From Desulfotomaculum sp. (GTDB lineage Bacteria; Bacillota; Desulfotomaculia; Desulfotomaculales; Desulfallaceae): DNA of 42,402 nucleotides. Below the pieces are notes generated by a model. That model worked only from the letters and a program-made list of their open reading frames with translations, did not search any database and had not been told where the DNA came from. Below, one piece after another: positions 1-42,402 of this stretch. Both the position numbers and the translations under genes were made by a program. Position 1 is the stretch's first letter. Each line of letters begins with the position of its first letter. The DNA is taken from contig JAENYQ010000023.1 of assembly GCA_016841675.1 (NCBI GenBank), forward strand, positions 1 to 42,402, given 5' to 3'.

Positions 1-108
1 AGCGAAGGATCTGGGCTTTAAGATTCTTCGCTGCGCTCAGAATGACAGATTCGTTATATTCATAGCAATGACACGACGCTGTACCACTTACTGAGTTAAC
101 GGTATAAC
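1..108. repeat. Dispersed repeat, copy A (cut by window edge)
   Basis: The right part of a repeat family also found at about 14454-14721, 33297-33413 and 35205-35320. It holds an imperfect palindrome built on CTTCGCTGCGCTCAGAATGA and ends with the shared end block CTGTACCACTTACTGAGTTA followed by ACGGTATAA. The left end lies outside the window. No coding potential is visible. Confidence 0.75.
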
Positions 109-145
109 CATGAAAATTAATATTATTATCAGGTATTCAAAATAC

Positions 146-189
146 AGTAGTCAGTAGTCAGTAGTCAGAATTCTGACTACTGACTACTT
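146..189. repeat. GTAGTCA short tandem and inverted repeat
   Basis: Several copies of the heptamer CAGTAGT(CA) are followed at once by their reverse complement (GAATTC at the centre, then TGACTACTGACTAC). The unit can fold into a strong hairpin. Related GGAGTCA/GACTCCT repeats occur at 5264-5400. It lies downstream of the DUF763 gene and could act as a terminator, although its T tract is short. Confidence 0.6.
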
Positions 190-237
190 TGATACGATAA
201 ACCGACTTTCAGAATGACTCCTGTGTAGTTAAAATTA

Positions 238-1341
238 TTATTGTTGTGCTACACCTTTCTCCAACCGAGCCAGACGGCGCAGTGCTTCCATCTTGTCCCG
301 ATCCCCGGTCCGGGCCCGACGCAGTGCGGTTTCCAGCATGGTAATGGAGCGGTCATAGTTCCTACGATCCACCGGATAGGGATGGCCATCCTTACCCCCG
401 TGAGCAAAGGAATAGCGCACCGGATCCCGGTAACTGGCCCTAACCCCGTAAACTACTTCCCCCACCAATGCGAAAGCCCTTACGGTGGCCGGTCCCACTC
501 CTTGGGCAGCCAGCAGTTGTTCGTAGTCCCGTGGCGCCAAGTCATACAGACGCCGCAGAGTTTTTTCTATCCTGCCGGCCTGCGGCACAGGGTGGGAAGC
601 AGGCAGACTAAGCAGCGCCGGTTTTTGCTCCACTAGTCCGGCAATTCTCTTTAAATCGGCGACCGTCTTTTCTGGACGTTCACCGGCTACAAACACCGAA
701 ACATCCCGAGCAGCAGCGCTCTCTCTGGAGACCATGTTAAGAACCTGCGCCCCCTGCCTGCCACAAACTGCAGCGTGTGGCTCTTCTATGTAACTTTCTA
801 GACTGTCGCTCAGCCAGTGATAGCGCCTGGCCCATCCATGCCCGGGGTTCATCCCTTGCTGTACCACTGCCCAATTGCCATCTCCAGTAAACATGAAAAA
901 ATGGTGATAAATCTGATACCCGTCCTGCACAGCGGCAGAATCTACCTTGGCGGACATTCGGCTGGCGTACTGCAGCTGGGCCACGTGGTCAGGAAGACCG
1001 TATTTTTCGGTATAAGTCTCAATCTCGCCGGGCGTTTTACGTGACGTCATGGCTTTGCCGCCGGCAAAATAAACACCTAAATCGCGCTGTCTTGGCACCA
1101 AGCCCTGTTTTAATGCTCCACATAAGACGGTTGTAAGCCCAGAGGAGTGCCAATCAAAACCTACTACACACCCCAGAGCCTGAAACCAGAAAGGGTCTGA
1201 CATCCGAACGAGCAAAGCCCGCTGGCCAAACTCTTCAACAATTGCTTCAACAATAGCTGTGCTAAGACGGGTCATACGGTCAAATAGCCAGCGGGGGCAG
1301 TGGTGTCCGTGCAAAGGTAAATTGGCCATGCCGGTTCGCAT
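238..1341 (-). CDS. DUF763 domain-containing protein
   Basis: A 367-residue protein of the DUF763 (COG1415) family, recognised by the N-terminal RTGMANLPLHG block followed by a P-R-W-L-F motif and by a helix-hairpin-helix-like stretch near residues 275-295 (LLAAQGVGPATVRAFALVGE). The length is normal for the family. The biochemical role is not established; the HhH-like element hints at nucleic acid binding. The ATG is preceded by TTTGGAGATG, a usable ribosome site. It appears to be a single-gene unit, with the 103-residue gene upstream on the same strand about 90 bases away. Confidence 0.85.
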   Translation of the reverse strand: MRTGMANLPLHGHHCPRWLFDRMTRLSTAIVEAIVEEFGQRALLVRMSDPFWFQALGCVVGFDWHSSGLTTVLCGALKQGLVPRQRDLGVYFAGGKAMTSRKTPGEIETYTEKYGLPDHVAQLQYASRMSAKVDSAAVQDGYQIYHHFFMFTGDGNWAVVQQGMNPGHGWARRYHWLSDSLESYIEEPHAAVCGRQGAQVLNMVSRESAAARDVSVFVAGERPEKTVADLKRIAGLVEQKPALLSLPASHPVPQAGRIEKTLRRLYDLAPRDYEQLLAAQGVGPATVRAFALVGEVVYGVRASYRDPVRYSFAHGGKDGHPYPVDRRNYDRSITMLETALRRARTGDRDKMEALRRLARLEKGVAQQ

Positions 1342-1432
1342 TGTTTTGCATCTCCAAACAAATGTTTGCCTTATTTTAACCGGCCTCCGAGCTAACTGTC
1401 AATACTCTCGCCAAAGTCAGTCTAAGGACAGT

Positions 1433-1744
1433 TTAGTCTTCAGGTTCCAGATAAACGTAAACAACCTTTTCTTTTTCATCGTAATCGGCATGATAAGTAC
1501 CTTTTTTGTCCTCTATGTTAAAAAATGTAAAGATACCCCGGGCGCCGATTTTGTTCTTATTTAGCAGCATGCCGTTTTCTTTTACACCCCTGATCCGGAG
1601 TTTGCCGGTCTCCTTTTCAAAAGCCACTTCCACCCGCCTGCTGCCCAGTTTTTCAGCCAGCTTGCCGCCCAGCCTTATGTGATGTTTGGTTAGTGCCACC
1701 ATGTTGTCCCTGGCCGATCTCGGCCTGTAAACCTCAAAACCCAA
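1433..1744 (-). CDS. Conserved-looking hypothetical protein, 103 aa
   Basis: I do not recognise the family. The reading frame starts at a TTG seven bases after GGAGG. The protein is basic in its first half (RPRSARDN, KHHIRLGGKLAEKLGSRR) and acidic at the end (YADYDEKEK-like segment, EPED terminus), with alternating hydrophobic residues that suggest a small beta-rich fold. No membrane segment or cysteine is present. It could be a small DNA-binding or regulatory protein; that is only a guess. It lies directly upstream of the DUF763 gene and may share its transcript. Confidence 0.6.
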   Translation of the reverse strand: MGFEVYRPRSARDNMVALTKHHIRLGGKLAEKLGSRRVEVAFEKETGKLRIRGVKENGMLLNKNKIGARGIFTFFNIEDKKGTYHADYDEKEKVVYVYLEPED

Positions 1745-2135
1745 ATTAAACCCTCCTTCTAATTAGAAACATTCTCCTATAAACTTATTTTGTTTTGTTT
1801 TATATGTACGACATATATAAATCTTATATACCGCTATATATTATAAAAGAAATCAACCCTGAAATTATAGTTCAACACATTCTATATATAACAGCACATC
1901 AAATTAAGTTTAACCGAAAGAGACTCAATATACAATATTCATTTTTGTAAATTTGTAACGATAACACAGTTGGCTTTTGCTTTGCATTTACAAGTTGAGA
2001 GTTATAAAAAATAAAAGAGATTCTGTATTAAACAGAATCTCTTTTTATAACATTAATATACAAAATACACTTTTCTATTAACAATAAGTATTAACCCCTG
2101 GGAACAATATTAAAGGTAACAATTTAATAGACAGT
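1745..2135. other. AT-rich intergenic stretch
   Basis: No credible gene is seen on either strand. The stretch is strongly A+T rich (many TATATA runs at 1800-1900), so it probably holds the promoter for the 103-residue gene on the minus strand. Its only clear structure is the hairpin at 2013-2046. Confidence 0.5.
2013..2046. terminator. Bidirectional intrinsic terminator
   Basis: A perfect 14-bp stem (AAAAGAGATTCTGT with its reverse complement) around a loop of about five bases, with T tracts available on both strands. On the minus strand it lies downstream of the small cysteine peptide at 2136-2216. Confidence 0.8.
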
Positions 2136-2216
2136 TTAACGTCGTGCCCGGGACATAATACTACAGCCGCCCTTACAGTGCGCAACCGGGCGAATCATGT
2201 AATCCTTTCTCAGCAC
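2136..2216 (-). CDS. Micropeptide with a CKGGC motif, 26 aa
   Basis: A short frame with an excellent ribosome site (AGGAGG, eight bases before GTG). An in-frame ATG two codons upstream is too close to the site. The predicted product is basic and carries two cysteines in the segment RPVAHCKGGCSIMSRARR. It is followed by the terminator at 2013-2046, so it would form its own transcript. No family is recognised. It could be a small metal-binding peptide or a precursor for modification, but no maturase gene is in view. Its reality rests on the ribosome site and terminator only. Confidence 0.45.
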   Translation of the reverse strand: MLRKDYMIRPVAHCKGGCSIMSRARR

Positions 2217-2370
2217 CAACATCACCTCCTCATGTTACTATTTATATTATAATCCAGATTAAAAAGTGACTTTCCTGGAATACTTTTCTGTGCAATTTCT
2301 AAAAGCTTTCTTTAAAACAGTATTCTTCAGTACCTGTCAAATATACTGCCCAGAAAAAAAATAGCCAAAA

Positions 2371-2400
2371 GGAAACCGGCACCCCGTTGTGCCGGTTTCC
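2371..2400 (-). terminator. Intrinsic terminator of the DUF1540 gene
   Basis: An 11-bp perfect stem (GGAAACCGGCA with its complement) and a short loop. On the minus strand it is followed by TTTTGGCTATTTTTTTT. Confidence 0.85.
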
Positions 2401-2416
2401 TAAGTTACCATGCAAA

Positions 2417-2566
2417 CTATTCCTTGGGCTTAAAGGTTTCGCACTTTGTTTGATCCGAAGTGCCTGCGTTACTGGCATGATTCCGGTTAACCTGGATCAT
2501 TGGCGCCGCACATTCCACGGATTCATTAAAGTCGCACTCTGTAACATTACATTTAATATTTGGCAT
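2417..2566 (-). CDS. DUF1540 domain-containing peptide
   Basis: A 49-residue peptide too short for usual ORF calling. It opens MPNIKCNVTECDFN and has four cysteines (residues 6, 11, 19, 42) in the DUF1540 layout: C-x4-C, then C-A-A-P, a central polar segment containing NHASNAG, and a final C-ETFKPKE. The ATG follows GGAGGTGAAAAA, and the terminator at 2371-2400 lies just downstream, so it is a monocistronic gene. DUF1540 peptides are common in spore-forming Clostridia and Bacilli; the cysteine pattern suggests metal binding, and the function is unknown. Confidence 0.85.
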   Translation of the reverse strand: MPNIKCNVTECDFNESVECAAPMIQVNRNHASNAGTSDQTKCETFKPKE

Positions 2567-2716
2567 TTTTTCACCTCCAAGCAATATGGTAACCTGAATA
2601 AAAGAAAATATACAAATCGTCAGTGGCGCGCTACGCTCTTAAATGACCGCTTGGCTGTGCCATATTAATTGACTTTTTTAGTGCCCTTTTTGGTATATTG
2701 TTACTTAACAATCTCA

Positions 2717-2752
2717 AAATATTACCGGCCTTCTTTAAGGCCGGTAATATTT
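2717..2752 (-). terminator. Intrinsic terminator of the SASP gene
   Basis: A 16-bp perfect stem (AAATATTACCGGCCTT and its complement) with a four-base loop. It abuts the stop codon of the SASP gene, and an ATTTT run follows on the minus strand. Confidence 0.85.
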
Positions 2753-3007
2753 TTAAGGTGTCGGCTGCTGGTTTGTTACTTGTGGGGTGGGAGGTTGTTG
2801 ACCTTGAGCCAGGCTCTGCTCGTAAGCTGCAACCATTTTCTTAACCATGTTGCCGCCAACCGCTCCGTTTACCCTTGAAGGTATATCGCCGAGGTAACCC
2901 TGATAGTTTGGAATACCGAGCTCATTAGCGGTTTCATATTTAAACTGTTCCATTGCACTAGCTGCCTGAGGTACTAATTTACGGTTCCTGGTTTGTCCTT
3001 CTGCCAT
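2753..3007 (-). CDS. Alpha/beta-type small acid-soluble spore protein
   Basis: An 84-residue SASP. The family signatures are present: the QFKYETANELG segment containing the E-L/I-A/G protease cleavage region (residues 21-31), then GYLGDIPSRVNGAVGGNMVKKM (positions 37-58) with the conserved G-x-V-G-G-x-M-V-K-x-M-V block. In the spore these proteins coat DNA in an A-like form and protect it, and are degraded at germination. The C-terminus is longer than usual and rich in Q, P and T (QGQQPPTPQVTNQQPTP). The ATG follows AAAGGAGG at a good distance. Expected to be a forespore (sigma-G) gene; no promoter was assigned with confidence. Confidence 0.95.
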   Translation of the reverse strand: MAEGQTRNRKLVPQAASAMEQFKYETANELGIPNYQGYLGDIPSRVNGAVGGNMVKKMVAAYEQSLAQGQQPPTPQVTNQQPTP

Positions 3008-3155
3008 TTTACAATAACCTCCTTTTGTTAATTAATTGTTTCACCTTGCAATGATTATGGTACCCTCAAATCTGTTGAGTATGTGTGACACATTTTAGCC
3101 GTTGTTTAAAAAAATAGAGATATAGTTAAATTAAAATAAATTAAAAAATTTGTGT

Positions 3156-3908
3156 TTATAACTTTTCTAGTGTTGCCTGCGCAGCCCGGTAACCAATGGA
3201 AATCAAAGTTCGGTAGTTTTTTAAGTCCGTAGTGAGAAAACCTGTGGTATCAGGGTATATAACCACGGTTTCAGGCCTATAAGACATCGTTCGTTTCATT
3301 AATATATTAAGCGATTTATAAAAAACCCCAAAAAGATTGTTGGGACGTTCGTTACCCGTTACCCTGGAAATGAGATCCACGGCAATTACCTTGGTGGCAC
3401 CCATATCCCAAACCACATCGTCCGGAACCTGGTTCACAATCCCTCCGTCACATAGCAAGTCCCCGCCGGTCTCAAATGGCTCAAATATCCCGGGAATAGC
3501 GCAGCTGGCCAGGATGGCATTAACCAGTGAACCCTCGCGCATGACAATTTCCTGTCCGGAGATCAGGCTGCAAGCAATGGCGACAAACGGTACACTGGTT
3601 TCGTCAAACTGTTTGTCGTCAACCAAACGGCGTACCTGATCCCGCAGCCGTTCATTGGTGAAAAGGCTTAATCGCGGTATGGACGGCCGGGTCAGGCTGG
3701 TCCACCTGGCCCGCCGCGCAAATCTAATCAGTTCACCGATAGAGGCACCGCTGACGTAAGCGCCTCCAACCAATGCCCCTACGCTGGTGCCGGCTAAATG
3801 AGTAACTTCATAATTATTTTCTTCCAGGTAACGTAATACTCCAATATGCGAGGCTCCCAAGGCCGCCCCGCCCCCCAAAGCTAACCCCACTTTTTTGGAT
3901 TCACTCAT
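3156..3908 (-). CDS. Patatin-like phospholipase family protein
   Basis: A 250-residue serine lipid hydrolase of the RssA/YlbK branch. Visible motifs: glycine-rich oxyanion loop LGGGAALGASHIG (residues 11-23), nucleophile elbow G-T-S-V-G with Ser42, and the catalytic D-G-G with Asp154. These form the Ser-Asp dyad of patatins. There is no signal peptide, so it is probably cytosolic or membrane-surface associated. The natural substrate of bacterial single-domain members is mostly unknown. The gene stands alone between the SASP and DUF4349 genes. Confidence 0.92.
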   Translation of the reverse strand: MSESKKVGLALGGGAALGASHIGVLRYLEENNYEVTHLAGTSVGALVGGAYVSGASIGELIRFARRARWTSLTRPSIPRLSLFTNERLRDQVRRLVDDKQFDETSVPFVAIACSLISGQEIVMREGSLVNAILASCAIPGIFEPFETGGDLLCDGGIVNQVPDDVVWDMGATKVIAVDLISRVTGNERPNNLFGVFYKSLNILMKRTMSYRPETVVIYPDTTGFLTTDLKNYRTLISIGYRAAQATLEKL

Positions 3909-4026
3909 TTATTGTACCCCCGAAACGATTTTTAAGTTAAATCTTCCAATAATGTTTAATTAAACAATTATATCATAGGAACTGTTAAGTACCGGATATG
4001 ACATTAAAAGACCCCCGGATAAGATA

Positions 4027-4069
4027 AAAGCCGCCCTCCGAGTTTCAAAAACTCCGGTGGACGGCTTTT
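4027..4069. terminator. Intrinsic terminator hairpin
   Basis: A long imperfect stem (AAAAGCCGCCCTCCGAG pairing with CTCCGGTGGACGGCTTTT) downstream of the DUF4349 stop codon on the minus strand. Confidence 0.75.
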
Positions 4070-4083
4070 CTCCTATAAAAATA

Positions 4084-4130
4084 GATCACACCAAACCCCA
4101 TTGAAATTTAGTTTTTCAGGGGGAATTAAC
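4084..4130. repeat. 44-bp dispersed motif, copy 1
   Basis: It begins GATCACACCAAACCCCATTG, continues through AAATTTAGTTT and ends CAGGGGGAA. It is nearly identical to 28463-28506. Read on the minus strand it is a CCCCCTG...GGGG hairpin followed by TTTGGTG, so it may be a weak terminator right after the DUF4349 stop codon. Confidence 0.7.
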
Positions 4131-4133
4131 TAA

Positions 4134-5018
4134 TCAGTTACCGTCCTGATCTCCGTTTCTGTTTTTAAATAACCGTCTGCTTTTTCTAACCCGGTATACC
4201 GTGTACCCAAGCAGAGCAAGCATTGGAGTGTAAGGAAGCAATATCACGAAGAGAACCACCAGGTCCTGAACAAAGTTCATCATACCGTTAATACCCCGCT
4301 GCCACCCAGTTTGGATCCGTTCCCCAAATGGTTCCCGCAGGATTTCGCCGGTAGACAGACTTTTCGGTGCTTGTAGTTCAAGGGTAATGGTAGCCAGATC
4401 CACCCGGTTGTCCAAAACCTTTAACCGGGCTTCCATAGATTCAATTTCACCCCGCACCCTGGCCAGTTCGCTTTCTATCTCCAGCATTTCTTTTACCGTA
4501 TTGGCTTTATCCAGCAGTTCCAGGTATCTCGCTTCCTGTTTTTTAAGGTTATTTTTACGGGCTTCGACGTCATAGTACTCCTCTGTTACATCCTGGCCGG
4601 AAACATTTTTCCGTTCCACCCGTCCCAAAGATTCCAGTCGGGGGATGAACCCGTCCACCTCTGAGGATGGAACACGCAGGGTAAGGTGACCCTGCAGATT
4701 ATTGTCAGACTGCCAAAGGTTAGCATCCTGCACATATCCGTTTACTTTTTTTAACATGGCTTCAATTTCGGTAACGGTTTTTTCTACATCGGGCACAATA
4801 ATGGAAAGTGTAACAGTTCTGATAATTTTTTGCGCCGTTCCTTCATCGGCACCGCCGTCTTCAGACCTTTCCTTTTCCACAGAATCACTGGCTGACTGAA
4901 CACCATAATCGGCTTCCCCGGCTACTTCCATAGACGCATTATCATTTGTCGTCCCGCCGCAACCGCCCATGGCTAACGCTAAAAGCAGCACCAGAGTTAA
5001 TAATAAAGTCTTTTTCAT
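4134..5018 (-). CDS. DUF4349 domain-containing lipoprotein
   Basis: A 294-residue envelope protein. The N-terminus is a lipoprotein signal (MKKTLLLTLVLLLALAMGGC, lipobox A-M-G-G-C with Cys20). A Ser/Glu-rich linker is followed by the DUF4349 domain (about residues 62-275): the opening K-I-I-R-T-V-T-L block, R-V-P-S-S-E-V, a predicted coiled coil at about 155-200 (ARKNNLKKQEARYLELLDKA and onward), and a C-terminal membrane helix (about 245-272) followed by basic residues. The family is common in Firmicutes and has no assigned biochemical role. The ATG has GGTGAGGTGG upstream. It is followed by a terminator at 4027-4069, so likely monocistronic. Confidence 0.92.
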   Translation of the reverse strand: MKKTLLLTLVLLLALAMGGCGGTTNDNASMEVAGEADYGVQSASDSVEKERSEDGGADEGTAQKIIRTVTLSIIVPDVEKTVTEIEAMLKKVNGYVQDANLWQSDNNLQGHLTLRVPSSEVDGFIPRLESLGRVERKNVSGQDVTEEYYDVEARKNNLKKQEARYLELLDKANTVKEMLEIESELARVRGEIESMEARLKVLDNRVDLATITLELQAPKSLSTGEILREPFGERIQTGWQRGINGMMNFVQDLVVLFVILLPYTPMLALLGYTVYRVRKSRRLFKNRNGDQDGN

Positions 5019-5457
5019 TTGTCCACCTCACCGTATTATTGTTAAACCTAAATAATCACTAAATAATTAGCCCACTTCCTATCAATATTGACGAACCCGG
5101 GCGACAAAAAGTTCGCCGGGTTTTTTATCCTGCAATTATTTATTTACCAGCGGTAAATAATGTGGAGGAAATCGATGCCAAATCTATAAATCATTATACT
5201 AGAAAGTCATCTTTTAAGGCATTTTTGTGCGCCAAATTGTTCATAAATATGACGTAACTACTCAGGAGTCAGGAGTCAGAAGTCAGAATCCAGAATGAGT
5301 ATACGTTTTGTGCTGCAATTCCATTGTGCCGCCGTCTTTATAACACTGCCTATCGCGAAGGTTTCTGTAAACTCTCGGGACATTCCGACTACTGACTCCT
5401 AAATACCTCAATAACAATATGTACATTATGAAAATTCGTTCGACGGGAGATGGGTTA
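5019..5457. other. Intergenic region with hairpin and GGAGTCA repeats
   Basis: A divergent intergenic region. It holds a hairpin at 5094-5126 (AACCCGGGCGA...TTCGCCGGGTT then six T on the plus strand) with no plus-strand gene before it, and an inverted pair: AGGAGTCAGGAGTCAGAAGT at 5264 and its partner GACTACTGACTCCT at 5387-5400, related to the repeat at 146-189. The short open frames inside show no family similarity and no ribosome sites. The promoters of the two flanking genes must lie here but were not assigned. Confidence 0.5.
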
Positions 5458-6600
5458 ATGAACAAAGTTGAACTGATAGCTACGGCAACCTTTGGTCTGG
5501 AAGCAGTGCTGGCCGAGGAAGTTAAGAAGTTGGGCTATGCGGATGCGGTAGTGGAAAACGGTAAAGTAACATTTACAGCAAATTGGGGTGACATCTGCCG
5601 GGCTAACCTGTGGCTGCGGACGGCAGACCGGATTCGTCTTAAAGTAGGGGCATTTAAAGCCACCACTTTTGATGAATTATTCGAGAAAACAAAGGCGCTC
5701 CCCTGGCCCGAACTAATACCAGGCGATGCCGTTTTTCCGGTAGATGGAAAGTCGGTTAAGTCGACACTGTTTAGCGTTTCGGACTGTCAGGCTATAGTGA
5801 AAAAGGCCGTAGTGGAGAGTATGAAAAAGAAGTACCAAAAAGAATGGTTCGAGGAAAAAGGCCCTCTATACCGGTTGGAGGTGGCTCTGTTGAAGGACGT
5901 GGCCACCCTGACCATAGACACCAGCGGTGCGGGACTGCACAAGCGCGGCTACCGGGAAGCGGCCGGAGAGGCCCCCTTAAGGGAAACGCTGGCGGCGGCA
6001 CTGATATTATTATCGCGATGGCACCCGGAAACTGTTTTATGGGACCCGCTTTGCGGCTCGGGTACCATACCCATCGAGGCGGCGCTCATCGGCCGAAACA
6101 TCGCCCCGGGTATGAACCGGACATTTGCTTCGGAAAGCTGGCCAACCATTGCCAAGGAATTATGGCGTCAGGCCCGGCGAGAAACTCATGACCTGGCCGA
6201 ATTCGATAAGCCTCTAGACCTGATAGGTACAGACATAGACGACCAATTGTTAAAAACGGCCCGGCGAAACGCTGACGCGGCCGGGGTGGATGACTGCATC
6301 CACCTGCAGCATATGCCGGTGACAGATATTCAGAACAGAAAAAAGTATGGCAAAATAATATGCAACCCTCCTTACGGTGAAAGAATCGGCACACAGCGGG
6401 AAGTAGAAAGTTTGTACCGGGAAATGGGTAAAACCTTTAATCGGTTTGATTCCTGGTCATTTTATATCCTTACCGCCCACCCGTTTTTCGAAAAATTGTT
6501 CGGCCGGCCGGCCAGTAAAAAAAGAAAGCTTTACAATGGTAATATTCAGGTCAACTATTATCAGTATTACGGACCCCGCCCGCCCAGGCCAAAACCTTAG
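5458..6600 (+). CDS. THUMP-domain class I RNA methyltransferase (RlmL/YpsC type)
   Basis: A 380-residue S-adenosylmethionine-dependent RNA methyltransferase, expected to make N2-methylguanosine in 23S rRNA by analogy to RlmL. It has an N-terminal ferredoxin-like/THUMP region (about 1-155), then the Rossmann methyltransferase domain: D-P-L-C-G-S-G-T-I-P-I-E-A (SAM-binding motif I, about 190), D-I-D-D-Q-L-L (acidic motif II), and the catalytic N-P-P-Y-G-E-R-I-G motif (near 305). The end is rich in Pro, Arg and Lys (YGPRPPRPKP), likely an RNA contact. I chose the ATG after GGGAGATGGGTTA rather than the upstream ATG at 5419, which lacks a ribosome site. Confidence 0.92.
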   Translation: MNKVELIATATFGLEAVLAEEVKKLGYADAVVENGKVTFTANWGDICRANLWLRTADRIRLKVGAFKATTFDELFEKTKALPWPELIPGDAVFPVDGKSVKSTLFSVSDCQAIVKKAVVESMKKKYQKEWFEEKGPLYRLEVALLKDVATLTIDTSGAGLHKRGYREAAGEAPLRETLAAALILLSRWHPETVLWDPLCGSGTIPIEAALIGRNIAPGMNRTFASESWPTIAKELWRQARRETHDLAEFDKPLDLIGTDIDDQLLKTARRNADAAGVDDCIHLQHMPVTDIQNRKKYGKIICNPPYGERIGTQREVESLYREMGKTFNRFDSWSFYILTAHPFFEKLFGRPASKKRKLYNGNIQVNYYQYYGPRPPRPKP

Positions 6601-6608
6601 GGGCACCC

Positions 6609-8036
6609 CTAGCGGGGGTGATCCGGTCCAGGGCTTGCGGGTACGCCATTTGCGGGTCCTGACCGGACATTGCCCCGGGCCAGGGAAGCAAAGATACCGC
6701 CGAAACAGAGCACGGTCATAATAATGAAAGCCAGCCTGACGCCGGCCAGAAACTGCACAGCATTAGTAGCAGTGAGTTCCGCCCGGCCCACGAACATGGC
6801 CAGGACCAGAGTCACAATGGCCATACTGAAGGCCTGGCCCAACAGGCGCATGGTGCCCAAAGTGGAGGAAGCTACTCCATAGAACCGTTTTTCCACCGCA
6901 CTCATTACCGCATTAGTGTTGGGTGACGAGAAAAGGGCGAAACCAGTACCCAAAATGGCCAAGTCGGTGATTAGCAACCACAGCGGAGTGCTCACGCTGA
7001 TAAAGCACAGGAACAAAAGACCCAGGGTGCTCAGGATCATCCCCCAGGAGGCCAGCACCCGTGGTTCCACCCGGTCGGAAAGTTTGCCAGCGAAAGGTGA
7101 TATCAACGCCATTAATACCGGCTGCGAAAGAAGGATCAAGCCGGCAGCTTGGGAGTTGTATCCCATTACCACCTGCAGGTGCAGCGAAAGCAGAAAACCC
7201 ACCGCAAAAGTGGCACAGTAATTAATTAAGGCCGCCAGGTTTGAAAAGGCAAAGGCAGCATTACGACTGAACAAGCGCAGGTTCATCAGAGGTTGCTGTA
7301 TTTTGGTCTCGTGCCGGATAAATACCAGCATCAAAACCAGTCCAACCGCCAGCAGGTACTTGGCCCATTCCGAGGCAGCCACCGATGAAAACCCGTACAT
7401 CAGCGCCACCAAACCGGCCACATACAGCACCGCCCCGGTCAGGTCATACCTTTCACCCCGGGCACCGGCCCACTCGCCCTTCAGCCGGGCCACGGTAAGT
7501 AAGATCACCAGGACTGAAATTATCGTGGTCAGAAAAAAGATGGACTGCCAGCCCAGATTATGGTTCATCGCCCCGCCCAGCACCGGACCCATAGAAAGGC
7601 CTACGTAGACAGTGGCCACGGTAATCCCCAGCACCTTGCCCCTTTCCTGGGGCGGGAATACCGAGGTCAAAATGGCCATACTGGTGCCGAAAATCATAGA
7701 ACTGCCGATTCCCTGCAGCACCCGAAACGCGATTAGCATCTCAATGGACCAGGCCATCCCGCACAGTAACGATGACAGGCCAAATGAGACTATACCAATC
7801 AAAAATATTTTTTTTCGTCCCACTATGTCGGCCAATCTGCCAAATGGCAGCAGAAATGCCGCTGAGGCCAAGATATAGCTGGTGGCCACCCAGCTTAACA
7901 TATAGGCGTTGGCACCGAATTCCCGGCCGATGGATGGTATGGCCAGGTTGATGGCACTGCCCATAAACGGTGTTAAAAAAGCGGCGGTGGCGGCCACCAT
8001 CAGTGTGTAGCGTTTTAAAGCAGCATTCTGCTCCAT
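6609..8036 (-). CDS. MFS transporter, DHA2 (EmrB/QacA-like) family
   Basis: A 475-residue polytopic membrane protein with about 14 predicted helices, as in the DHA2 drug:proton antiporters. The signature loop between helices 2 and 3 is clear (FGRLADIVGRKKIFLIG, residues about 65-81), as is motif C in helix 5 (VGLSMGPVLGGAM). Members export drugs, dyes or bile salts using the proton gradient; the substrate cannot be predicted. The ATG is preceded by CGGAGGGG. The gene runs towards the methyltransferase and stops eight bases from it. No TetR/MarR regulator is adjacent; the leader contains the inverted repeat at 8171-8232. Confidence 0.9.
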   Translation of the reverse strand: MEQNAALKRYTLMVAATAAFLTPFMGSAINLAIPSIGREFGANAYMLSWVATSYILASAAFLLPFGRLADIVGRKKIFLIGIVSFGLSSLLCGMAWSIEMLIAFRVLQGIGSSMIFGTSMAILTSVFPPQERGKVLGITVATVYVGLSMGPVLGGAMNHNLGWQSIFFLTTIISVLVILLTVARLKGEWAGARGERYDLTGAVLYVAGLVALMYGFSSVAASEWAKYLLAVGLVLMLVFIRHETKIQQPLMNLRLFSRNAAFAFSNLAALINYCATFAVGFLLSLHLQVVMGYNSQAAGLILLSQPVLMALISPFAGKLSDRVEPRVLASWGMILSTLGLLFLCFISVSTPLWLLITDLAILGTGFALFSSPNTNAVMSAVEKRFYGVASSTLGTMRLLGQAFSMAIVTLVLAMFVGRAELTATNAVQFLAGVRLAFIIMTVLCFGGIFASLARGNVRSGPANGVPASPGPDHPR

Positions 8037-8170
8037 GTTTACCCCTCCGGTTTAAGATCTTACCCTGTCTCTTAGGCTTTCTCGGCACATTGTGCATTGT
8101 TCGGGTTATGGCTGCACCGTATGCTATGTCCTTTTCGCCATCCTGAACCGGTTTTCCTTGCCGGGGAAAC

Positions 8171-8232
8171 AAATTTGCCTGTCAGAACAAGTATCCCATT
8201 GGCCATAACAACCTTGTTTTCAGACAGGCAAA
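8171..8232. promoter_or_regulatory. Long inverted repeat in the MFS leader
   Basis: TTTGCCTGTCAGAACAAG (8171-8188) pairs with CTTGTTTTCAGACAGGCAAA (8213-8232) with a two-base bulge; the loop is 24 bases. It lies about 135 bases upstream of the exporter start. A second pair, ACCCCTC (8232-8238) and GAGGGGT (8273-8279), follows. It could be an operator, an attenuator or the terminator of an unseen transcript. No known riboswitch consensus was recognised. Confidence 0.45.
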
Positions 8233-8329
8233 CCCCTCATTACAAGCATTTTCTAACCTTTTTGTTCTGCAGGAGGGGTATTAGTTATAAAAGTTATTTA
8301 ATTAGGACAGGCCTGACCCCCTAATTTGG

Positions 8330-8668
8330 CTAACCGGGTAGGCAGATGGCCTGGCCGACTTGCAGGTTTAGGGGGTTAATACCGGGGTTCAGCTCTAAAA
8401 GCGTTTCTACCGTGGTACCGGCAGCCTTGGCGATTGTAAAAAGTGAATCACCCGGTGCCACTTCCCAAAAAACCCTGGATGGACAAAACCGCTCCGGCAG
8501 GCAAAGCAGTTGTCCATCCTGTAAGTTAAACGGGTTAATGCCTGGGTTTAACCTGATTAACTCAGGCACCGTGGTACCCAGACGCAGCGCAATCAGGTAT
8601 AATGTGTCACCTACCGCAACCCTAAGATAACGACCGCTGGGGCACGGCGGTACTCCTTCCTTACTCAT
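8330..8668 (-). CDS. LysM-domain protein (two LysM repeats)
   Basis: A 112-residue protein with two LysM modules and little else. Repeat 1 covers about residues 16-58 (V-A-V-G-D-T-L-Y-L-I-A through L-N-P-G-I-N-P-F-N-L) and repeat 2 about 68-111 (V-A-P-G-D-S-L-F-T-I-A through L-N-P-G-I-N-P-L-N-L). LysM binds N-acetylglucosamine-containing glycans; in spore formers such proteins often bind the spore cortex or coat. No signal peptide is seen, which fits a spore-associated protein made in the mother cell or forespore. I chose the ATG at 8668 after CGGGAG; an upstream ATG at 8731 adds 21 residues but has no ribosome site. Divergent from the SpoIIP gene. Confidence 0.88.
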   Translation of the reverse strand: MSKEGVPPCPSGRYLRVAVGDTLYLIALRLGTTVPELIRLNPGINPFNLQDGQLLCLPERFCPSRVFWEVAPGDSLFTIAKAAGTTVETLLELNPGINPLNLQVGQAICLPG

Positions 8669-8822
8669 CAGCACCAACTCCCGAGAAAAATTAAATTCAA
8701 ACACCTTAAGAACCGCTCGTGTTATAAACATTATATTTGAAGGGTTTATAAAAAGAATAATAATGAGCGTGTACTTCAGGGAAAGATTCTTAAAACGGGT
8801 ATTATTCGGGAGTGGTTATGTC

Positions 8823-9941
8823 ATGAGCAAGCCCAAATTAGCTATTATCCTGGGTCTGTTTTTATTACTGGGCTGTTTAGCTTCGGCAGCTGCAGCATCG
8901 GGTGGGGACGGCGACCACATAGCAGGCAGGAATTACCGGTTTTTTGATCAAAAAGGTAAACTGGTGACCATCACATCGCGCCAGCCTTTTAGCGGTGACG
9001 AGATCATTACTGCCGGCGGGCTGCATTACCGGGTCGCTTCAGTGCAGGGAAATACCGCCAGGGTGGAACTGGTGGGCAAGGAAAAGGAATACCTGGCCCT
9101 GGTTAAATACTACGACAGCCTGGAAACTGTACCGGCAGTCGCCAACGAATTGGCCGAGCGGCCGGTGGCGGTATATCATACTCACTCAGATGAATCCTAC
9201 CTGCCTACAGACGGGGTGTCATCGATCCCTTTTGAAGGAGGAATATTTCAAGTAGGAGATACTTTTCGCAATGCCCTGAAGGATGAACAGGTTAACGTTA
9301 TTTATGACCGCACGCCCCATGATCCCCACGACGCAAATGCCTATTACCGGTCTCGCCGCACCGCAGTCCAATTGCTTAAGGAAAACCCGGCAGCCATCTT
9401 TGATGTGCACCGGGACGGTGTTGATGACCCTGAATTTTACCGGCGCATTGTATCAGACAAAAACGTAACCCAAATGCGGTTGGTGGTGGGCAGGCAAAAC
9501 CCCAAAATGGAAGCCAACCTTGATTTCGCCAAACGTCTGTTGGCTTTCGGCAACAAGCAGCACCCCAAACTGTTGAAAGAAATTTATATTGCCCGGGGAA
9601 ACTACAACCAGGACTTGCTGCCCACGGCGCTGCTCATCGAGGCCGGCACCTACACCAATGAAAAATGGCAGGCTGAAAGCGGTATAACGCTTTTGGCGAA
9701 CTCCATACCGGCATTGCTGGGTCTGGACCCACCTGCCGAGGGCATAACCAGCGAGCAGGCCGGTCGGCAAGGCTGGAAAACAGCCCTGTTCCTGATTGCG
9801 CTTTTAGCGCTGGTGCTCATCGGTTTTATTGTGGTTAACAACCCCGGGTTGAACGTAAAAGAGTACCTGCAAAAGCAGTATGAAAAATACGTCCCGGTGG
9901 TAGAAAAATTTATCGCCAAAATTAGGTTTAAGATACGCTAA
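8823..9941 (+). CDS. spoIIP: Stage II sporulation protein P-like cell-wall amidase
   Basis: A 372-residue SpoIIP-family N-acetylmuramoyl-L-alanine amidase/endopeptidase, which with SpoIID and SpoIIM degrades septal peptidoglycan during engulfment. It has a signal or anchor helix (residues 4-26), a variable region, then the catalytic domain (about 105-310) with metal-binding Y-H-T-H-S-D-E-S-Y, D-V-H-R-D-G and the L-I-E-A-G glutamate. A second, C-terminal membrane helix (about 318-340) is followed by a basic tail. That C-terminal helix differs from the Bacillus protein and suggests a paralogue anchored at both ends. The start ATG has GGGAG nine bases upstream. Whether this is the only SpoIIP in the genome cannot be told. 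Confidence 0.9.
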   Translation: MSKPKLAIILGLFLLLGCLASAAAASGGDGDHIAGRNYRFFDQKGKLVTITSRQPFSGDEIITAGGLHYRVASVQGNTARVELVGKEKEYLALVKYYDSLETVPAVANELAERPVAVYHTHSDESYLPTDGVSSIPFEGGIFQVGDTFRNALKDEQVNVIYDRTPHDPHDANAYYRSRRTAVQLLKENPAAIFDVHRDGVDDPEFYRRIVSDKNVTQMRLVVGRQNPKMEANLDFAKRLLAFGNKQHPKLLKEIYIARGNYNQDLLPTALLIEAGTYTNEKWQAESGITLLANSIPALLGLDPPAEGITSEQAGRQGWKTALFLIALLALVLIGFIVVNNPGLNVKEYLQKQYEKYVPVVEKFIAKIRFKIR

Positions 9942-10608
9942 AAACCTGTTTCCATAATCCCGGTGGTAATATTTCTTTTAGCAGCACCTGGTGGTACGAA
10001 TTTTTACCGGTAAATGCGTTGGGCTGCCAATCATTCAGGCGCAAATTGGGCTGGTATCCCTCATGGAAACGAGGCTTAATTCCCCGGTCCACTGCGTGAC
10101 TCAGCCAGCGGCGTACCAGTTCGTCTTCGCCTAAATTCACCACCCATTTGCGCACCCCGGCGGCCCGACTGGTTCCGGGACAACAGATGAATGTCTGGCA
10201 GACCAGGGGGCGGGCGAAATAAATGGTGCACAACAGCTTGCTGCGGTCCAGGAAAGTACATCGCCCGTCCTCTTCACGGCGCAGGGTAATGTCTACCACA
10301 GGGCCGTCCACCACAATGTGACCTACCCTGTCCAGCAACTGCTGCAGCTTTTCTCCGGGGCTGAGGTACTCTTCCAGACGTAGGACATCCAGCCAGGTAA
10401 GCGGTGCCCGTTCGGCGCAGCACAAATCACATCCGGCACATTGGGCAGTTTTTTTACGGCTGCGGCTCAGCGGCAGAGCATCCACGGCCTTGTTCAGTGC
10501 ATCCAGGTAATCCTGCACTGATGCTCGTTGGTTGGTAATCACTAGGTCATATCCCATGCCCTTTACAAATTGTTTAGGCAAGACCAAAACTTTCCCTACA
10601 TTTGACAT
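9928..10608 (-). CDS. YkgJ family cysteine cluster protein
   Basis: A 226-residue protein with the YkgJ (zinc- or iron-chelating) cysteine pattern: C-A-G-C-D-L-C-C near residues 58-65, then C-T-F-L-D, L-C-T-I-Y-F-A-R-P-L-V-C and the F-I-C-C-P-G segment. Members bind a metal or Fe-S centre; the substrate is unknown. It overlaps the 3' end of the SpoIIP gene by 14 bases on the opposite strand. The gene is 31 bases downstream of the DUF155 gene on the same strand and probably cotranscribed with it. Confidence 0.88.
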   Translation of the reverse strand: MSNVGKVLVLPKQFVKGMGYDLVITNQRASVQDYLDALNKAVDALPLSRSRKKTAQCAGCDLCCAERAPLTWLDVLRLEEYLSPGEKLQQLLDRVGHIVVDGPVVDITLRREEDGRCTFLDRSKLLCTIYFARPLVCQTFICCPGTSRAAGVRKWVVNLGEDELVRRWLSHAVDRGIKPRFHEGYQPNLRLNDWQPNAFTGKNSYHQVLLKEILPPGLWKQVFSVS

Positions 10609-10639
10609 TATTATTCCTCACTAGTTCCCCTTGAAAAAC

Positions 10640-11704
10640 TTATCCTAAAAGATGCATTAAACCCAGTACAATTTCCAGGGCTATGAGCAGTATAATGGCT
10701 ACTTCCAGCCAGGTGGAACGGGCAGTGACAATTTCATCGCTTAACATTGAATAGTTCTGTTGGATTACGGCCACTTTGCGCTGAATGCTGTCCATCCATG
10801 CCCGGGTGCGGAACAGTGTCAAGGCAACGGAATAAATCCGGGCATAGTATATATCCTCAGTAACTTTAATCGAGTTATGTATCCGCTCGGTGATATCGGT
10901 TACCTCGGCGACCAGTCCCATCAGCCTGCTCATAATGCGGCGGTAATGCCGCAACCTTGAAAACCCCCGGCCCCGGGCAGCTAAATCCAATTCCTGGTAC
11001 ATTTTTTCCATTTCTGCGGAGAGCAAGCCATCGTAGTAGCGCAGTTCCAGCAGTTGGGAAAGAGCAAATTCCAGCAAATCCGGCAGATCAGTACTGCCGC
11101 TGGAATCGAACACCAGAGCCGAATCCCAAGTAATGATGATCATGTCTTCCGGTGAATAAGAAAACGTGTTATGCAGCGTATCCCGGCGCACCCAGTCGCT
11201 AAAGGGGCCCTTTTCGCCCAGCAGCAGCGGTAGAGGATCCCAGTCGTCCTGCCAGCGGGTGAAAAAGAAAATCGTGAAATCTTCTTCCAGTTTTTTGGAC
11301 TCCTTACCAACCAGCGCTGGCGCCAAGGTCTTTTTCAGTTCATCCAGCCGATCGCTGAAGTGCCGTTCGTAACCGCTTTCTTTTTCCAGGTCCAGTGCTA
11401 TGCGCTGCATCAGTTCGTAGTTCACTTCCCGGGGCAGCAGAATGCGCATCATCACACTGACTACACCCAGGTCGTAAACCCGGGCAAAATAGCCGACATG
11501 GTAGTTAACCCCGGCCAATTCAATGTTCCCCCCGCCCAGTTCAACGCTCACAGGCGGGTTTTCGATGTCTATAGACTTGCTGGGGATGCGGGACAACCTG
11601 AGGCGGGTGGCGGCTTTAGCAACCGATAACAGCTCTTCTACCGTCTCTAGGTTTATTTCGTCTGCCAGGTCGTACAACCGGTAAAGCAGGACCGTACTTT
11701 GCAC
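10640..11704 (-). CDS. RMD1/DUF155 family membrane protein
   Basis: A 354-residue protein of the DUF155 family (yeast Rmd1, human RMND1 relatives). It has a soluble N-terminal two-thirds with the family's Y-x-x-G-x-F-A-x-V-Y-D-L-G-like block (YHVGYFARVYDLGVV), a helical region with E-x-x-Y-Q-E-L-D-L-A-A-R and V-T-E-D-I-Y-Y-A-R-I-Y, and one C-terminal membrane helix (WLEVAIILLIALEIVLGLMH). Its bacterial role is unknown; the yeast homologue affects meiotic nuclear division. GTG at 11704 follows AAAGGGTG; a TTG one codon upstream is also possible. The ribosome site and start sit in one arm of a hairpin (11702-11748). Confidence 0.85.
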   Translation of the reverse strand: MQSTVLLYRLYDLADEINLETVEELLSVAKAATRLRLSRIPSKSIDIENPPVSVELGGGNIELAGVNYHVGYFARVYDLGVVSVMMRILLPREVNYELMQRIALDLEKESGYERHFSDRLDELKKTLAPALVGKESKKLEEDFTIFFFTRWQDDWDPLPLLLGEKGPFSDWVRRDTLHNTFSYSPEDMIIITWDSALVFDSSGSTDLPDLLEFALSQLLELRYYDGLLSAEMEKMYQELDLAARGRGFSRLRHYRRIMSRLMGLVAEVTDITERIHNSIKVTEDIYYARIYSVALTLFRTRAWMDSIQRKVAVIQQNYSMLSDEIVTARSTWLEVAIILLIALEIVLGLMHLLG

Positions 11705-11748
11705 CAAAACACCCTTTCTAGTTCCAAATTTATGGTGAGGTTTTGGTG
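11702..11748 (-). promoter_or_regulatory. Hairpin that can mask the DUF155 start
   Basis: CACCAAAA (11702-11709) pairs with TTTTGGTG (11741-11748), and after a three-base bulge CACC (11710-11713) pairs with GGTG (11734-11737). On the minus-strand RNA the 3' arm contains the Shine-Dalgarno GGGTG and the GTG start of the DUF155 gene. No T tract follows, so translational control is more likely than termination. Confidence 0.6.
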
Positions 11749-11785
11749 TTATTATGGCACATTTGGGGCTATCATAGCACTTTAT

Positions 11786-12199
11786 TTATTCCACAAAAAC
11801 CTCAACCCGGACTCTTCCTTCTTCTGCATCGTAGGTGTCTACATCTACGAGCTTTTCATCCGCCACCAGACCCTGGTCAATCAGCAGTAGCAGTTCCTCT
11901 ATATTAATGTCGGTTAAATCAATTCCCTTCTCTTCCATCTCACTACGGATTTCTGCGGGAAGAAATTTCATACCCATAGCCGCAAAACTGGAAAAAACCT
12001 TGACCATTTTGAGGGAAATATTGATATTTACCTTTTTAATAGTGTCTCCGCTGACCCGTACCCGGATAAACCTGCCGTTGCGACGGACCGTAGGTTGTAG
12101 CACGTTAAATTCAAAAGCATTAAGCAGTTCCACACCTTCGGCGGCACTAATTTTATTATCCTGAATCATTTCCAGCACTCTCACTGCTTCATTATTCAT
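11786..12199 (-). CDS. SHOCT-like domain-containing protein
   Basis: A 137-residue protein beginning with the short helical module typical of YvlB/LiaX-type proteins: residues 1-30, with V-L-E-M-I-Q-D-N-K-I-S-A-A-E-G-V-E-L-L. The middle (about 38-60) is a beta-rich segment (GRFIRVRVSG, VNINISLKMV) and the end is V-R-V-E-V-F-V-E. Proteins of this type are linked in Bacilli and Enterococci to envelope-stress responses, and the role here is inferred. There is no membrane segment. The ATG follows AAAAGGAGAAC. The gene is 81 bases upstream of the DUF155 gene on the same strand and likely in one transcript. Confidence 0.85.
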   Translation of the reverse strand: MNNEAVRVLEMIQDNKISAAEGVELLNAFEFNVLQPTVRRNGRFIRVRVSGDTIKKVNINISLKMVKVFSSFAAMGMKFLPAEIRSEMEEKGIDLTDINIEELLLLIDQGLVADEKLVDVDTYDAEEGRVRVEVFVE

Positions 12200-12398
12200 A
12201 TAGTTCTCCTTTTAACTTCCAAATCATTTAACACATAACCAAAAATTTACGTTTACAAAGTTAATAATTGGTTACTCTTGACCCACCCCAGGGACTGCTA
12301 TGCACAGTTTTCATTGGCCCTTGTTGTTGTAACAGTACTGGAGTACTATATGAATTTTACTTCGGTGAAGTTCTCACTACTGCGTTTTTAAATACATC

Positions 12399-12435
12399 AA
12401 GGGCGCGCTATAATCAGCTTCCTAAGCGCGCCCTT
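12399..12435. terminator. Hairpin downstream of sspH
   Basis: An 11-bp perfect stem AAGGGCGCGCT...AGCGCGCCCTT with a loop of about 15 bases, about 20 bases after the sspH stop codon on the minus strand. The T tract is weak. Confidence 0.65.
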
Positions 12436-12454
12436 TAAAACATCCACTTTAAGT

Positions 12455-12634
12455 TTAACCTTCTTCCAAGTCAATAACCGGCACCTGAGAGGTACCGATA
12501 TTACCGTTAAGCGGTTTAATGGTAGCTGAATTTTTGTCATCGTCAAGGTTCTCAATCCATATCGGTGTGCCATTATGAAGCACTTTGATACGCTCATCAG
12601 AGCTAAAAATTTCCCGGGCCCGCTCAAAATCCAT
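12455..12634 (-). CDS. sspH: H-type small acid-soluble spore protein
   Basis: A 59-residue protein in a frame hidden by a longer spurious one. It opens MDFERAREIFSSDERIKVLH, followed by N-G-T-P-I-W-I-E, and ends T-S-Q-V-P-V-I-D-L-E-E-G, which is the SspH family layout (short helix, N-G-x-P-V-x-I turn, V-P-V near the end). SspH proteins are minor SASPs made in the forespore. Full length is about 59 residues, so it is intact. The ATG is 13 bases after AAGGAG, a rather long spacing. Followed by the hairpin at 12399-12435. Confidence 0.92.
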   Translation of the reverse strand: MDFERAREIFSSDERIKVLHNGTPIWIENLDDDKNSATIKPLNGNIGTSQVPVIDLEEG

Positions 12635-12801
12635 CCCTTATACTCAACTCCTTCATGGTATGGCAATACTGTTAGTTATTGTTCCCCAACCCTTTGTAAT
12701 TCATTACCTGTCCGGAGTTAAAAAATATATTGTCAAAGTGGATTAGCCCCCCCATTCAGCTCCCGGATCGTAGGGTACTACGGTCCATGGTGGCAGTTAT
12801 T

Positions 12802-14343
12802 TCAGCATTTATCACAAGTAGAGGCGGACTGCCGAATAGTTGTGATTCCCTTCACCTTGGCCAGTGCGTTAATATATGCTCGGGCACTGGCTTCAATTAC
12901 GTCAGTGCTAACCCCTCTGCCCACAACAGCCATGTTATCTCCGCTGCTCACTTTGACAGTGGCGCTGCCCAAAGCCTCACTGCCCCGGCTGACCGATTTT
13001 AACGTGTAATCCTCCAGTTTTATTGTCCATCCCATAAGCCGGTCTATGGCTTTAAAAACTGCGTCTACCGGCCCGTTCCCACAGGCAGCGTCAGTAACGG
13101 TACTGCCATCGAGCTCCAGCGTAACGGTGGCAGTAGCCGTGGCAGCTCCGGTGGTTGTTACCGATAGGTTTTTAAGACAAATACCGCTGCCATTAGTTCC
13201 GTTTTGCCCCATCAAGGCGTGCAAGTCATCGTCATATACTTCGCCTTTCTGATCCGCCAGCTGCAAGAATCTTTGGTAAAGCATATCAATCTCCGTATTT
13301 TCCAAAGAGTACCCCAGTTCATCCAGCCTGTGTCTCAGGGCATGCCGTCCCGATCGGGCGCTTAATACAATTTTGTTTTTGGGAGTACCAACTACCTCGG
13401 GGTTAATAATTTCATAAGTATCTCTTTCCTTAAGCACCCCGTCCTGGTGAATACCCGAAGCATGCATGAAAGCGTTGGCCCCCACAATTGCTTTATGGCT
13501 GGGCACGGGAACCCCGGTAATACGCGCCACCAACCGGCTGGTGGCCGCTATTTCCCTGGTATACACTCCCGGGTCAACACCGTATCGTTCGCGCTGGGTA
13601 TAGATGGCCATGACAACCTCTTCCAACGAGGTGTTACCTGCCCGCTCCCCAATTCCATTTATAGTACCCTCCACCTGCCCGGCACCGGCCCTGATTCCGG
13701 CCAACGAGTTGGCGGTAGCCATACCCAGGTCGTTATGACAGTGGATACTCACCACCGCCCTGTGGATATTACTGACATTATGCATCACGTGAGAAATAAG
13801 TTCCCCGTATTCCCAGGGGGTGGCATAGCCCACCGTGTCAGGGATATTTACCACCGTGGCCCCGGCATCAATTACCTTTTCCAACACCCGGACCAAGAAA
13901 GCATGGTCGCTCCGAAAAGCATCCTCGGCGTAAAATTCCACGTCATGTACATATTTTTTAGCGTGTTTAACAGCGGCCACCGCCGCCTCAACCACCTGAT
14001 CCGGGGCAAGGCGCAATTTCTTTTCCATGTGTACGGGTGATACCGCAATCCCAGTGTGTATCCTGGGTTGCTCAGCTGCTTTGAGCGCCTCGGCGCAGTA
14101 GTCGATGTCCCGCTCAACAGCACGGGTCAAGCCGCAGACTACCACGTCCTTGATTTCCCTGGCAATAGTGCGCACCGCTTCCATGTCACCGGGTGAGGAA
14201 GCCGGGAAGCCGGCTTCGATTACATCAACACCTAGCTTAACCAGCTGTCTGGCAATATCTAGCTTTTCCTTGACGTTCAGGGTTATACCCAGGGACTGTT
14301 CCCCGTCCCTGAGGGTGGTATCGAAAATATAGAGCTTGCGCAT
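12802..14343 (-). CDS. leuA: 2-isopropylmalate synthase
   Basis: A 513-residue enzyme that condenses acetyl-CoA with 2-oxoisovalerate, the committed step of leucine synthesis. The TIM-barrel domain (about 1-270) has D-T-T-L-R-D-G-E-Q, the metal-binding [13 protein letters not shown] and G-I-G-E-R-A-G-N-T; a linker follows (H-A-S-G-I-H-Q-D-G), then the C-terminal regulatory domain (about 385-505) for leucine feedback inhibition. The length is normal for the long LeuA form. The D-C-A-E-A-L segment and the leucine-type T-box upstream favour LeuA over homocitrate or citramalate synthase. Start ATG after AAGGAGG. No other leu or ilv gene lies downstream, so leuA stands alone. Confidence 0.95.
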
Positions 14344-14434
14344 TTTTTATCCTCCTTAAATTTTGGATTAATGCATTTGCTGATAAAAATTTAAGCAGTG
14401 GTAGGTCGCCAAGGTCTAATTCCATCAACACCAC
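14344..14434 (-). other. Leucine-rich leader frame before leuA
   Basis: A frame starting at a GTG/ATG (MVLMELDLGDLPLLKFLSAN) is unusually rich in leucine and overlaps the leuA start in another frame, running on to 14237. It may be chance, since the region also supplies the leuA ribosome site, but a leucine-sensitive leader peptide coupled to leuA is possible. No strong ribosome site is seen for it (a GGTGTTGATGG context only). Confidence 0.3.
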
Positions 14435-14453
14435 CCCCTCTTTAATAAAAAAA

Positions 14454-14721
14454 TGATTATACCGTTAACATAGTAAGTGGTACAGCTCATGTCATTGCTA
14501 TGAATATCAAGAAGGATCCTGTCATTCTGAGCGCAGCGAAGAATCTTAAAAGATAAGATCCTTCGCTACGCTCAGGATGACAAGCTTAATCTTGACGAAG
14601 GTAGATTGTATTCGTTTATCGTGGTGCGGGTACGCGTGACAATTCTGAACGAAGTGAAGAATCTAGATCCTTCGCTATCGCTCAGGATGACAGACTTCCC
14701 TAAATGGTGCACAATTGTTGA
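14454..14721. repeat. Dispersed repeat, copy B, between T-box and leuA
   Basis: Full copy of the repeat family. Its left end is ATTATACCGTTAACATAGTA and its right end is GGTGCACAATTGTT. The core has two palindromic segments of the type TCATTCTGAGCGCAGCGAAG with its complement AGATCCTTCGCTACGCTCAG. It splits the T-box terminator from leuA by about 270 bases. The open frame across it is an artefact of the repeat. Confidence 0.8.
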
Positions 14722-14750
14722 TGAAAAGTGCTTTTGGGGGAATAATGATG

Positions 14751-15040
14751 TAAAAAATAAAGCCCCTCATCTCACTAATGAGACGAAGGGTTTATACTCC
14801 GCGGTACCACTCAAATTAACGGCATTTAGCCGCTCGCTTAACAGGATACGGGATTAGTGTATTAATAATCCGATAGCCCCTTCCTTTTAACGGCGGAAGT
14901 TCCCGTCCGAGCCTAATTTCCCAGGGATTTCGGTCGGCCACTCAGGGGGCAGTTCAACGTATCGCTTCGACCGCCTCGCACCACCCGGCGGCTCTCTGAA
15001 CCAGCAAAACTATCGCCTACTATTCCCCGTCATCGTTGTT
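14751..15040 (-). promoter_or_regulatory. T-box riboswitch leader of leuA (probable Leu, CUG specifier)
   Basis: Read on the minus strand, the leader has the T-box element TGGTACCGCGG (14799-14809) followed by a terminator stem (AAACCCTTCGTCTCA...TGAGATGAGGGGCTTT, then TTTTTT at 14751-14759). Stem I shows the expected AGTAGGCGATAG, AGAGAGCC and, in the specifier region, TTGAACTGCCCCCTGAGTGG, giving CTG (Leu) after GAA. Uncharged tRNA-Leu would stabilise the antiterminator and switch on leuA. The specifier assignment is by alignment with known leucine leaders in memory, so CTG is probable rather than certain. Confidence 0.9.
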
Positions 15041-15132
15041 TATAAGTATTTATATTGATAAAAATTTTAACAGCACCAGACACTGATGTCAACATATGGA
15101 CAGGATAATTCAACTAAAAATTATTAATAACG

Positions 15133-15627
15133 TTATATAGCATTAACTATTAGCCACACCACCAGGACTATAACCAGGCTCCAGAACAATGGAACCAATA
15201 CAACGCCCACCCGGTTTTTTGGTTTTACCAATAACTGTGTTTCCACCCTGCGCTTTGAATCTGCCAGCACAGGGCCGGGGATCATTTTCATCGCCAAGTT
15301 AATACCCAAAGGAATTAGTATTAGATCATCAAGGTAGCCAAGTACCGGGATAAAATCTGGCACCAGGTCTATGGGACTAAAAACGTAACCGACCACACAG
15401 AGAACAAACAATTTGGCGTACCAGGGCATGCGGGGATCCCGGTAGGCGTAATACAATACATAGGCGTCCTTTTTAAAACCCTTGGCCCGCCTTTTCCATT
15501 TTCTAAACACCCCGAACAGCGCCAACCCGACCCATCCCCTCCGTTTGTAACCCGGTCTAATAATTTTCTCCAGTTTAAATATTCTTCCCCGTCGTTTACA
15601 GCTATACTGAAAATAATTTTTGAGCAA
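15133..15627 (-). CDS. DUF1232/YkvA family membrane protein
   Basis: A 164-residue protein with a YkvA (DUF1232) core at about residues 72-118: the hydrophobic stretch V-L-C-V-V-G-Y-V-F-S-P-I-D-L-V-P-D-F-I-P and L-G-Y-L-D-D-L, preceded by D-P-R-M-P-W-Y-A-K. A second membrane helix follows near the end (LVPLFWSLVIVLVVWLIV). The N-terminus is very basic (RRGRIF, RRGW, RKWKRRAKGFKK). The frame starts at TTG with no good ribosome site, so the true start may be further inside, for instance after GACGGGGAAG. The function of the family is unknown. Confidence 0.82.
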   Translation of the reverse strand: MLKNYFQYSCKRRGRIFKLEKIIRPGYKRRGWVGLALFGVFRKWKRRAKGFKKDAYVLYYAYRDPRMPWYAKLFVLCVVGYVFSPIDLVPDFIPVLGYLDDLILIPLGINLAMKMIPGPVLADSKRRVETQLLVKPKNRVGVVLVPLFWSLVIVLVVWLIVNAI

Positions 15628-15741
15628 TAAAAACTTTGTTTACCAGGCACATTCCCGGGACAAAATAAAAATGCACCAAAACCGTTCCATGGTACACTCT
15701 TAATCTTAACTCATACACCAAAAAGGGGGAACATAGAATAG

Positions 15742-15981
15742 ATGTCTAAAACCACGTTGGTTTTACAACCGGAGATTGATTCCCGCGCGGTGAACCATGT
15801 TCGCAATACACTGGCCCAGCTAAATTATGGTGACGAAATAACTATTACCGTTGAAGCAGCTGATGCGCACCAGGCCGACCCAATAATCAGCCTCTTGGAC
15901 AAAAATGGTTTCGATTACCAGTCCAAGGGCGGCCACAACGGCCACAGTTACCACATCAATGCCCGCCGCAAACCGTCCTAA
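15742..15981 (+). CDS. Hypothetical protein, 79 aa
   Basis: Not recognised. The ATG follows AAGGGGGAACATAGAATAG. The sequence alternates hydrophobic and polar residues (TTLVLQPEID, EITITVEAAD) and contains a histidine-rich end (GGHNGHSYHINARRKPS), with a D-x-x-x-x-x-L-L-D-K-N-G-F-D-Y segment reminiscent of small TusA- or ACT-like alpha/beta folds. That likeness is weak. It is the only plus-strand gene in this stretch and lies convergent with the protease gene. Confidence 0.55.
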   Translation: MSKTTLVLQPEIDSRAVNHVRNTLAQLNYGDEITITVEAADAHQADPIISLLDKNGFDYQSKGGHNGHSYHINARRKPS

Positions 15982-16034
15982 GGGTCAGACTTAAACAAAA
16001 TATATAATTATCATTATTCTTAATACACAGATAT

Positions 16035-17132
16035 TCAGTTATTATACTTTGTTAAAGTCTGAACCCTTGTTTGAATGTCGATTACGGCTTCTATTGGTAT
16101 GGCCAGGCCGAATATCTTTTCTTTACCTTCAATTTCTCTATAGTAGCGGGCAAACACAACCCCTACCACTTCGCTGTTTTGGTTAAATACAGGACTACCG
16201 CTGTTGCCCGGGTAAACCGGAGCGTTGATGCTGAACACCAAATCGGGATTGTCTTTAACATGCAGGTAACCGTCTATTTCTCCATCCACCACCACGTTAT
16301 TCAGACCCAGCGGATTACCCACCACTCTAATTTTATCCCCGGCAGCGGGTACGCTGCTTGCGTTAACAGGCACCACCGGCAGGCTTGCTCCCTGCAGTTT
16401 TATCACGGCTAGATCATATTCCGGCTTGGAGGCCCAGCTTTGGGCCTTGTAGATTTCGCCTCCGGGGAAGGTAATCGTCATGTTCAGTGCGCCGTCAATA
16501 ACATGGTGATTAGTTATAATATACCCTTCCGGCCTGATGTTGAACCCGGTACCGGACTTACGCTCCCCAGCAATTGAAGCCCCCTGACGACGTGACACCA
16601 CATCTATTTGCACCACTGCCGCCTGCAGCCGCTGGACGTCAATGTCTTTCTGCAGTTGTATTGACCTGCCCACCAGTTCCGCCAATGGAAACTGAAGCAC
16701 TGGCCAGGATGCGGCCAGTGCAAGTCCTAAAAATGCCAGCACTGTTACCAGAGCTACTATGCGCAGGAATGGTGACTTGTAAGCTTTTTCATCACCGTAT
16801 TCATCATCTGGGTGATCGTCAGTCTCTTCAAATTGTTTCAGATACTCCAAATCATCATCTTCCGGGTAATCTTTATTACGGTCGTCCTCGTATCCATCCT
16901 CCAGGTAATCGTCGTCATATTCGTCCGGGGATTCCTCATCCGCTTCTTCAAAGTCATCGTCATCTCGCCCCTCGTAATCCCAATCCTGTTCTTCTTCTAT
17001 TTTTTTACCCCGCTGCCCTCGGTTTCCGGGTTGCCCGCCTTCTAAATTATTTACTTCATCAACCGATCCCGGTAATTCAGTTTCGTCTTTCACGCTTTCG
17101 TTTATCTGTTTCCCGTGCTTATTTTCTCGCAT
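16035..17132 (-). CDS. Membrane-anchored HtrA/S1C-type serine protease without PDZ
   Basis: A 365-residue protein. Residues about 1-120 are a disordered and very acidic cytoplasmic region (long runs of D and E, e.g. DDDDFEEADEESPDEYDDDY). One membrane helix follows (about 125-145), then a trypsin-like domain (about 170-355) with the triad His210 (I-T-N-H-H-V-I), Asp240 (E-Y-D-L-A-V-I) and Ser311 (G-N-S-G-S-P-V). No PDZ domain is present. The protease faces the outside and probably degrades or processes misfolded envelope proteins. The start at 17132 has GGGAG at seven bases; the ATG two codons earlier is too close to it. The acidic tail is unusual for the family. Confidence 0.9.
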   Translation of the reverse strand: MRENKHGKQINESVKDETELPGSVDEVNNLEGGQPGNRGQRGKKIEEEQDWDYEGRDDDDFEEADEESPDEYDDDYLEDGYEDDRNKDYPEDDDLEYLKQFEETDDHPDDEYGDEKAYKSPFLRIVALVTVLAFLGLALAASWPVLQFPLAELVGRSIQLQKDIDVQRLQAAVVQIDVVSRRQGASIAGERKSGTGFNIRPEGYIITNHHVIDGALNMTITFPGGEIYKAQSWASKPEYDLAVIKLQGASLPVVPVNASSVPAAGDKIRVVGNPLGLNNVVVDGEIDGYLHVKDNPDLVFSINAPVYPGNSGSPVFNQNSEVVGVVFARYYREIEGKEKIFGLAIPIEAVIDIQTRVQTLTKYNN

Positions 17133-17320
17133 GGTCATACTCCCTGTAAGTCCATAATATTTGTATAGTTGGCTAATATCACGTTTTTCACCTTTATCCC
17201 GGCCTGATTTTTTGCACTGTTATGTTTTACGCAAATCGCCCCAAGTACGGGGCGTCAGTGGGCAACGCTAAAAGGGTTACATTTTACATTAGCGCTGGAG
17301 TTTGTTGATCTGCAATAAAA

Positions 17321-17539
17321 CTAACGTCTTATGACCCTGGCCCAGCTTCTTTTACCACACCTAGGGCATTTCAAATATTTGCTTGTGAAGGTCTGGGGGG
17401 TGACTAAATCTGTAAGAGGCGAGATGATAAACCGGTTTTTACATCGGGGGCACATATAAGCCGAAATCTCTGCGTGCCAACGGACAAGAAAAAAAAGCAC
17501 TACCGCTGCAACGATTAGTAACGCAGCTGTTTGAGCCAC
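17321..17539 (-). CDS. Small membrane protein with zinc ribbon
   Basis: A 72-residue protein: one N-terminal membrane helix (residues 4-21, TAALLIVAAVVLFFLVRW) followed by a four-cysteine zinc ribbon (Y-M-C-P-R-C-K-N-R-F and, about 25 residues later, L-K-C-P-R-C-G-K-R-S-W). The basic C-terminus (RVIRR) and ribbon would lie in the cytoplasm. The function is unknown. The start is an ATG after a weak AAGGACGTGATTACAAGTGG region. Confidence 0.65.
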   Translation of the reverse strand: MAQTAALLIVAAVVLFFLVRWHAEISAYMCPRCKNRFIISPLTDLVTPQTFTSKYLKCPRCGKRSWARVIRR

Positions 17540-17716
17540 TTGTAATCACGTCCTTACACTTGTTTAAACACATAACCGCAGATATTACCGAAATTATTCA
17601 TATCGAAATGCTTATATTTAACCAAAGTATAGTTAAAATATTTAAACCTAAAATGTTAGCAATTTCCTACACTGGTGAATATTATAGACCGTAAAACATT
17701 CGAGGAGGTATGCTTA

Positions 17717-17842
17717 ATGGGTTATGGTGCTACTGGCGGCACAGTCGGTAAGGCTCCTTTTTTTGACGGCAGCTTTATTCTGTTCCTGATCCTGATTTTG
17801 CTTGTTTTCGGCATGGGTATCTTTGGCGGCGGCATATGTTAG
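17717..17842 (+). CDS. YjcZ-like sporulation peptide, 41 aa
   Basis: A 41-residue peptide missed by length cut-offs. It starts MGYGATGGTVGKAPFFDG and continues into a hydrophobic helix (FILFLILILLVFGMG) with a glycine-rich end (FGGGIC). This glycine-tyrosine start plus single helix resembles the YjcZ/YrvJ-type sporulation peptides of Bacilli and Clostridia. The ribosome site GAGGAGG is strong, and a terminator lies directly downstream. Assignment to YjcZ is by pattern only; it is otherwise a small membrane peptide. Confidence 0.7.
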   Translation: MGYGATGGTVGKAPFFDGSFILFLILILLVFGMGIFGGGIC

Positions 17843-17861
17843 TCTAATCTTTTTAAATGGC

Positions 17862-17895
17862 AGGCGGTTTCCCCTTTGGGGCGGAACCGCCTTCT
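17862..17895 (+). terminator. Intrinsic terminator of the YjcZ-like gene
   Basis: AGGCGGTTTCCCC pairs with GGGGCGGAACCGCCT with a small internal bulge and is followed by TCTATTCT. Confidence 0.7.
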
Positions 17896-18111
17896 ATTCT
17901 CCGTTACTGCTCTATTTCGACGTTTTATTTTTTTCACGTACATCATATCACTAATATCAAATACACATTTATCCCGCTTAATTAATCTGAAATACCATTT
18001 AAAAATAAAGATATGCACTGGACAATCCCGATGCCCGGCAAAAAATATGTTGTGCGGTAACGGAGTTTATCTTATATTGGGGTAGTAAACAATTCAACTA
18101 GGGTGAAATAC

Positions 18112-19596
18112 ATGATCATAACAATGAACGCGCCTGATATCTACCGGCCGGGTATTGACGATGTAATCAGGGTTTTTTATCCCGGATGCATAATACAAAC
18201 CGGGAATCCTGACACCGGGGCGAATATTAAACTGCATATAACTGTGGATGTAAAACAGCCGTGCATGCAGGTGCAGGCACAGCTCAAATCCGCAGCCGGT
18301 GATTCGGGTCACATAGAGCAGAGCCGGCTTGAGCCCGGTGCCAACGAAAGAAACGAAGCCAGGCGGTTGGCCCGGCTGGCGGTTTACCGCCTGCTGGAGC
18401 AATTCACCTGCGGTCGGCCCAGTCCTTGGGGTATCATGACCGGTATCAGACCAACCAAGGTGGTGCACCGTCTGTTAGAGCAGGGATTCAACGCCAGTGA
18501 AGTAAAAGCAAAGCTGGCGGACGAATTCGCGGTGACCCCGGATAAAGCAGATCTAGTTATCAGCATTGCACTGTTTCAGCGCCATTACCTGGCCGACGGG
18601 CTGGGCCACAGTCACAGAACAGGTGTTTACATTGGCATCCCCTTTTGTCCTTCGCGCTGTTTATATTGTTCTTTTCCCGCCTACCCCAGGGACAAGCACC
18701 GACAATGGTTGGCGCCTTTTGTGAGCGCGCTGCTGCGGGAAATTGAAGCCGTGGGCAGGGCCCTGCGGGACAGCCCGCTTTCTGTAAGCTGTGTCTATAT
18801 CGGCGGCGGCACCCCTACCTGCCTGGAACCAGCGCAGCTTAACGCGGTATTGGAATCCGTTAACACCCACCTGCGAACTACTACCACAACAGAGTTTACC
18901 GTAGAGGGAGGCCGGCCGGAGACCCTGACCGCAGAAATTACCGGCATCTGCCGAGCTGCAGGCGTAGACAGGCTCAGCATCAACCCGCAAACCATGCAGG
19001 ACCGCACTCTGCGGGCCATCGGGCGCCACCACACAGTGGCTGAGGTAATTTTAGCTCTGGAACGGGCCAGGGCAACAGGCTTTGCATCTGTCAATATGGA
19101 TGTTATCGCCGGGCTGCCCGGCGAGACTGTAATAGACATGCGTGATACAATGGATCAAATAATGGAACTGCGTCCGGAAAACCTCAGCTTGCATACTTTG
19201 GCCGTTAAAAAAGCCTCCCAGTTAAGGTGGGAGGTAAGCAAACAGCCCATGCCCACCGCTAAAGAAACCGCCGCTATGATGCAAGAAGCACGACACCGGG
19301 CACAAATGCTGGGCATGCTGCCCTATTACATGTACCGCCAGAAAAACACTCTGGGGCACCAGGAAAATATCGGGTATACCTTACCCGGGCATGAATGTTT
19401 GTACAACATTATGATTATGGAGGAAAAGCATACTGTTATAGGCGTTGGCGCGGGGGCCGGTTCAAAATTCCTGCGGCCGGACGGGGTGTTTGTCAATCAG
19501 CATAATCCTAAAGAGCCCTGGCTTTATATTGAACGACTGGATAAGGTAATCAAGAAAAAAGAGACAGAGCTGGCTGAGGCTATTAATAAATTCTAG
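18112..19596 (+). CDS. hemZ: Coproporphyrinogen dehydrogenase-like radical SAM protein HemZ
   Basis: A 494-residue radical SAM protein of the HemN/HemZ group. The N-terminal third (about 1-160) is the HemZ-specific region with R-P-T-K-V-V-H-R-L-L-E. The radical SAM motif is C-P-S-R-C-L-Y-C-S-F (near residues 179-188), followed by the G-G-G-T-P-T SAM-binding loop and V-D-R-L-S-I-N-P-Q-T-M. HemZ proteins are annotated as oxygen-independent coproporphyrinogen III dehydrogenases, though the activity of Firmicute HemZ is not firmly settled. The ATG at 18112 follows AGGGTG; a GTG at 18103 is less likely. No other heme gene is adjacent. Confidence 0.9.
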   Translation: MIITMNAPDIYRPGIDDVIRVFYPGCIIQTGNPDTGANIKLHITVDVKQPCMQVQAQLKSAAGDSGHIEQSRLEPGANERNEARRLARLAVYRLLEQFTCGRPSPWGIMTGIRPTKVVHRLLEQGFNASEVKAKLADEFAVTPDKADLVISIALFQRHYLADGLGHSHRTGVYIGIPFCPSRCLYCSFPAYPRDKHRQWLAPFVSALLREIEAVGRALRDSPLSVSCVYIGGGTPTCLEPAQLNAVLESVNTHLRTTTTTEFTVEGGRPETLTAEITGICRAAGVDRLSINPQTMQDRTLRAIGRHHTVAEVILALERARATGFASVNMDVIAGLPGETVIDMRDTMDQIMELRPENLSLHTLAVKKASQLRWEVSKQPMPTAKETAAMMQEARHRAQMLGMLPYYMYRQKNTLGHQENIGYTLPGHECLYNIMIMEEKHTVIGVGAGAGSKFLRPDGVFVNQHNPKEPWLYIERLDKVIKKKETELAEAINKF

Positions 19597-19611
19597 CCTG
19601 TGTAATCAATC

Positions 19612-19665
19612 TGAATGAAACGAAGTGCTTAGATCCTTCGCTGCGCTCAGAATTGACATTCCTGA
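19612..19665. repeat. Fragment of the dispersed repeat core
   Basis: GAATGAAACGAAGTG and AGATCCTTCGCTGCGCTCAG match the palindromic core of the repeat copies at 1-108 and 14454-14721, but the end blocks are missing. It is likely a decayed copy just after hemZ. Confidence 0.5.
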
Positions 19666-19764
19666 CAACCGGTTTTAAACATCAAATTCAGCAATTATAA
19701 ATAAAAGTAAGTGTTCGAAAAAGGGGTTATCCTCTTAAAGATACCATAAAGAAGGGGCTAATAG

Positions 19765-20198
19765 ATGAAAAAATTTCCGCCGGGCTGATTCTTACCGACG
19801 GCGCAAAATTACTGGTTTGCCACGTGACTGGCCGCCATATGTACGACATCCCCAAGGGCCAAGTGGATAATGGCGAAGAACCGGCAGCAGCCTGTGTACG
19901 GGAAGTCAGGGAAGAAACCGGCCTGATCATCAAGCGGGAAATAATTACCGACCTTGGCGTTTATGAATACACCAGGAATAAAGACCTGCACCTGTTTTTG
20001 CTGCATCAGCGGGAACTGCCCGCCCCGGTGAGCATGGAATGTAGTTCTTATTTTATCAACAAGGCCGGGCACAGGCTGCCGGAGGTAGATGGTTACCGGT
20101 ATGTCGCCTTTACAGAAAAAGAAATTTACCTGACCCAGAGCATGGCCGGAGTAATTGCAACGGTTCAAATTAAGTTTGTTGGTCAAATTAATAAGTAA
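19765..20198 (+). pseudogene. Nudix hydrolase with a frameshift at the start (A6 run)
   Basis: The Nudix box is canonical (G-Q-V-D-N-G-E then R-E-V-R-E-E-T-G-L), so the protein would hydrolyse a nucleoside diphosphate-linked substrate. The long frame contains no ATG before the box; its first usable start, GTG at 19824, would remove the first beta strand (S-A-G-L-I-L-T-D-G-A-K-L-L-V-C-H). An ATG at 19765, seven bases after GAAGGGG, reads only MKKFPPG and stops. One extra A in the A6 run at 19768-19773 would join it to the Nudix frame as MKKISAGLIL. So there is a deletion, a sequencing error, or slippage on the A run. Confidence 0.75.
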
Positions 20199-20222
20199 AC
20201 TAATATATCGGAGGGCCATTTA

Positions 20223-20425
20223 ATGCAATGTTTTGTAGACTGTGTATTCTGCTACCTGAAACAGGCGGCCAACTGCATGGGTATAGCCGGCGTTGATGAA
20301 GAAACTCAGCACCGGGTCTTATACGACCTGATGGACGACATAAAAACCCTGGACAGAAGCCGGACACCGGCTGAAAACTCCACGGAATTACTGTTAAACG
20401 TGTACAGGGCTATCGGCAGCAATGC
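20223..20425 (+). pseudogene. DUF89 (ARMT1-like) protein, 3' part lost
   Basis: The frame opens MQCFVDCVFCYLKQAANCMG, the C-x-x-C-x-x-x-Q start of DUF89 metal-dependent phosphatases, and runs in family pattern to I-G-S-N at about residue 67. Family members are near 280-300 residues. Beyond about 20425 the sequence is the reverse strand of a different gene (UPF0180), and the frame ends at 20492 with a non-family tail. The ribosome site ATCGGAGGGCC is intact. The catalytic aspartates would lie in the missing part, so no activity is expected. Confidence 0.8.
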
Positions 20426-20556
20426 CCCATGTCCATACCCGATACCACCAGGGCGTCGGCACGTTCGGCACTGGTACCGTCAACGACATTAAAGCCTTCT
20501 CTTTCCAAGTCGCTGCGCAGCCTGGCTAGATCCCCGCTTAAAGATATTGTTTTCAT
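20410..20556 (-). pseudogene. UPF0180 (YkuS) family protein, 3' end lost
   Basis: The start at 20556 follows GGAGGTG. The product MKTISLSGDLARLRSDLERE continues with G-F-N-V-V-D-G and A-D-A-L-V-V-S-G-M-D-M-G, the UPF0180 core that ends in a S/T-G-M-D-x-N-x-x-G block in intact members. It then reads into the DUF89 gene and stops at H-C-C-R. About 30 residues of a typical 80-residue protein are gone. The function of the family is unknown. Confidence 0.75.
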
Positions 20557-20745
20557 CTGTAATGCACCTCCAGGTTTAATTTCTGTTTTTGCACTTGGTT
20601 TTATGCATTGCATGTCTGGCTTTAAAAATGATTAAGAAACTATTAAGCCTTAGTTTAGTGCAATGTTTGCAAAACTATTGTCATTAAAGAAAAATGCCAT
20701 TAGAATTGATTTATTTGCAATAACTTTTACCGGAGCTAATCAAAC

Positions 20746-21673
20746 ATGATAAACTGGCGGAATAATGAACGGTTTAGCGGTATTGTTTCGGCTACGGGTT
20801 CATACCTGCTATGGGGTATTTTGCCCATCTATTGGAAGCTGGTTCAAAATGTCTCCCCGCAAGAGATACTGGCCCACCGGATTGTGTGGTCTTTTTGTGT
20901 TTTTGTTGATGGTGCTACTTGCAGCCGGCATGATTAAGTCATTTGTTACTGAGTTGCGCGATATACTTACCCAACCCCCCAAGATTATCGGCGTTGCATT
21001 GGCCTCTGTATTTATTACTGTTAACTGGTTTACTTACATCTGGGCTGTCAATCACAATCATGTGGTAGAATCCAGTCTAGGGTACTACATAAACCCGTTA
21101 GTTAGCGTCATGTTGGGAATCGTCGTCCTGAAGGAGAAGCTTTCATTCTGGCAGGTGGTTTCGTTCATCATGGCTGCCAGCGGTGTTTTATATATGACCG
21201 TAATTTTTGGTACTATCCCTTGGATAGCGCTAATTCTAGCCACCAGTTTTGGTTTGTACGGTTTAATTAAGAAGATGGTCCATCTGGGGGCGATTACCGG
21301 AATTACCCTGGAAACCATGTTAATTTCCCCTTTTATGCTCACTTACCTGGGTTTTGTGCATCATAGCGGGGGCGGGGCCTTTGGAAACGTTACCCCTGGT
21401 ATTACAGGGTTATTAATGGGGGCGAGCGTAATAACTGCTGTGCCTTTAATTCTGTTTGCAGCCGGTGCCAACCGACTCCCGTTATCGGTTATCGGTTTTA
21501 TACAATACATATCACCAACTTTAATGCTGGTTATAGGTGTCAGTCTATACCACGAACCATTCACCCGGGTACACTTGATTTCATTTAGTTTAATCTGGAC
21601 GGCACTGACCATTTTTCCCTGGCCAAAACCAGGGTGTTTGTTGCGCATGAACCTACGATTTTTAAAAAAATAG
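20746..21673 (+). pseudogene. rarD: RarD-type EamA/DMT permease with one frameshift
   Basis: Residues encoded from 20746 (SGIVSATGSYLLWGILPIYW, then V-S-P-Q-E-I-L-A-H-R-I-V-W-S-F) match the RarD N-terminus; the match then continues in the next frame with VFLLMVLLAAGM and onward through W-A-V-N-H-N-H-V-V-E-S-S-L-G-Y-Y-I-N-P-L and F-I-Q-Y-I-S-P-T-L. The break falls at the T5 run 20892-20896; one T less restores the frame. Ten helices are predicted, as in the family (about 295 residues). RarD is a putative drug/metabolite exporter. This may be a real lesion or a homopolymer error. Confidence 0.85.
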
Positions 21674-21720
21674 CCGTCAGGAAAAGCTAAAAAGCTTCTG
21701 CATTAGGCAGAATTAATTGT

Positions 21721-21756
21721 AAAGCCGGTACACATTATTATTTGCGTACCGGCTTT
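21721..21756. terminator. Bidirectional terminator between rarD and hcp
   Basis: An 11-bp perfect stem AAAGCCGGTAC...GTACCGGCTTT with a loop of about 14 bases and T/A runs on both sides. It lies between two convergent genes. Confidence 0.85.
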
Positions 21757-21773
21757 TATTATCGGCTGCATTT

Positions 21774-23417
21774 CTAGGCGTTTTTGTTCAGGATGGCTGC
21801 CAGGTCCTGATCAGGAGTGGTGATAGGCTTGATATTAAAATTCTTAACCAGGACATCCAAGACATTAGGCGATATAAATGCCGGCAGGCTGGGTCCCAGG
21901 TGGATATCCTTGATGCCCAGGTAAAGCAGCGTCAGCAGGATGGCTACCGCTTTTTGTTCGTACCAGGAAAGCACCATGGAAAGGGGCAGGTCATTAACTT
22001 CACAGTCGAAGGCCTTGGCCAGAGCCACCGCAATTTGGATTGCCGAGTACGCATCATTACACTGACCAATATCTATCAGCCTCGGAATCCCTTCGATATC
22101 GCCCAGCTTTAAATCAAAGAAACGGAATTTGCCGCAGGCCAGCGTTAAAACCACCGCATCCCGGGGCACTTTTTCGACAAACTCGGTGAAATAGTTGCGG
22201 CCGGGCTTGGCTCCGTCACAACCCGCCACCAGGAAAAAGTGTTTGATGGTGCCACGTTTGACGGCGTCGATAATTTTATCGGACACGCCAAATAGAGCGT
22301 TGCGCCCAAATCCAACCATCACCGTACCCTTGTCTTCATCGGCGGAGAAACCCTGCATACCCAGGGCTTTTTCAATTAGCGGGCCAAATTGGCCGTTTTC
22401 CAAGTGACTGACCCCCGGCCAGCCCACCAAACCGGTACTAAAGATGTTGTTCAGGTAGGACTCTTGGGGTTCCTGAATGCAGTTAGTGGTCATCAGGACG
22501 GCACCAGGGAAAGTGGGAAACTCTTTCTTCTGATTCTGCCAGGCCGTACCGAAATGCCCGTAAAGGTGAGCATATTTCTTTAAGCCGGGGTAACCATGGG
22601 CCGGCAGCATTTCACCGTGGGTGTATATATTGATGCCCTTGCCCTCGGTTTGCTGTAACAGGTCTGACAGATCTTTAAGGTCATGCCCTGATACAAGGAT
22701 ACAATGGCCTTTTTTATGCCCCAGGGGAACCTCGGTGGGCACTGGATGCCCGTACGTATCGGTATTGCCCTTATCCAGTAGTTCCAGGGCACGCAGATTG
22801 ATTTCGCCACATTTAAATACCAGTTTGAGCCAGTCATCCATAGTTAAGCCTTTATTGGCCAGCGCCGCCATCCCCTGGTGAATAAAAGCAAAAACCTGAT
22901 CATCCTCTTGGCCCATAATACGCGCGTGATCGGCGTATGCCGCAACCCCTTTGATGCCATATACCAAGATTTGCTGTAAGGACTGGATATCCTGGTCGGC
23001 CTCGCGGTCAATGACCAGCCCCATGTCCTCACCCTGTTTAATCAAACCTTCTAGGCTCGCTGCGGGCTCAAATGTTGCCGAGGGATCGGTTAAGTCTACT
23101 TTACCCCCTTTATTGGCCACCTTTTCTCTCATTTGTTTCCTGAGCTCTACGGTACGTCCTATCATACTCTGAAAGCGTTGGGGGTCAAAATCCACGTTGG
23201 TTAAAGTGGAGAAAACCGCCTTGACCGTAAACCCATTGACCTCCGGGTCTACTATGCCAAGACGGCGCCCCTCATCGGCATACAGGGACAATCCCTTGAC
23301 TGCGTGCAGCAATAGATCCTGTAGCGCCGCCACATCAGGCGTTTTGCCGCAGACACCGGCCACGGTACAGGCAAATCCTTTTACTGTTTGTTCGCACTGA
23401 TTACAAAACATACCCAT
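21774..23417 (-). CDS. hcp: Hydroxylamine reductase / hybrid-cluster protein
   Basis: A 547-residue hybrid-cluster protein. The N-terminal cysteines follow the class I spacing C-x2-C-x8-C-x5-C (F-C-N-Q-C-E-Q-T...A-C-T-V-A-G-V-C-G-K), which binds a [4Fe-4S] cluster in anaerobes. The hybrid cluster ligands lie in V-S-G-H-D-L-K-D, T-N-C-I-Q-E-P, V-A-G-C-D-G-A-K, L-A-C-G-K-F-R-F and D-I-G-Q-C-N-D. Hcp removes nitric oxide and hydroxylamine formed under nitrosative stress. The ATG at 23417 has AAAGGAG nine bases upstream. No Hcr reductase is adjacent, as usual in Clostridia. An inverted repeat about 120 bases upstream could be an operator. Confidence 0.95.
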   Translation of the reverse strand: MGMFCNQCEQTVKGFACTVAGVCGKTPDVAALQDLLLHAVKGLSLYADEGRRLGIVDPEVNGFTVKAVFSTLTNVDFDPQRFQSMIGRTVELRKQMREKVANKGGKVDLTDPSATFEPAASLEGLIKQGEDMGLVIDREADQDIQSLQQILVYGIKGVAAYADHARIMGQEDDQVFAFIHQGMAALANKGLTMDDWLKLVFKCGEINLRALELLDKGNTDTYGHPVPTEVPLGHKKGHCILVSGHDLKDLSDLLQQTEGKGINIYTHGEMLPAHGYPGLKKYAHLYGHFGTAWQNQKKEFPTFPGAVLMTTNCIQEPQESYLNNIFSTGLVGWPGVSHLENGQFGPLIEKALGMQGFSADEDKGTVMVGFGRNALFGVSDKIIDAVKRGTIKHFFLVAGCDGAKPGRNYFTEFVEKVPRDAVVLTLACGKFRFFDLKLGDIEGIPRLIDIGQCNDAYSAIQIAVALAKAFDCEVNDLPLSMVLSWYEQKAVAILLTLLYLGIKDIHLGPSLPAFISPNVLDVLVKNFNIKPITTPDQDLAAILNKNA

Positions 23418-23537
23418 GTTCAACAACTCCTTTGGCGATTATAACTCTATCCGGAAACTAGGTTTTCATTTTCTGATGGTGCCGCAACAGCGGCATGGAA
23501 ATCAAAAATGAAAATTAAATTCTGACATTAAATTTCC

Positions 23538-23568
23538 CATCCCAACCATGGATTATGCCGTTGGGATG
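23538..23568. promoter_or_regulatory. Inverted repeat upstream of hcp
   Basis: CATCCCAAC (23538-23546) and GTTGGGATG (23560-23568) are perfect 9-bp arms 13 bases apart. It lies between the divergent hcp gene and the AOR remnant. It may be an operator or a hairpin in either transcript. It does not match an FNR or NsrR consensus that I know. Confidence 0.45.
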
Positions 23569-23654
23569 CTAAACGCAAATGGCGGACCAGACATATTTTG
23601 GTTAACAATTGCAAACAATAAATCAGACTAGTAAAGGGGGGGGGATATGCAAGG

Positions 23655-24178
23655 ATGATAATTTACCGAGTGAATATGAGTAATTTGAGCGTTAAAAAGG
23701 AAGACGTGCCCCAAGAATGGCAGCATTGGGGGGGGCGGGCGTTTACTTCAGCTGTTGTGGCCAAAGAGGTTGACCCGGCGTGTAATCCAATGGGAGCAAA
23801 GAATAAATTGGTATTTGCCCCGGGATTATTGTCAGGCACCAATGCCCCCAACTCCGGTCGTATGTCCGTGGGCGCCAAAAGTCCGCTAACTGGGACTATT
23901 AAGGAGAGCAATGTGGGGGGTTCCGCGTCTCAAAAGCTTGGCAAAATGAACATTAAGGGGATTATCATTGAAGGTCAACCCGCCGAGGACAAGTATTACA
24001 ACCCGCATGTAGACAAAGACGGCATTAAAATTCAGGAAGAAACCGCGTTGACAATATGGCCGCCGGTTTTACAGCCAAGGACGACCAGCTGCCGGAATTC
24101 TTCAGCGAGGATTTTCCCCCACATAATAAAACATGGGACTTTACCACCGAAGAGCTACAGCAAGTATGGAATTTTTAA
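23655..24178 (+). pseudogene. Aldehyde ferredoxin oxidoreductase relic (internal deletion)
   Basis: The 5' part (to about 24050) encodes an AOR N-terminus: W-G-G-R-A-F, D-P-A-C-N-P-M-G-A-K-N-K-L-V-F-A-P-G, S-G-R-M-S-V-G-A-K-S-P-L-T-G and G-G-S-A-S-Q-K-L-G. After about residue 131, at 24050, the reading frame switches and the AOR C-terminus appears: M-A-A-G-F-T-A-K-D-D-Q-L-P-E-F-F then P-P-H-N-K-T-W-D-F-T-T-E-E-L, ending at TAA 24176. Around 430-460 internal residues holding the Fe-S and most tungstopterin ligands are missing, so no activity is expected. A G9 run and AAGG precede the ATG. Confidence 0.85.
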
Positions 24179-24196
24179 CCACAAAGCGTTTACCTT

Positions 24197-24245
24197 CGGA
24201 TACAGAAAAACGGCGGTCGTATAGACCGCCGTTTTTCTGTATCCG
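24197..24245. terminator. 22-bp perfect stem terminator
   Basis: CGGATACAGAAAAACGGCGG continuing to GTC pairs perfectly with its complement around a five-base loop (GTATA). The stem contains A5 on the left arm and T5 on the right arm, so it can end transcripts from both sides: the AOR relic and the transposase-like gene. Confidence 0.85.
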
Positions 24246-24283
24246 TTTATTCTTCCGTTCCTTTTTAAAAGGGCATGGTTTAG

Positions 24284-25924
24284 TTATACTACATGCTGTT
24301 CTTTAAACAAACCAAGGGCAGTTAATATATCTTCCTGAACCGGTGACATACTGGTGATCGATTTAATCTCTTGGTCATCCAGTTGATTAATAGCCACCTT
24401 AATATCTTCAAGTAAATTAATGGCTTGCCGTACATCAAGGTCCAGCCCGGCCTGGGTAATCATTCTTTCCATAATTTTTTCCAGCATAACCCCCAGGACA
24501 CAGATAAACAGGTTGGCAGATATTTTAAGCTCAGCATATAACATGTTTTGCCATGGCTCAAAATTCTTTATCTCCCGGAATGAATCGCCCATAACGGCTA
24601 GGCTAGTGTATGCTTTTACTATTTCACCAGCGCGCAGGAATTCATTATTAGTTTCCAACAGGAACGACCCAGCCAGCCCGCTTTCCCGCGCAATCAGTTC
24701 ATCCCGGCGGCGGTAATTCAGCTCCTGGGTAGATTCGTTGTACCGCCAGTCAAAATATTTGCGGAAGTGACTGTCCTTTAACAGGGGTATGTTTCTGGCC
24801 CTAAGGCCGCGCTTTTCGCCCGCGACTTTTTGGATTACTTTAAGTTCGTTCTCTATTGCGTCAAGCCGCTCCCGAAGCAGCACTTCTGTCTGGTCGGCAA
24901 CATTAGGGTTGTAACATAAAAAATACCTTTTAGTGTCGTCGTTTCGTATTTCCTTAAACCATAAATCTTCGGCCACTTCTTGAAAACCTTTTTGATAAGA
25001 GTTCAGTTCACTGGAGATAAGGTCTCTTTCCAATTCAGTCATATGCTTACGACCAATAATATAATCATATCCCTGAGCGACTAATATCTCCATGCCCGGG
25101 TTATCCAGTACACTGCGGTCACCCACAAAAATACATTTGTCAATGCCAAAAGAATTTTTAAGGTGCTCAAGAATGTTTTTATATTCCCATTCCTCGGCTA
25201 TTTCATGTAGTATACTGTGCCCTAGGGGCATACCATCCCGGCTGACCAGCAAACCGAAATTAACCTTTTGCAACTCCTCTGATTCCCCAAGAACGTACTT
25301 GCCATATGACGTTAAACTAAGCTCTTCCCGGGGAGCGTGTTCAATAACTCCTGTAGTCAGTCGGCAAAACGCCAAATCAGGGTTTATTTGCATCAACTTT
25401 CTTAAGTTGATATAAATATTTTCTTCCAGCTCTTCTTTATACTCGGCCACGATATCCAGCGCTCGGTAAAAATGGTGCGGTGCAATCTCCTTGCCTTCCA
25501 GCGCCGGCATATAAAGGCAGTGATACCAGTCGCTAATGGCCTGTTTATGCTGAGGTTTTATAATCTGGTTGATGGCCATGAGTTCAACTAACAGCGAAAC
25601 ATTAATATTGCTCTCTACCCCGGCCAAGCTGTTGATAATGGGCTCAACACCAAGTATTTCCCATACTTTGTGAATGGCCAGAATTTCACCATAATGAAGT
25701 ATTTTTTTGGTCTCAATTTTATTAGAATGATTGGACGACACGCCGCAAATTTTAGACAGACCTGAAATCAAACCGCTTACCTTGTCCGGTGTCAGTTTAT
25801 CCAGGCTGCCAAGATTGGCAATAACCCGCTGTTTTACTTTGTTACCTTCCCTGTAATTCTCTATTAATTTGAGGTAGGTATACTCCTTGCCGTTGCTTTT
25901 GCTGGTTACCTTCCGAAAAAACAT
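24284..25924 (-). CDS. IS1634-like DDE transposase, probable catalytic Glu missing
   Basis: A 546-residue protein of the IS1634/IS4-superfamily type. The N-terminus (F-F-R-K-V-T-S-K-S-N-G-K-E-Y-T-Y-L-K-L, then G-S-L-D-K-L-T) is the family start. DDE residues: first Asp in V-S-R-D-G-M-P-L-G, second in F-V-G-D-R-S-V-L. The third region reads V-M-G-D-S-F-R-E-I-K-N, where the family normally has E-D-x-F-R-x-x-K, so the catalytic Glu appears to be Gly. I could not find flanking terminal inverted repeats. It may be a dead insertion sequence or a domesticated gene. It directly follows the AOR relic and its terminator. Confidence 0.8.
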   Translation of the reverse strand: MFFRKVTSKSNGKEYTYLKLIENYREGNKVKQRVIANLGSLDKLTPDKVSGLISGLSKICGVSSNHSNKIETKKILHYGEILAIHKVWEILGVEPIINSLAGVESNINVSLLVELMAINQIIKPQHKQAISDWYHCLYMPALEGKEIAPHHFYRALDIVAEYKEELEENIYINLRKLMQINPDLAFCRLTTGVIEHAPREELSLTSYGKYVLGESEELQKVNFGLLVSRDGMPLGHSILHEIAEEWEYKNILEHLKNSFGIDKCIFVGDRSVLDNPGMEILVAQGYDYIIGRKHMTELERDLISSELNSYQKGFQEVAEDLWFKEIRNDDTKRYFLCYNPNVADQTEVLLRERLDAIENELKVIQKVAGEKRGLRARNIPLLKDSHFRKYFDWRYNESTQELNYRRRDELIARESGLAGSFLLETNNEFLRAGEIVKAYTSLAVMGDSFREIKNFEPWQNMLYAELKISANLFICVLGVMLEKIMERMITQAGLDLDVRQAINLLEDIKVAINQLDDQEIKSITSMSPVQEDILTALGLFKEQHVV

Positions 25925-26028
25925 TATATCACCACCCTTGACAATGTTTGTCTTTCCGCAGTCGGTTAAATAAAACTTATCTCTCTAATGTTACTTTTTT
26001 TGTTTTATATATTTTTGACCACTACTTT

Positions 26029-26186
26029 TTGCCTGCGTCCTATCACTTGTGCTATAATTCACTAATGCCTAATCTAGTTAGTTACTTTACTAAAACTATA
26101 CCATATATTTATTGGTTGTGCAATTTTTTATAAGAGCGCAATCCGAATAAAAATGCTGGTCCCGACGGGTTTATCCAGAGCATTTT
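26029..26186 (+). ncRNA. Candidate small transcript with an extended -10 promoter
   Basis: TTGCCT (26029-26034), an 18-base spacer and TGCTATAAT (26050-26058) form a good extended -10 promoter on the plus strand, but no credible gene follows. About 120 bases later is the hairpin AAAATGCTGG...CCAGAGCATTTT. A frame MPNLVSYFTKTIPYIYWLCN (ATG right after the -10) lacks a ribosome site. The transcript would run towards the permease gene. Confidence 0.3.
26150..26186 (-). terminator. Terminator of the SLC13 permease gene
   Basis: Read on the minus strand: AAAATGCTCTGG, loop with GGGAC, then CCAGCATTTT and TTATT. It lies 23 bases after the permease stop codon and can also act on the plus strand. 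Confidence 0.65.
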
Positions 26187-26208
26187 AATCTTTTGTCATT
26201 TTATTTTG

Positions 26209-27753
26209 CTACCAAATGCCCAATGAAAGCCACCATATTCCAGCCAGCACCGTAATTGAAAGAACTAGGGAAATCAAAAAAAGAACGCTGCCGGCCTTTA
26301 AAAAGTCTGAAGCCTTTAAGAAGCCCGGCCCATAGACAATGGCATTGGCGGGAGTGGCAATGACCAGTAAATATGAAAAAGCAGCGCCCAGGGAAGTGGC
26401 CACACCTATGGCCAGGGGTGGAGTGCCCGACAGTTCTGCAACACTAATAAAAACAGGGCCCAGCATAGCTACGGCGGGGCCATCGGCCATAGTGTTAGTT
26501 ACAATGGCCGTTATTGTAGTAGTGGCGGCTAAGAGCGACAGCCCCTTGGTTACCTCTAATGCTGTGGCAACATCTAAGACTTTTTGCGCCAGCCAGACGG
26601 CAGCTCCTGTGGATACCAGCATTTTGCCCATAGATATGGCCCCGGCGTAAAGTACTACTACACCCCACTGGGTTTTTTGCTGTAGATAATTCCAATCCAC
26701 CAGCCTTAAAACTACAGCCAGGATGATTCCGAGCATAGCGATATTACCCACCCCGAACTGGCGGCTTAATAATACCCAACCCACAACTACGCTTAAAAAT
26801 ATCGTTAAGGCCATTTTGGCCTGGCTGGTCATAGGCCCGTCTGCGTTTAGCTCCTGTTGGATTCTTTCCAGGACTTCCTTTAAATCGTCAACTTCGGGTT
26901 TAAACAACCTTAATAACCAGTATGTGACTATAGGGATTAATAACAGGGTCAAAGGCAGAGCCATTAGCATCCACTGTCCATAACTGACGTGAATACCAAT
27001 GCCGCTTAAAAAACTTAGCATTATTGCATTACGGGCACCGCCGGACGGAGTAGCTATACCACCAATAATGACCCCGTAAGCAATGGACAGCATCATCAAC
27101 TTGCCAAGCTTGGGCACTTTTTTAATGCCGCCGCTTAGTGAAACAATACCAACCCCAATGGGAAACATAATGGTTACCGTGGCATGTTCGGTGATAAATG
27201 CGGCGCTCAAGGCGCAAAACGCCACCATACCCAGAACAACCCGGTCGATCCTCGTGCCGGATATTTTTAGCATAAACAGGGCTACTTTATTATGAATGTT
27301 ATACTTCACCAACATAGCGCCAAGCATCAATATTCCCATGATGAAAACGACAGCATCGTCCATAAAGGTGCGTGGCACTTCCTGGAAAGTGTGTATTCCC
27401 GCTACTACCTGATAGGTGCCGATAATCATCGCGGTAACCGGCAAGGGAACAGCTTCAGTTAAAAAACATACTACAATGAAAACCCAAAGGCCTATGGCAT
27501 ATTTGCCCTCATTGGAGAGCCCATCCGGAGTGGGCAGGCAAATAATTAAAGTAAATAAAACCATCCCCAGTAACAGCCATTTGCGATCTATTAGATTATT
27601 CAATAAACGACGGCCAATGCCACCGTTTCCCGGCACTTTACCGGAGTCCGGCAAATTATACCCCAGAAGCTTGTCCTTCTGCTTGTAGTTTTGTAAATCG
27701 GTGATTTTGTTCTTGCTCAAACGTAATTCACCCGCTTTATTGACATATGTCAA
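26209..27753 (-). CDS. SLC13/DASS family sodium:anion symporter
   Basis: A 503-514 residue polytopic protein of the divalent anion:sodium symporter family. A hydrophilic N-terminus is followed by about 11-12 helices; family features include I-G-L-W-V-F-I-V-V-C-F-L-T-E-A-V-P-L-P-V-T, I-T-E-H-A-T-V-T-I-M-F-P and T-P-S-G-G-A-R-N-A-I, and late T-A-I-V-T-N-T-M-A-D-G-P-A-V-A-M. Likely substrates are C4-dicarboxylates, citrate or sulfate; this cannot be narrowed. Start codons are uncertain: TTG at 27753 lies inside a palindrome, and TTG at 27720 has GGGTGA seven bases upstream and is my preference. Confidence 0.9.
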   Translation of the reverse strand: MTYVNKAGELRLSKNKITDLQNYKQKDKLLGYNLPDSGKVPGNGGIGRRLLNNLIDRKWLLLGMVLFTLIICLPTPDGLSNEGKYAIGLWVFIVVCFLTEAVPLPVTAMIIGTYQVVAGIHTFQEVPRTFMDDAVVFIMGILMLGAMLVKYNIHNKVALFMLKISGTRIDRVVLGMVAFCALSAAFITEHATVTIMFPIGVGIVSLSGGIKKVPKLGKLMMLSIAYGVIIGGIATPSGGARNAIMLSFLSGIGIHVSYGQWMLMALPLTLLLIPIVTYWLLRLFKPEVDDLKEVLERIQQELNADGPMTSQAKMALTIFLSVVVGWVLLSRQFGVGNIAMLGIILAVVLRLVDWNYLQQKTQWGVVVLYAGAISMGKMLVSTGAAVWLAQKVLDVATALEVTKGLSLLAATTTITAIVTNTMADGPAVAMLGPVFISVAELSGTPPLAIGVATSLGAAFSYLLVIATPANAIVYGPGFLKASDFLKAGSVLFLISLVLSITVLAGIWWLSLGIW

Positions 27754-27756
27754 TAA
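27737..27756. promoter_or_regulatory. 20-bp perfect palindrome before the SLC13 gene
   Basis: TTATTGACATATGTCAATAA is perfectly palindromic. It overlaps the outermost possible start codon of the permease and would fit an operator near the promoter, with its TTGACA half also usable as a -35 element. Confidence 0.5.
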
Positions 27757-27865
27757 TTAACTGTACTAATTATTTTTATATTGTACCTTAATTTTAGTAA
27801 AAAAACATCAAATATATTAACCAGTGACAGCTGTACGGGCAATGGTTTACTAATAACAGGATTAT

Positions 27866-28375
27866 TTAGGGTTCCCTTATTAAACCACAAGCCAGCCTCT
27901 TACCGGAATCTCCCGCTGGCTGTGTTCTGTAATCATCCGGGTTTTGGTGAATGATTACTGACAATCCAATAACTTGATACGGCTTAAAATCATCAGTAAA
28001 AAAGCACATTTTACTATAGCCCTGATTGGAAAACAACACCGGGAAGTCACCGACATGGTTACCATGAGGCTGGTTTGTCGGATTCCAGTGCTCACCGGCC
28101 GCCTGGAAGGGGTCCTGCGAATTGCCAACCAGACAATTGCCAAACTCGTGAATGTGAAAACCGTGCGGACCGATGGGATCTTCGCCGTTGGTCGCCGGTT
28201 GATAAGGAGGTAGCCCCTTTACCTCCGCACAAACCCAAGTGCCTCGCGGCGCATTGTAAAAACGAACCACACCATCAATTTGCGGTCTAAGTGGCCCACC
28301 TTTGACATAGGCGATGGCCAAAGGCTTCCCTTTTGAATCGGACATGATATCCACTATTACACCACCCCCAGACAT
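27866..28375 (-). CDS. Cu/Zn-type superoxide dismutase family protein
   Basis: A 169-residue SOD-Cu family protein. The copper and zinc ligands align: H74 and H76 (G-F-H-I-H-E-F-G-N-C), bridging H96 (G-E-H-W-N-P), H104, H107 and D110 (H-G-N-H-V-G-D-F-P), and H143 (V-I-I-H-Q). Cys81 and Cys163 can form the usual disulfide, and Arg160 is the active-site Arg. It would convert superoxide to oxygen and hydrogen peroxide. No signal peptide is present, so export is not evident, unlike most bacterial SodC. The start is uncertain: the ATG at 28375 has a poor ribosome site, and a second Met is 10 residues inside. Near the N-terminus there is an extended G-G-P-L-R-P segment. Confidence 0.9.
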   Translation of the reverse strand: MSGGGVIVDIMSDSKGKPLAIAYVKGGPLRPQIDGVVRFYNAPRGTWVCAEVKGLPPYQPATNGEDPIGPHGFHIHEFGNCLVGNSQDPFQAAGEHWNPTNQPHGNHVGDFPVLFSNQGYSKMCFFTDDFKPYQVIGLSVIIHQNPDDYRTQPAGDSGKRLACGLIREP

Positions 28376-28703
28376 TATTTTCCGGTCTGGTTTATTTTAC
28401 GTAGTAATTGGTTTAGTTGCTACAGTTATGAGCCTTATCCGGTTTAATAAATTGTTCCCTCCGATCACACCAAAACCCCACCGAAATTTAGTTTAACAGG
28501 GGGATTTATTTAGGGAATTATTTTACAGCGATGCCCGAAAATATTAATATATACTGCTTGATTTTTTTGGGTTCTGTAATTATACTTAACCTAGGCTCGT
28601 TAAATACTGGTGAAGTACAGAAACCTTCCGATTGTTCCGTCTCTGGGAGAGTTTATGAATACCTTCCCCGGAACGGGCAATACTAATAACGGAGGTTTTC
28701 TAA
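28376..28703. other. Intergenic region between SOD and zinc-ribbon genes
   Basis: A divergent intergenic region with no gene. It holds copy 2 of the 44-bp motif at 28463-28506 and the promoters of both genes, which I could not place. The 60-residue open frame at 28314 is a shadow of the SOD gene. Confidence 0.5.
28463..28506. repeat. 44-bp dispersed motif, copy 2
   Basis: GATCACACCAAAACCCCACC followed by GAAATTTAGTTT and CAGGGGGATT, nearly the same as 4084-4130. On the minus strand it forms CCCCCTG...GGGG followed by TTTTGGTG. Confidence 0.7.
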
Positions 28704-29015
28704 ATGTATAATGACAAGGATCTAAACTGCAAGGACTGTGGTCGTGATTTTGTTTTCACGGTCTCCGAACAGGAATTTTACGCAGAGAAAGGGTTCACAA
28801 ATGAACCCGGCCGTTGCCCTGAGTGCCGTGCAGCAAGAAAAGCCCAAAATAGAAACAGCAGAGGCGGCGGTGGCAGTTATGACCGCGGGCAACGCCAAAT
28901 GTACGATACGGTTTGTTCAGCCTGTGGCAAAGACACTACAGTACCGTTCAAACCCAGTGGAGACAAACCGGTATACTGCCGTGAATGTTTCCAACAACGC
29001 CGCAACAACTGGTAA
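28704..29015 (+). CDS. Zinc-ribbon protein of the CxxC-x17-CxxC type
   Basis: A 103-residue protein with two zinc-ribbon halves. Residues 9-12 (C-K-D-C) and 38-41 (C-P-E-C) form the first; residues 71-74 (C-S-A-C) and 92-95 (C-R-E-C) form the second, separated by 17 residues. A flexible, glycine/arginine-rich linker (R-N-S-R-G-G-G-G-S-Y-D-R-G-Q-R-Q) joins them. The linker and basic charge suggest nucleic-acid or ribosome contact. It is common in Clostridia and Deltaproteobacteria, with no established function. The ATG follows CGGAGG, and a terminator lies directly downstream. Confidence 0.85.
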   Translation: MYNDKDLNCKDCGRDFVFTVSEQEFYAEKGFTNEPGRCPECRAARKAQNRNSRGGGGSYDRGQRQMYDTVCSACGKDTTVPFKPSGDKPVYCRECFQQRRNNW

Positions 29016-29030
29016 TAAAAATGCTTAATA

Positions 29031-29068
29031 AAAACCTTCCTGGGTATACAGCCGGGAAGGTTTTTTTT
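29031..29068 (+). terminator. Intrinsic terminator of the zinc-ribbon gene
   Basis: AAAACCTTCC pairs with GGAAGGTTTT and is followed by T8 (29061-29068). Confidence 0.9.
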
Positions 29069-29084
29069 GCTGTTAGGAAAAATA

Positions 29085-29149
29085 AACCAAAAAGGGGACA
29101 GGCTGCTTTTTTCGGTTTTTGAAAAAAGATACCTGTCCCCTTTTTGGTT
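29085..29149. repeat. 65-bp near-palindrome AACCAAAAAGGGGACAGG
   Basis: AACCAAAAAGGGGACAGG (29085-29102) has a perfect partner, CCTGTCCCCTTTTTGGTT, at 29132-29149. The interior again pairs (CTTTTTTC with GAAAAAAG). Similar AAAGGGGACAGG palindromes are widespread as intergenic repeats in bacteria. It ends eight bases before the VanX-like gene stop codon, so it can also act as its terminator. Confidence 0.8.
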
Positions 29150-29156
29150 AATACGT

Positions 29157-30095
29157 CTAATCCAAGGCAAAATCCTCTAATTGAATATTTAGCACCGGAT
29201 AGGAATTCCATGCGCTGTCATCAAAGTGCCACCACTCGGTACTATTAGGGATAAACCCACTCTCTGCCATGATTTGACCCAGGTACTCCATGCTGCGCTG
29301 TGCTTCCGGTGTATTGCCGGTGTAATTTCTCCAGGCTTTTTCCGAAAAGTGGTCAAATTCAGTGGGCATTTCCAGTTCATTGCCCAACTTATCCACCAGG
29401 GTAATGTCTACCGCACTGCCCCGGTTGTGTTTGGACCCATAGGCTGGATTGGCGACATAAAGCCTGTCCGGTTTTAACTCCCAGAACTTCTTTTGGATAT
29501 CCAAAGGCCTGTATGCATCCCAAACCTTGATCCGATAACCATCCTTTTTAAAACGTTCATTGGCGGCTTTTAACTTATTGGCAGTACCCCTCTGTAAAAG
29601 AGATATTGCCACCGGATATAACTTACGACCGGTGAAATTGTTGCCGGTGGCGTACCTCAAGTCCATCACAATTGTATCGTCCACATCCTCAATTTTCACC
29701 AGACCGGTTTTCGCTTCCAGGGTTAATAGTTTTTGTTTTTGCAGTTGGAGCTTTAATTCTGCGTTCTGCTCGTTGAGTCTTTGGATATCCTTAATTAAGG
29801 CATTATTTTGCTCTTCAGCTTTTTCCAGTTGTTGAAATGCACTGCTTAGTTCATTAATAAAGCCAGCTGTTATTGCCATTAACGCAGCTAACAAACCAAT
29901 TGCAGCTAAATTTTTTAGCTTTAATCTACCAGTCAATTGGCCACCTCCATTGCTAGATGGACTATTAAACAGGTTCTCCCGGGCAACCCGTTTTACTTTC
30001 TCCATGGCCGCCTCGGGATCCTGCTGCGCTATTTTTTTATAGGTCTTCATGGTTACTGTCTTTGACGAAGAAGCATCTTCCAAGGCAACTGACAT
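29157..30095 (-). CDS. Membrane-anchored D-Ala-D-Ala dipeptidase (VanX-like, M15)
   Basis: A 312-residue protein. An N-terminal cytoplasmic segment (1-58) leads to one membrane helix (about 62-82), a coiled coil (about 85-125, QQLEKAEEQNNALIKDIQRL onward), then the VanX/DdpX domain (about 130-310). Its motifs are complete: D-A-Y-R-P (catalytic Arg), S-K-H-N-R-G-S-A-V-D (zinc His and Asp) and E-W-W-H-F (catalytic Glu and zinc His). It would hydrolyse D-Ala-D-Ala outside the cell. VanX itself is cytoplasmic; an anchored outward form is unusual for resistance and suggests wall-fragment recycling. No vanHA-type genes are adjacent. The start is uncertain (ATG at 30095 or 30050, neither with a good ribosome site). 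Confidence 0.88.
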   Translation of the reverse strand: MSVALEDASSSKTVTMKTYKKIAQQDPEAAMEKVKRVARENLFNSPSSNGGGQLTGRLKLKNLAAIGLLAALMAITAGFINELSSAFQQLEKAEEQNNALIKDIQRLNEQNAELKLQLQKQKLLTLEAKTGLVKIEDVDDTIVMDLRYATGNNFTGRKLYPVAISLLQRGTANKLKAANERFKKDGYRIKVWDAYRPLDIQKKFWELKPDRLYVANPAYGSKHNRGSAVDITLVDKLGNELEMPTEFDHFSEKAWRNYTGNTPEAQRSMEYLGQIMAESGFIPNSTEWWHFDDSAWNSYPVLNIQLEDFALD

Positions 30096-30322
30096 GGCAA
30101 CAAAACCAAAACGTACCAGCGTAAGGACTCCACCCAGTCATTGTATTTTACCCTTATTATTATTTCACTATTTGCCCTGGCTAATTTTAAGAAAATGCCA
30201 AAGATTAAAAAAAGCCGGGCACACACTAAAACCCTGGCCTTTCGGCACAGGGTCGATTTTGCAGAACTGACTGCGGGTTTAAAACAATAGGGTTTTATGG
30301 CCAGGCAATATTTAAACTGGGT

Positions 30323-30796
30323 TTAATTTTGCTTAGCCCTTTGCATAATCTCTTGCAGAGTTTGTTCAGCCAGTTGATTAAACTGGTCTTTTGTATTTAC
30401 TGTTCCTACACTTTCCAGACCTTTGTTGAGCAGGTGATCGTAAATTGCTTGGTGCAATGCTTTTATGGCCAGTAATGAACAATGCTTTTTACCTTCCGGC
30501 AGCCCGCCAAGATAATCAACCACATCGTCATCCGTTAAGTCTAAAGCAAATTCAATATTTTTACCCATGGTTATTTCCGTAACCACGCTAGAGGTTGCAA
30601 TGGCTCCGGCACACCCATAAACCCTGAACTTTATGTCTTCTATAATGCTGTCCTTAATACGTACGGTAATCTCACATATATCACCGCACCCCTGTTCACC
30701 AATTTTACCATATCCATTGCCATCCTTAACCACTCCGACATTGCGAGGGTTTTCGAAATGCTCAATAGTTAACTCATTATAATCTAAGTCGCTCAT
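30323..30796 (-). CDS. NifU/IscU-type iron-sulfur scaffold protein
   Basis: A 157-residue protein of the NifU N-terminal/IscU family. The three ligand cysteines are in G-C-G-D-I-C, Y-G-C-A-G-A-I-A-T-S and K-H-C-S-L-L-A. The usual start D-Y-N-x-x-T-x-E-H-F-x-x-P-R-N-V-G is present. A scaffold on which Fe-S clusters are assembled with sulfur from a cysteine desulfurase. The G-C-G-D-I-C variant has an extra Cys and matches the anaerobe NifU-like subgroup. No iscS or nifS is adjacent. I start it at the ATG after GGGGTG rather than the GTG one codon upstream. The C-terminal tail is longer than in IscU and helical. Confidence 0.9.
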   Translation of the reverse strand: MSDLDYNELTIEHFENPRNVGVVKDGNGYGKIGEQGCGDICEITVRIKDSIIEDIKFRVYGCAGAIATSSVVTEITMGKNIEFALDLTDDDVVDYLGGLPEGKKHCSLLAIKALHQAIYDHLLNKGLESVGTVNTKDQFNQLAEQTLQEIMQRAKQN

Positions 30797-30905
30797 CACA
30801 GCACCCCATAATAGTTTTTATTTAAATTATAGGTTCATTATAAACATACGTCAACAATAACCGCACATTTTGCTTTAGCTAATTATGAGATCAAATAATC
30901 AGGTT

Positions 30906-30934
30906 TTGACAAGTAAAATTGGAACAAGTAAAAT
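30906..30934 (+). promoter_or_regulatory. Sigma-A-type promoter of the MOSC-ankyrin gene
   Basis: TTGACA (30906-30911), 17-base spacer, TAAAAT (30929-30934). The gene starts about 40 bases downstream after AAAGGAGAG. Confidence 0.75.
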
Positions 30935-30973
30935 ATTAGCAGATGTTCACGTTAATAATTCAAAGGAGAGACG

Positions 30974-31768
30974 ATGGGAAAAGTTTTGTCTATCAATATC
31001 GGCTCAACCCGGGGTATCGAAAAAACCAGTATAGCACAGGTAGAAGTTATTGAAGGATGGGGCCTTGAAGGGGATGCCCACGGCGGCGATTGGGATCGAC
31101 AGGTAAGCATTTTCCCAATAGAGGCTATGGATCAAGTGCCGCCGGAGAAAAAAGAGGAAGTGATCAACGGCGGATTAACTGAAAATTTCACCATCCAAGG
31201 GATTGAACAGTCAGAGTTGACCGCCGGCAAATATGTAGCTATTGGCGAATCTATAATTTTGGTGCTGCACATCGGCAAGGAAGAATTTAAAGAATATGGG
31301 CGGCCCTATATAGTTAGCCGTGAAGGCCGTTTTGGGCGGGTGTTCAAAGGCGGACCGGTGAAAGTTGGCGATACTGTATCAGTACTTGATTGGTCAAAGG
31401 ATTCATTTTTGCAGTGGGTACGGGAAGGCAACAACGAAATGGTCCAGTTTTTCTTAGCCTCGGGCATGAATCCGGATGTAAAGGATAACTATGACGCTAC
31501 GCCCCTGATGCTGGCAGCCAAAGACGGTCATGTCCAGGTAGCCCAAGCTTTGCTGGATAAAGGAGCAGATGTAAATGTTCAAAGCCATGACCTGGTAACA
31601 GCCCTGATGGTAGCCGCTTTCACCGGCCATGTTGATATAGTGCAAATGTTTTTAGCCGCCGGGGCCGACTATAACATGTGCAGCAGCAGCGGCCTGACAG
31701 CCCTTAAACTTGCTCAGGCAGGAAACCATCCCGCCGTAATACACCTGCTTGAGCAAGCGGGAGCATAA
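30974..31768 (+). CDS. MOSC domain fused to ankyrin repeats
   Basis: A 264-residue two-domain protein. Residues 1-140 are a MOSC-fold domain: it opens V-L-S-I-N-I-G-S-T-R-G-I-E-K, then G-L-E-G-D-A-H, Q-V-S-I-F, G-G-L-T-E-N-F-T-I and V-K-V-G-D-T-V. The Cys that most MOSC proteins carry after G-K is absent; here the segment is G-K-E-E-F-K-E-Y-G-R-P-Y. Residues about 142-264 are four ankyrin repeats (T-P-L-M-L-A-A-K-D-G-H, T-A-L-M-V-A-A-F-T-G-H, T-A-L-K-L-A-Q-A-G-N-H). MOSC proteins handle molybdenum cofactor sulfur; the ankyrin part suggests a protein partner. The fusion is unusual. It is transcribed from its own promoter. Confidence 0.92.
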   Translation: MGKVLSINIGSTRGIEKTSIAQVEVIEGWGLEGDAHGGDWDRQVSIFPIEAMDQVPPEKKEEVINGGLTENFTIQGIEQSELTAGKYVAIGESIILVLHIGKEEFKEYGRPYIVSREGRFGRVFKGGPVKVGDTVSVLDWSKDSFLQWVREGNNEMVQFFLASGMNPDVKDNYDATPLMLAAKDGHVQVAQALLDKGADVNVQSHDLVTALMVAAFTGHVDIVQMFLAAGADYNMCSSSGLTALKLAQAGNHPAVIHLLEQAGA

Positions 31769-31851
31769 TAAGGAGTTTTATGGTTATCTTTTAAGGGAAC
31801 AAAATAGCCGGCTCACCGTCAAAGTTATAATACTAAAAAGGGGTGGTACTA

Positions 31852-32547
31852 ATGCGTAGGTTCCCTGCAGTTTTAATTTTGACGGTATTGCTGTTACTAT
31901 CTTTTTCCGCTGTTGGCTGGGCCGCTGAGGCTGAGCAACCTTACATTTCGGTCAGCGGGGAAAGTACAGTGGAAATGGTCCCCAACCGGGTAGATATTAA
32001 CGTAGCAGTAGTTACCGAGGACGCGGACGTTAAAACAGCCCAGGCCCAAAATGCTAAAATGGCGGAAAAACTAATCACAGCATTAAAAAACGCGGGAATT
32101 AAACAGCAGAACATTATGACGTCCAGCTACAACATCCAGCCTAATTACGATTATACCAGGGACGGTCAACCGCAGTTGATTGGATACCGGGTGGTCAATG
32201 AAGTTAAAGTTACAGTAGAGGACATCAGCACTGCCGGGAGCATTATTGATACAGCAGTACAAAACGGTGCTAATGAAGTTCGCAATATTAGCTTTTATAC
32301 CGTAGGTAACACCGAGCAAAATATTGCCGCGCTGCGCCAAGCAGTAGAAGACGCCAGACAAAAGGCCGAGGTACTGGCCGGTGCGCTAGGCAAAGAAATT
32401 GTAGGGGTCAAATCCGCCAGCGGTAACTGGTTTGACCAGTCACCGTCGCCTATAATCTATGACAAAATGGAAGCGCAAAGCACACCTATAAACCCCGGTA
32501 AGGTAAATATCAGAGCCACTGCCGAAATAATGTATTTTATAAGATAA
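31852..32547 (+). CDS. SIMPL (DUF541) domain secreted protein
   Basis: A 231-residue exported protein. The signal peptide is residues 1-24 (RRFPAVLILTVLLLLSFSAV, cleavage near W-A-A-E-A). The SIMPL domain covers about 30-231: I-S-V-S-G-E-S-T-V-E-M-V-P-N-R, S-Y-N-I-Q-P-N-Y-D-Y and G-Y-R-V-V-N-E-V-K-V-T, with a helix A-V-E-D-A-R-Q-K-A-E-V-L-A. SIMPL proteins (BP26, YggE) form channel-like oligomers or oxidative stress factors; the role here is unknown. The ATG follows AAGGGGTGG. It is about 85 bases downstream of the MOSC-ankyrin gene and could be read on its transcript. Confidence 0.9.
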   Translation: MRRFPAVLILTVLLLLSFSAVGWAAEAEQPYISVSGESTVEMVPNRVDINVAVVTEDADVKTAQAQNAKMAEKLITALKNAGIKQQNIMTSSYNIQPNYDYTRDGQPQLIGYRVVNEVKVTVEDISTAGSIIDTAVQNGANEVRNISFYTVGNTEQNIAALRQAVEDARQKAEVLAGALGKEIVGVKSASGNWFDQSPSPIIYDKMEAQSTPINPGKVNIRATAEIMYFIR

Positions 32548-32580
32548 CGCCTTAAAGACTAAATTTATCCCTAAACTAAA

Positions 32581-32618
32581 AAAGAACCGGGCAGCTTTAA
32601 AAGGCGGCCTGGTTCTTT
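32581..32618 (+). terminator. Intrinsic terminator after SIMPL gene
   Basis: AAAGAACCGGGC pairs with GCCTGGTTCTTT (one G-T pair), followed by TAATT. Placed between two convergent genes. Confidence 0.75.
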
Positions 32619-32649
32619 ATAATTATAAAAAGTTAATACATTTTTACTG

Positions 32650-33090
32650 CTAATTATTTAGCCGCGGGCCTTTATTACCTCTTAGTTGATTCAATTGGTC
32701 CCGTTGTTCCTGGGTAAGTAAAGACTGGCACTGCTCTTTACTCTGCTGGAAAATGCCGTGCAGCTTATCACGCAGGTTGTTAATTTCCTTTACCTTAGCG
32801 TCAATTTTAGCTTGATCCTGGTTTTTCTGCAGTTTGAGCTGCTTAAGCTCATGCCTGCTGTCCATTAGTTTGATACGCAGGTCGCGGGTTTGCTCGTAAG
32901 TTTTTTGATTTATTTCACGCATTTTGGCAATTTGCTGGTCGGTGAGGTTTAATTTTTCAACCGGGTTAAACATCTTATCACTGTTTAGCTTGTGCGGGCT
33001 ATCACCCCAGCCCATTTCGGCCGCCGCCACCTGAGTAATGCTAAATACCAAAAGCAGTGCAACGGTTAACAGAACTAATTTCTTTTTCAC
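32650..33090 (-). CDS. Spy/CpxP-like envelope protein
   Basis: A 146-residue exported protein: signal peptide 1-24 (VLLTVALLLVFSITQVAAAE) and a helical body with two L-T-x-x-Q motifs (L-T-D-Q-Q at about 49-53 and L-T-Q-E-Q at about 126-130), as in the Spy/CpxP chaperone family. Between them lies a charged helical hairpin (LRIKLMDSRHELKQLKLQKN). Spy-type proteins are ATP-independent chaperones of the Gram-negative periplasm. In a Gram-positive organism the role at the membrane-wall interface is uncertain. It has ribosome site AAAGGATG and no membrane anchor beyond the signal. Confidence 0.85.
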   Translation of the reverse strand: MKKKLVLLTVALLLVFSITQVAAAEMGWGDSPHKLNSDKMFNPVEKLNLTDQQIAKMREINQKTYEQTRDLRIKLMDSRHELKQLKLQKNQDQAKIDAKVKEINNLRDKLHGIFQQSKEQCQSLLTQEQRDQLNQLRGNKGPRLNN

Positions 33091-33228
33091 TGCTACACAT
33101 CCTTTCCACCTAATAGGAATATTTGCAGCTTAACAGTTTTATATTCTGCCCACTTTTTATATTCTGCCCACTAATGATAAAAAAACTGTGCGAAAAGATC
33201 GGTATTTTTGGGGCCATGATTAAAAAAA

Positions 33229-33273
33229 CAAAGAAAACCAGCGGCTTCGCTACCAGCGGCTAGTTTTCTTTGC
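33229..33273. terminator. Hairpin with CAAAGAAAAC stem
   Basis: A 10-bp stem CAAAGAAAAC...GTTTTCTTTG around a GC-rich loop containing AGCGGCT twice. It lies between the Spy-like gene and the repeat copy C, without a T tract on the plus strand beyond the stem. Function uncertain. Confidence 0.45.
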
Positions 33274-33296
33274 CTAGTTTATTATTTGCTTTAAAC

Positions 33297-33413
33297 AAAC
33301 AATTGTGCACCGCGGGGGAGAGCTGTCATCTAAGAGCGTTAGCGAAGGCTCTAGATTCTTCACTTCGTTCTACAATGACACGACGCTGTACCACTTACTG
33401 AGTTAACGGTATA
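33297..33413. repeat. Dispersed repeat, copy C
   Basis: The left end is AACAATTGTGCACC and the right end is CTGTACCACTTACTGAGTTA plus ACGGTATAA. The core (GCTGTCATCTAAGAGCGTTA...GACACGACG) is shorter than in copy B. It is in inverted orientation relative to copy D at 35205-35320. Confidence 0.8.
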
Positions 33414-33430
33414 ACCATGAATTTTCATAA

Positions 33431-35110
33431 TTATTGTTTAAGCGATGTCATATCAAAAATGTTGCCGCCGTTGCAAAATTGATCAATGTTTTTATTATCC
33501 AATATTTCCGGGTCATTAGCAATTTCAATGATATGGAACAGGTGCTCCGCAATTTTCAAATACGCACTGATTAACTCCAGGTGTATGGCGCTGGAGTTTT
33601 CCGATTCACTGACCCCTTTACTCAATCGCTGGATATGCGAGATGCGCGATCTGAACTCCAGGTCGGTGATTTCTTCCTGCAAGCACAAAGCATCATAAGT
33701 CATGCGGGAGTCATTGGTCATAATTATATTGTTTACCATGTTTGCCAGCTTGTAAATATTACTATACATAAGCTCCAGTTCTTTGCTGCCTTCTTCGGAG
33801 AACCTGGCATTATTAATTTTTCTGCTCTCAGCGAGGTAAAGAAGATTTTTCTCAACAGTATCGCCCATTTTTTCTAGCTCGTTAACTGTGTTAATAAGGC
33901 GTAAACATTTGGTAAATTCCTCTCTGGAAAGAGGGTTCCTTAATACCTGAGTGAGATATTGCCTAGTGGCTACGGTATGTCGGTCTACCCTGTTTTCGGT
34001 TTCCAAAATAGATTCTACCAGGTCGGAATTATAGTTATCCAAGACTTTTTTGGCCTCTTTTAACATTTTAACCGTATTGTCAGAAATGTAAATAATTTCT
34101 TTTAGGGCCAACCCAATAGCGATAGAAGGGGTTCCGATCAGAGAATCGTCCAGATAACGCGGCTCGATGAGGCTTCCTTTTCTTTCCGGTACAATTTTCT
34201 CTAAGAAAGCTGCAAAGTAAGACGTAAACGGCAGGAAGATAATGGCGATAGCAATATTGAAAAAGGTATGGGCATTGGCCACCTGAAACCCGGGCCCCGA
34301 GGCGATGGATTGCATAAAATCGGCAAACGGAATAGTAAAAGGTAGGAATACCAAAACACCGGCCGCTTTAAAAATTACGTGGGCCGTGGCAACTCTTTGG
34401 GCCTCCCTGGAAGAGCTAAGACTGCTGAGTACAGCGGTAAAAGATGTACCTATGTTAGCCCCGTACATCAAATAAATGGCTGAAACCAGCGGCAGCATTC
34501 CCTGCATGGCCAATACCATCATGATACCGATAGTGGCGGCACTGCTGTGGACCAAAAAAGTAAACAAGGCCGCCGCTAAAATGGCCAGCAGTGGATTGTC
34601 ACTCATTTGCAGTAGAATGTCCTTAAAAAATTGCGAATCACGGAGCGGATACATACCGTCGGCCATAATCTTCAGGCCCAGGAATAAAAGACCGAATCCC
34701 AAAATAGCCTGGCCTATCCTGCGGTACTTATCGCGTTTGGAAAAAAATACAATGGTAGCCCCAATACCAACAACAGGCAGCGCGATCTCCGTAACTTTAA
34801 GGGCGATAAGCTGGGCGGTAACTGTTGTGCCAATGTCGGACCCCAGAATAATACCTAGAGTTTGTTTTAGTGTAATGATGGATGCGTTGGTCAGTCCGAC
34901 AAGAATAACAGTGGTGGCTGTACTGCTTTGAAATAAAACAGTAATCAGGGCACCGACGATAAGGCTAATAATTTTGTTCTGGGTCAAAGAACCCATCGCG
35001 TCCCTTAGCCTGTGCCCGGCTATTTTTTGCAGCCCTTCGCTCATTATGTGCATTCCATATAATAAGAGCCCCATGCCACCAATGACACTTAAGATTATTT
35101 CTGACCCCAT
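33431..35110 (-). CDS. Na/Pi cotransporter family protein with PhoU-like domain
   Basis: A 559-residue membrane protein of the NptA/PhoU type. The two inverted Na/Pi repeats each hold a Q/H-S-S motif: F-Q-S-S-T-A-T-T-V-I-L-V-G (about 60-72) and V-H-S-S-A-A-T-I-G-I-M-M (about 190-200). About nine helices reach residue 315, followed by a cytosolic PhoU-like helical domain (about 345-540). It would move phosphate with sodium. No pst or phoU gene is adjacent. It lies between two repeat copies facing each other (33297-33413 and 35205-35320). No ribosome site for another start was seen; the annotated ATG follows AAAGAGGGATAAAG. Confidence 0.9.
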   Translation of the reverse strand: MGSEIILSVIGGMGLLLYGMHIMSEGLQKIAGHRLRDAMGSLTQNKIISLIVGALITVLFQSSTATTVILVGLTNASIITLKQTLGIILGSDIGTTVTAQLIALKVTEIALPVVGIGATIVFFSKRDKYRRIGQAILGFGLLFLGLKIMADGMYPLRDSQFFKDILLQMSDNPLLAILAAALFTFLVHSSAATIGIMMVLAMQGMLPLVSAIYLMYGANIGTSFTAVLSSLSSSREAQRVATAHVIFKAAGVLVFLPFTIPFADFMQSIASGPGFQVANAHTFFNIAIAIIFLPFTSYFAAFLEKIVPERKGSLIEPRYLDDSLIGTPSIAIGLALKEIIYISDNTVKMLKEAKKVLDNYNSDLVESILETENRVDRHTVATRQYLTQVLRNPLSREEFTKCLRLINTVNELEKMGDTVEKNLLYLAESRKINNARFSEEGSKELELMYSNIYKLANMVNNIIMTNDSRMTYDALCLQEEITDLEFRSRISHIQRLSKGVSESENSSAIHLELISAYLKIAEHLFHIIEIANDPEILDNKNIDQFCNGGNIFDMTSLKQ

Positions 35111-35650
35111 CTTTATCCCTCTTTAGTTAGTTGACGTTTCCAACTTTAGCATATATTTTTGTTGGTGCTTTTGCTACTGTTAAGTGATTAATTTTTATAA
35201 TTATACCGTTAACTCAGTAAGTAGTACAGCGTCAGGTCATCTAAGAGCGTTAGTTAAGAATTGAGATCCTCCGCTAACGCTCTTAGATGACAGTTTCCCC
35301 TGTGATACACAATTGTTTATGTTAATTTTTTTGATATCATCATTATACTGCCAAACTTGTACTCAACGATACATTGGAATATTTTTCACAAAGTCTCTCT
35401 CAAAAAATGCCTTTTTGCAAATGCGATTGGTATTTATATTGTTTTATATCTATATATAATATAATAGTTGACGAAAAATCGCAACCCCCACATCATCCCG
35501 CTTTACTAAAATTTACTGACTCTCTTGTACCCTGTGGTTATGGGATTTATTTACTGTACCACCTGAAACAGATCAAATATTTGACTCGTGGCATGTTAAT
35601 ACAATAAAATTAAGCAATAGCTATAAAAATAATGAAAGGGTGGGAAAATA
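35111..35650. other. Intergenic region, 540 bases
   Basis: Apart from repeat copy D, I see no gene: the 77-residue frame at 35374 has no ribosome site and an unnatural composition. The strongly A+T-rich part at 35420-35640 probably carries the nitroreductase promoter. Confidence 0.5.
35205..35320. repeat. Dispersed repeat, copy D
   Basis: The left end is ATTATACCGTTAACTCAGTA and the right end is GATACACAATTGTT, with a palindromic core (TCATCTAAGAGCGTTAG with its complement CTAACGCTCTTAGATGA). It is inverted relative to copy C, so the pair flanks the Na/Pi gene. Confidence 0.8.
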
Positions 35651-36175
35651 ATGAGTTTCTTGGAACTGGCTAAAAAAAGATTTTCAGTAAGAAAATATGA
35701 AGCCAGACCGGTGGAGGAAGAAAAACTGTTTAAAATCCTTGAAGCCGGCAGGGTTGCCCCCACAGCAGTAAACTTACAACCACAACGCTTGATTGTGGTG
35801 CGCGAGAAAACAAATCTGGAAAAAATGAAAAAAGCCTCCGTTAGAATATATGACGCCCCTTTGGCCATTATTGTTTGCGCAGATCATGATACAGCCTGGA
35901 AAAGGCCTCTCGACGGTAAAAAGACTACGGATATTGATGCCAGCATTATAACCGATCACATGATGCTGCAGGCCACCGAACTGGGGCTTGGGACGGTCTG
36001 GATTTGCTATTTCAAAACCGATGTCATCAAGAGCGAATTTAATATTCCCGACCAGGTTGAGCCGGTAAATATACTGGCCATCGGTTACCCAGCCGGGGAA
36101 CTCCTCTCCCCGGACAGACACGACCAGGCTCGCAAGCCGCTAGAGGATACCGTGTTCTATGAAAGATTTGAGTAA
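35651..36175 (+). CDS. Nitroreductase family protein
   Basis: A 174-residue flavin-dependent reductase. The N-terminus L-E-L-A-K-K-R-F-S-V-R-K-Y is the nitroreductase phosphate-binding start, followed by E-A-G-R-V-A-P-T-A-V-N-L-Q-P-Q-R, D-A-S-I-I-T-D-H-M-M-L-Q-A-T-E-L-G-L-G-T-V-W-I-C and I-L-A-I-G-Y-P. Such enzymes reduce nitro compounds, quinones or flavins with NAD(P)H and FMN; the physiological substrate is unknown. The length is that of the short subfamily. The ATG follows GAAAGGGTGGG. Confidence 0.92.
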   Translation: MSFLELAKKRFSVRKYEARPVEEEKLFKILEAGRVAPTAVNLQPQRLIVVREKTNLEKMKKASVRIYDAPLAIIVCADHDTAWKRPLDGKKTTDIDASIITDHMMLQATELGLGTVWICYFKTDVIKSEFNIPDQVEPVNILAIGYPAGELLSPDRHDQARKPLEDTVFYERFE

Positions 36176-36299
36176 CCATAAAAAAATCATACCCAATAAG
36201 GCGCAATGTCTCTGACTCCCGTTAAAAAATCCTCTTTACCGTGCAAGATGCTGATTCATCCAATGTTAATCGGGTCTTCTTTAAAATTAGTCGGGATTA

Positions 36300-36935
36300 T
36301 TAATGTTCAAGTTTTTTTAATACACCTAATATTTCTCCCGGTGAATTAACGATATAATCCGGATTCTCCTGTTTGGCCAAGTCAATACCATCATAACCCC
36401 ATCCGACCCATATTACCTTAACGCCATTTTTTTTACTGGCCACTATGTCCCTTTGTTCATCTCCAATGTAGATTACTTCTGATTTTTTAAGATTATTTAC
36501 TTTAAGAAATTTTTTAATCACCCTGTCCTTGCCAAAAATATGGCTCGCAGTAAAAATATCATTAATATAATCAATTTGGTTGGTTTGGAGCAGTTCTTTA
36601 ATATTATCCACAGCATTGGATGATATAATGGTTAAACTATAACCCCTGTTTTTTAATGCATCCAGTAATTCTTTAATCCCGGCAAATAACACCAAATGGC
36701 TAAGGTAATTTTTATATTGTCGGCGTAGTTCCGACACGGCAAACGGCAGCTTGTAGAGAGGTAAGTTAAGCAATCTGCATCTTTCAATAATAGATAACCC
36801 TTTTAAATATTCAATATCTTCTGGCTTAACTTTTTTATAATTATACTTCTCAGCCAGCTGATTATAAGCAGCTATAAAAGCATCTTTTGAGTCTACCAGG
36901 GTACCGTCGAAGTCAAAAATGATATACCTATACAT
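36300..36935 (-). CDS. HAD-superfamily hydrolase (phosphoglycolate phosphatase-like)
   Basis: A 211-residue HAD-IA phosphatase. Motif I is D-F-D-G-T-L-V-D-S (residues 8-16), motif II is I-I-S-S-N-A, motif III Lys is in K-D-R-V-I-K-K, and motif IV is G-D-E-Q-R-D. A helical cap lies between motifs I and II. The G-W-G-Y-D segment near the end is typical of the subfamily. The substrate is not predicted beyond small phosphate esters. A 14-bp palindrome lies 45 bases upstream (36980-36993). Lysine- and isoleucine-rich codons make it more A+T-rich than most genes here. Confidence 0.9.
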   Translation of the reverse strand: MYRYIIFDFDGTLVDSKDAFIAAYNQLAEKYNYKKVKPEDIEYLKGLSIIERCRLLNLPLYKLPFAVSELRRQYKNYLSHLVLFAGIKELLDALKNRGYSLTIISSNAVDNIKELLQTNQIDYINDIFTASHIFGKDRVIKKFLKVNNLKKSEVIYIGDEQRDIVASKKNGVKVIWVGWGYDGIDLAKQENPDYIVNSPGEILGVLKKLEH

Positions 36936-36979
36936 GTTTTCACCGTTCTTTCGCTATTCCGGTTCGGGTCATGCGGCAT

Positions 36980-36993
36980 GAATGTATACATTC
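36980..36993. promoter_or_regulatory. 14-bp palindrome GAATGTATACATTC
   Basis: A perfect palindrome 45 bases upstream of the HAD gene start and about 63 bases past the toxin gene stop codon. Suits a small operator. Confidence 0.35.
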
Positions 36994-37055
36994 CTAAATT
37001 ATGTTATAATGAAAAAGCCCGGCTCATGGCCAGGACTATTACCCACAGTTTATTC

Positions 37056-37352
37056 TCATTTTAAGTATCTTTTTAAATCCTTATAAAAGTTTTCTCGGGT
37101 ACCGAAATAAACAAGGTATATATGCTTGTCTCTCTCTGAAAAACTATAACATATACGTACAGAAATATCACGAAACGTCCAATCCCAGCTGTAGTATCCA
37201 TCCAAATCACCTTGTAGAGGTGAACCAGTTTTAGGATTATCTATAATAATCTCAACTTGTTCATTGTAGCTGGTTATTAATGCTTTTTGCTTCTTTTCAA
37301 GGCTCTTTATGAGACGCTCCAGCCTCCTCGTGGAAGAAAATGTCCAATCCAT
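37056..37352 (-). CDS. RelE/ParE-family toxin
   Basis: A 98-residue protein of the RelE/ParE fold: S-S-T-R-R-L-E-R-L-I-K-S-L-E-K-K near the N-terminus, a central G-S-P-L-Q-G-D-L-D-G-Y-Y-S-W-D-W-T-F and R-I-C-Y-S-F with Y-L-V-Y-F-G-T at the end. RelE members cleave mRNA on the ribosome; ParE members inhibit gyrase, and the type cannot be told here. It overlaps its antitoxin gene by 56 bases, which links their translation. The gene is the promoter-distal partner, so the antitoxin is made first. Confidence 0.88.
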   Translation of the reverse strand: MDWTFSSTRRLERLIKSLEKKQKALITSYNEQVEIIIDNPKTGSPLQGDLDGYYSWDWTFRDISVRICYSFSERDKHIYLVYFGTRENFYKDLKRYLK

Positions 37353-37743
37353 TGAAAGATTCTACCTCCGGTTCGTCACCCGTACCATCATAGCTATCCG
37401 CAATATCATTATCAAATTCTTGCACCCGATGGGCAATAAACTCGTCATATTTCTTTAGGCGATAATTTAATTCCTCAATAATCTCTTCTTCGGAATAGCC
37501 TTCACGAAATATTTGACGAATGATATGCTCCCTATCCTGATCACGGATACTCTGTTTCATTATACTTTGTGGTTTTAAGAATATTCCGTTTTCATTAACC
37601 TGAGCAACAAAAGTAACCCCGTCTTCAATTGCAAGAATTTCAAAAAATGATTTTGGTATAGTAATTTGACGTTTGGATGTACTTTTTATTAACCTAGTTT
37701 CTTTAGCTGCCCGTTCAATTAACATAATATTGTTATTATTCAT
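37297..37743 (-). CDS. AbrB/MazE-like antitoxin
   Basis: A 148-residue protein (start ATG at 37743, seven bases after GTGGAAAG; a GTG at 37758 is possible). The N-terminal SpoVT/AbrB swapped-hairpin domain is visible: S-T-S-K-R-Q-I-T-I-P-K-S-F-F-E-I-L, followed by V-N-E-N-G-I-F-L-K-P. A helical middle (EEEIIEELNYRLKKYDEFIA) and an acidic C-terminus (DNDIADSYDGTGDEPEVE) would wrap and neutralise the toxin. It would autorepress through the direct repeats just upstream (37769-37831). Confidence 0.85.
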   Translation of the reverse strand: MNNNNIMLIERAAKETRLIKSTSKRQITIPKSFFEILAIEDGVTFVAQVNENGIFLKPQSIMKQSIRDQDREHIIRQIFREGYSEEEIIEELNYRLKKYDEFIAHRVQEFDNDIADSYDGTGDEPEVESFNGLDIFFHEEAGASHKEP

Positions 37744-37768
37744 AATTATACTTTCCACCCTTTGGCAC

Positions 37769-37831
37769 TACGGCTCATTGCCCTCTTATTATTTACTATT
37801 TACGGCTCATTGCCTCTTATCATTTACTATT
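37769..37831. repeat. 32-bp direct repeats upstream of the toxin-antitoxin pair
   Basis: Two copies of TACGGCTCATTGCC(C)TCTTATtATTTACTATT, differing by one deletion and a base change, at 37769-37800 and 37801-37831. A third truncated start (TATGGCTTCGCC) follows. They lie just before the antitoxin start, where an AbrB-type regulator could bind. Confidence 0.7.
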
Positions 37832-38260
37832 TATGGCTTCGCCATTTAATAAGATGTTGAGATCTTTTTTATATTTGTAATTTGTTAGGAGTAGCTAACT
37901 GAATAAGCAAGCATCCTTACCCAGTAAGGAAATTGTATCATTATCTATTTATAATGTCAAATTTATAATGTCAAACTTTGTCAAACTACACTTGCGCATA
38001 TTCTTAATCCCATACAACTGCAGCTTGATTTAATTAACAGCCTGCAGTCGTAAGTCGCTTAAATTTTCAACCCTCTTTTTACTAACTGACCACCTGCTTT
38101 TAGCAGGTGGGTTTGATTGGGACTGAAAGTCCCAAATCAGGCTTAAGCCTGCTGAAGGCAACCATTGGCTGAATGCCAACTAAAGCTCATGACTGAAACT
38201 CATGTGGTGATTTTAAAATTCTCTTCATCACCATCAGTCTGTTGTTTTTCGATATATTCC
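37832..38260. other. Intergenic region with a chain of small hairpins (38090-38198)
   Basis: No gene is visible. From 38090 to 38198 five or six small hairpins follow each other: CCACCTGCT...AGCAGGTGG, a TGATTGGGACT...AGTCCCAAATCA stem, the palindrome CAGGCTTAAGCCTG, then TTGGC/GCCAA and CATGACT/ACTCATG stems, most with a CTGAA loop. Upstream it is an A+T-rich stretch. It may be remains of an IS200/IS605-type end or a structured RNA. Confidence 0.5.
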
Positions 38261-38674
38261 CTATGGAATTACATGGGTGTAACTGTAAAAAATAATTACT
38301 TTGGCTACTACCACAAAAAACGCTAAAGCCAGCAAACCCCAGTACAACTCCCGGTATGGTAATGGAAATGAGTCAAGGAAAATCGCCATAAACACAATTC
38401 CTAAATATGATGTTAGCGAGACAAGAAGACACCTGTAGTATGCAGAACAATGAATCCCACCCGCTACAACGCGCAGAAAGGCAAAGCTTATATACGCTAC
38501 CATAAACTCCTGCAGAACGCCCAGCGCCCAAGGAATTAATATAAAAAAGGCAAGCTTAATTACGGCCCCGATTATAACTTCAAGACCGTAAGATACTGGT
38601 TCAACTGGGTAAGGCAGATACTGGTGACAGTAGCCGTAAATAAAAGTGATGAAACTATCTGAGGAGGCTCAAAG
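38261..38674 (-). pseudogene. AgrB-like peptide-processing protein, truncated at both ends
   Basis: The frame between the stop codon at 38261 and a TGA near 38674 encodes an AgrB middle: V-E-P-V-S-Y-G-L-E-V-I-I-G-A-V-I-K-L, then F-L-R-V-V-A-G-G-I-H-C-S-A-Y-Y-R-C, where Gly-Gly-x-His and the catalytic Cys/His region of AgrB lie. It stops at T-H-V-I-P, just where the family continues with N-K-P-I. The upstream start is missing: no ATG/GTG with a ribosome site lies before the conserved part, and only an internal ATG at 38503. Neither agrD nor agrC/A lies here. AgrB cleaves the AgrD peptide in quorum sensing; this copy is probably inactive. Confidence 0.65.
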
Positions 38675-38676
38675 TG

Positions 38677-38844
38677 ATGGAATGGAATACGTTGCGGGAT
38701 AAATTAGCAAGTCAGATTAACGTTGGTGCCAACAGGTATAACCTCGCACTTGAACTGGGCGTAACCCCTAAAAGGCTAACCAAGCTGATATTGGGGGTAC
38801 AAGAGCCAACGCAAATGGAGCTCGCTAATCTGAATCAATATTAA
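38677..38844 (+). CDS. Small HTH-like protein, 55 aa
   Basis: A 55-residue frame too short for the usual cut-off, with a strong ribosome site (TGAGGAGG, nine bases before ATG). The product reads MEWNTLRDKLASQINVGANR, then Y-N-L-A-L-E-L-G-V-T-P-K-R-L-T-K-L-I-L-G-V-Q-E-P-T-Q-M-E-L-A-N-L. The L-A-x-E-L-G-V-T-x-x-x-L-x-x-L-x-x-G spacing resembles a Cro/CI-type helix-turn-helix. It runs divergently from the AgrB relic. A possible regulator remnant of the agr region; the family is unassigned. Confidence 0.65.
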   Translation: MEWNTLRDKLASQINVGANRYNLALELGVTPKRLTKLILGVQEPTQMELANLNQY

Positions 38845-38891
38845 TTTAACTTCTATTTTGGACAAGTTTTTTTTGTTACTACTTTGACAAA

Positions 38892-39569
38892 CTAACTCTC
38901 GGTATAAGCCGGCACCGTTAAGTCCTGGTGCTTCTCCACAGTAACTTCAATGCCCAAACTCCGAAGAAATTCCGCCAGACCTCCGGGCAATTCCAGGACA
39001 CCCGCCAGGGCATCGGCATCACCGACGGCCAGAATCTGGTATGGGGGAACCACCCGCACGGTATTAATGTTAAGAAAAGGACCCGCGAACCTTATTTCTG
39101 TGGTGGAAATAATCCTCTGGCTGTTGATGGATGTGGCCTCGGCACCGCCTCCCCACAATTCGTTCACCACCTTCAGCAAGTCTTCCGCGGAAATGATAAA
39201 CACGTCCGACTGCAGCCAGCTCCCTTTCCTCTCCCCCGGGTTATCCAATATTACCTCCACTCCGGGCCCGGTGACGGTAAGCAAACCGGCGGCCATACGC
39301 GTTTTTTCCAGCTCATTATGCAAGGCGTTAATGGCCTCGTTTTTACCTTGGTTAACCTGCTCCAGCTTATAGATTAGGTCACTGATCTCTTTATGCAGTG
39401 CTTCCCTATCTCGGTCAATTTGCTTAATTTCGTCTGCTATTTCCTTGGCCCGGTCCGTGGATATTACGGTCGGTGCTCTGTTGACTACTCGATACTGCAC
39501 CGCCAGCATCAAACCCAGGATCAGTGCAACCAGCATGATGGATATATAACCGGTAGTCTTGCTGGTCAT
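38892..39569 (-). CDS. DUF881 family protein, copy 1
   Basis: A 226-residue protein: one N-terminal membrane helix (residues 6-28, ISIMLVALILGLMLAVQYRV), a coiled coil (about 35-85: DRDREALHKEISDLIYKLEQ), then the DUF881 domain with T-G-P-G-V-E-V-I-L-D-N, L-L-K-V-V-N-E-L-W and E-A-T-S-I-N-S-Q-R-I-I-S-T-T-E-I. The start at 39569 follows GGGAGGATAAGG. The family is frequently near division genes in Clostridia and Actinobacteria; the role is unknown. It is the downstream partner of a second DUF881 gene, 16 bases apart. Confidence 0.9.
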   Translation of the reverse strand: MTSKTTGYISIMLVALILGLMLAVQYRVVNRAPTVISTDRAKEIADEIKQIDRDREALHKEISDLIYKLEQVNQGKNEAINALHNELEKTRMAAGLLTVTGPGVEVILDNPGERKGSWLQSDVFIISAEDLLKVVNELWGGGAEATSINSQRIISTTEIRFAGPFLNINTVRVVPPYQILAVGDADALAGVLELPGGLAEFLRSLGIEVTVEKHQDLTVPAYTES

Positions 39570-39585
39570 TAGCCTTATCCTCCCG

Positions 39586-40290
39586 CTATTGTTTTGGTTT
39601 GGCATGGTTAAAAGCTAGGGTACCCGAATAAGCCGGGATGGTCACCTCATTCATCTTCTTCACATCTGCCTGAATACCGTATACCTGCAGCAAGTCCAAC
39701 ACACCGCTTTTCATCTTTAGGGAATTGGCCAGCGTATCCGGGTTCCCCAGAGCGGAAATGATAAATGGAGGGCTGATGCGCTGATTTTTATTGATTAAAA
39801 TGGTCGGGCCGATACAGCGCACTTCGGTGGTGGATATAATACGATGCTCATTAATAGCAATAGCATTTGCCCCGGCGGCTTTAAGTTCGTTTAACAAAAT
39901 CAATAAGTCTTCATCGTGGAGCACGAAAATATTGGGATCCTGTCCCGGCTGCGGCACGTTGGGACTGTCGTTAAGTGTGACCTTCACTCCCGGGCCATTA
40001 ATATCCGTCATGCCGGCTAGCCCTCGTACCCGATCCAGTTCTTCTTTAAGTTTACCCAATTCCGGCACGGTCACCGCCTGATCCAAGCGATCGCGTAGTT
40101 CGTATACTTGAAGTTTCAGTTTTTCCCTGTCTTTCCTGTTTTCTTCTAGCTCTTGCGACAGTGCCATAGTTCTTTCCAGGGAAGGTGAACTTTTTGTAAT
40201 CTCCTGGGTTACCCTAAATTGCATCGTCAAGATGATGCCCATGACCAAACCCACAAATACTAGTATCCAGTAGTAAGATTTAAACCTCAT
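39586..40290 (-). CDS. DUF881 family protein, copy 2
   Basis: A 234-residue paralogue of the gene that follows it. One membrane helix (residues 5-24, WILVFVGLVMGIILTMQFRV), coiled coil (about 40-85), then the DUF881 domain: D-I-N-G-P-G-V-K-V-T-L-N-D, L-L-I-L-L-N-E-L-K-A-A-G-A-N-A-I-A-I-N-E-H-R-I-I-S-T-T-E-V. The sequence differs from copy 1 in many places, so the duplication is old. The start at 40290 follows GGAGGAGCT; the frame to 40377 has no ribosome site. Neither ftsQ nor sbp is adjacent, so the pair is apart from the usual division locus. Confidence 0.9.
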   Translation of the reverse strand: MRFKSYYWILVFVGLVMGIILTMQFRVTQEITKSSPSLERTMALSQELEENRKDREKLKLQVYELRDRLDQAVTVPELGKLKEELDRVRGLAGMTDINGPGVKVTLNDSPNVPQPGQDPNIFVLHDEDLLILLNELKAAGANAIAINEHRIISTTEVRCIGPTILINKNQRISPPFIISALGNPDTLANSLKMKSGVLDLLQVYGIQADVKKMNEVTIPAYSGTLAFNHAKPKQ

Positions 40291-41049
40291 CATAGCTCCT
40301 CCAGCAAATTTTTTTCTCATCGAACTTATATAGGTACGTTCAGCCAGGTAAAAGTCTCCTATGTTGTGTATTCCCAAGGCGTAGAGGACTTAAAAGTTAA
40401 ATAGAATTGTTCTATCATTTCTTTGTCTGTTAAGTCGAATATGTGTTTGATGATTTCCAGTGATAACAGTATGTTGGCCGGAAAGTTGGGTCTGCATTAT
40501 CAAGACATTACAGTGGAGCAAAGAGTTCTTAGTTTATCTTGCGGAATACTTCTTTGTAAAAGACCCGGTGCCCAGGTATTACTTAGCGATATTTGGCCTC
40601 ATTAACCGATAATGGCTAAAAGTTCATTTTGGAGTGTTCGTCGCTCTTTTTAAACATTGTGGTTATCCCCTCATAAAATATGCTTGTTTTTTTCAATTGC
40701 TAAATATTAACTTCTTTATTCGGGGCTATTTTCCTGCTTTTTTCAAAGGTTTTCAATGCTTTGCTTTTGAGGAGTTTGGGCAATGAAATCTTACGTTAAT
40801 TTGAAAAACCATCTTTACATCCAAGGAGACCGTGGTCTTTATTTCATAGTAGTGGGTGTGTAAGTATTATGGGGGACAATGGAAACGTTAATCATCAAAA
40901 ATACTGCCCTGATAAGTGACATTCTTAACAGGGCAAAAATAAATATCTTGTTTTGCAAAATTAGATTAGAATTTCCATATACTACAATGACAAGCTGGTT
41001 CAATATGTTCTATCAATTATGTCCAACTTCTAATATGGGCTAAGGAAGT
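40291..41049. other. Intergenic region, 760 bases
   Basis: No supported gene. A small frame at 40783-40863 (GAGGAG eight bases before ATG; product MKSYVNLKNHLYIQGDRGLY then F-I-V-V-G-V) is possible but unproven. A hairpin at 40906-40934 (GCCCTG/CAGGGC) with T-rich flank on the minus strand could end the SH3b transcript. The 60-residue open frame at 40423 lacks a ribosome site. Confidence 0.5.
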
Positions 41050-41484
41050 TCAATCTCTATCTACATATGATCTATAAACATACCCTAAACAGTCATGGCG
41101 ATAACTGTACACATGAAACCAAGTCGAGGTCGTGCCCTCTACATACATAATTACGCTATCACCCTGGTATAGAAGACCTAATGATGTATATGATGAACCA
41201 GGTCCCGCTCTCAAATGTACACCATCAGCATTTATTGTTCCTCTACCTAAATAGGTCAGCGCCCGCTCAAGTATTTCTTCCTGTTGTGGTTCAGATATTT
41301 CTTCCTGTTGCGGTTCAGATATTTCTTCCTGTGTAAACTGAGTTACCTCTTCATTAGTCAGTTCTACCGAACCACTAGCTGGCATTTTTTCTGTGCTTGC
41401 AGCCATGGCCGAAGCTCCAAATGATAAAGTAAACATAAGCACTGCAACTATTACCATCATGCTGAAAATACGTCTCTTAAACAT
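41050..41484 (-). CDS. Secreted SH3b-domain protein with E-P-Q-Q repeats
   Basis: A 144-residue exported protein: signal peptide 1-29 (MMVIVAVLMFTLSFGASAMA), a linker with a 24-bp-based repeat (E-E-I-S-E-P-Q-Q twice and a third half, residues 54-75), then one bacterial SH3 domain (about 80-144: G-T-I-N-A-D-G-V-H-L-R-A-G-P-G-S-S-Y and L-Y-Q-G-D-S-V-I-M-Y). SH3b domains bind cell-wall peptides; this may target a wall-associated activity, but no enzyme domain is present. The start ATG follows GAGGAGG. Two short frames upstream (41602 and 41548) may control it. Confidence 0.82.
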   Translation of the reverse strand: MFKRRIFSMMVIVAVLMFTLSFGASAMAASTEKMPASGSVELTNEEVTQFTQEEISEPQQEEISEPQQEEILERALTYLGRGTINADGVHLRAGPGSSYTSLGLLYQGDSVIMYVEGTTSTWFHVYSYRHDCLGYVYRSYVDRD

Positions 41485-41548
41485 AGATTGTTATACCTCC
41501 TCGTATAAAAATAGAATTCGTTTTCCTATTTCCTGTTTTTGGTACCAT
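41477..41548 (-). other. Upstream ORF, 23 codons, overlapping the SH3b start
   Basis: MVPKTGNRKTNSIFIRGGIT and three more residues, ribosome site ATAGGAG; its TAA overlaps the SH3b start codon in another frame. A second 9-codon frame (41575-41604, MLVLFSNDH) follows AAAGGAGAG just upstream. Both could couple translation to the SH3b gene. Confidence 0.35.
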
Positions 41549-41861
41549 TTTTCTCCTATTTTTAAATTAACCGGCTAATGGTCGTTACTAAAAAGCACAA
41601 GCATAAAACCACTCTCCTTTCTCCATTGGCGCCTTTTTAATTAGTTAAATATAATTAAGTCCCTTCCTTTTGTAACGCCCTATAATGCACCGTTTCATAA
41701 TGCAAAAGGTCTATAGGTTGACCTAATATGCCCCATTTAAGCTTTTTGTTTCTAGTACTACAGCGTAAACTAAAAAAATGATGAACAATGACAACCTCAC
41801 CTGCTAAAATATTCTAGGGGTCTGGTGATGCAAACGAAATTAATATTAAAAAGTGGTAGCT

Positions 41862-42224
41862 ATGAACAATGAATTTTCTCTGAATACACGACCACTGGTT
41901 GGAAAGCTCAAAGATATTCGACCGTTAACGGTTCGGTTGGTCAATAAGACATCCTGGGAGCAGGTGTGGGACTATCTGGTCAAAAACTACCACTACCTTG
42001 GCTACGAGACGATGATCGGCCCCAGGATAAAATACCTGGTTTTTCACGAAAACAGACCGATTGCGGCTTTGAGTTACAACCGGGCAGTATTGCATTTGGG
42101 TGTTCGAGATACGTTTTTGGGTTGGATACCCGAGCAAAAGCACAAGCTTCTGCCTCACGTGGTTAACAATAATCGTTATCCAAACAAAAATAAAATCCAA
42201 ACCTTGCAGAAAAAAGCCGCGTAA
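41862..42224 (+). pseudogene. DUF4338 (Druantia DruA-like) fragment
   Basis: About 120 residues. The segment N-Y-H-Y-L-G-Y-E-T-M-I-G-P-R-I-K-Y-L-V and R-P-I-A-A-L-S-Y-N-R-A-V-L-H-L-G-V-R-D-T-F-L-G-W matches DUF4338, the DruA-like family named in Druantia defence and found near transposons. The match stops after V-V-N-N-N-R-Y; typical members continue for well over 100 residues. The tail (NKNKIQTLQKKAA) falls in a hairpin (AAAATCCAAACCTT 42192-42205 with its complement 42246-42259) and is not family-like. So this is a broken gene at the edge. The ATG at 41862 has a weak site. Confidence 0.75.
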
Positions 42225-42263
42225 TCAAGCCGCTTCCTTCGAAAAAGGTTTGGATTTTTTCTA

Positions 42264-42402
42264 TGGTATGATCTTACCATCAATTTTGATAGGTTTCTTT
42301 TCGACAGCCATTGCGCACGGTTGTTCCCGGAAGCGGGGACGCTGACCCAGGAAATGGTGGACGGTTGGTGCGCGCAGCGCGCCACAGAGACAAACAACAG
42401 TT
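42264..42402 (+). pseudogene. Tyrosine recombinase/integrase fragment (runs off the window)
   Basis: An open frame to the window end with no start codon before the conserved part. It reads F-D-S-H-C-A-R-L-F-P-E-A-G-T-L-T-Q-E-M-V-D-G-W-C-A-Q-R and T-E-T-N-N-S, which is the N-terminal SAM-like core-binding domain of tyrosine recombinases from integron/transposon-type modules. Upstream (Y-D-L-T-I-N-F-D-R-F-L) is not like the family start, so the 5' end is likely lost. The gene may continue beyond the window. Confidence 0.6.

Follow-up and report, generated by a model that had tools for sequence, protein, structure and literature searches.

A cysteine-less MOSC domain fused to ankyrin repeats in Desulfotomaculia, encoded beside a second IscU-type scaffold gene

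What is left for a MOSC domain to do if it lacks its usual cysteine and is joined to ankyrin repeats? The question is raised by a gene in a 42,402 nt stretch of DNA from Desulfotomaculum sp. (contig JAENYQ010000023.1), the whole of which is referred to as the window. The cysteine is called absolutely conserved across the MOSC family, where it ligates molybdenum (PMC5818509; PMC10637980), and its mutation abolishes the activity of crARC (PMC10637980). The relevant features of the window are as follows.

30323..30799, minus strand: IscU2, a second and divergent Fe-S scaffold gene of the IscU/NifU_N type that encodes an additional conserved Cys (CGDIC) and points away from the fusion gene
30826..30854, minus strand: divergent promoter-like site of IscU2, TTGACG-17-TATAAT, a match as good as that of the fusion gene
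30906..30934, plus strand: sigma-70-type promoter-like site of the fusion gene, TTGACA-17-TAAAAT, 11/12 match
30962..30970, plus strand: Shine-Dalgarno sequence of the fusion gene (AAAGGAGAG), assigned by reading, preceding the ATG
30974..31768, plus strand: MOSC-ankyrin fusion gene, 264 aa, stop included, a single open frame
30974..31390, plus strand: MOSC domain of the Cys-less subfamily, residues 1-139 (Pfam PF03473; fold match to YuaD, mARC1 and YiiM)
31274..31285, plus strand: codons of G101-K102-E103-E104, with E104 at the place of the MOSC Cys (GKEC) of Cys-bearing relatives
31391..31765, plus strand: four ankyrin repeats, residues 140-264 (Pfam matches, predicted model, DARPin fold match)

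The domain make-up given in the preliminary description, a MOSC domain joined to four ankyrin repeats, is confirmed by Pfam, by an AlphaFold2 model and by fold matches. PF03473 scores 26.2 bits on the fusion protein (curated cut-off 22.7) with partial coverage restricted to residues 34-96, and ankyrin families reach up to 79 bits. The model of the whole protein (pLDDT 91, pTM 0.82) folds residues 2-138 into a beta-barrel, followed by four helix pairs (142-261), consistent with tandem 33-residue ankyrin repeats. The ankyrin part of this predicted model resembles DARPins (Z about 24), which filled the Foldseek result list of the whole model. A separate model and search of the MOSC domain therefore followed, yielding YuaD (Z 14.1), mARC1 (13.0) and YiiM (12.5), with the best unrelated match at 9.0. 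Both its profile match and its fold make the fusion protein a MOSC homologue. PRK14499 (MoaC/MOSC) scores 88.5 bits on the MOSC part only, which is below the required >457, and the protein does not belong to this family.

No Cys is found anywhere in the MOSC domain. The usual one is indeed missing, as stated earlier: it is replaced by Glu (E104), giving GKEE in place of GKEC, and in a Cys-bearing relative the GKEC Cys falls on that of YiiM when the two are aligned. The defining residue was tested for and is lacking, and hence we do not class the fusion as a catalytic MOSC enzyme. The same holds for a whole clade of 37 MOSC sequences, which are mostly free-standing, some being fused to ankyrin repeats and some fused or adjacent to MogA. 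All three Cys of 20 Cys-bearing clostridial relatives are missing from these 37 sequences, and both sets are separated by a fully supported branch. The alignment of the Cys-less domains (n=32 sequences) contains 27 invariant columns and exhibits the signature HGGDWDRQVS and GK..FKE.GRPYIVSREGRFGRV. On a Cys-less MOSC-MogA relative PF03473 scores 31.8 bits and is covered nearly completely. Since the whole clade is Cys-less and mostly without ankyrin repeats, the fusion did not cause the loss of the Cys, which is older. The genome of the window also encodes a Cys-bearing MOSC, located in a moaA-moaC-MOSC-mobB cluster.

Complete-length homologues of the fusion with 59-85% identity are present in Peptococcaceae MAGs and in two isolates, Desulfotruncus arcticus and D. 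alcoholivorax. In the 113-genome set, in which the order is equivalent to the class (Desulfotomaculia), it occurs in seven genomes belonging to family f1 (G000, G001, G006, G007) and family f4 (G025, G027, G029). An eighth genome (G004) contains a decayed copy. An assembly error joining two frames, one of two objections raised beforehand, is ruled out by the seven genomes carrying the complete-length fusion. The other, that the architecture might be common, is rejected as well: no fusion was found in the 113 Desulfotomaculia genomes beyond f1 and f4, none in about 380 other Bacillota genomes, and no further one by a pattern scan of 84,980 genomes, whose reach is close relatives and which could therefore overlook MOSC-ankyrin fusions that arose independently in other groups. 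Moreover, we found no account in the literature of a MOSC-ankyrin architecture, in line with the preliminary description, nor of MOSC together with NifU. Both halves are under purifying selection, with dN/dS values (NG86) of 0.13-0.18 for MOSC and 0.19-0.23 for ankyrin, both <0.25. The MOSC tree is poorly resolved within the Cys-less clade, and single and multiple fusion events are thus indistinguishable; in the ankyrin tree the fusions group on one side with weak support (79/78). MOSC-ankyrin is a real, rare and conserved architecture in a little-noticed Cys-less MOSC clade.

The promoter proposed earlier at 30906-30934 holds as a promoter-like site. Its hexamers are identical in G001 and a similar site is present in G006, although such sites are overall no commoner in the region than by chance (5 found, 3.9 +- 2.2 expected). 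A search for an operator shared by IscU2 and the fusion gene gave nothing firm in the intergenic region, which can be aligned among the nearest genomes only.

The best clue to the function of the fusion is the neighbouring IscU-like scaffold gene, which was missed in the preliminary description. IscU2 scores 119 bits with PF01592 (NifU_N) and does not reach the thresholds of the IscU/NifU equivalog models. It contains the cluster-ligand residues of a scaffold, three Cys and one Asp (C/GD/C/HC motifs). The housekeeping IscU belongs to an iscR-iscS-iscU-mnmA cluster at another site. Orthologues of IscU2 stand out as a separate set in 19/113 genomes (E below 1e-50, next matches after a gap at 1e-41), and all 19 share the extra Cys (CGD[IVM]C), which is missing from the housekeeping copies.

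IscU2 flanks the fusion gene in G000, G001 and G006, lies ~1.7 kb off in G007 and flanks the decayed copy in G004. It was found in 11 of the 13 genomes with the fusion/ankyrin family and in 8 of the 100 without (p 9e-9, uncorrected for relatedness). An obligate pairing is argued against by intact fusions whose IscU2 is truncated ahead of the last cluster-ligand Cys (G006), reduced to an adjacent pseudogene fragment (G027) or absent (G025). In G029 the fusion is likewise intact and IscU2 is not linked to it. The opposite case is G004, where the fusion has decayed, and six genomes have IscU2 and lack both MOSC and ankyrin. Elsewhere, IscU2 is accompanied by Mrp, Di-Nase and MinD-type genes (G032), by MoeA (G029) or by aldehyde ferredoxin oxidoreductase (G037, G038).

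Some records deserve separate mention. The IscU2 of Desulfotruncus alcoholivorax (L008 5448-5798, minus strand) stops just ahead of the last cluster-ligand Cys next to an intact fusion, and broken Mg-chelatase-like fragments adjoin it. A frame-shifted IscU2 remnant lies downstream of the fusion in L009 (6996-7219, minus strand), a record labelled Actinobacteria whose genome is placed in the order of the window.

The two halves of the fusion also occur apart, each beside IscU2. Free ankyrin genes are flanked by IscU2 in G012, G013 and G015 in convergent order, in contrast to the divergent order of the fusion; in G051 and G056 IscU2 is co-directional with the free Cys-less MOSC genes that it flanks. 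In G111 a free ankyrin gene lies right next to a free Cys-less MOSC gene. One clade (86/98) comprises the fused repeats together with the free ankyrin proteins; they share A175, S204, D206 and S237, which are missing from the other small ankyrin proteins of the order. The free proteins next to IscU2 (L065-L067) thus resemble the fusion in ankyrin clade and neighbouring gene, differing by an N-terminal extension of their own where the fusion has its MOSC domain. Lipoprotein-type small ankyrin proteins of family f6 (L059, L062) have an N-terminal motif like that of the free cytoplasmic ones.

Within the order, a NifU-like or Di-Nase (PF02579) gene is located <=3 kb from 15/23 Cys-less MOSC or fusion loci compared to 0/18 Cys-bearing loci (p 9e-6, uncorrected for relatedness). 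With about two NifU_N and about four Di-Nase genes per genome, chance proximity should be under about 2% per locus. None of the 18 Cys-bearing loci lies beside IscU2, a clade ankyrin gene or Di-Nase/Mrp/MinD genes. Outside the order, a Desulfosporosinus operon (L018 3883-9331) encodes in sequence a DUF134-like protein, Di-Nase, Mrp, Cys-less MOSC, Di-Nase, MinD, MinD and NifU. Its two MinD proteins are MinD-type ferredoxin ATPases, and the operon is a candidate system in its own right. Nickel hydrogenase genes adjoin the fusion in G025 (L010 6792-9141) and stand in line with MOSC and NifU-like genes in G095 (L075 5059-8459). Taken together, the Cys-less MOSC clade is clearly tied genomically to Fe-S/metal-cofactor assembly.

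Compared to canonical MOSC proteins (YuaD, YiiM, YcbX/mARC and the paralogue of the same genome at C134), the fusion shares the beta-barrel fold and the GD.H, W.RQ and EN motifs. It lacks the Mo-ligating Cys, the two further Cys found in the clostridial type and moa/mob neighbours, and has ankyrin repeats in place of the 3-alpha bundle or MOSC_N. Like MOSC-MogA and MoaC-MOSC fusions (PRK14499) it joins MOSC to a partner domain, and the MOSC-MogA proteins seen here are Cys-less too; their partner, however, is a Moco-synthesis enzyme instead of a docking repeat. Some of the genes for Cys-less MOSC and IscU2 are surrounded by Di-Nase, Mrp/NBP35 and MinD-type genes as known from the Desulfovibrio ORP/MrpORP Fe-S system, whose Di-Nase/Mrp protein MrpORP binds Fe-S clusters and transfers them to apo-proteins (PMC6345978). 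In contrast, the locus of the window has no Di-Nase, Mrp/NBP35 or MinD-type genes, and MOSC is unmentioned in PMC6345978. Three Di-Nase genes are found elsewhere in the genome and none in the window, which does not contain the ORP gene set (Orp3/4/5/8/9).

Because both halves recur beside the IscU2 gene, the fusion probably assists some spore-forming sulfate reducers in making metal-sulfur cofactors. More precisely, we see about an even chance that it is a non-catalytic MOSC carrier or adaptor working in a specialised module for metal-sulfur or Mo-cofactor assembly, with the ankyrin repeats as docking arm. The Cys-less barrel keeps its fold and several pocket residues and has no thiolate to ligate Mo. 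For this reason it may bind a pterin/Mo or metal-sulfur ligand loosely and pass it on, doing no chemistry itself. The repeats would dock the fusion to another protein, of which the neighbouring IscU2 or a client of IscU2 is the likeliest; that IscU2 is the direct partner is inferred, and several intact fusions have a decayed IscU2 beside them or none. YiiM and mARC require structure beyond the barrel to close their Moco pocket (PMC5818509, PMC10637980). As the ankyrin repeats start directly after the last barrel strand, they could also cap the MOSC pocket. The scaffold role suggested in the preliminary description fits such docking, while the alternative of a sensor found no support beyond being possible.

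Could the fusion instead still be a Moco-dependent enzyme, i.e. an N-hydroxyl reductase like YiiM/YcbX with ankyrin repeats as accessory? The MOSC fold would agree with that, yet the Mo-ligating Cys is missing in 37/37 clade members and crARC with a changed Cys is inactive (PMC10637980), making it highly improbable; a YiiM-like identity was rejected for the lack of the Cys. Less remote, though still rather unlikely in our view, is that Cys-less MOSC takes part in Moco biosynthesis, e.g. by carrying molybdopterin together with MogA/MoeA, that the ankyrin repeats dock to Mo/W enzymes or MoeA, and that the link to IscU2 reflects shared clients needing both Moco/W-cofactor and Fe-S. Fusions of Cys-less MOSC with MogA exist in either order (L024-L028 and KSB1 L022); a Cys-less MOSC gene also directly follows mogA in the G288 operon moeA-moaA-moaC-mogA-MOSC-mobB, and such genes are found in Moco operons of Dehalobacter-like and Desulfobacterota genomes. 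The MoeA and aldehyde ferredoxin oxidoreductase genes adjoining IscU2 point the same way, as do N71, which is invariant, and R42: their counterparts in an alignment with YiiM are modelled as Moco contacts (PMC5818509). In the order of the window, however, Cys-less MOSC genes are seen outside Moco operons and it is the Cys-bearing paralogue that is inside one; moreover, hydrogenase and Di-Nase neighbours require no Moco.

A regulatory scaffold or sensor unrelated to cofactor assembly, with the IscU2 neighbourhood resulting from hitch-hiking, seems improbable. It would explain why the fusion persists where IscU2 is lost (G025, G027), and there is no DNA-binding or signalling domain to contradict or support it. 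Hitch-hiking is nevertheless hard to uphold because the linkage recurs in at least three families with differing gene orders and for each half separately. The independence of this linkage rests on three families (f1, f8, f16) and the differing gene orders, and it may be partly inherited, as most linked fusions belong to one family.

Extending the carrier/adaptor reading to the whole clade, we tentatively suggest, at somewhat below even odds, that Cys-less MOSC proteins are separate non-enzymatic carriers in metal-sulfur/Mo-cofactor assembly, forming with IscU2 and ankyrin proteins an undescribed module that became fused in some sulfate reducers. A conserved Cys-less clade separates the MOSC fold from MOSC chemistry. 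In 2002 MOSC domains were reportedly proposed to be part of metal-sulfur cluster biosynthesis, and the clade revives this proposal with specific, testable partner genes. How anaerobes assemble Fe-S clusters is poorly documented, and a specialised IscU served by an adaptor of its own would add a new component.

Apart from the fusion locus, the window contains a truncated aldehyde ferredoxin oxidoreductase gene (23655-24224, plus strand; 189 aa, AFOR_N domain only). It is followed on the opposite strand by a 546-aa ORF (24284-25924) that appears transposase-like by eye and has no Pfam match. A hybrid-cluster (prismane) protein gene is located at 21774-23426 on the minus strand (567 bits).
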